This document shows positions 1 to 33,494 of a stretch of DNA of 33,494 nt, piece by piece. The translations under genes and the position numbers were made by a program. Within the stretch, counting starts at the first letter, position 1. The number at the start of each line of letters is the position of its first letter. The notes under the pieces are model-generated. The model saw nothing but the letters and a program-made list of their open reading frames with translations, was not told where the DNA came from and made no database searches. Source of the stretch: Pirellulales bacterium (GTDB lineage: Bacteria; Planctomycetota; Planctomycetia; Pirellulales; JADZDJ01); contig JADZDJ010000056.1 of NCBI GenBank assembly GCA_020851115.1, positions 1 through 33,494 on the forward strand, read 5' to 3'.

Positions 1-191
1 AACTGCGGTAACATGTCTTCCGAGCGATATTCTTCATCGCCGCTGACCAGCACAATTTTCGCGCCGCGGCCGGAACCGTCGCCGCCGGGGACCTCGGCCC
101 AGGGCTGCTCGGATAAGGCTACTTGTGTACTGAGCGACGCGAGCGAAATAGCCAGCAGATTCAAGCACTTGGGAAGTATTGGCATCTTCAT
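1..191 (-). CDS. Secreted ThuA-like protein, N-terminal part (partial)
   Basis: Reading leftward from ATG at 191, a frame stays open to the window edge (63 codons), so the 3' part of the gene is missing. The product begins with a positively charged start and a hydrophobic stretch (residues 5-20, LPKCLNLLAISLASL), as in a Sec signal peptide. It then reaches KIVLVSGDEEYRSEDMLPQ at about residues 45-63. From memory, this GDEEYRSE segment opens the ThuA-like (class I glutamine amidotransferase-like) domain of many secreted planctomycete proteins, often linked to sugar or heme-domain dehydrogenases. Alternative ATG at 185. The fold is inferred from this short motif only; the membership could be checked once the downstream sequence is known. 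Confidence 0.6.
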   Translation of the reverse strand, partial: MKMPILPKCLNLLAISLASLSTQVALSEQPWAEVPGGDGSGRGAKIVLVSGDEEYRSEDMLPQ

Positions 192-678
192 TTTGGTGAT
201 AATCCTTGATATCGGTTGGACCAGTCCAAATTAACGGCCCCATGTTCGAGTTGCAACTGCACAAAACGCAACGGAGACGTCGAGGCTTGCCGTTGTTGCT
301 ACAATGCCATGGATGGACAGCAGGCGACCGCGAGCGATGTGGATGGTTCTGCGTGGCACGGATGGTGTATTTTAGGGGCGCATCGACTGTGGCGTTGCTA
401 CCGATCTCGGAAAAGGTTTCGGGCCGTTCTCGCAGTGGAGCAGGTGGATCGGTTTTATTGCTGGGATATTGGTGAGGTTATCGGTGGATCCGTTGGCGGC
501 TCGGATCGATCTCCGAACACGTTGGCCAAAACTTATTGTGCTATTGCCTGACCTGATTTTAGTTTACGCTCTCGTTTTACTGGCATTGCAGGTGGCGCGG
601 GCATGATCGATTGACGTTGTGCGCTCGGATCACCGCGCTCCAGATCCAGTTTTTCCTATTTGGTTTTGCTTTCTCTGA
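192..678. other. Intergenic region between divergent ThuA-like gene and purB
   Basis: This 487-base stretch separates two divergent genes and should hold both promoters. I see no convincing -35/-10 pair, tRNA or strong hairpin in it. Short open frames present here have no recognisable motifs and look accidental. Confidence 0.4.
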
Positions 679-2103
679 ATGTACGAATACTACGAAAACC
701 CGCTGATTCGCCGTTACGCATCTGCCGGAATGAGCCGCTTGTGGGGCGATCAAATGAAGTTTCGCACTTGGCGGCAGCTTTGGATCTGGTTGGCCGAAGC
801 CGAGGCGGAACTGGGCCTGCCGATTTCGAGTGAGCAGATTGCCGAACTGCGACGGCAAGTCGAAACGATTGACTTTGCGGCGGCCGAGGCCCACGAGCGG
901 CGGTTGCGACATGATGTGATGGCGCACGTTCATGCCTACGGCGATCAGTGCCCGTCGGCGCGCGGCATCATTCATCTTGGAGCCACAAGCTGCTTTGTGA
1001 CGGACAACACCGACTTGATTTTGATGCGCGAAGGGCTGCGGATGATTGCCGCTCGGCTGGCGGCAGTGGTCGATCGGCTGGGAAAGTTTGCGGCGGAGTA
1101 TCGTGACCTGGCCTGCTTGGGTTTCACTCACTTGCAGCCGGCACAACCGACGACCGTCGGCAAGCGAGCCTGCTTGTGGGCTTACGACTTGCTACTGGAC
1201 TTGGCGGAAATCGAGCATCGACTGGCCGAATTGAAAGCTCGTGGTGTCAAGGGGACCACGGGCACGCAGGCGAGCTTCTTGGAGTTGTTCGGCGGCAATC
1301 ACGTCAAAGTGAAACAGTTGGAAAGGCTGGTCGCGGGGAAAATGGGATTTGACGAGGTATATCCCGTCACGGGGCAAACCTATTCTCGCAAAATCGACGC
1401 TCAAGTGTTGGCCGCATTGTCGGGCATCGCGCACAGCGCCCACAAAGCCGCCACCGATTTGCGCATTCTCGCATCGCGTAAAGAACTGGAAGAGCCGTTC
1501 GAACAGGATCAAATCGGTTCCTCCGCCATGGCTTACAAACGCAATCCGATGCGCAGCGAGCGAATTTGCGGCTTGTCGCGGTACGTGATGAGCCTCGAAA
1601 CGAGCGCCGCCGCGACGGCCAGCACGCAGTGGCTGGAGCGGACGCTCGACGACAGCGCAAACCGTCGCTTGGTCATTCCGCAGGCGTTTTTGGCGATCGA
1701 CGCCGTGTTGATTCTGTATCAAAATGTGACCAGCGGCCTAGTCGTCTATCCGCAAGTGATCGCGAAGCATCTGGCTGAAGAACTGCCGTTTATGGCGACG
1801 GAGAACATGCTCATGGCCGGCGTTGCAGCGGGAGGCGACCGGCAAGAGCTGCACGAGCGGATACGCCAACACAGCCAGGCGGCGGCGCGCGTGGTGAAGG
1901 AGCGAGGGGGAGCCAATGATCTCTTGGAGCGGCTGAAAGCGGACGCCGCCTTCGCCAACGTCGATGTGGCCGCGGCGCTCGACGCGGGCAACTTTGTCGG
2001 CCGCGCGCCCCAGCAGGTCGACGAGTTCATCGCGGAATGGATTGAGCCGATCCGTTCCCGCTATGCAGAATCGTTGCGGCAACCAGCGGAAGTGCGCGTG
2101 TGA
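679..2103 (+). CDS. purB: Adenylosuccinate lyase
   Basis: Cleaves adenylosuccinate to AMP plus fumarate, and SAICAR to AICAR plus fumarate, in purine synthesis; cytosolic homotetramer. The 474-residue product has the fumarase/aspartase superfamily signature [12 protein letters not shown] at about residues 277-288, the region carrying the catalytic serine loop. It also has the upstream conserved segments [13 protein letters not shown] (about residue 101) and TTVGKR (about 156-161, after the THLQPAQPT helix). Length and the opening [15 protein letters not shown] resemble the longer, eukaryote-like form of the enzyme rather than the short Bacillus form. The ATG at 679 has no evident Shine-Dalgarno sequence. 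The gene stands alone, with no other purine genes nearby. Identification is secure. Confidence 0.96.
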
Positions 2104-2155
2104 AGATTTTCCGTCTTGAATTCCGCCCATCGGCCGCGACGATCGCAAAGCGTAC

Positions 2156-2503
2156 TCATTGAGAAGACGGCTTGGCGGCTGCGGAAATGACTGGTTCAAG
2201 CAGGCTGGCCGCACGGTTGTTCAATCCATTGGAACATTGCGGCAGAGAATCGCCGTTGAGCCGACTGACACCTTCGTGATCAAAAAGCGAGTGCGTACCA
2301 TTCGCGGCGACAATATTTGAATTCTCGCCCCGGAAGATCAATGCCTGGGGATGATCGACTAAAATACGCTGGCCGCCGACCAATTTTATCATGAACGGTT
2401 TGAAAGGAGCGCGGCACTGAAAAAGTCTGTTATGAACGGGCAAAATTCTCAATGATGATCGTCCTTCAAGGCTGCCCAACAGATGGCAACTTTGATTCGG
2501 CAA
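2156..2503 (-). CDS. Small planctomycete-type PFxPF domain protein
   Basis: An open frame of up to 115 codons lies in the purB-glnE gap. Its core, RAPFKPFMIKLVGGQRILV followed by DHPQALIFRG and IVAANGTHSLFDHEGVSRL, matches the pattern of small planctomycete proteins I recall (PFxPFxIxLxDGxxxxVxHPxxxxF...VV). Their function is unknown. No ATG precedes the core: the farthest start is TTG at 2503, with TTG at 2452 or 2443 giving 95-98 residues closer to the usual family length. The lack of an ATG could mean an unusual start or a gene that has lost its 5' end. The tail is rich in alanine and serine. Reality of the frame is supported by motif only. Confidence 0.5.
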   Translation of the reverse strand: MPNQSCHLLGSLEGRSSLRILPVHNRLFQCRAPFKPFMIKLVGGQRILVDHPQALIFRGENSNIVAANGTHSLFDHEGVSRLNGDSLPQCSNGLNNRAASLLEPVISAAAKPSSQ

Positions 2504-2614
2504 ACCTGGGCAAAACCTTCGGTAGAGTATACTCTTTTGAATTGAACAGGAGTTTTACGCTGTTCGTTCTGCGAAGAGATTCGCTTTTCACAAGTTCGAT
2601 TCCACGCATTTTTC

Positions 2615-5600
2615 ATGGACATTTCTCAACTCCGCTACTATCTCGATCATCCTCAAGACGCCGTGAAATGGCTGCGCGGTTGGGGGCTGGACGATGCCGA
2701 TCGAGCGCATGCGGCGATTGTGCGGTTGGCGGTGTCGGGAGTGACACTCGATTTGCTCGCCAGTATTTGCGACCAGCTTGCCGAGTATCTGCCGCGGGTG
2801 AGCGACGCCGACATGGCGCTCAACAATTTCGACCGCTTCGCCGCCGCCGCGCGAAATCCGCTGTCGATGGCGGCGCTGCTGGAGCGCGACCAGGAAGCAA
2901 TGCCAACACTGTTACAGATTTTTTCGACCAGCCAATACCTGAGCGATTTGCTGGTGACCGATTCCGAGGCGTACGATTTGTTACGACTCACCGAAGGGCA
3001 GCCCGTCGCGCGAGAAGTTCTCATCGATGAATTGTGCGCCGAAGTCGCGGTTTTGAGCGACGCGCGAACTGTCATGACCGCTCTGCGGCGATTCAAACGG
3101 CGGGAGACGCTGCGAATCGCTTACGGCGACTTGATTCGAGGCCAGCGGCTCGAAATCGTCACGCGGCAGATTTCCAACGTTGCCGACGCGATTCTCGAAG
3201 CCGCGATTCGATTTGCCCGCGGCACTCTGGAGCAAAAACGGGGCGTGCCGCGGAGGGCCGATGGCCAACGATCGCGGTTCGTGGTACTGGGGATGGGCAA
3301 ACTTGGCGGCGGCGAGCTGAATTATTCCAGCGATATCGATCTCATCTATTTGTACGAAGCCGACGGCAGCACCGATGGCCAGCGGCCGCAAACGAATTCC
3401 GAGTTTTTCGATCGCCTGGCAAAAGACATCACCAAGCTGCTGACCGAGCCGACCGACCTTGGCGTAGCCTATCGCGTCGATTTACGTTTGCGCCCCGAAG
3501 GGCAGCATGGCCCGATGGCGCCAAGTATGGAAGGGGCGTTGCGATACTACGACACCTACGCTCGCACCTGGGAGCGACAAGCGTTTGTGAAAGCGCGACC
3601 GGCGGCAGGAGACCTCGATTTTGGCGATGATTTCTTGAGCCAACTCGAACCGTGGATTTTCCGCCGCTATCTCAGCCGGGCCGACATTGCTGGCATTAAA
3701 GCCCTGAAGCGGCGGATCGAGCAGCGCGTGAAAAGCGAAGGAGTCGATCTGCGGAACGTCAAAACTGGCCACGGCGGCATTCGCGACATCGAATTCACGA
3801 TTCAGTTCTTGCAGCTCCTCAACGGCGGCGACTTGCCCGCGGTGCGCACGCGGAACACGCTTGAAGCGATCGCCATGCTCGAAAACGGCGGCTGCCTGAC
3901 GCGGCAAGAACGTTCGCTGCTGGAGGAAAACTATGAATTTTTGCGAAAGATCGAGCACCGCCTGCAAATCATGTTCGACTTGCAGACGCACACGATGCCG
4001 CAGGCGGACGCGGAAATGCGGCGGCTGGCGATTCGCATGGGCTACGCCGACACGCCGCAGCGGTCGGCGCTCGATGCGTTTGCGGCCGATTACAAACAGA
4101 AAACCGAGTTGAATCGAAAGATGCTCGACCATTTGCTGCACGACGCATTTGGCGAAGAAGATGCGACTGAGCCGGAAGTCGATCTAGTGCTCGATCCCGA
4201 TCCGCAGCCCGATCATATTGAAGCAGTGATCGGCCGCTATCATTTCCACGATCCGGCCGAAGCGTATCAAAATTTGATGACGCTATCCGAAGAGCGGATT
4301 CGATTTCTTTCCACCCGGCGCTGCCGGCATTTTTTGGCGTCGATCGCGCCGCGGCTGCTGCCCGCGATTGCCACCACGGCCGATCCCGATCAAACGCTCG
4401 TCAGTTTGAGCAAGGTGAGCGATTCACTCGGCGGCAAAGGAGTGCTGTGGGAATTATTTAGTTTTAATCCGCCGTCGCTGCACTTGTATGTGGAGTTGTG
4501 CGCTTCGAGTCCCTACTTATCGGGAATTTTAATCAGCAATCCCGGCATGATCGACGAGTTGATGGACAGCCTGGTGCTCGACAAGCTGCCCTCGCGCGAC
4601 GGTCTGGAAGCGAATCTGCAGGAACTTGCGCACGGGGCGGAAGACATCGAGCCGATTTTGCACAGCTTCAAGAATGCCCAAGTGCTGCGAGTCGGCGTGC
4701 GCGATATTCTCGGCAAAGAGGACATTCTTTCCACGTGTGGGGCGCTGGCCGACATTGCGGAAGTCTGCTTGCGACAGATTGCGCAGCGCGAGTACGAAAA
4801 GCTTGTTGCGCGGATGGGTGAACCGACGATTGCCGAGGCAGACGACGCCGGGAAACCGTCGGAGTTCGTCATCCTGGCGATGGGAAAATTTGGCGGCCGC
4901 GAGATCAATTATCACAGTGACCTCGACATGGTCTACTTGTACGAAGCCGACGGCGGCACGTTTCATACTCGTCGCACGCGGCGCAGCGGCGAGACGAGCA
5001 CAAATCAACATTTCTATAGCGAACTGGGGCAACGGATCATCAAGATCGCCAATCAACTTGGCCCGCACGGTCGGCTCTATGAAATTGACCCACGTTTGCG
5101 TCCGACCGGAAAAAGCGGCGCGCTGGCCACATCTCTCGCCGAGTTTCGCCGCTATTTTGAAGAAGGGCACGGCCAGTTGTGGGAGCGGCAAGCGCTATGC
5201 AAGGCTCGCGTCGTTTATGGCAGTTCGAAGGCGGCGGCCAGCGCGATGCAGGCGGTGATCGACTCGGCCTATCGTCGTACGTGGCAAGCGGAGTTCGCCA
5301 CGGAAATCCGCCGGATGCGCGGCCGGATGGAAGACGGAGCCAAATCGAACAACCTGAAGCGCGGCCCCGGCGGGCTCGTCGATGTCGAATTCATCGCGCA
5401 GATGCTGCAACTCAAGCATGGCGGAATGCATCCGGACGTTCGATTGCCAAGTACGCTCGAAGCCCTGGCCGCGCTGACACAAATCGGAGTACTTTCGCGC
5501 GATGATGGCGAATTCTTCCAAACCAGCTACCGAGTGCTGCTGGCGATCGTCAGCCGTCTGCGGCTGATGAACACGGCAGCGCGCCATGAACTGCCCGAAG

Positions 5601-5746
5601 ACACTGATGAGCAAGCGAAGCTGGCTCGACTGCTGAGCTATCCTGACCGCGAGAACATGCTGCTCGACTGCGAGAAGCTGACGCGAGAGAATCGCAAGCG
5701 GTTTGAGCGGATTTTTGAAAAAGAGGCGCTCGAGGTTCGAGGCTAG
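2615..5746 (+). CDS. glnE: Bifunctional glutamine synthetase adenylyltransferase / adenylyl-removing enzyme
   Basis: GlnE adds AMP to, and removes it from, glutamine synthetase, switching it off or on in response to glutamine and PII. The 1043-residue protein holds the expected two nucleotidyltransferase halves. The N-terminal (deadenylylating) half has GMGKLGGGELNYSSDIDLIY near residues 224-243, and the C-terminal (adenylylating) half has AMGKFGGREINYHSDLDMVY near 754-773. Each GG is followed by the metal-binding SDxD pair (SDIDL, SDLDM). The linker and the RLRPxG segments (DLRLRPEG, DPRLRPTG) are also present. It is about 100 residues longer than the E. coli enzyme. ATG at 2615 is chosen because MDISQLRYYL begins a helical segment; no clear Shine-Dalgarno sequence is seen. 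A PII gene converges on it 53 bases downstream. Confidence 0.96.
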   Translation: MDISQLRYYLDHPQDAVKWLRGWGLDDADRAHAAIVRLAVSGVTLDLLASICDQLAEYLPRVSDADMALNNFDRFAAAARNPLSMAALLERDQEAMPTLLQIFSTSQYLSDLLVTDSEAYDLLRLTEGQPVAREVLIDELCAEVAVLSDARTVMTALRRFKRRETLRIAYGDLIRGQRLEIVTRQISNVADAILEAAIRFARGTLEQKRGVPRRADGQRSRFVVLGMGKLGGGELNYSSDIDLIYLYEADGSTDGQRPQTNSEFFDRLAKDITKLLTEPTDLGVAYRVDLRLRPEGQHGPMAPSMEGALRYYDTYARTWERQAFVKARPAAGDLDFGDDFLSQLEPWIFRRYLSRADIAGIKALKRRIEQRVKSEGVDLRNVKTGHGGIRDIEFTIQFLQLLNGGDLPAVRTRNTLEAIAMLENGGCLTRQERSLLEENYEFLRKIEHRLQIMFDLQTHTMPQADAEMRRLAIRMGYADTPQRSALDAFAADYKQKTELNRKMLDHLLHDAFGEEDATEPEVDLVLDPDPQPDHIEAVIGRYHFHDPAEAYQNLMTLSEERIRFLSTRRCRHFLASIAPRLLPAIATTADPDQTLVSLSKVSDSLGGKGVLWELFSFNPPSLHLYVELCASSPYLSGILISNPGMIDELMDSLVLDKLPSRDGLEANLQELAHGAEDIEPILHSFKNAQVLRVGVRDILGKEDILSTCGALADIAEVCLRQIAQREYEKLVARMGEPTIAEADDAGKPSEFVILAMGKFGGREINYHSDLDMVYLYEADGGTFHTRRTRRSGETSTNQHFYSELGQRIIKIANQLGPHGRLYEIDPRLRPTGKSGALATSLAEFRRYFEEGHGQLWERQALCKARVVYGSSKAAASAMQAVIDSAYRRTWQAEFATEIRRMRGRMEDGAKSNNLKRGPGGLVDVEFIAQMLQLKHGGMHPDVRLPSTLEALAALTQIGVLSRDDGEFFQTSYRVLLAIVSRLRLMNTAARHELPEDTDEQAKLARLLSYPDRENMLLDCEKLTRENRKRFERIFEKEALEVRG

Positions 5747-5799
5747 CTCTCGATGGTGTGCGTGAGCGATTTCCTTTCCTAGTCCTTAGTCCCTCCCCG

Positions 5800-6114
5800 C
5801 TAGAATTCAATCGCCGTCTCCTGCATCGCCGGTAGGACGAAGATCTTGCCGTCACCCATGCGGCCAGTGCGAGCGACTTCGATAACTTTGCGAACGATTT
5901 CTTCCGACCGCGCTTCATCAACCCAGAGATTGATTTCGACTTTCGGCAAAAACGCCAACGAATACTCACTGTCGCCGTATTGGTCGAGATAGCTCTTTTG
6001 CCGGCCGTAGCCTTTGACCTCGCGGACGCTGATCGCCTCGAGCGGCGCGAGGCGCAAGCTCTCGAGCACTTTCTCCGCGAGATACGGCTTCACGATGGCG
6101 ACGATTTGCTTCAT
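5800..6114 (-). CDS. glnB: Nitrogen regulatory protein PII family
   Basis: PII is a trimeric sensor of 2-oxoglutarate and ATP/ADP that controls targets such as GlnE, NtrB or AmtB. The 104-residue product starts MKQIVAIVKPY. It has the T-loop VKGYGRQKSYLDQYGDSEY with Q39 and a tyrosine at position 51 (the uridylylation site in enterics), K58 in FLPKVE, and the B-loop TGRMGDGKIF at residues 83-92. It is shorter than the usual 112 residues. After PAMQ it ends ETAIEF, so the C-loop arginines (R101 and R103 of the IRIRTGE tail) are replaced by other residues. It faces glnE tail to tail and follows a ferredoxin gene on the same strand. GlnB versus GlnK cannot be told apart from sequence here; the linkage to glnE suggests the GlnB role. 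Confidence 0.9.
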   Translation of the reverse strand: MKQIVAIVKPYLAEKVLESLRLAPLEAISVREVKGYGRQKSYLDQYGDSEYSLAFLPKVEINLWVDEARSEEIVRKVIEVARTGRMGDGKIFVLPAMQETAIEF

Positions 6115-6126
6115 TTTGTCAGGGGG

Positions 6127-6190
6127 CAGTGGTCAGTGGTAAGCGCCGAGATTGCAACCAACAACGGACCACGGACTTCTGACCGCTGAC
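6127..6190. repeat. Heptamer-type repeat between fdx and glnB
   Basis: CAGTGGT occurs twice in tandem at 6127-6140. The facing half, about 6156-6190, holds related units in the opposite orientation (ACCACGGAC, then CTGACCGCTGAC). The result is a loosely self-complementary block filling the gap between the ferredoxin and PII genes. Such 7-base families resemble intergenic short tandem repeats. Its effect on readthrough into glnB is unknown. Confidence 0.45.
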
Positions 6191-6194
6191 AGCC

Positions 6195-6584
6195 CTAGCT
6201 AAAGAAATTCTCGCCGAACAAATCGATTTGCGGGTTGGTTTCGACCGTCATATCGCCGTGGACTTCGACGTAGCAGGCCAGCCGCATGGTGGCTTTGTGG
6301 CTAATGTACGACAGAGCAGGGAGCGGATCGGGAACGGGAACCTTGAATTTTAGTTTCTCCATCATGCCCATCGGACTGGCATGTTCGATTCCTTTGACGA
6401 TATTCACGCGGCAGCTTCCACACAGTCCCAAGCCGTGGCAGTTAACCACTTGATTGATCGAAGCGCCGAAACCGTTTAATCCGTAATACAAGCTGACGCC
6501 AGCCTTGAGGGCTTCCTTTCGGAGATTGGCGCCGTCGGGAACTTGGATTTCCTTTTTCTCATTGACAAACGTAACAGTTGGCAT
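6195..6584 (-). CDS. [2Fe-2S] ferredoxin
   Basis: A 129-residue electron carrier of the 2Fe-2S fold. The cluster cysteines are visible as C49-HGLGL-C55-GS-C58 and C104 in the RLACYVEV segment. The C-x5-C-x2-C spacing is that of the adrenodoxin/bacterial ferredoxin class rather than the plant class (C-x4-C). The 45 residues between C58 and C104 are longer than usual and hold a hydrophobic, proline-rich stretch (KFKVPVPDPLPALSYISHKA). The start MPTVTFVNEKKEIQVPDGAN is the normal first beta hairpin. The redox partner is unknown. It precedes the PII gene on the same strand with an 80-base gap, so the two may be cotranscribed. ATG at 6584 has no clear Shine-Dalgarno sequence. Confidence 0.9.
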   Translation of the reverse strand: MPTVTFVNEKKEIQVPDGANLRKEALKAGVSLYYGLNGFGASINQVVNCHGLGLCGSCRVNIVKGIEHASPMGMMEKLKFKVPVPDPLPALSYISHKATMRLACYVEVHGDMTVETNPQIDLFGENFFS

Positions 6585-6956
6585 AGAAAGTTATTCGCTG
6601 GTGGAAATGACGCAAGCCCCGCGGGCCGCCTCTCGGATCAGATCGTCGCGGCAGGCCTGGCCCAGCGGACGGTCGCTAAACACTACAATCTAGCGCAAAA
6701 ATCGACGAAAATCCAGGGTAGGCCGCCAGACCTTTTCGCTGGTTCAAGCTAGATGATAGAGCAAGCCAAAACGCAATCGAGGGAGCACGTGGATTGATTT
6801 TTCCGCCATTTTCCTCTGCATCCATGCCTGCGCGACGGGCGTTTGTGGCGTGCAGCTTTGGGAAACGAGTTCGGCACTGCCCTAGCGGGCGGGGGCAATG
6901 AATCCAGGCCGCGGCGATGCTAAAATAAATTGGGCCATTTTCCGGAGCAGAAATTC
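6585..6956. other. Intergenic region between divergent ferredoxin and zinc-ribbon protein genes
   Basis: About 370 bases with no supported gene. It should hold both divergent promoters. An A/T-rich TAAAATAAAT at 6921-6930 lies just upstream of the plus-strand gene and could be part of a -10 region, but no -35 partner is clear. Confidence 0.35.
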
Positions 6957-8897
6957 ATGTTCAGCACCGCCAGTTGTCCGAAGTGTCGCAAGGGCGTGTC
7001 GTTGCCCACGAGGATCGATCCGGACGCATGGGTCCGTTGCCCATTGTGTCTGGCAAAGTTTCCACTCCAAACGGTGCTTGAAAAACTACCACCGATGCTG
7101 GAAGTCGTCGACGCACCTGCAGGGGCGGAATTCGCATCGATGATGGAGGAATCGCCAGAGACGGAAACGTCGCTGGCCGCGCCAACCGAAGCGCCGCCGA
7201 TTTCTTCGGCCGCATTTGCCGCTGTTTCGCTAGCAGCGTCCGGCGCGCCTACGCCGGCGGGTGCCGTTGAAATGATGGAACTGGGCGAAGACGAAGATAC
7301 GCTGCCAGCGATGGATGCCGGGTCGCTTGCGTCGAGCGGCAGTCTGAACGACTATCACGCAACACACGGATTCCGCGAAGCGCCCGAGGACGAAGAAGAT
7401 TCCGGCGTCCTCGAATTAGAGCCTGAGCAAGACACCAGTGAGTGGCAAGAATCGCCGCCGTTGGTCGAGTCACCCTTCGGCGTCAAGGCTTCCATCGGAC
7501 GTCGAAAAAAGAAATCCGGCCGTAATTCGGTGTTGGAGGTGGCCAAGATACTCGTCGGGGGAGGTCTGGGGCTGACGCTCGGCTATGCGGTGTTGATGTG
7601 GGGCTTCAAGAAGGATCCGTTTAAGCTTGCCGAAATTCTGCCCGAAGTGATCGTGCCGTCGGCTTTACAATCCGAGTATCGCAGCGTGTCGCGGAATCAT
7701 TCTGCCTCATCGCCGGTTCCTCAAAAATCGTCCAGTGATCCTTGGGGCGGAGCCGCCGGAGGCGAAGGCGAGTCGAATCCTGAGCCGAATCCGCAGCAGG
7801 CCAGCGATTCGACGATGGGTGAAGCGCCAAGGCCGAGGGAACCGATGCCTACCGATCCGGCGGCGCCGATGCCGACAGAGCCGACGGCGGATGCGCTCAT
7901 CGACACGCCGCCAAATATTGAAGCGAATCCGTCGCTGCCGACCGACGATGCGCCGATGCCGACGCCAGAACCGACGCCGACTGAACTACCGGCAAGCGAT
8001 CCGCCCGCGGCCGATTCGATACCGCCGCTTGGATCACCGGATGATGCAACGCCGAAGCCTCAGCCGACTGCACCCGACACATCAAGTCCGATGCCTCCGC
8101 CTGCGGTAAACCCAGTACCCTCCAGTTCGGAAACTCCTACGCCGCCGTCTGCCGAGTCTCCACAGCCACCGTCCGACTTACCCGCCTCGTCCCCGACACC
8201 GCCGCCACCAGAGGGCGATTCTTCGCACATCGCCCCCATGCCGACGCCAAGCATTCCACCCGACTCGGCGTCGATTCCGTCCCAGGAGGAAGCGGCCGTA
8301 GGCCCTAAGAGCGAAACCAAGTATTCGCTGGAACAGGTGAATCAGGCGATGAAGGCTGCGAGTGACAATGCGAAGTCGTTTGTCTCCGCGGCCACCGATC
8401 TGCCCGAAGCGGAGCGCACAAAACGGAAGATTGACATGTATCGAAGTTTCGCCGATCTGGGAGAGGAGATCACACTCGTCGTAGATAGCGCAGACAATGT
8501 GAGAGCAGCGCGGGCGGCGGCACTGGCGATGTTGCAAGGTTTTGCCAGCGATATGCCGAGGCTGAATCAGATCGGTAAGCTCGCCGGGATTTGGATCAAG
8601 TCGAGTTTCCGCAAGAGTTCGGGCATTGCCCTTGCTGGCCGCGTTCGAGAGACGACGCCCGTTGGCAAGTTGTTCCGCACGAAGCTGTTGATGCTCGGCC
8701 ACGACCTGCCGACGGATGCGGAAGTAATGGTTGTCACCGCTCAAGACCCAAGAATCAAGCCTGGCGAAATCGCAGTGGTGATGGGGACGATCGTTGGCGC
8801 GCCCTCGATCAATCTGCACGACTATGAAGGAACCGAAGATTCGGTGATTTGGGCCGCGGCAATGGGGCCAGTCCAGGCAGAGGCGCTTGCGCCTTAG
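6957..8897 (+). CDS. Zinc-ribbon, single-pass membrane protein with long Pro-rich linker
   Basis: A 646-residue protein of unknown function. The N-terminus carries a zinc-ribbon pattern, C7-PK-C10 and C28-PL-C31. An acidic region follows, then one hydrophobic segment near residues 196-220 (ILVGGGLGLTLGYAVLMWGF) flanked by basic residues. Next is a low-complexity linker (about 240-450) rich in Pro, Ser, Thr and Ala with loose PMPTxP repeats. The C-terminal domain (about 455-646) begins YSLEQVNQAMKAASDNAKSF and looks folded. The topology suggests a cytoplasmic zinc ribbon and an outward C-terminal domain. ATG at 6957 is preferred over the upstream TTG at 6930 because GGAG lies 9 bases before it and the zinc ribbon begins directly. 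I do not recognise the C-terminal domain. Confidence 0.8.
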   Translation: MFSTASCPKCRKGVSLPTRIDPDAWVRCPLCLAKFPLQTVLEKLPPMLEVVDAPAGAEFASMMEESPETETSLAAPTEAPPISSAAFAAVSLAASGAPTPAGAVEMMELGEDEDTLPAMDAGSLASSGSLNDYHATHGFREAPEDEEDSGVLELEPEQDTSEWQESPPLVESPFGVKASIGRRKKKSGRNSVLEVAKILVGGGLGLTLGYAVLMWGFKKDPFKLAEILPEVIVPSALQSEYRSVSRNHSASSPVPQKSSSDPWGGAAGGEGESNPEPNPQQASDSTMGEAPRPREPMPTDPAAPMPTEPTADALIDTPPNIEANPSLPTDDAPMPTPEPTPTELPASDPPAADSIPPLGSPDDATPKPQPTAPDTSSPMPPPAVNPVPSSSETPTPPSAESPQPPSDLPASSPTPPPPEGDSSHIAPMPTPSIPPDSASIPSQEEAAVGPKSETKYSLEQVNQAMKAASDNAKSFVSAATDLPEAERTKRKIDMYRSFADLGEEITLVVDSADNVRAARAAALAMLQGFASDMPRLNQIGKLAGIWIKSSFRKSSGIALAGRVRETTPVGKLFRTKLLMLGHDLPTDAEVMVVTAQDPRIKPGEIAVVMGTIVGAPSINLHDYEGTEDSVIWAAAMGPVQAEALAP

Positions 8898-8980
8898 ACC
8901 GGGATGATTCGGCGTCATACGCTTGCCAATCGACGACTCACCTCGATCCACGGTGCGCCAACAATTCCGTTTGTTCGCCA

Positions 8981-10360
8981 ATGCCGATGTCGGATGCTGC
9001 GGTAAATTCTGATCGACCCTTGCGAATCGTCTATCTCACCGCCGGCGCGGCTTCGCGTTACTGCGGCTCGTGTCTGCACGACAATACGCTCGCCAAAGCA
9101 CTCTCACAACTTGGCGAGCATGTGTTGCTGACCCCAACGTATACGCCGCTGCGGACGGATGAGGAAGATGTCAGCCTGAACCGAATTTTTTTCGGCGGCG
9201 TGAATGTCTACCTGCAGCAGCATTTGTCGCTTTTTCGACACACACCGTGGTTTGTCGATCGACTGCTCGACTCGCCGCGGCTGCTCCGCTGGCTTTCACA
9301 GCGCAGCGCAGGGATGGCAGCCGCCAAGCTCGGACCGCTAACCGTTTCGACGTTGGAGGGCGAGCGCGGACGGCAGCGGAAGGAAATCGAAAAGCTCATT
9401 CGCTGGCTGGAATCGGAGGCGCGACCCGACATCATCCACCTTTCCAACGCACTGTTGCTGGGCATTGCGCCATCGCTGAAAAAACGCCTCGGCGTTCCGA
9501 TTGCTTGCGGCTTGGCCGGCGAAGATCTGTTTCTCGAGCAACTCGAAGATCCTCACTACACCCGGTCGCGGGAGCTGTTGCGAAAACATGCACAGGAAGC
9601 CGACGTGTTCGTGGCCTACAACCGCTACTTCGGCAACTTTATGGCCGATTATCTCGGTATCGACCCCGGGCACATTGAAGTCATTCGCCACGGCTTGCAT
9701 CTCGACGGTCACAGCATGAAACCGCTGCGCAGCATCGACAAGCATTTCACGATTGGCTACTTCGGCCGCATCGCACCGGAAAAAGGCCCTCATTTGCTGC
9801 TGGAAGCTTTCTCGCAGTTGTGTGCCGATCCGTCGCTGCCGCCGTTGAAATTAAAATTCGCCGGATATCGATCGGCCGCGGATGAGGCATACTTTCAAAC
9901 GATCATCGACCGGGTGCAAGTACTGAGCTTGCAAGACCGGTTTGAATACGTCGGCGAGCTAGATCGTCACGGAAAGATCGCGTTTCTACAATCGCTCGAT
10001 GTCATGAGCATTCCGACCATCTACCAGGAAAGCAAGGGCCTTTCCGCGCTGGAAGCGCTTGCCAATGGCGTGCCGGTCGTCCTACCTGCACACGGAGCTT
10101 TTCCAGAACTGATCGAACTGACCGGAGCCGGCCTGTTGTGCGAACCGGGGAATCCTCACGATCTTGCCAGCAAAGTGCGCGAGTTGATCTTGAACTCCAC
10201 GGCAGCAGCCGCATTGGGCCGCCGCGGACACGATGCGATTCGCTCTCACTATACCGCCGCACAAATGGCAGAGGGGCACCGAACGCTCTATCGACGCTTG
10301 ATTGAGGGCGATTGTCAACACTCCGTTTTCATGGCGGCGAAACCTGGGCAATCAGCCTAG
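8981..10360 (+). CDS. Glycosyltransferase family 4 protein
   Basis: A GT-B fold sugar transferase of about 459 residues; donor and acceptor are not evident. The N-terminal Rossmann half opens RIVYLTAGAASRYCGSCLHD, matching a GT4 subgroup that carries a YCGSC-x-DN motif after the first strand. The C-terminal half has TIGYFGRIAPEKGPHLLLEA and the donor-binding ESKGLSALEALANGVPVVLP (EX7E-like) region, then GLLCEPGNPHDLASKV. ATG at 8981 was chosen over upstream frame codons, which lie close to the preceding gene; ATG at 8987 is equally possible. It lies 83 bases after the zinc-ribbon protein gene and may share its transcript. No polysaccharide cluster surrounds it. Confidence 0.87.
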   Translation: MPMSDAAVNSDRPLRIVYLTAGAASRYCGSCLHDNTLAKALSQLGEHVLLTPTYTPLRTDEEDVSLNRIFFGGVNVYLQQHLSLFRHTPWFVDRLLDSPRLLRWLSQRSAGMAAAKLGPLTVSTLEGERGRQRKEIEKLIRWLESEARPDIIHLSNALLLGIAPSLKKRLGVPIACGLAGEDLFLEQLEDPHYTRSRELLRKHAQEADVFVAYNRYFGNFMADYLGIDPGHIEVIRHGLHLDGHSMKPLRSIDKHFTIGYFGRIAPEKGPHLLLEAFSQLCADPSLPPLKLKFAGYRSAADEAYFQTIIDRVQVLSLQDRFEYVGELDRHGKIAFLQSLDVMSIPTIYQESKGLSALEALANGVPVVLPAHGAFPELIELTGAGLLCEPGNPHDLASKVRELILNSTAAAALGRRGHDAIRSHYTAAQMAEGHRTLYRRLIEGDCQHSVFMAAKPGQSA

Positions 10361-10395
10361 CCGCCAATGGGCTGCGTCTCCCGTGCGATTGTTGG

Positions 10396-10415
10396 CCGAG
10401 TTGCGTTCAACTCGG
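10396..10415. terminator. Hairpin downstream of glycosyltransferase gene
   Basis: CCGAGTT (10396-10402) pairs perfectly with AACTCGG (10409-10415) around a 6-base loop, 36 bases after the stop codon. No T-run follows, so it is at best a Rho-assisted or RNA-stabilising hairpin. Confidence 0.35.
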
Positions 10416-10610
10416 AGCCGCGCCAGTCAGGGTGTGGGTGCGTCCGATCCACTTTTTGAAGGGTGAGACTCGGAAATGTGCAGTACCCGCTATTGAGTGA
10501 AGCAGTGAAGCCGAAGCAATGGATTGATGCTTGTGAGGCGTCCTGCCGCGCCCTACAATGGCGAACTTCGGCCAATATTTCGCCCGTTACGCTCAGGGAT
10601 GTGATCCGCC

Positions 10611-11555
10611 ATGGCGAAGAAAGTAATTTTAGACGTCGATCCCGGCATCGACGACGCAGTGGCCATAGTACTGGCGCTGTTCGATCCCCGGCTGGATGTG
10701 GTCGCCATCACCGCCACCGGCGGCAACGTGTTTCCTGCCCAAGCCACGCGGAACGTTCAAACGATCGTCGAACTGCTCGACCCGCCACGCTGGCCCCGAA
10801 TTGGCGCGGCCCCGGAAGATAATCCCCTACCTGTCGATGGCCGGCTGTTGCACGGCGCCAACGGACTGGGGAACGTCGATTTTCCCATTGCCGAGTTGGC
10901 GAAGATGCACCCGGCGGAAAAAGTGCTCTGCGATGAAATTCGCGCTGCACCGGAAGATATCACCGTCGTTTGCTTGGGACCGCTGACGAATATCGCCCGC
11001 GCGATGCAGCGCGACAATGAATGGGTATCGCTCGTCGGCCGGTTGGTCATTTCTGGAGGCAGCGTCGGCGTACCAGGGCGAACCAGCCCCGTGGCCGATT
11101 TCAACACCTATTGCGATCCGCTCTCCTCTCGCAAAGTAATCAAATCGCCGGTCACCAAGACACTGGTGCCGCTCGATGTCAGTGGTGAACTCAATTTCAC
11201 TTTTGAACTGCTCGAACAATTACCGAGCGAGTCCACGCGCGCCGGGTTGCTGTTGCGACAGATTCTTCCCTTCAGCTTTCGCGCTCAGCGGCAAGCGCTG
11301 GGGCAAGAGCATATCAACTTGAACGACGTGGTCGCGATCGTCGCCGTCACAAATCCGGAACTTTTTGAAATGGAAATGCTCGGCGCCGATGTGGAGACCG
11401 AAGGAGAATTGACAACCGGCATGGTGGTGTTCGATCGCCGCAAACCGGCGATCCGCGAATGGCGGCCCAATGTCGAAGTCGCTTTGAAAGCCGATCTGGC
11501 GGCGGTGCGCGATTGTGTGTTGCGTGGACTGGAGCGGGCCGGCAATGCCGGCTAA
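10611..11555 (+). CDS. Nucleoside hydrolase (inosine-uridine preferring family)
   Basis: Hydrolyses the N-glycosidic bond of ribonucleosides to give free base and ribose, for purine/pyrimidine salvage; cytosolic. The 314-residue length is typical. The calcium-binding N-terminal signature is clear: D8-V-D10-P-G-I-D14-D15, followed by a TATGGN segment. Further family segments are VVCLGPLTNIARAM near residues 121-134, the ISGGSVG loop near 147-153, and DFNTYCDP near 164-171, which resembles the E(F/H)N..DP substrate-binding loop with DFN in place of EFN. ATG at 10611 gives the normal start MAKKVILDVDPG. It stands alone, 250 bases after the glycosyltransferase. Substrate preference cannot be read from sequence. 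Confidence 0.92.
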   Translation: MAKKVILDVDPGIDDAVAIVLALFDPRLDVVAITATGGNVFPAQATRNVQTIVELLDPPRWPRIGAAPEDNPLPVDGRLLHGANGLGNVDFPIAELAKMHPAEKVLCDEIRAAPEDITVVCLGPLTNIARAMQRDNEWVSLVGRLVISGGSVGVPGRTSPVADFNTYCDPLSSRKVIKSPVTKTLVPLDVSGELNFTFELLEQLPSESTRAGLLLRQILPFSFRAQRQALGQEHINLNDVVAIVAVTNPELFEMEMLGADVETEGELTTGMVVFDRRKPAIREWRPNVEVALKADLAAVRDCVLRGLERAGNAG

Positions 11556-11641
11556 CGGCCGGTTCTCACCAATCTCGCCACGGCGGCACGATTGGCACTG
11601 CGGCCGCGAGGTCGCAACCAAGACAACAGGATGCAGCATAA

Positions 11642-11824
11642 TCGCTCAAGCTCGACATCGACGAAACGCATGTAGCTGAATTGGCCGAATTCGACTTCGC
11701 CAATGACGACGATTCGAATGCCGGCCGCTACGAATTGGCTTTGGCCAAGCCGATTCCTTCAGCGGAAAACTTCGCGACGTTTGGCTCCATCGTCGCGCGC
11801 TCGATAAGAGTGAAGCGCAGCTAA
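11642..11824 (+). other. Possible decayed coding remnant
   Basis: A 60-codon open stretch with coding-like codon use but no start codon of standard type near its 5' end; an in-frame TAA sits at 11639. It reads LDIDETHVAELAEFDFAN, then GRYELALAKPIPSAENFATF, and ends at TAA 11822-11824. I do not recognise it. It could be the tail of a former gene or chance. Confidence 0.2.
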
Positions 11825-11849
11825 TTCAACCGTTGAATCACCCCCCCCC
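11824..11849. repeat. 15-bp palindrome next to a C9 tract
   Basis: ATTCAAC (11824-11830) and GTTGAAT (11832-11838) form a perfect inverted repeat around one base, followed by nine Cs at 11841-11849. It lies just past the 3' end of the minus-strand SDR gene. The homopolymer could vary in length between isolates. Confidence 0.4.
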
Positions 11850-11875
11850 ATAGGATTGAATGACCGCGGTGCGAC

Positions 11876-12751
11876 TCAGGCTTCGGGCACGGCGGGCGAT
11901 GGCATCGGCTCGACCGGCACTGCCGCCGCTGCCTCTTGGGCTGCCGCCACATGCCGGCCATAGAAAAAGGCCAGCATCCAGTGGAAGAACCGCGGAAAGT
12001 ATCGCTTCGCTCGAACGCAAATCCGCGCTCGCGGGCCGCTGATGACATACAGCTTGCGCTTGCGCACTCCGCGCCAGGCCGCTTCCGCAACATACTCTGA
12101 AGTGAGATTTGTCCAGGTCATCCAGTATTCGCCGTCGCGGCGGAGTTGTTCGTTTTGAAACCGGCCTCCCTTGAGCAAATTCGTCGGCACGAAGCCGGGG
12201 CAGAAGCAGGTTACTCCGATCTTGTGCGGCTTGAGTTCGCCGTAGAGAGCCTCCGAAAACGACAACACTGCCGCCTTCGACGAGCAATACGCGGCACACG
12301 TCGGCACGGCGGTAAACGACGCCAGCGACGCGGTATTCAGAATGTTTCCTCCAGCCGGATTCCGCTTGAGCCACGGAATCAGCTCGTGGCAGCCGTAAAC
12401 GACGCCCCACCAGTTGGTTTGGAAGACGGCCTGCCAGTCGTCGTCGGTGAATAGTTCTGCCTCGCCAGCGGCGGCGATTCCGGCGTTGTTCACCAGCAGA
12501 TCGAGCTTTGGCCAGCGCTGGGCCAATTCGGTATGAAGCGTCCTCCAAGCTGCGCGATCGCCGACATCCTGCACGAAGCACTCCGCGGCTCCGCCTGCGT
12601 TTTCGACGAGCGATTTCGTTTCGGTCAGCCCTAAACCGTTGATATCCACCAGCGCCAGTCGCCAGCCTTCGCGGGCAATTCGCACCGCCAGCGCGCGGCC
12701 AATTCCCGATGCCGCCCCTGTGATAATGCCATGACGCTCTTGAGAAGCCAT
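11876..12751 (-). CDS. Short-chain dehydrogenase/reductase
   Basis: A 291-residue classical SDR oxidoreductase. The cofactor motif is T11-G-AAS-G16-I-G18, with D36 after the second strand (LALVDI), which favours NAD(H). NNAG is at residues 88-91. The catalytic tetrad N113, S142, Y155 and K159 is intact (QTN; NTASL; YCSSK). The C-terminal 50 residues extend past the usual fold: a hydrophobic YFPRFFHWMLAFFYGRHV segment and an Ala/Pro-rich tail, which may bind membrane. ATG at 12751 is supported by GGAGAGG seven bases upstream. It has no obvious pathway neighbours. The substrate is unknown; lipid or ketone reductases often have such tails. Confidence 0.9.
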   Translation of the reverse strand: MASQERHGIITGAASGIGRALAVRIAREGWRLALVDINGLGLTETKSLVENAGGAAECFVQDVGDRAAWRTLHTELAQRWPKLDLLVNNAGIAAAGEAELFTDDDWQAVFQTNWWGVVYGCHELIPWLKRNPAGGNILNTASLASFTAVPTCAAYCSSKAAVLSFSEALYGELKPHKIGVTCFCPGFVPTNLLKGGRFQNEQLRRDGEYWMTWTNLTSEYVAEAAWRGVRKRKLYVISGPRARICVRAKRYFPRFFHWMLAFFYGRHVAAAQEAAAAVPVEPMPSPAVPEA

Positions 12752-13160
12752 GCGGTGCCCTCTCCAGCCAAAGTAGAGCCGTCCTTGGCAAATATTTTAC
12801 ACAGACAATTTAGAGTACTGGAATTCGCCGCGAAAGCAAGTTCTTTCGATTGGTCATCTCTACGCGAAATCGGCTCGACGCCATCCTGTTCTCAACGCCG
12901 GCATGGTAAACCATTGCTGTCGAAAGAGACCAATTGCCAATTTACGATTGTTGCAGGCAGTAGTGGAAACCAGCGATTGGCACATCCTTTGCACTGTCGA
13001 AAATCTCATAAATCCCGATTGCCAGCCCTGCACGGCAGGCGTGGCGAAGTTAGAATTGGACAAGTCATCGGCGGAACATGGCAGGTAGGAATTGTTTGCC
13101 TGAAGTGGTTGTGCTGAACTGCCGATGTAAATGTGGCTGCAAGAAATCGCTATAGTTTTT
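12752..13160. other. Non-coding stretch upstream of SDR gene
   Basis: Roughly 400 bases with no frame that looks coding. It should contain the SDR promoter (minus strand). A TATAGT at 13151-13156 on the plus strand could be the -10 box for the RNA candidate that follows, but its -35 region is poor. Confidence 0.35.
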
Positions 13161-13380
13161 GTTGGAAGATTCTGTTAATTACACCAACCAAGCGTACAAG
13201 CCTCTTTCCGTACTTCCGTCGGCGGACCCACTATTAATTCGACGGCCCGGGTCAAACGGAGCCAGTGCTTAGCACGGTCCGATCCGCGCCGCTCTCGAAG
13301 CGACTCCACCGTCGCAATCGGAGAGAGGTTTGACTTTCGAAACCGGGCCGTGGCCTCTGCGCCGCGAGCCCGGTTTTTTC
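13161..13380 (+). ncRNA. Candidate structured small RNA ending in an intrinsic terminator
   Basis: The stretch folds into a compact series of helices by exact complementarity. GTTGG 13161-13165 pairs with CCAAC 13184-13188, and CCGTCG 13216-13221 with CGACGG 13240-13245. A long-range helix, GTCAAAC 13251-13257 with GTTTGAC 13328-13334, closes a junction. Inside it are two hairpins: GGA/TCC, CC/GG and GTGC/GCAC at 13258-13280, and CTCTC/GAGAG plus GCGAC/GTCGC at 13292-13325. A strong terminator follows at once. No protein frame fits. The sequence lacks the hallmarks I know for SRP RNA, tmRNA, RNase P RNA or c-di-GMP riboswitches. It is not upstream of a plus-strand gene, so a trans-acting RNA is likelier than a riboswitch. 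The 5' end is uncertain. Confidence 0.5.
13341..13379 (+). terminator. Strong intrinsic terminator of the RNA candidate
   Basis: AACCGGGC 13341-13348 pairs with GCCCGGTT 13368-13375. CGTGGC 13349-13354 pairs with GCCGCG 13361-13366 (one G-U pair), with a 6-base loop and a single bulged A at 13367. A run of six Ts occupies 13374-13379. The T-run sets the direction as plus strand. Confidence 0.8.
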
Positions 13381-13383
13381 TTG

Positions 13384-13804
13384 ATCGAGTGACACCGGGT
13401 CAACCGACGCCCATTTCGCTTGCGTCTGCAAATTTGGAAAAGTGCGAACGCCTGCAGCAATGGCTTGATTTGAAGCCAAATAGCGACACACTCAAAAACA
13501 AGAAAACAAGGCAGGTGCATGTCAGCTTTTACAGCATTGGGCGGTGTAAAAGCCGGATCTACAATGGCAGCCTCCATGCGCTCGAACCAGGCGAACGGGC
13601 CAATGTTTCCGCCGAACGATTGATGCCCTGCCTGGCGCTCACTCGCATGAAGCACAAGTCTCGCTCTTGGTATCGCTGATTCTACTTCCCAACTGAGGTG
13701 GTTGCGTGTCGAAACACCAGATCAGCCAAGAGCACCATCGCAGGCAAGGCGCATCAGTCCTGATTTTCCTGCCAGCTCCCATCGCGAATTAGGAGAAGCT
13801 CGTT
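13384..13804. other. Non-coding stretch 3' of pfkB-type gene
   Basis: About 420 bases between the RNA terminator and the 3' end of the minus-strand kinase gene. Short frames here lack motifs, and I see no RNA gene or repeat. Confidence 0.35.
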
Positions 13805-14761
13805 CTAGCAGCGTTCGATTTTCAGGTCGTGCTGCTCCATGAAAGCGAGGGCTTCTTCGCGGGTGAAGACGCTGTCGGTGGCTCCGACCGACCTGACACA
13901 GCTCGCTCCCAAGGCGCTGCCCCAGTGCAGACAGCCGATTTCGTCTTCACCCGCGAGCATGCCGGCAATGTAGCCGGCGTCGAAGGCGTCGCCCGAGCCG
14001 GTGCCGCCGACGAATCGAGTCGGATAGACGGACGCTTTAATCCGCTGCCGGTCGCTCACCAGCAACGTGCCGCGTTCGCCTTGAGTAATGACCACCGTGC
14101 GAGCGCCGGCGGAGCGAAATTTCTCGGCTTGGGCTAGTGGTTCTGAGTGGCCGGTAATCATGGCCGATTCGTGGTCGTTTGGCAGAAAGACGTCGGTATG
14201 TGGTAGCACGTGTTCGAGTTTCGGCCAGTGGTCGCCGGGAGCCGGCACGACTACATCGAGCACGGTCTTTACTCCGGCCTGCTGCGATTGTCGAAACACT
14301 GCCGCTAAACCAAGGGAGCTTTCCATCGCAGGCATCAGCAAATATCCGCCGACATAGAGTACCTTGGCCCGTCGGACCCGTTCGATGGGAATATCTGCGG
14401 CCGACATGACGGCATTGGCACCGGCCGTGTGAATAAACCGCCGGTCTTCGCCCTTGACGTTGATAATCAGCGTGCCGCTGGTTTCGACGCCATCCAGTTC
14501 GCGCACGCCGCTGGTTTCGACGCCGGCCGCTTGAAGCGTTTCGATCACAAACCTGCCGAACAGGTCGCGGCCCACGCAGCCCACGACGCCGACTTTGACG
14601 CCTACGCGGGCTAGATTCATTGCGACATTCGATGCGCAGCCGCCAATGGAGAGGGACAGCCTCTCGCACATTTCCAGTTCCCCGGCCCCCGGCATGCGAG
14701 CGATCGGCGAACAGAGATGATCGGCGACAAGAATTCCTACGCTCAGGCAATCAAGCGACAT
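13805..14761 (-). CDS. PfkB-family carbohydrate/nucleoside kinase
   Basis: A ribokinase-like ATP-dependent sugar or nucleoside kinase of 318 residues. The N-terminal family signature is the glycine-rich SIGGCASNVAMNLARVG region at about residues 37-53. The C-terminal signature GGTGSGDAFDAGYIAG carries the catalytic aspartate D258 and the anion hole. Substrate-side features such as GVVGCVGRDLFGRFV and DVFLPNDHES are typical of the family. ATG at 14761 is chosen over an upstream TTG at 14776 because MSLDCLSVGILVAD begins directly with the first beta strand. It sits 142 bases after rplT on the same strand, with a hairpin between them. The phosphorylated substrate cannot be assigned from sequence. 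Confidence 0.9.
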   Translation of the reverse strand: MSLDCLSVGILVADHLCSPIARMPGAGELEMCERLSLSIGGCASNVAMNLARVGVKVGVVGCVGRDLFGRFVIETLQAAGVETSGVRELDGVETSGTLIINVKGEDRRFIHTAGANAVMSAADIPIERVRRAKVLYVGGYLLMPAMESSLGLAAVFRQSQQAGVKTVLDVVVPAPGDHWPKLEHVLPHTDVFLPNDHESAMITGHSEPLAQAEKFRSAGARTVVITQGERGTLLVSDRQRIKASVYPTRFVGGTGSGDAFDAGYIAGMLAGEDEIGCLHWGSALGASCVRSVGATDSVFTREEALAFMEQHDLKIERC

Positions 14762-14854
14762 GGCGGAACTGGCCAATTATGTTGCTTCGGTGCGGAGACG
14801 CGACTTCGTTCCTACGAACCCCAGGCCGCGACCATCAGGAAGCGATTGCTCTTT

Positions 14855-14870
14855 CCCGCTTTCACGCGGG
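14855..14870 (-). terminator. Hairpin downstream of rplT
   Basis: CCCGC (14855-14859) and GCGGG (14866-14870) pair around a 6-base loop, 33 bases past the rplT stop on the minus strand. There is no T-run after it, so termination is only suggested by its position. Confidence 0.3.
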
Positions 14871-14903
14871 CTCGGAAGTGGAATTGCCACGAACGGGGAG
14901 AAT

Positions 14904-15260
14904 TTAGTGTTGCAGCGCTGTCTTGACGAGCCCTACCACCGCGTCGAACGCGGGAGCATCGGCGATCGCCATTTCCGAAAGAGTTTTCCGGTCGAGTTCG
15001 ATTTTGGCTTTCATCAGTCCGCTCATAAATTCGCCATATCGGAGACCGCGTTCGCGCGCGGCCGCGTTGATGCGGATGATCCAGAGGCTGCGTAAGTCTC
15101 GACGACGACGACGGCGATCTCGAAAGGCTGAAACACCCGAGCGGATGAGGGTCTCGGTTGCAGTGCGCAAGAGCTTGCGGCGTCCGCCAACAAAGCCCTT
15201 CGCTCGCTTGAAGAGACGCTTCTTGGCACGATTACGAGGGACGGCTGAAGTAGTACGCAT
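14904..15260 (-). CDS. rplT: 50S ribosomal protein L20
   Basis: L20 binds 23S rRNA early in large-subunit assembly and, in several bacteria, represses its own operon. The 118-residue length is standard. The basic N-terminal arm [20 protein letters not shown] and the core [20 protein letters not shown], then [21 protein letters not shown], are diagnostic. It follows rpmI by 94 bases on the same strand, the conserved order rpmI-rplT. The usual upstream infC is not present. The intergenic leader is where L20 autoregulation occurs in E. coli, but I see no clear rRNA-mimic structure here. Confidence 0.97.
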
Positions 15261-15354
15261 GAATTGAACTATGAACTATAAGGATTGAACGGCGAGCAGC
15301 CGAAGTAATGAGGGTTGATGTTCATCAATCCATGCTCGCAGTACATCATATCAA

Positions 15355-15558
15355 CTAGTAACTATTTCCAGCGAGGGCTTCCAGCAGCCGCTTCGTGTCG
15401 GCCTGGTGCAGGACGCCGGTGCCGCGAAGGTTGCGGATGCGCTTTTGCTCCATGCGGCTGTTTAGGTGGCTTGTGCCGGCGCGACGGTGCTTGAGTTTGC
15501 CCTTGGCCGTGGCGCGGAAACGCTTCTTAACGCCTTTGTGTGTCTTGATCTTCGGCAT
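15355..15558 (-). CDS. rpmI: 50S ribosomal protein L35
   Basis: A small basic protein of the large ribosomal subunit. The 67 residues start MPKIKTHKGVKKRFRATAKG, the normal start of the family. They continue KLKHRRAGTSHLNSRMEQKR, with the usual conserved HR...SH...K pattern. ATG at 15558 is preceded on the minus strand by an AGAAGAGA stretch that can serve as a ribosome binding site. It forms an operon with rplT. Nothing upstream on this strand codes for IF3, so the promoter probably lies directly before rpmI. Confidence 0.97.
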   Translation of the reverse strand: MPKIKTHKGVKKRFRATAKGKLKHRRAGTSHLNSRMEQKRIRNLRGTGVLHQADTKRLLEALAGNSY

Positions 15559-15839
15559 GGGCGAATCTCTTCTGGCTCATGGAAAAAATTGGAATCAATC
15601 ATTTTAGCCGACCGCAGCCGGAAGTGGAAGTGAGGCTCGATGCCGATTTTTTGGGGGGAGTTTGGGTCGTCGATCGACTCGGTATGAAATACTGCGACGT
15701 TTTCTATCGGCCGATTTTCGGCAGGGTCAACTGCGACTTGATTGTCTCGTCGGAACCGCAGTTCGATTTGCCGTCCGGAAGTGATTTCGCCATTCGAGCG
15801 GCAAACCCCCGTTGAATCCATGTTTGAACAACACTTGTC
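15559..15839. other. Intergenic region between divergent rpmI and FAD oxidoreductase genes
   Basis: About 280 bases without a supported gene. Frames on both strands are open in part but show no motif. It must contain the promoter of rpmI-rplT; I cannot point to its boxes. Confidence 0.3.
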
Positions 15840-15869
15840 TTGACAGCCATAGGCGACTTACCCTAGATT
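15840..15869 (+). promoter_or_regulatory. Sigma-70-type promoter of FAD oxidoreductase gene
   Basis: A perfect -35 box TTGACA (15840-15845), an 18-base spacer, then TAGATT (15864-15869, 4 of 6 matches to TATAAT). It would give a leader of about 135 bases before the ATG at 16012. The leader holds two hairpins at 15922-15934 and 15952-15977. Confidence 0.55.
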
Positions 15870-16011
15870 GTTCTTGCCCGCCGCACGCTGCGCGAATCGA
15901 AACATTGGCTGCCGGGCCGCTGTTGTCGAACAACGTCGGGGAGCGCGCTTTGCGGTCGCGCGTTGGCTGCGCGCCGCCGCTGTGGCTTCTTTTTATTGAG
16001 AGAGGTGAATC

Positions 16012-17256
16012 ATGGCTGCAAAATCGCTCGGCGAGATCGTCGTGATCGGCGGTGGGCCGTCTGGGACAACCGCGGCAACCCTGCTGGCCCAGCAGGGCTG
16101 CAAAGTGACGCTGTTTGAGCGCGAGCGGGGTGCGCGTTTTCATATTGGCGAGTCGCTGATTCCGCAAACCTTCTGGGTGCTCCAGCGACTGGGAATGATC
16201 GAGAAAATGCGTGCCAGCCACTTCGTGAAGAAGTACAGCGTGCAGTTCATCAACTCAACAGGCAAACTGTCCGAGCCGTTTTACTTTTGGGACCACAAGC
16301 CACACGAGTCGTCGCAAACCTGGCAAGTGCGCCGCAGCGAGTTCGACGTGATGATGATCGAAAATGCGCGGGAGCACGGCGTCGATGTGCAGCAAGGCGT
16401 GCGAGTGCTGGAAGTGCTGTTCGAGGGACAGCGCGCGGTTGGCGTGCGAATTCAAGCCGATGACGGCCAGCAGCGCGAAGTGCGAGCCGACGTAGTCGTC
16501 GACGCCAGTGGGCAGAGTTCCATGATGATGGATCGCCTGAAGCTGCGGACTTGGGATCCGCTACTGAAGAAAGCGGCGATCTGGACCTATTGGAAAGGCG
16601 CTCAACGCGACACTGGCAAGGATGAAGGAGCCACACTAGTCCTGCAAGTCAAAGATAAAAAGGGCTGGTTTTGGTACATTCCGCTGCACGACGACATCGT
16701 CAGCGTCGGCGTCGTCGGAGATTGCGACTATTTATTGAAAGGCCGAGATGGCAAAGACAATGAAGCGATTTACTTCGAAGAAGTTTCGCGCTGTCCCGGA
16801 TTACAGCCGCGACTTGCCGGTGCCACGCGGTGCGACGAATTCCGCGTGATCAAGGAGTATTCGTACCGCTCCACAAAATCGGCCGGCGACGGCTGGGTGC
16901 TAATCGGCGATGCCTACGGCTTTCTCGATCCGCTGTATTCTTCGGGCGTGTTGCTTGCGCTCAAGTCGGCATCGTTGGCCGCCGACGCGATCGCGGAGGG
17001 TTTGTCCAAAGGTGATACTTCCGCATCGCAACTCGGCACATGGACGCCTGCGTACAACCGCGGCTTGGACCGCACTCGCCGCTTGGTGTGCGCATTTTAT
17101 GACGGCCTCAGCTTTGGCCGGTTTGTCAAGAAATATCCCGAGTACAAGGGGCAGCTCACGGATCTGCTGATTGGCGACGTCTTCGTCGATGATAAATTCG
17201 ACGAACTGTTCCGTTTGCTGGACGAAATGAAAGCGGAATATGCGACCGCGGGATGA
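16012..17256 (+). CDS. FAD-dependent oxidoreductase, flavin-dependent halogenase-like
   Basis: A 414-residue class A flavoprotein. The FAD dinucleotide motif is G13-G-G15-PS-G18. The second FAD segment is GDAYGFLDPLYSSGV near residues 299-313. Halogenase-type traits are visible: GESLIP at 46-51, a lysine pair K73/K74 (HFVKKY) near where the catalytic lysine of halogenases lies, and W219-F-W-Y-I-P224, matching the WxWxIP motif. These traits also occur in related non-halogenating reductases and monooxygenases, so the reaction is unsettled. No aromatic biosynthesis or peptide-synthetase genes adjoin it. ATG at 16012 has a good AGAGGTG ribosome site five bases upstream, rare in this window. Confidence 0.85.
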   Translation: MAAKSLGEIVVIGGGPSGTTAATLLAQQGCKVTLFERERGARFHIGESLIPQTFWVLQRLGMIEKMRASHFVKKYSVQFINSTGKLSEPFYFWDHKPHESSQTWQVRRSEFDVMMIENAREHGVDVQQGVRVLEVLFEGQRAVGVRIQADDGQQREVRADVVVDASGQSSMMMDRLKLRTWDPLLKKAAIWTYWKGAQRDTGKDEGATLVLQVKDKKGWFWYIPLHDDIVSVGVVGDCDYLLKGRDGKDNEAIYFEEVSRCPGLQPRLAGATRCDEFRVIKEYSYRSTKSAGDGWVLIGDAYGFLDPLYSSGVLLALKSASLAADAIAEGLSKGDTSASQLGTWTPAYNRGLDRTRRLVCAFYDGLSFGRFVKKYPEYKGQLTDLLIGDVFVDDKFDELFRLLDEMKAEYATAG

Positions 17257-17289
17257 GGCCACGGCGCCCACGCCACGAAGGAGGCCGCG

Positions 17290-17937
17290 TCAGACCGGCA
17301 CTTGGTTCGCGGACGGGTCGCCGGCGAGCGAACAATCGTCGGCGTTGGCGGCCAATCCCTGCTCCAGCACCGCAATCGCTTGGCGGAGATAATCTTTGGC
17401 GTTCACCTGCTGGTCGAATCGCTGCGCGAAATGTTCGCAGCCTTCCAGCCAGAAATAGACCAGCCCAAGCACCATGATGCTCAAATAGCGCGGGTCGAGA
17501 TCGTCTCGAATGAGCTTGCGGCGCTGCGAGACTTCGATCCGACGGCGGAGCGTGTTCAAGATGTCGGGCTCGCCGGGCCAAACCTGGAAGTCATTTTCCA
17601 ATCGAGTCCTGGCACACAATTTCAGCAGCATCGGATTCTCGCCGATGTAGTCCATGATCCGCCGCATTTCGACGGGGATGTTCAGCGGCCGATTCATCGC
17701 GCGAGCGGCTTGCGGGAAGCGATGCGCATAGCCCTCAACCAACCGACGCTTGACCGCCGAATACAACTCGTCCTTGCTGCCAAAATGGTGCAGGATCAAC
17801 GGATGAGAAACACCTGAAGCCGCCGAGATGTCGCGGACGGAAGTGGCGGCGAACCCTTGTTCCGCAAAGAGCCGTTCCGCGGCGCGCAGCACGGCTTGGC
17901 GAGTAGCATCGGCGTCTCGACTACGGTCTTCGGCCAT
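17290..17937 (-). CDS. TetR/AcrR family transcriptional regulator
   Basis: A likely repressor of the divergent efflux operon. The 215-residue product has the N-terminal helix-turn-helix: RAAERLFAEQGFAATSVRDI then AASGVSHPLILHHFGSKDEL (about residues 18-57), the standard TetR DNA-binding domain. The C-terminal ligand and dimer domain is variable and includes MVLGLVYFWLEGCEHFAQRF. ATG at 17937 is preferred over TTG at 17949 since the extra residues add nothing to the domain. A perfect palindrome in the 319-base gap to the RND adaptor gene is the obvious operator. The inducing ligand is unknown. Confidence 0.9.
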   Translation of the reverse strand: MAEDRSRDADATRQAVLRAAERLFAEQGFAATSVRDISAASGVSHPLILHHFGSKDELYSAVKRRLVEGYAHRFPQAARAMNRPLNIPVEMRRIMDYIGENPMLLKLCARTRLENDFQVWPGEPDILNTLRRRIEVSQRRKLIRDDLDPRYLSIMVLGLVYFWLEGCEHFAQRFDQQVNAKDYLRQAIAVLEQGLAANADDCSLAGDPSANQVPV

Positions 17938-18199
17938 GGAAACTTTCAAAAATGCAACGGTTGGTCAACTGATTTAAGAGCTTTGAGCGGGCGACGCTCC
18001 GCCATCAACCCTGCGCGAACCTCTACGGTTCTTATTCATGTCTACCGTATCGCACCGAACGACAAATGGCCGATTCGACGAAAAACAGCCAAGAAACTCG
18101 CTCTAACGCGGAGGGCGGGCAGTCGATCGCCAGCAGAGCCTAATTTCGCCGCCGAGCATTGCGCAAGCGGTCAGCGAACTTGATCCACCCGCCCCAACC

Positions 18200-18217
18200 A
18201 TTTACCATATGGTAAAT
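18200..18217. promoter_or_regulatory. 18-bp perfect palindrome, probable TetR operator
   Basis: ATTTACCATATGGTAAAT is identical to its reverse complement. It lies between the divergent tetR-type and RND adaptor genes, 39 bases before the adaptor ATG, and overlaps the proposed -35 region. Size, symmetry and place fit a TetR-family operator. Confidence 0.65.
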
Positions 18218-18229
18218 AAAGTATATTAT
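18201..18229 (+). promoter_or_regulatory. Proposed promoter of the RND operon
   Basis: TTTACC (18201-18206), a 17-base spacer and TATTAT (18224-18229) give a plausible promoter. Its -35 box and spacer lie inside the palindrome, so a bound repressor would block polymerase. Confidence 0.45.
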
Positions 18230-18256
18230 CAAGAGGCGTAAAAGGGCAATTTGGCG

Positions 18257-19606
18257 ATGGATTTTCTCAAAAGACAACGACAATTTCGCGGCACGGTGGG
18301 AGTCTTGTTGGCGGCCGCCGTCGTTGTCGGCTGCGCGCCGAAGAACAAGTTTCAAGAGCCACCGCCGCCGGAAGTCACCGTTGCGCATCCGGTGCAGCAA
18401 GATGTGACGAGCTATTTGGAGATCACGGGAATGGCCCATCCCGTGCTGACGGTTGAAATTCGCGCCCGCGTTCGTGGCTTTCTTAAAGAGCGGCTCGTCG
18501 CGGAAGGTTCGAGTGTGAAGCAAGGACAATTGCTGTTGGTGATCGACGAAGAACCGTTTCGCGTGCAGCTCGACCAGGCCAAAGCGAAATTGGCAGAGGC
18601 CGAAGCAGCCCTACAAAAAGCGCAACAGTCGCAGTCGCGAGAAATGGCACAAGCTCAATTGGCACTCGACGAATCGCAATTGAGGCTTGCCAAGGCCGAG
18701 GAGCAACGGCTGAGCAAGTTGATTGCCACCCGAGCCGTGACTGCCGACGAATGGGATCGAGCCGTGGCCACGCGACAGAAATGCGAAGCGCAAGTGCAAT
18801 CGACCCTGGCCAATGTGAAGCAAGCGGATGCGGATTACGGCACCAATATCTTGTCGGCCAAAGCAAATATCTCCGCGGCGAGCAACGCAGTCCGAAATGC
18901 GGAAATCGAACTGGGATACTGCCGTATCGCATCACCGATTGACGGTCGCATTGGTCGCGTGAACTTCGACGTCGGTAATCTGGTGGGTGACGGTCAAGCT
19001 TCGCTGCTGGCGACGGTGATGAAAATTGACCCGATTTACACCTACACGAACCTGAGTGTCGACAACTTCTTGAAATATCGCAACGCGGCCGGCAATTCGA
19101 CGGCTCCCAGCGCCGAGCAGCGGACGATCGAAGTGGAATTGGAATTGCCTTACGAACAGGGTTATCCGCATCGAGGACATGTCGATTACTACGACCCGCA
19201 GGTCGACAAGGGAACCGGCACGATTGAAGTTCGCAGCGTTTTTCCCAATTCTGAGGGGACAATCTTGCCCGGCATGTACGCGCGGCTGCGGGTGCCGGTT
19301 TCGCACAAGCAAAACGCGCTGCTCGTGCCCGACCGGGCTTTGAGCGTCGATCAGTCGGGCCAATACTTGCTCGTGGTTGGCGAGGGAGACAAAGTGGAGT
19401 ATCGACAAGTTCAGGTCGGCTCGCAGCAATCGGGGCTACGCGAAGTGGAGGGAAAAGTTGGGCCGCAAGACCGGGTGATTGTCGAAGGTTTGTTGCGCGC
19501 CCGCCCCGGCAGCAAGGTCGTGCCAAAGTTTGCCGTCCAGTCCGCTCCAACATCCAAGGCGCCACTCGAACAACAAGCCGACGCGGGCCAGCCGCCGCAG
19601 CGTTAA
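18257..19606 (+). CDS. RND efflux periplasmic adaptor subunit (membrane fusion lipoprotein)
   Basis: Links an inner-membrane RND pump to an outer-membrane channel. The 449-residue protein begins with a lipoprotein signal: a hydrophobic VGVLLAAAVVVG followed by cysteine, the probable lipidation site near residue 26. The order of domains is that of AcrA/MexA: a lipoyl half (IRARVRGFLKERLVAEGSSV, VKQGQLLLVIDEEPF), a long alpha-helical hairpin (about residues 100-210, rich in Ala, Gln and Lys), the second lipoyl half (IASPIDGRIGRVNFDVGNLV), then beta-barrel and membrane-proximal domains (TILPGMYARLRVPV). ATG at 18257 is chosen over TTG at 18251. It is followed 18 bases later by the pump gene. No outer-membrane channel gene is in the window. 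Confidence 0.93.
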   Translation: MDFLKRQRQFRGTVGVLLAAAVVVGCAPKNKFQEPPPPEVTVAHPVQQDVTSYLEITGMAHPVLTVEIRARVRGFLKERLVAEGSSVKQGQLLLVIDEEPFRVQLDQAKAKLAEAEAALQKAQQSQSREMAQAQLALDESQLRLAKAEEQRLSKLIATRAVTADEWDRAVATRQKCEAQVQSTLANVKQADADYGTNILSAKANISAASNAVRNAEIELGYCRIASPIDGRIGRVNFDVGNLVGDGQASLLATVMKIDPIYTYTNLSVDNFLKYRNAAGNSTAPSAEQRTIEVELELPYEQGYPHRGHVDYYDPQVDKGTGTIEVRSVFPNSEGTILPGMYARLRVPVSHKQNALLVPDRALSVDQSGQYLLVVGEGDKVEYRQVQVGSQQSGLREVEGKVGPQDRVIVEGLLRARPGSKVVPKFAVQSAPTSKAPLEQQADAGQPPQR

Positions 19607-19624
19607 CCGTCTCGCCCCAGAAGC

Positions 19625-22600
19625 ATGTTTTCTCGTTTCTTTGTCGATCGACCAATTTTTGCCAACGTCATCGCCATTGTGACGATGATCGTCGGCGGCG
19701 TTGCGCTGTTTGGTCTGCCGGTCGAGCGCTACCCAAATATCACGCCGCCGACCGTGGTGGTGACGGCGTTGTATCCCGGGGCCGATGCCCGAACGGTTTC
19801 CGACACGGTTGCCGAACAGATCGAGCAGGAAGTCAACGGTGTCGAAGGCATGCTATATATGTCGTCGAACTGTTCCAGCAATGGATCGTATTCATTGACG
19901 GTGACGTTTGAGGTGGGCACGAATTTGGACGAAGCTCAGGTGCTCGTGCAAAATCGCGTGGCGATCGCCATGCCAAAATTGCCGCAGGAAGTGCAGCGCC
20001 AAGGCGTGACCACGAAGAAGCAATCGACCAACATCGTGTTGGCGGTTTCGCTGTGCTCGCCGAATGATCGGTTCGACGATCTGTATTTGCACAACTATGC
20101 AGCGCTGCGCGTGAAAGACGAACTCAGTCGCCTCGAAGGCGTGGGGGACATCAACGTCATCGGCAGCGGCACCTACGGCATGCGCGTGTGGGTCGATCCG
20201 GAAAAGCTCAAGGCGCGAAACCTGGTCATGGAAGACGTGCTGAGCGCCATCCGCGAGCAGAACGTGCAAGTGGCGGCTGGGCAAGTGGGGCAGTATCCCT
20301 CGCCCGAGTCGCAATCGTTTCAATACAACGTTACCACGCGCGGCCGGTTAAGCGATCCGGAGCAATTCGGCGAGATTATCATTAAGGCTGACGATGCGGG
20401 GCTAGATCGGGCGAACAGCGGTTCGCCGGCGACACGCGTCATTCGCATCAAAGACGTGGCTCGCGTCGAACTCGGGTCGCAAGGTTACGAGCAATGGTGC
20501 GAGATCGGCGGCAAGCCGGCGGCCACGCTGGTGGTGTTTCAGTTGCCCGACGCGAATGCGATGGAAGTCAGCGACCGCGTACTCGAGGCCATGGAAACGC
20601 TGAAGCCTTCGTTTCCCGAAGGTCTGGATTATTTTATCCCGTTCAACACCACGATCTTCGTCGAAGAATCGATCCACGAAGTCTACAAGACGCTTGCCGA
20701 AGCCGGCGCGCTGGTGCTGATCGTCATTTTGGTCTTTCTGCAGGACTGGCGAGCGGTGCTGATCCCCGCCACAACCGTGCCGGTGACGATCATCGGCGCT
20801 TTTGCCGCGATGGCGGCGCTAGGCTTTTCGGTGAACATGCTGACGTTGTTCGGCTTGGTGCTGGCCATTGGCATCGTGGTGGATGATGCGATCGTGATTG
20901 TCGAAAACGCCGTACACCACATCGATCGGAGCCGATTGTCTCCCAAGCAGGCCACGATTCGAGCCATGTCGGAAGTGCTCGGCCCGATCATCGGCATTAC
21001 GCTCGTGCTGATGGCGGTGTTCTTGCCGACGATCTTTTTGCGGGGCATTACGGGGCAGCTTTATCGGCAATTCGCCTTGACGATTGCAGCGACCGCGCTG
21101 ATCAGCGCTCTCAACGCAGTGACGCTCAAGCCGGCACAATGCGCGGTTTATTTACGCCCCACGGCCACACGGAAGAACATCTTTTATCGCGGCTTCAATC
21201 GAATTTACGATCGGTGCGAGCAAGCCTACACGGCCATCGTGCGACGGCTGGTGCGCATTCCCGCCGTCATGATGCTATTGTTTTTCTTGTTAGCCGGCTT
21301 CAGCGGTTGGTGGTTCATGCAACTGCCGACGGGATTTTTCCCCACCGAAGACCAGGGGTATGCGATGATCGCTTTGCAATTGCCCGATGCCGCTTCGCAA
21401 AACCGCACGCGCTCCGTTGTCGAACAAGCCAATCGTATCTTGAAGGAGACGCCTGGCATTCGGAACTGGTTCTTGCTGGGCGGAATGTCGATGCTCGATC
21501 GCTCGATCGCTTCGAATGCCGCGGCCATTTATATTTCGTTCACTCCCTGGTCGGAGCGAACGACGCCGGAATTGAGCCAAGACGCGATTCTCGGCAATCT
21601 GCGAACGCGGTTTCTGCAATTGCGCGAGGCGCAGTTTATGCTCTTTCCTCCGCCGGCGATTAATGGATTGGGCAATGCGAGCGGATTTGAAATGCAGATT
21701 GAGGATCGCTCCGGCGTAGGCATGGCGGAATTGCAAAAGAGCGTGGTGGGCGTCATGGAGGCCGCCAGCACACAGTCTGGTTTGATGGGCATGCGGAGCA
21801 CGTTTCGCGCTGAGGTGCCGATGATCTTCGTCGACGTCGATCGAGAAAAGGCCAAGAGCTTGGGCGTATCGCTCGATTCAATTTTCGGCACTTTGCAGAC
21901 GGCTTTGGGGTCGAGCTATGTGAACGACTTCAACAAATTTGGCCGGACGTTTCAGGTGCGAGTCCAGGCTGACGAACAATTTCGGCTGGAGCCGGAAGAC
22001 ATCGCCAAATTTGAAGTTCGCGACAAACAAGGCAAGATGATTCCACTGGGCGCGCTGGTGAAAGTCGAAAAGCGATTGGGACCGCTGATCGTGCCGCGGT
22101 ACAACAAATACCCATCGGCCTCGGTGGGCGGCAATGCAGCGCCGGGCTACAGCTCTGGCGAAGCGATGGCCTTGATGGACGAAATCGCGGGCCGCACCTT
22201 ACCGGCTTCGATGGGCTACGAGTGGACAGGAATGTCGTTCCAAGAGAAGCGGGCTGGCTCGCAAGCGATTTGGGTCTTTGGCTTGGCGGTGTTGATGGTG
22301 TATTTGGTGCTTGCCGCCCAGTACGAAAGCTGGATGCTACCGGCCGCAGTGATCTTGGTCGTGCCGCTGGCGCTGCTGGGGACGGTGGCCGCCGTGGCGG
22401 CTCGCGGCATGGACAACAACATTTATACGCAGGTGGGCGTGGTGCTAATTATTGCCCTGGCCAGCAAGAACGCGATTTTGATTGTCGAATTCGCCCGCGA
22501 GCTACGCCATCAGGGGCGTTCGATCTTGGATGCGGCGATCGAAGCATCGCGGCTTCGTTTTCGGCCAATTTTGATGACCTCGTTCGCATTTATTCTCGGT

Positions 22601-22855
22601 ATTCTGCCCTTGGTGAATGCCAGCGGGGCCGGCGCGGCAAGCCGCCGTTCGCTGGGCACCGCCGTATTTGGCGGGATGTTGGCGGCAACGCTATTGGCGG
22701 TGTTCTTTATTCCGGTCTTCTATGTGGTCGTGCAACGGCTCCGCGAATTGAGGAAGCCAAAGCAACCAGAAATCGACCGAGGATCGGCGCCGCACGAGCA
22801 TCATGGCAACGGCCATTTGGAACTGTTGGCCGAGGAGTTGACGGCCCACGGCTAG
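19625..22855 (+). CDS. RND multidrug efflux permease (AcrB/HAE1 family)
   Basis: A proton-driven trimeric pump of the inner membrane, 1076 residues. The start MFSRFFVDRPIFANVIAIV is the typical first transmembrane helix, and twelve helices in two groups follow, each with a large periplasmic loop. The proton relay is intact: D420-D421 in GIVVDDAIVIVEN (helix 4) and K948 in ALASKNAILIVEF (helix 10). The conserved periplasmic start RYPNITPPTVVVTALYPGAD is also present. The C-terminal 35 residues are hydrophilic with His and Glu (HEHHGNGHLE). The substrate is unknown; the HAE1-type relay suggests hydrophobic drugs rather than metals. It is cotranscribed with the adaptor and probably under the TetR regulator. 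Confidence 0.96.
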   Translation: MFSRFFVDRPIFANVIAIVTMIVGGVALFGLPVERYPNITPPTVVVTALYPGADARTVSDTVAEQIEQEVNGVEGMLYMSSNCSSNGSYSLTVTFEVGTNLDEAQVLVQNRVAIAMPKLPQEVQRQGVTTKKQSTNIVLAVSLCSPNDRFDDLYLHNYAALRVKDELSRLEGVGDINVIGSGTYGMRVWVDPEKLKARNLVMEDVLSAIREQNVQVAAGQVGQYPSPESQSFQYNVTTRGRLSDPEQFGEIIIKADDAGLDRANSGSPATRVIRIKDVARVELGSQGYEQWCEIGGKPAATLVVFQLPDANAMEVSDRVLEAMETLKPSFPEGLDYFIPFNTTIFVEESIHEVYKTLAEAGALVLIVILVFLQDWRAVLIPATTVPVTIIGAFAAMAALGFSVNMLTLFGLVLAIGIVVDDAIVIVENAVHHIDRSRLSPKQATIRAMSEVLGPIIGITLVLMAVFLPTIFLRGITGQLYRQFALTIAATALISALNAVTLKPAQCAVYLRPTATRKNIFYRGFNRIYDRCEQAYTAIVRRLVRIPAVMMLLFFLLAGFSGWWFMQLPTGFFPTEDQGYAMIALQLPDAASQNRTRSVVEQANRILKETPGIRNWFLLGGMSMLDRSIASNAAAIYISFTPWSERTTPELSQDAILGNLRTRFLQLREAQFMLFPPPAINGLGNASGFEMQIEDRSGVGMAELQKSVVGVMEAASTQSGLMGMRSTFRAEVPMIFVDVDREKAKSLGVSLDSIFGTLQTALGSSYVNDFNKFGRTFQVRVQADEQFRLEPEDIAKFEVRDKQGKMIPLGALVKVEKRLGPLIVPRYNKYPSASVGGNAAPGYSSGEAMALMDEIAGRTLPASMGYEWTGMSFQEKRAGSQAIWVFGLAVLMVYLVLAAQYESWMLPAAVILVVPLALLGTVAAVAARGMDNNIYTQVGVVLIIALASKNAILIVEFARELRHQGRSILDAAIEASRLRFRPILMTSFAFILGILPLVNASGAGAASRRSLGTAVFGGMLAATLLAVFFIPVFYVVVQRLRELRKPKQPEIDRGSAPHEHHGNGHLELLAEELTAHG

Positions 22856-22996
22856 CCTGGATTTGCCTGTTTTCTTCAACCGACGCAAATTTTCCTCGGG
22901 CAAACGGCTATAGTGAACCCTCGCTGCGGCGAGAGAACGGACAACCGGCTTCGCTACCACCTCGCCGTGGCTGCTTCGCTGCCAGGTGATTCCGGG

Positions 22997-23002
22997 TATA
23001 AT
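22997..23002 (+). promoter_or_regulatory. Consensus -10 box (TATAAT) placing the start site at the ATG
   Basis: A perfect TATAAT ends 7 bases before the ATG at 23010, so transcription would begin at or next to the start codon. The -35 region is weak; GGG precedes the box. This implies a leaderless message for the membrane protein and GTPase operon. Confidence 0.5.
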
Positions 23003-23009
23003 TTCTAGC

Positions 23010-23576
23010 ATGTCCGTCGGACCTCTTCACAAACTGCCGCATGCTGTTGATCCTCCACAGTTTCGATTGCGGACGTTGTTTTTCGTCGTCACGCTCTGCG
23101 GCTTGCTTTTTGGCGTGATGCATGCATTGGGGCCGATTGTCTCGGCCGCGCTGTTGATGGCGCTCATGACGGTTGGCTTGCATATCGCGGGCAATGCGCT
23201 GGGCACATCGCGGCGAGACGAATCGACCGAATGGTTCGGCACCGCGACGCGAAGCGCCACGGACGACATCGAAATGGCTGAACGCATCGCCGCGGCGACA
23301 GCCGCGCATCGCTTGCGCGAGCATACGCCCCTGGGTTGGATCATTCGCGCCACGACCCTGTTCGGGGCTGCATTGGGAATGGTTTTGGGAATGGTTTTGC
23401 TCCACGAATGGACGAAAGGAAAGTGGCCCGGATTGATTTTGGGCGCAATGTCGGCCGGCGTGTTGGGTGGGTTTTTGGGCTTCCTCAGCGGCGGCTTTCT
23501 CGAAATCATGCGGCGGGCGTGGTGGCAGGCGAGTACTGAATCTCGGCGCGACAAGATGAGAACGCGCAATGGCTGA
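23010..23576 (+). CDS. Four-segment membrane protein, first gene of GTPase operon
   Basis: A 188-residue hydrophobic protein of unknown function. The start FRLRTLFFVVTLCGLLFGVM (residues 18-37) resembles the FRLRTL-type membrane segment common in planctomycete proteins. Hydrophobic stretches fall near residues 22-40, 43-64, 110-131 and 139-165, with a polar, charged loop (65-108) between the two pairs. The third segment contains GMVLGMVL, encoded by an exact 12-base tandem repeat at 23375-23398. ATG at 23010 is preferred to the upstream GTG at 22986, since a TATAAT box lies just before the ATG. Its stop overlaps the next start by 8 bases, implying translational coupling with the GTPase gene and a shared job. 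Confidence 0.75.
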   Translation: MSVGPLHKLPHAVDPPQFRLRTLFFVVTLCGLLFGVMHALGPIVSAALLMALMTVGLHIAGNALGTSRRDESTEWFGTATRSATDDIEMAERIAAATAAHRLREHTPLGWIIRATTLFGAALGMVLGMVLLHEWTKGKWPGLILGAMSAGVLGGFLGFLSGGFLEIMRRAWWQASTESRRDKMRTRNG

Positions 23577-25461
23577 AATCGCCAGCAAACTTTACCCGAC
23601 CCAATCGGCCGCAATGACCAACGGCAAATTGCCCAGCGACGCTTCGCTCGATTATCGACGCTGGACAAACCGAATTTTCGATCTGGCGATTGCGGTTCGC
23701 GCGCTAAAGCCGCTGGCATTGGAACTCGGCCTGCCGTCGCCGAGCCAGGAAGCATGGGATGGATCGCTATTTCAAAAGTTGTTGCCACAAGTTGAGCAAC
23801 CCCCGTTTCTCATTGTCGCGGTCACGGGTGGAACGAACACCGGCAAGAGCGTGGTGTTTAATCATCTCGCCGGCGGCAGCGTTAGCCGGTCGCATCCTAA
23901 TGCGACGCAGACGAAGCATCCCGTGTGCATCGTGCCGCGCGATTTTGCCGTGAAGGATTCGCTTGGCGAGGTATTCCCCGATTTTCAATTGCGACCGTGG
24001 AGAAGCGATGACGACCCGCTGTTGGAATGCGACGAGCAATTGCTGTTAGTTCGGGACGATCCCACGGGGCAGCAGCCGGCGCGATTGCTGCTGCTGGATA
24101 CGCCCGACATTGATGGGACGCTCAAGGCGAACTGGCGGCGCGCCGATTTGATTCGCCACGCGGCCGATGTACGTGTTTGTGTGCTGACGCAACAGAAGTA
24201 TAACGACGCCGCCATTCGCGAATTCTTTCGCGCGGCCGCTGAGGCGGAAAAAACGGTGCTCGTGGCGTTCAACATGGTTCACTGGCCGCGGCAACGCGAT
24301 TTATGCTACGGCTGGCTCGATCAGTTTTGTCGCGCGACAGGCATCGAGCCGGCGGCCGCGTATGCCGTGCCGTGGGACTCCGACGCCGCCGATGAGAATC
24401 GATTGCCGTTTCATCCTTTGACGGAAGGCGCGACGGACCTGCGCGAAGACTTGGCTGAGTTGCGCTTCGATGCGATTAAGATTCGTTCGCTCACCGGCAG
24501 TTTGCGACAAGTGATCGATCCAAACGACGGATTGCCGCGTTTTTTATCGAGTATCGATCGCCGAGCCAACGAGTATGCTGGCGCCCGCGACTTGCTCGAC
24601 CACGACATTCGCAAGCAAGACGTCGAATTGCCCGATCTGCCACGACGGCTAGTGTGGCAGGAAATTTGGAACTGGCTCGACTCGCGGCGCACGAAATTCG
24701 ACCGCTGGATTCACGGGGCGTACCGATCGCTCGGGCAGGTGGTTGCTCGGCTTTGGCAGCGCGATCCGCAGGATGCGCTGCACGCCTTTCGCATTGCGGA
24801 CTTCGATCAATTGCAATTGGCGCTGGCAGTCAAACTCGATCAACTGGATCGACTCCGCCGCGGCGGCAACGAGATTCTGTCGCGCGAATTGGATGGAGTG
24901 CTGGGCGGGCTTGAGCGAGACCGCTTATTCGCGGAACTCCGTCGTCGCCACGCCGAAGCGCCGCTTGTGACCGACGGCTACCGTCAGTTTATCCGCGAGC
25001 AGTTGGATGCGTTCGAGCGGCAGAATCCAGCGCTCGTCAAAGGTGTCTCGTGGGCGATGATCGCCACGGCGGTCGTGCGGCCGGCCATTAGCGTTGGTTT
25101 GGCGATTGTCGGGGCGCACGGCGTCGAAATGGCGGCAGGACACTGGGCCTTGTCGTGGGCGGGCGACGTGGCCATGGGGACGGCCAGCGTGGCGGCCGGT
25201 GAAGCGGTTGCGATTCCCACAGGCCAATTGGCGCTGAAAACGCTGTTGAGCGGTCTGTTTGCGCGATTCTATTTCGAACGCGTGAAGCTGCTGACAAAGA
25301 CAATGGACGACGTGGTGCTTGGGCCGCTCGTCGATCGTCTGAATCGCTTGGCAGAGGCTCGACACGACCCCGCACGAATGCGGGCAGACCACTTACTTTT
25401 GGAACTACGACGCTCGCTGCGAGAGACCGTCGCAGAAGGGCATCACGGTTTTGACTCTTGA
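23569..25461 (+). CDS. P-loop GTPase with C-terminal hydrophobic region, dynamin-like (first of pair)
   Basis: A 630-residue GTP-binding protein. G1 is G87-GTNT-GKS94, G2 is probably the threonine in NATQTKHPV, and G3 is D177-TPDID-G183. The G4 position reads VAFNMVH rather than the normal (N/T)KxD, so guanine specificity is not assured. After the G domain comes a long helical region (about 300-490) and then a hydrophobic, Ala/Val/Gly-rich segment (about 495-560) that could insert in membrane, followed by a basic helical tail. This layout resembles bacterial dynamin-like proteins and related YfjP-type GTPases. It overlaps the upstream membrane gene by 8 bases, and a paralogue-like gene follows 25 bases later. 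Confidence 0.75.
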   Translation: MAEIASKLYPTQSAAMTNGKLPSDASLDYRRWTNRIFDLAIAVRALKPLALELGLPSPSQEAWDGSLFQKLLPQVEQPPFLIVAVTGGTNTGKSVVFNHLAGGSVSRSHPNATQTKHPVCIVPRDFAVKDSLGEVFPDFQLRPWRSDDDPLLECDEQLLLVRDDPTGQQPARLLLLDTPDIDGTLKANWRRADLIRHAADVRVCVLTQQKYNDAAIREFFRAAAEAEKTVLVAFNMVHWPRQRDLCYGWLDQFCRATGIEPAAAYAVPWDSDAADENRLPFHPLTEGATDLREDLAELRFDAIKIRSLTGSLRQVIDPNDGLPRFLSSIDRRANEYAGARDLLDHDIRKQDVELPDLPRRLVWQEIWNWLDSRRTKFDRWIHGAYRSLGQVVARLWQRDPQDALHAFRIADFDQLQLALAVKLDQLDRLRRGGNEILSRELDGVLGGLERDRLFAELRRRHAEAPLVTDGYRQFIREQLDAFERQNPALVKGVSWAMIATAVVRPAISVGLAIVGAHGVEMAAGHWALSWAGDVAMGTASVAAGEAVAIPTGQLALKTLLSGLFARFYFERVKLLTKTMDDVVLGPLVDRLNRLAEARHDPARMRADHLLLELRRSLRETVAEGHHGFDS

Positions 25462-25486
25462 ACCTCAATCCGGACTCTGACAGCCC

Positions 25487-27421
25487 ATGATGGAAGATTT
25501 CAGCAATGAACTGCGGCTGGCCGACTTCGATCGGCTACTGGCGGCGGCGCACCGCTGGGCTGAGGCATCTCCGGCGTGGCCGGCGTTCGATCGAGCCAAG
25601 GCATTGTGGGCGCGAATTTCGCCGCGGCTGGAGCATTTGCGTGTCGATCTAGATCGGGTGCTCGTGGTTGGCGCGGTCGGCGGTAGTGGGACCGGCAAGA
25701 GCACGCTGCTCAACGCACTGGTCGGACAACGCGTTTGCCAGGCCGGCGACATCGAACGGCCAACGACGCGGCGGCCGGTCGTGCTGGCGCATCCCGATGT
25801 CGATTTGTCGTTCCTGAAGTTCGAGGAGGGCGAGCCCGAAGTTCACCGGCTGGCAACGCCGATCCTCAAGCAGTTGATTTTGGTTGACTGTCCGGATCCG
25901 GATACTCAGGATTCAGGCATCGCTGCGCAGGAACCAGGTGCGAAAAGTCAGGATGAGAAAAGAGAACCGTCTGGCAGCATTCCCCATTCCCCATTCTCCA
26001 CTCGTCATTCCGAAACCAACCGCAACCTCGACACCCTCCGCCGCGTACTTCCCAATTGCGACGTTCTGCTGTATGTCGGAACGGCGCAAAAGTACAAGAC
26101 GCATGCGGTTGCCCAGGAAGTGTTGCGGCACGCTCATGGGCGACAAGCAGTGTTCGTGCAGACTCATGCCAACCTCGATGACGACATTACTGAGGATTGG
26201 CAACGGGAGCTGGAATCGCAGGGCTACGAAGTGCCCCGAATGTTTCGGCTCGACGGCGAAGAGGCAATTGCGCGGGCCGAGCAACATTTGCCGTCTCAGC
26301 CAGAATTTCTGCGACTCGTCGATTTTTTGCACGAGGAACTCGCCGGTCGGGCACGGCATCGAATTCTGCGGGCCAACGCACTCGATTTGCTCGAGTGGTT
26401 CTTGCAGCAATCGCAGCACGACATCGACTCGGCACTGCCGAACGTGAAGCAATTGGAATCCGCCATTCCTACCCAGCGGGCGGAACTGTTCCAGGCGGTA
26501 CGTGCGCATCTTCAGCAACAGTTGAGCGGCAAGCAAGGTGTTTGGCGGGCGCGATTGCTGCGCGATGTGGCGTTGCGCTGGGGCTGGGGGCCGTTGGCGG
26601 CATTCATTCGGTTGTTTGGCGCGGCCAGATCGCTCTTACGCTTCGCGCCGGCTTTGCGGGCGCGCGGTTTGGCGCCGATGCTCATCGCTGGCGGTTGGGG
26701 CGTCGGTAAAGCAGTGGCGGACAAAGTGCGAGAGTCGTTGGCCGAAGACCGCTGGCTGGCGGCGGCGGATTTGGGAATTCATCCAGGTGAAGTGGCGCGG
26801 ACGACGAGCGTGCTCGCTGGTCTGGCCAGTGCGGCGGAGGTGGATGTTTCGTCAGCCGCGGCGAAGTCGACAGCGACGATCGACGAAGATTCTCTCGCGC
26901 TGGCCGCACGGCGCTTGTATCAGCAGGTTGACGCCGAAGTGGAAGCGGCAATCGAGCGCCGTGTAGCTCGCAGAGCCGGTGCGATCTTCCACTTTTTGCT
27001 GGAAGTTCTGTTCATTTCTTTGCCGGCCATGCTGCTGTTTCGACTGGCAAAGAATTTTTTCTACGATCATTTATGGCTGGCATTGGATAAGCCGCTCTTG
27101 GGAATTGATTTTCTCGTTCAATCGGCGCTGTGGGTGTTGGTGTGGGGACTGTTGCTGCGCGGCTGGTTGGCATGGAGATTGCAACGGGGACTGAGACGCG
27201 ATTTGTCGGCGATTACCGATCGACTTTCGCCTAATGATGCGCTTGGCCCGTTGTTTGAGGAATTTACGCGGGCGGTAGCAACGGTTCGCAACCACGCCAG
27301 CGCCATGACGCCCATTCGCAACGAAGCGCAGCGACTACGCGACGATATGGAGTCGTCAGACCCGTGGCAACTTGGGCGATTAAGGCCGCTTGCTGAGAGT
27401 GCTCTTCACGCTCAGTCGTGA
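25487..27421 (+). CDS. P-loop GTPase with C-terminal membrane segments, dynamin-like (second of pair)
   Basis: A 644-residue partner of the preceding GTPase. G1 is GGSGTGKST (residues 65-73), G2 lies in ERPTTRRPV (T93/T94), and G3 is D134-CPDPDT. The G4 region VQTHANLDDD departs from (N/T)KxD. Two hydrophobic stretches near residues 500-518 and 540-565 (FLLEVLFISLPAMLLF; FLVQSALWVLVWGLLL) suggest a membrane hairpin. About 36 residues (141-176) after G3 are Ser/Pro/Gln-rich and have no counterpart in the first GTPase; they are encoded partly by a tandem heptamer repeat. Tandem dynamin-like GTPases usually act as a heteromeric membrane-remodelling pair. An intrinsic terminator follows directly. 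Confidence 0.75.
   Translation: MMEDFSNELRLADFDRLLAAAHRWAEASPAWPAFDRAKALWARISPRLEHLRVDLDRVLVVGAVGGSGTGKSTLLNALVGQRVCQAGDIERPTTRRPVVLAHPDVDLSFLKFEEGEPEVHRLATPILKQLILVDCPDPDTQDSGIAAQEPGAKSQDEKREPSGSIPHSPFSTRHSETNRNLDTLRRVLPNCDVLLYVGTAQKYKTHAVAQEVLRHAHGRQAVFVQTHANLDDDITEDWQRELESQGYEVPRMFRLDGEEAIARAEQHLPSQPEFLRLVDFLHEELAGRARHRILRANALDLLEWFLQQSQHDIDSALPNVKQLESAIPTQRAELFQAVRAHLQQQLSGKQGVWRARLLRDVALRWGWGPLAAFIRLFGAARSLLRFAPALRARGLAPMLIAGGWGVGKAVADKVRESLAEDRWLAAADLGIHPGEVARTTSVLAGLASAAEVDVSSAAAKSTATIDEDSLALAARRLYQQVDAEVEAAIERRVARRAGAIFHFLLEVLFISLPAMLLFRLAKNFFYDHLWLALDKPLLGIDFLVQSALWVLVWGLLLRGWLAWRLQRGLRRDLSAITDRLSPNDALGPLFEEFTRAVATVRNHASAMTPIRNEAQRLRDDMESSDPWQLGRLRPLAESALHAQS
25979..26013 (+). repeat. 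Tandem heptamer tract inside a GTPase gene
   Basis: Five consecutive 7-base units read ATTCCCC, ATTCCCC, ATTCTCC, ACTCGTC and ATTCCGA. Upstream (about 25910-25955) lies a second loose series of CAGGA-type units. The type is that of intergenic short tandem repeats, yet here it is read in frame as SIPHSPFSTRHSE. Confidence 0.65.
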
Positions 27422-27422
27422 A

Positions 27423-27445
27423 GCTGCAGCGGACTGCGGTTTTTT
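27423..27445 (+). terminator. Intrinsic terminator of GTPase operon
   Basis: CTGCAG (27424-27429) pairs with CTGCGG (27434-27439, one G-U pair) around a CGGA tetraloop, directly followed by six Ts (27440-27445). It starts two bases after the stop codon. A second pairing, TGCGGT with ACCGCA just downstream, could serve the opposite strand. Confidence 0.65.
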
Positions 27446-27522
27446 ATGCGCCGACCGCAAATTGCCCGCGAGGAGTTGGGCACTATACTTCCCTCGCTGC
27501 GGAACCCGATGCATGCATTGAT

Positions 27523-28296
27523 TTATTGAAGTGCTGGGAAATCTAGCCCGTATCTGCGGCTCAATGCTTGTCGCAACTGCTCGCCACGGCGGTTGATGGC
27601 CAGGCATTGCTCGCGGTGTTGCTTCGCAGCGGAACTCCAGCCTTGGCCGGCGGCCCCTTGGCGGGAAGCAATGTCGTCGCTTCCCAGGAGTGACTCGGCA
27701 CTGCGACTATTGGCAACACCTTGGTCGTACCAGGCGGCGATGTCGCGTCCGATGGCGACAGCTTGTGGATCGACGCCGGTCGTGCTGAGTTGTCGCATGG
27801 CGGTGGCGGCGTATTCGTAGGCCGACGTCTGGTTTGAAACAAACGATATTGCATTGGCGGCCGTCAATTGTGGTGGCGCAGATCGCATGGCGGCTTCGCG
27901 CGCCATGATGCTATTGAGCTTGTTCCAATAGGCGAGCGTTCGCTGGCCGGTGCTCGAAGCCGCTGGCGTTTGCTTGGCTGAGGGCGCTGTGGGTCGCTCG
28001 AATTCGACGTGGACCTGATTCCCTGGATTTGATTTGTCCGCGGCGCGAAGCATCGCGACTTCGCTCCGCAGCCGTCGAATTTCTGCTGCGGTTGATGAAG
28101 ATTCCGAGGCGGCAACTCCTGTCGCTGCTGCCAAGTTAGATTTGACCGAAGCTGCAGCGACACGATTTGACTCGCTGGTTCCGCGAGTCATCGAGTACAG
28201 CGCGATCACCCCACCGCCAAGGCCGACGAAGAACATGACGGCAAAACCAACCCAAGATTTTTTGTTGGACGAGTTTGCCTGCAATTCGGCTATCAT
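27523..28296 (-). CDS. Single-pass membrane-anchored hypothetical protein
   Basis: A 257-residue protein I do not recognise. A short N-terminal tail is followed by one membrane segment (about residues 14-36, WVGFAVMFFVGLGGGVIALY). A Ser/Ala-rich stretch with a short coiled-coil candidate follows (EIRRLRSEVAMLRA, about residues 73-86). The C-terminal helical domain (about 118-257) begins LAYWNKLNSIMAREAAMRSA and ends LRQALSRRYGLDFPAL. ATG at 28296 is chosen because the farther-upstream frame lacks any sensible start and runs into hairpin repeats. It converges on the GTPase operon 101 bases away and follows the lactone oxidase gene on the same strand. The domain facing outward is the likely functional part. 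Confidence 0.65.
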   Translation of the reverse strand: MIAELQANSSNKKSWVGFAVMFFVGLGGGVIALYSMTRGTSESNRVAAASVKSNLAAATGVAASESSSTAAEIRRLRSEVAMLRAADKSNPGNQVHVEFERPTAPSAKQTPAASSTGQRTLAYWNKLNSIMAREAAMRSAPPQLTAANAISFVSNQTSAYEYAATAMRQLSTTGVDPQAVAIGRDIAAWYDQGVANSRSAESLLGSDDIASRQGAAGQGWSSAAKQHREQCLAINRRGEQLRQALSRRYGLDFPALQ

Positions 28297-28325
28297 CGGT
28301 GATCCCCGAAGTTGTTGAGCCGCAG

Positions 28326-28384
28326 GGCAGGCGTTCTGGCCTGCCGGGTTGGATTGAATTGATTCGGGAAGCAGGAATGCCTGC
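28326..28384. repeat. Two related GGCAGG-type hairpins
   Basis: GGCAGGC (28326-28332) pairs with GCCTGCC (28339-28345) around a 6-base loop. A second, related hairpin is GCAGG (28371-28375) with CCTGC (28380-28384) and a 4-base loop. They fill the gap between the oxidase 3' end and the next start. This could be an intergenic repeat family or terminator-like structure without a T-run. Confidence 0.5.
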
Positions 28385-28394
28385 CCCACACAAC

Positions 28395-29834
28395 TCAAGA
28401 ATAGCTTGCAGGGAAGAGTGTGTTTTCCAGCCAGGAATTGCGAAATACGCCGTCAGGGTCGCTCGTTTGGCAAGCCCGCTGAAACTCGGGCAGGCGCGGA
28501 TAAAGCCGCTGAATTTGCTCGCGATCCAAAGGGCAAACTTTCCCCCAATGTGGACGAGCTTCGAAGAGTGCGGCCATGCTTGCGGCGAGAAACTTGGCGA
28601 ATTTGAAGAAGCCGTCGCGCTGGCTTGGCCGGGCGTAGCTGATGAAACTGAGCGCGTAATAAGGCTCGTCGCCGCCGCTTGACATCGAAATTAGCGTGTC
28701 GTCGGGAAGGACGCGGCGGATGCAGATTGCGTAATGATGCGAGTAGCTGCCGACCGACTGCATTAGCTCGTCGAACAGGCCAAGTCGTTCGAGTTGTTGT
28801 GCTGTGGTGTTTGAAACCGCCTCAGAGTTCCCGGAAAAACTTTCGAGAATCTCTCGGGCGAACGTTACGGCGCCGGAAAGGTTCGACAGGCGCACGAAAA
28901 CCTCGATTTCAATATGGCGAAATAGTTCATGCTCCATGATGAGCATTTTGTTGGAATCATCGATCACTCGCCAATTGCGAACGACAAACAGCGAGAGAAA
29001 GTGGCGGTAAAAAAACTTGACGCCGCGTCGTGGATTGAGAACCTGTACGAGCAATTTCACGATCAAATGCAGCGCCAAGTCGATCGTCAAATACCAGTAG
29101 ACTCGATAGATCGCCGCCCGCCGGCTGCGTGGGGCATCGACTTCACGCCGGTGTTGACCGACGAACTTCCAAAGCCACGGTAGCAAGTAGAACTGCTGCA
29201 GCGGATAGTCACGCTCGGCTGCGAGCACTTCATCGAGCGCCGAGTAAAATCGAACGAACTCTTCGATGTTGTACCTGGCTCGGCAACCGATCTTCACCGC
29301 GACGATGACGCCTAGGCATCCGATCGAACATTTTGCGGCCTGAAGTTCGACGCCGTTGGAAATTGTACGGATGATCGGCTGGCCCGATTGAGGATCGTAG
29401 CTGGCCAACCGCACTTCGGTGAGATAGTGTGATAAGCAGTGCTTGCCCGATCCGTGCGTTCCTGTGGAAATGGCGCCCGCGATCGATTGCTCGCTGATCA
29501 GCCCCAGCGTCGGGAGCGTCGCGCCGGCTTGCTGCGATAATTCCGCCAGCGCGCGCTTGATCTGACAACCGCCGCCGAGGGTGGCCACGTAGCCGTCGCC
29601 GGATTTTTCGACAGCCACTTGGTCGAAGTGCCGCAGATCGACCAGCACATCGTCGATCGCCGGCGCATCGCTCCACGAGTGTAAGCGACCGACGACGCGG
29701 ATTTTCCGGCCCTTGCATTGGGCCAGAAAATCGAGCAATTCGGCTTCGCAGCGCGGCGCGACCGCCAGTCGCGGGCAAATGGTTAGATTTCCGCCGAAAT
29801 TTTTCTGCCGGCGAATCGTGGACAGTTTCGCCAT
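28395..29834 (-). CDS. FAD-linked sugar-lactone oxidase (ALO/GULO-type)
   Basis: A vanillyl-alcohol-oxidase-fold flavoprotein that oxidises aldonolactones or polyols. The 479 residues show the PCMH FAD-binding domain: VVGRLHSW (47-54), with H52 at the position that carries FAD covalently in arabinonolactone and gulonolactone oxidases, the SIAGAISTGTHGSG loop (117-130), and CSIGCLGVIVAVKIGC. The C-terminal ALO domain ends with the diagnostic HWGK (ARPHWGKVCP) and DPDGVFRNSW. Oxidases of this class pass electrons to oxygen and release hydrogen peroxide, though some are dehydrogenases. It follows tpx by 13 bases on the same strand. The natural substrate is unknown. Confidence 0.88.
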   Translation of the reverse strand: MAKLSTIRRQKNFGGNLTICPRLAVAPRCEAELLDFLAQCKGRKIRVVGRLHSWSDAPAIDDVLVDLRHFDQVAVEKSGDGYVATLGGGCQIKRALAELSQQAGATLPTLGLISEQSIAGAISTGTHGSGKHCLSHYLTEVRLASYDPQSGQPIIRTISNGVELQAAKCSIGCLGVIVAVKIGCRARYNIEEFVRFYSALDEVLAAERDYPLQQFYLLPWLWKFVGQHRREVDAPRSRRAAIYRVYWYLTIDLALHLIVKLLVQVLNPRRGVKFFYRHFLSLFVVRNWRVIDDSNKMLIMEHELFRHIEIEVFVRLSNLSGAVTFAREILESFSGNSEAVSNTTAQQLERLGLFDELMQSVGSYSHHYAICIRRVLPDDTLISMSSGGDEPYYALSFISYARPSQRDGFFKFAKFLAASMAALFEARPHWGKVCPLDREQIQRLYPRLPEFQRACQTSDPDGVFRNSWLENTLFPASYS

Positions 29835-29847
29835 CGGCCATAGTTGC

Positions 29848-30369
29848 TTACAGCAGAGACTTCAGCGCCTTCAGAGCCGCATCGTAATTTGGCTCGTCGG
29901 CGACTTCCTTCACTTGTTCGGCGTAGACGACTTTGCCGTCTTTATCGAGTACAAACGTGCCGCGAGCGAGGATTTTCAGCTCTTCGATGAGCATCCCCCA
30001 GTTCTTGCCGAAGCTGCGATCTTGATAATCGCTGGCACTGCGCAAGCCCTTGATATTTTCGGCGCCGCAGAATCGATTCATGGCAAAGGGCAGGTCGAGG
30101 CTGACGGTGAGAGCATTGATCTTTTCGCCGAGCGCGCCCAGCTCTTCACTGAATTTTTTCGTTTGTTTTTGGCAAACGGGAGTATCGAGCGATGGGACCA
30201 CGCTGATGATCGTTGGTTTGCCTTTCAAATCGGCGGGGTGAATTGTTTTCATTTCCCCCCCCTCGAACGCATGCAGCGTGAAATCAGGGGCCGGGCCACC
30301 AGTCTTGACCGCCTCGCCTGCTAAGGTGAGCGGATTTCCTTTGAACGTCACTGCGCCAGAACGTGCCAT
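29848..30369 (-). CDS. tpx: Thiol peroxidase, atypical 2-Cys peroxiredoxin
   Basis: Reduces hydrogen and lipid peroxides using thioredoxin. The 173-residue length fits Tpx. The peroxidatic C66 is in PSLDTPVCQKQTKKF, preceded by the conserved S/T pair of the active site. The resolving C101 lies in FAMNRFCGAENIKGL, 35 residues later, close to the spacing of E. coli Tpx (34). The start MARSGAVTFKGNPLTLAGE and the VVYAEQVKEVADEPNYDAAL end are typical. ATG at 30369. It heads a two-gene operon with the ALO-type oxidase 13 bases downstream. Confidence 0.96.
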   Translation of the reverse strand: MARSGAVTFKGNPLTLAGEAVKTGGPAPDFTLHAFEGGEMKTIHPADLKGKPTIISVVPSLDTPVCQKQTKKFSEELGALGEKINALTVSLDLPFAMNRFCGAENIKGLRSASDYQDRSFGKNWGMLIEELKILARGTFVLDKDGKVVYAEQVKEVADEPNYDAALKALKSLL

Positions 30370-30690
30370 GATTGGAACCTCGCATAGTTAGTGGTGAATT
30401 CGTTTGCGGGAGGGAAGACTTTTTGCTAAATGAACGCAACCGAGCCTCGATCGACAAGGCGAATCGCTCCCTACCCGTATATGTCAAATGCGGGTGACGG
30501 GCATAAGGGAAATTCCGCCTATGCGCCAGTATCGCCGATAGCACTTTGGCAACAAGGGGTTCAATTTGCCATTGTGGCGTCTGGATGGTTTTGTTACTCT
30601 CCGCCTCTCCGTGGACCGACCCAGAAGCGCGGATGCCAAGGATGGTATCGCGACGGTGCTTGCGGATGACTTGGAGGGAGCCGCCGGCCG
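30370..30690. other. Intergenic region between divergent tpx and Pro/Ala-rich protein genes
   Basis: About 320 bases with no supported gene. It should hold two divergent promoters. GGAGG occurs at about 30677-30681, some 10 bases before the plus-strand ATG. No OxyR-like or other operator stands out. Confidence 0.35.
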
Positions 30691-31560
30691 ATGCAATCAT
30701 CGACCGCCATTGCGTTTCGAGCGTTAATCATGCTGGTCTTTCTGATCAGTGTGCCGCTGCTGGCTATTTTCGGGAATGATTTGCCCGAAGTGCTCAAAAA
30801 GCTGATCGATGGACGCTTGTCCGTGCAATTGACTGAGCAGCCCAAAGCCGCCGACGGCCAAAATGTTTCTACATCGGCCCCTGCTGGTATTGCACAGCCG
30901 ACGGTGCCGAACAATCCCTTTGCCGGGCAATCCCCCTATCGCGCAGCGCCAACAACAGCAATTCAAGCGACGCCAACTGTGCCGCCGCTCCAGCCGATCG
31001 CGTCACCCATCGCGGTGCATAAGGCCGCGGAATTAGCCAATCCAGCGGAAAAGTCGCCGGTTTCGACACCCGCTGCGATCACCACGACGAGCAACGTAGC
31101 GCCAACAATCAATGCAGTTGCGGCGTCTGCTGTCGCAAGCGCATTCGACAACGCTTCGGCAATTGCGCCATCAAGGTCGCCAGTAGAGTGGCCTTCGCCG
31201 TCGTCAAAACAGCCTGAATCATTTCAGTCGCCGCCTGATTCTCGGCCGATTGCGGCGCCAGAATCGATGCGTCAAAACAACTTGGAGGAAGCTCATTCCG
31301 GCAGTTCCAATCAAGCCATCGGTAGTGGCGATGATAAATTTCGCCAGGCAGAAGGACGCTTGCGGCAGCTAGGAGCGACGCAGTACGTGCTCGAAACATG
31401 GGGGCCACAGAACGACCGTTATCGATTTGCCTGCCGCATGGCAGTCGGTCGAAATGTTGGCGTCACTCAGCACTTTGAAGCGATCGAAAGCGACCCCTGG
31501 AGCGCCATGGAAGAAGTGTTGCGTCAGGTGGAACAGTGGCAGAGAAAGGAATCTCTTTAG
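30691..31560 (+). CDS. Membrane-anchored Pro/Ala-rich protein with conserved C-terminal domain
   Basis: A 289-residue hypothetical protein. One N-terminal membrane segment (about residues 9-28, FRALIMLVFLISVPLLAIFG) is followed by a long low-complexity linker rich in Ala, Pro, Ser and Thr (about 50-205). A compact C-terminal domain (about 215-289) reads RLRQLGATQYVLETWGPQ, then RFACRMAVGRNVGVTQHFEA and DPWSAMEEVLRQVEQWQ. I recall this short domain (LGA-x-xYxLE-xWG...YRF-CRMA...HFEA) at the C-terminus of other planctomycete proteins, function unknown. The codon use is like the neighbours. The anchor plus linker places the domain in the periplasm-like space. ATG at 30691 is preceded by GGAGG about 10 bases upstream. 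Confidence 0.7.
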   Translation: MQSSTAIAFRALIMLVFLISVPLLAIFGNDLPEVLKKLIDGRLSVQLTEQPKAADGQNVSTSAPAGIAQPTVPNNPFAGQSPYRAAPTTAIQATPTVPPLQPIASPIAVHKAAELANPAEKSPVSTPAAITTTSNVAPTINAVAASAVASAFDNASAIAPSRSPVEWPSPSSKQPESFQSPPDSRPIAAPESMRQNNLEEAHSGSSNQAIGSGDDKFRQAEGRLRQLGATQYVLETWGPQNDRYRFACRMAVGRNVGVTQHFEAIESDPWSAMEEVLRQVEQWQRKESL

Positions 31561-32345
31561 TTCTGGTCTGCCTTCAAAAAGCTGGTCCATGTGTTATGAG
31601 AGTTTCATGAGCAAGCGCCGGCAAACTCTCGGCCAACATTGCGTGGAACAAACCTGGATCAACCATGACCTGACGCAATACCAGTTTCTTTCAGGTCAAT
31701 TCCGAACTATTTGCCGCAGCTGCCGTAATTCTTTGCAGGCATGTGGTCAATTCAGTCGAAATCGCTGATTTGTCCTACTTGCCCTAGCCAAAGTGGCCGA
31801 TATAATCGAGATCAGCCGTAAAAGACATGTCTTTCATGGCTGAGAACCACGCGAAGGACCGAGTTTCAACGGTTTTGCCTATAGCCGACCCAGGTCGTCT
31901 CGGCGAAACATCTTCGGTTTGCCAATCAGTAATTCTTTTTCTGGCGGCAAACACTCCTTTACAGGTCTCGAAGCGTTGGTTATAGTTTGGGGCTTCCCAC
32001 TTGGAGCCCAAGTTTGTTAGAAAAGTTGGATCGAGGGGAAGGAGTTGGTTCTGGGAGAGTTTTTAGCCACAGGTCATTCGCATCGCGAATGGACTACGCT
32101 GGCAGAATGAAAGCTCTGCTTTGCTCAGAGGTTAGTGGCTGGATTCGACGGCCGGGTTCTTGCGGTAGCGCATTCACGATTACTGGCGTGAGTTGCGGCA
32201 AGGCTTGGCTGATGGCGAATTCGGCCTCTGCTCTCTGAGGGCAGTTGGTAAGTAATCGTTCGGCGACGGCTGGCGGTGGCTTGCTGAATCGATCTTTGAC
32301 AATTTGGTTGCAAGTAATTGGCATCTTGTAAAAGAAAAGAACTGG

Positions 32346-32378
32346 ATGGTGCATCATCTCTCGATGATGTTCCACCAT
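32346..32378. repeat. 13-bp hairpin upstream of the 23S gene
   Basis: ATGGTG plus CATCATC (32346-32358) pairs with GATGATG and CACCAT (32363-32369 and 32373-32378) around a TCTC loop, with three unpaired bases on one side. No T-run follows on either strand, so it is not a standard terminator. Confidence 0.55.
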
Positions 32379-32477
32379 GTTCTCCAAGGCTCTTAGAGCA
32401 TCGATTGAGACTGTGTTGCGGCAGCAAGCGCTGAAGCAATGCGGGAAATTTCGATGATTCTGGAAAAATACGTTACT

Positions 32478-32483
32478 TATACT
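32478..32483 (+). promoter_or_regulatory. Candidate -10 box for 23S rRNA transcription
   Basis: TATACT (5 of 6 matches to TATAAT), about 130 bases before the mature 23S 5' end. No good -35 box at 16-18 bases. Inferred from position. Confidence 0.3.
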
Positions 32484-32484
32484 T

Positions 32485-32521
32485 GGTCACGGGGCCGGCG
32501 CGCTTGCCGGCGATGGTGACC
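32485..32521 (+). promoter_or_regulatory. Hairpin in the 23S rRNA leader
   Basis: GGTCAC (32485-32490) pairs with GTGACC (32516-32521). Inside, GCCGGC (32494-32499) pairs with GCCGGC (32506-32511) around GCGCTT. If the -10 box at 32478 is used, this is near the transcript's 5' end and may stabilise or direct processing of the precursor. Confidence 0.45.
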
Positions 32522-32613
32522 TGAGGATCCAGTAGCGGCCACAAGAAATTGCTCGCACTCCAAGCTGGTTCGATCTTCGGATTGAGGCAGCCCAGAGAGC
32601 GTTCGATTTAGGT

Positions 32614-33494
32614 GGTCAAGCTACTAAGGGCACATGGGGGATGTCTTGGCGTTAGGAGGCTTTGAAGGGCGTGGAAGACTGCGATAAGCCCGGGGGAACT
32701 GTCAAACGAGTGTTGATCCCGGGATTCCCGAACTGGCACATACCGAATCCATAGGTATGCTGCAGCGAACGCGGTGAACTGAAACATCTCATTAACCGCA
32801 GGAAAAGAAAGAAACCTCGATTTCCTCAGTAGCGGCGAGCGAACGGGAACATAGCCCAAACCGCGGTGGTTTTCCTCCGCGGGGTTGTAGGGCTTCTCAC
32901 ATGGGAGTTACCAAACAAGCGGTTAGCTGAATCTTCTGGAAAGTTGAACCATAGACGGTGACAGTCCGGTAAGCGAAAGCTGCTTGTCTCCCGAGAAGTA
33001 CCTGAGTAGGTCGAGTCACGTGGAACCTCGACTGAATCTACGGGGACCATCCCGTAAGGCTAAATACTCCCTAACGACCGATAGTGAACTCAGTAGGGCG
33101 ACTGAAAGATGGGAAGAACCCCTGCTAGGGGAGGATAGTGAACCTGAAACCATGTGCCTACAAGCGGTCGGAGGACTATGCCCGCTTCGGCGGGAATGTC
33201 TGACGGCGTGCCTTTTGCATAATGATCCGGCGAGTTGTCGTTAACGGCAAGGTTAAGGCTTTTAGGGCTGTAACCGTAGGGAAACCGAGTCTGAATAGGG
33301 CGAATAAGTCGTTAGTGGCAGACGCGAAACTGCACGAACTACCCATGAGCAGGCTGAATCTCGGGTTATACCGAGTGGAGGGCCGAACCCGTCTGGGTTG
33401 AAAACCGGTGGGATGACTTGTGGGGAGGAGTGAAAGTCTAATCAAGCGCAGAGATAGCTCGTTCTCTCCGAAATAGCTTTAGGGCTAGCCTTGA
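32614..33494 (+). rRNA. 23S ribosomal RNA, 5' part (partial)
   Basis: The sequence aligns by eye to the first roughly 830 bases of E. coli 23S rRNA. Landmarks in order are GGTCAAGCTACTAAGGG (5' end), GGGGGATGTCTTGGC, GGGGGAACTG, GAACTGAAACATCTCATTA, CCTCAGTAGCGGCGAGCGAA, GGACCATCCCGTAAGGCTAA, ACCGATAGTGAACTCAGTA, AACCTGAAACCATGTGCCTA, GGAAACCGAGTCTGAATAGG and GGATGACTTGTGG. It leaves the window within domain II. No intron or large insert is seen in this part. No 16S gene, tRNA or spacer lies within at least 1 kb upstream. The 5' end is set by comparison, accurate to a few bases. Confidence 0.97.

Follow-up and report, generated by a model that had tools for sequence, protein, structure and literature searches.

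A conserved, terminator-ended structured RNA of Pirellulales and Planctomycetales without a match in Rfam

The described RNAs that are closest to the one analysed here are 6S RNA, SRP RNA, tmRNA and RNase P RNA. With 6S RNA it shares a stand-alone gene present in one copy, a length of about 190 nt and its own terminator, as well as the general architecture, i.e., a closing stem, a large internal loop whose 3' strand bears a hairpin, and an apical stem; the conserved sequences are, however, different ones. With SRP RNA, tmRNA and RNase P RNA it has in common a near-universal presence, a single copy and a similar size range. Likeness of another kind is found in the antisense sRNAs of Firmicutes that carry C-rich loops (RsaE/RoxS, RNAIII), in which a CU-rich loop is able to pair with Shine-Dalgarno (SD) sequences. 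A CU-rich loop is also present in the RNA described here, which, in contrast to these sRNAs, possesses much longer conserved unpaired segments and has a wider taxonomic depth. Planctomycetes, where this RNA occurs, have an unusual cell biology, and to our knowledge hardly any of their small RNAs have been studied. The Rhodopirellula-1 motif, listed for Planctomycetes and Proteobacteria without an Rfam accession, was graded as likely cis-regulatory (Weinberg et al. 2010, PMC2864571); compared by description only, it resembles our RNA in its occurrence in Planctomycetes and is set apart by the cis-regulatory label and by its occurrence in Proteobacteria. A literature search found no paper naming the RNA, and the planctomycete names searched for are absent from the main text of later surveys of noncoding RNAs (PMC8632094, PMC6429828, PMC11109978).

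The window, i.e., the whole analysed stretch of 33,494 nucleotides of a Pirellulales genome (contig JADZDJ010000056.1), was originally predicted to contain a structured RNA in a protein-free gap at positions 13161-13380. This prediction is confirmed: the segment is situated between an SDR gene and a gene of a PfkB-type kinase (Table 1), and its predicted folding energy (-96.9 kcal/mol for 220 nt) corresponds to a z of -5.8, with none of 200 dinucleotide shuffles being as good. The core without the terminator (13190-13338) gives -63.9 kcal/mol and a z of -4.8. The energy of a single-sequence fold can mislead, and on its own it would not settle whether the RNA is structured. The window ends within a 23S rRNA gene, whose 5' part occupies positions 32614-33494; neither a 16S rRNA gene nor a tRNA gene was found in the 32 kb upstream of it, as expected for unlinked rRNA genes.

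Thirty homologues align with each other over the whole length between closing stem and terminator, both included, once the minus-strand matches are turned (alignments A1 and A2), and covariance model R1 was built from them; R2 is a broader model. The window scores 135.8 bits with R1 and 128.9 bits with R2. In alignment A2, 94.5% of the cells are paired and both-sided changes are present in 20 of the 30 pairs. Cells with double-sided compensation number 117 as opposed to 31 in shuffles, and for every measure none of 500 shuffles of A2 equals the observed value. When the partners are slid by 1-3 columns as a control, pairing in A2 falls to 32-47%. With 68 distinct sequences, 28 of the 30 pairs vary on both sides, in an alignment that was fitted to the model and leans towards it; in a mutual-information ranking of all column pairs over 100 sequences, whose alignment was likewise fitted to the model, the top 21 are all pairs of the structure. 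Closing stem P1 has double-sided changes in all eight of its modelled pairs and P2 shows double-sided compensation in almost all of its pairs, so that both vary freely in sequence while the pairing persists. Because G-U cells in the homologue alignment outnumber A-C cells 160 to 28, the RNA must be encoded by the plus strand.

Most of the local helices of the original prediction proved to be real, and so did the terminator, which had been described as a 14-bp stem with a T6 run and is drawn here as a 16-bp bulged stem. A terminator-like hairpin with a T run is present within 90 nt downstream of the core in 118 of 144 homologues, and throughout the homologues the terminator directly follows P1. 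It is the long-range 7-bp helix between 13251-13257 and 13328-13334, singled out originally, that does not stand. The two stretches are complementary in the window, but the helix is missing from the MFE fold, depending on the position, only 28-69% of 100 homologues keep a standard pair there, and it competes with strongly covarying pairs (13251-13253 with 13281-13283 and 13328 with 13201). The true closing stem is 13197-13210/13319-13332. Since the 7-bp helix is not conserved and its positions are used by covarying helices, the initial observation is confirmed only in part: when the relatives are inspected for changes that break the stems, the overall structure persists and the singled-out helix does not.

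Table 1. Positions in the window of the RNA, its structural elements, the upstream elements and the bordering genes.
Feature	Positions	Strand	Basis or remark
SDR gene	11876-12751	-	left border of the protein-free gap
TAGAAT, possible -10 box of a longer transcript (weak)	13051-13056	+	analogy with homologues
TGCCGAT element	13120-13126	+	conserved at variable distance upstream
Conserved RNA core	13190-13338	+	150-position covariance models R1/R2, covariation
Closing stem P1, 14 bp	13197-13210/13319-13332	+	MFE fold, covariation
Unpaired 5' strand of internal loop	13213-13237	+	alignments; consensus AUUCCGUCGGAGGUGCCAACCC, window UUCCGUCGGCGGACCCAC
Apical hairpin P2/P3, tip GUGC-UUA-GCAC	13238-13299	+	MFE fold, covariation
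P2 lower helix, bulged	13238-13246/13288-13299	+	MFE fold
P2 upper helix	13248-13253/13281-13286	+	MFE fold
Hairpin tip helix	13265-13268/13272-13275	+	MFE fold
Conserved stretch CTCTCGAA (UUCUCGCA in most)	13292-13299	+	partly 3' arm of the P2 base
Hairpin P4, GCGAC-UCCACC-GUCGC, CU-rich loop	13300-13315	+	stem 13300-13304/13311-13315; alignment, MFE fold
Intrinsic terminator: bulged stem, 16 bp, loop, T6	13339-13379	+	stem 13339-13354/13361-13377, T6 13374-13379
PfkB-type kinase gene	13805-14776	-	right border of the protein-free gap

Comparison with covariance models, one of the checks proposed originally, did not connect this RNA to any described family. No match to the 4227 families of Rfam 15 was found at the locus at the gathering score, and permissive settings gave nothing better than an E of 4.7; in scans of 20 homologues with their flanks, nothing rose above chance at the locus. 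The best family by bits, Streptomyces RNA Scr3202 (RF02833), reaches 15.9 bits where the gathering score is 52, and its E of 9.9 marks a chance match; it shares with the window RNA only a terminator-like GC-rich hairpin. SRP RNA (RF00169), tmRNA (RF00023) and RNase P RNA (RF00010) can be rejected as identities of the RNA, their genes being located elsewhere in the same genome and in the relatives searched (tmRNA falls below the cut-off in one of 12). The RNA is not a regular 6S RNA either: at the locus RF00013 finds nothing, whether in the window (E up to 10) or in the 20 homologues (E up to 1), and it matches other loci with E <0.01 in 12 of 40 relatives (in three of them over the cut-off), all 12 of which also carry the window-type RNA. 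In the window's own genome there is no convincing 6S match. As a separate observation, of the 40 Pirellulales genomes G000-G039 just three contain an RF00013 match that reaches the cut-off, and 12 contain one with E <0.01; 6S RNA of this order thus appears to be poorly covered by the model, which probably misses most of its members.

The suggestion that the locus encodes a new small RNA is therefore supported by the lack of an Rfam match, by covariation, conservation over two orders and the terminator, and by the lack of conserved neighbours. What is new is the RNA family; the general kind, a stand-alone structured RNA ending in a terminator, is already known. That positions 13190-13379 hold an RNA at all is nearly certain.

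A plain DNA search was run on 58 genomes, of which all but a few belong to the same order as the window, and about half of them yielded clear matches. Model R1 found the RNA in 108 of 118 Pirellulales genomes; a single copy is the rule, and the window's own genome is the one exception. A sample of the class showed it in most or nearly all sampled members of family f22, which we take to be Planctomycetales because it includes Gimesia-type sequences, and it was not found among the listed members of families f21, f23, f24 and f25. The broader model R2 gave nothing convincing elsewhere in the phylum, outside Pirellulales and Planctomycetales; the one match outside the two orders (22 bits, E 0.009) was treated as chance. 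The plasmids searched contained no match. Even with lenient filters, there was none in G007, a closed genome of family f6, or in G013 and G029 of family f12, and thus these lineages either can do without the RNA or carry a version too diverged to be recognised. The RNA is likely to be important to the cell, being single-copy and kept in more than 90% of the sampled Pirellulales species and in most Planctomycetales.

A further copy of the RNA, diverged and scoring 83 bits, lies in the assembly that contains the window, at L084:2442-2588 (G000:C208, a contig of 3.8 kb); the copy most similar to it is that of G008 (family f7), with which it shares 77% identity. The assembly also has an additional SRP RNA gene. 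The contig with the second copy is probably a contaminant (the contamination of the assembly is 3.5%); possibly, the copy is a paralogue instead.

The most conserved bases of the RNA are largely unpaired, with single bases kept at 98-100% across the two orders. They belong to three mostly unpaired stretches, namely the segments on either side of P2, with AUUCCGUCGGAGGUGCCAACCC preceding it and UUCUCGCA following it, and the loop of P4, which is rich in C and U. C13217, G13218, C13220, G13222 and G13225 are each found in 98-100 of 100 homologues, and G13222 and T13295 in all 100. Judging by predicted energies, the GGAGG of the 5' strand may contact the P4 loop: a kissing interaction would be energetically compatible (mean -7.3 kcal/mol), but the advantage of the true GGAGG/P4-loop pairs over shuffled partners is not clear (fraction 0.09).

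This pattern of conservation suggests a constant partner rather than fast-changing mRNA targets, since the most conserved bases are largely unpaired, and because P1 and P2 vary freely while the unpaired segments do not, action in trans through such a partner can be proposed. The RNA would be transcribed from its own promoter, as we infer, would not be translated, and would work as a ribonucleoprotein-type RNA, 6S-like in general style. Variable in sequence but structurally constrained, P1 and P2 would present three conserved surfaces to the constant partner: the CU-rich loop of P4, the UUCUCGCA stretch and, in the internal loop, the 5' strand. The partner, which would most likely be a protein or a protein complex that is itself conserved, may dock there and have its activity modulated. 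We infer that a regulator of the ribonucleoprotein type is the best-supported reading. At the level of sequence comparison, the fold, strand, terminator, deep conservation and lack of gene linkage can be regarded as established; the ribonucleoprotein-type mechanism taken alone has somewhat less than an even chance of being correct, while a stand-alone trans-acting structured noncoding RNA of a new family together with such a mechanism, both read loosely, has slightly more than an even one.

Several other readings have to be weighed against it. The RNA may be a trans-acting antisense sRNA whose P4 loop (UCCACC and its variants) blocks translation at the SD regions of many mRNAs. C-rich loops aimed at SD sequences are a known device of sRNAs, the P4 loop is CU-rich in nearly all homologues, and CUCC occurs within the core in 107 of 148 distinct sequences. 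However, the 5' strand of the internal loop and UUCUCGCA are conserved like the loop, beyond what a short seed needs, and the loop itself differs between families (GCAUCC, UCCACUC, UUUACCCC). Antisense sRNAs are, besides, usually conserved over much shorter evolutionary distances than this RNA, and no Rfam match to any C-rich-loop antisense sRNA family was found in the window or in the 20 homologues, so we consider this reading rather unlikely. The consensus GGAGGUG of the 5' strand is complementary to the anti-SD at the 3' end of 16S rRNA, GGAGG is present in 117 of 148 distinct sequences, and capture of the anti-SD by this SD-like motif could regulate ribosomes. The full GGAGGUG is found, however, in only 59 of the 148, and the position reads GGCGGAC in the window and GAGGGAC in family f16. 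Because the motif varies whereas its 16S partner would not, anti-SD capture is very improbable.

Another rival reading is that of a 6S-type RNA, the second of its kind and highly diverged, which would bind RNA polymerase by mimicking an open promoter. The architecture, the length, the stand-alone gene and the single copy that our RNA shares with 6S RNA speak for it, but the silence of RF00013 here and in the 20 homologues, its matches at other loci in relatives that all bear the window-type RNA, and the lack of any obvious shared sequence make this unlikely. Still less can be said for a role in cis, with the RNA as a leader of a neighbouring gene (riboswitch or attenuator) or as a product of that gene's 3' UTR. 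Riboswitches often end in an intrinsic terminator, as this RNA does, but no plus-strand gene follows it, as was pointed out originally, and the flanking genes and their orientations vary between genomes at every homologous locus examined. It follows that the RNA is not a riboswitch or a leader and is unattached to any gene, which leaves the cis-acting reading scarcely credible. Finally, the sequence is GC-rich, and lone folds can mislead, but covariation and conservation over two orders refute both a structure that arose by chance in GC-rich intergenic DNA and a coding region, and the indels are not multiples of three, as opposed to what a coding region would show; the probability of this explanation is next to nil.

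The RNA could be a fifth general housekeeping RNA of Planctomycetes, limited to Pirellulales and Planctomycetales, never described and comparable in its role to 6S or SRP RNA, which we consider a tentative proposal falling short of an even bet. Such an RNA might form an RNA-protein particle or be an RNA regulator of a core machine. Two planctomycete orders appear to rely on a small RNA that is absent from Rfam, and with the covariance model and consensus structure its gene can readily be annotated, and deleted in a cultured strain.

The RNA of core and terminator is about 190 nt long; possibly, the transcript has an additional 5' leader of 60-200 nt. A promoter scan of the window gave no good match, while in the homologues TANAAT -10-like boxes cluster 0-40 and 100-140 nt before the core. 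The element TGCCGAT occurs upstream on the sense strand in 64 of 144 homologues as opposed to 8 in reverse, and in relatives it is found 10-300 nt upstream of the RNA. It was not seen before the tmRNA, RNase P or SRP genes and thus can be rejected as a general signal of housekeeping RNA genes. A subset of relatives contains upstream the arrangement TANAAT-N8-9-GGGTTGCAG-hairpin, which was likewise not seen before these three genes. Fourteen homologues carry a succession of elements that starts with a -10-like box and continues with GGGTTGCAG (or a close variant of it), a stable hairpin and, as a rule, TGCCGAT; some of the transcripts may therefore carry a 5' domain.
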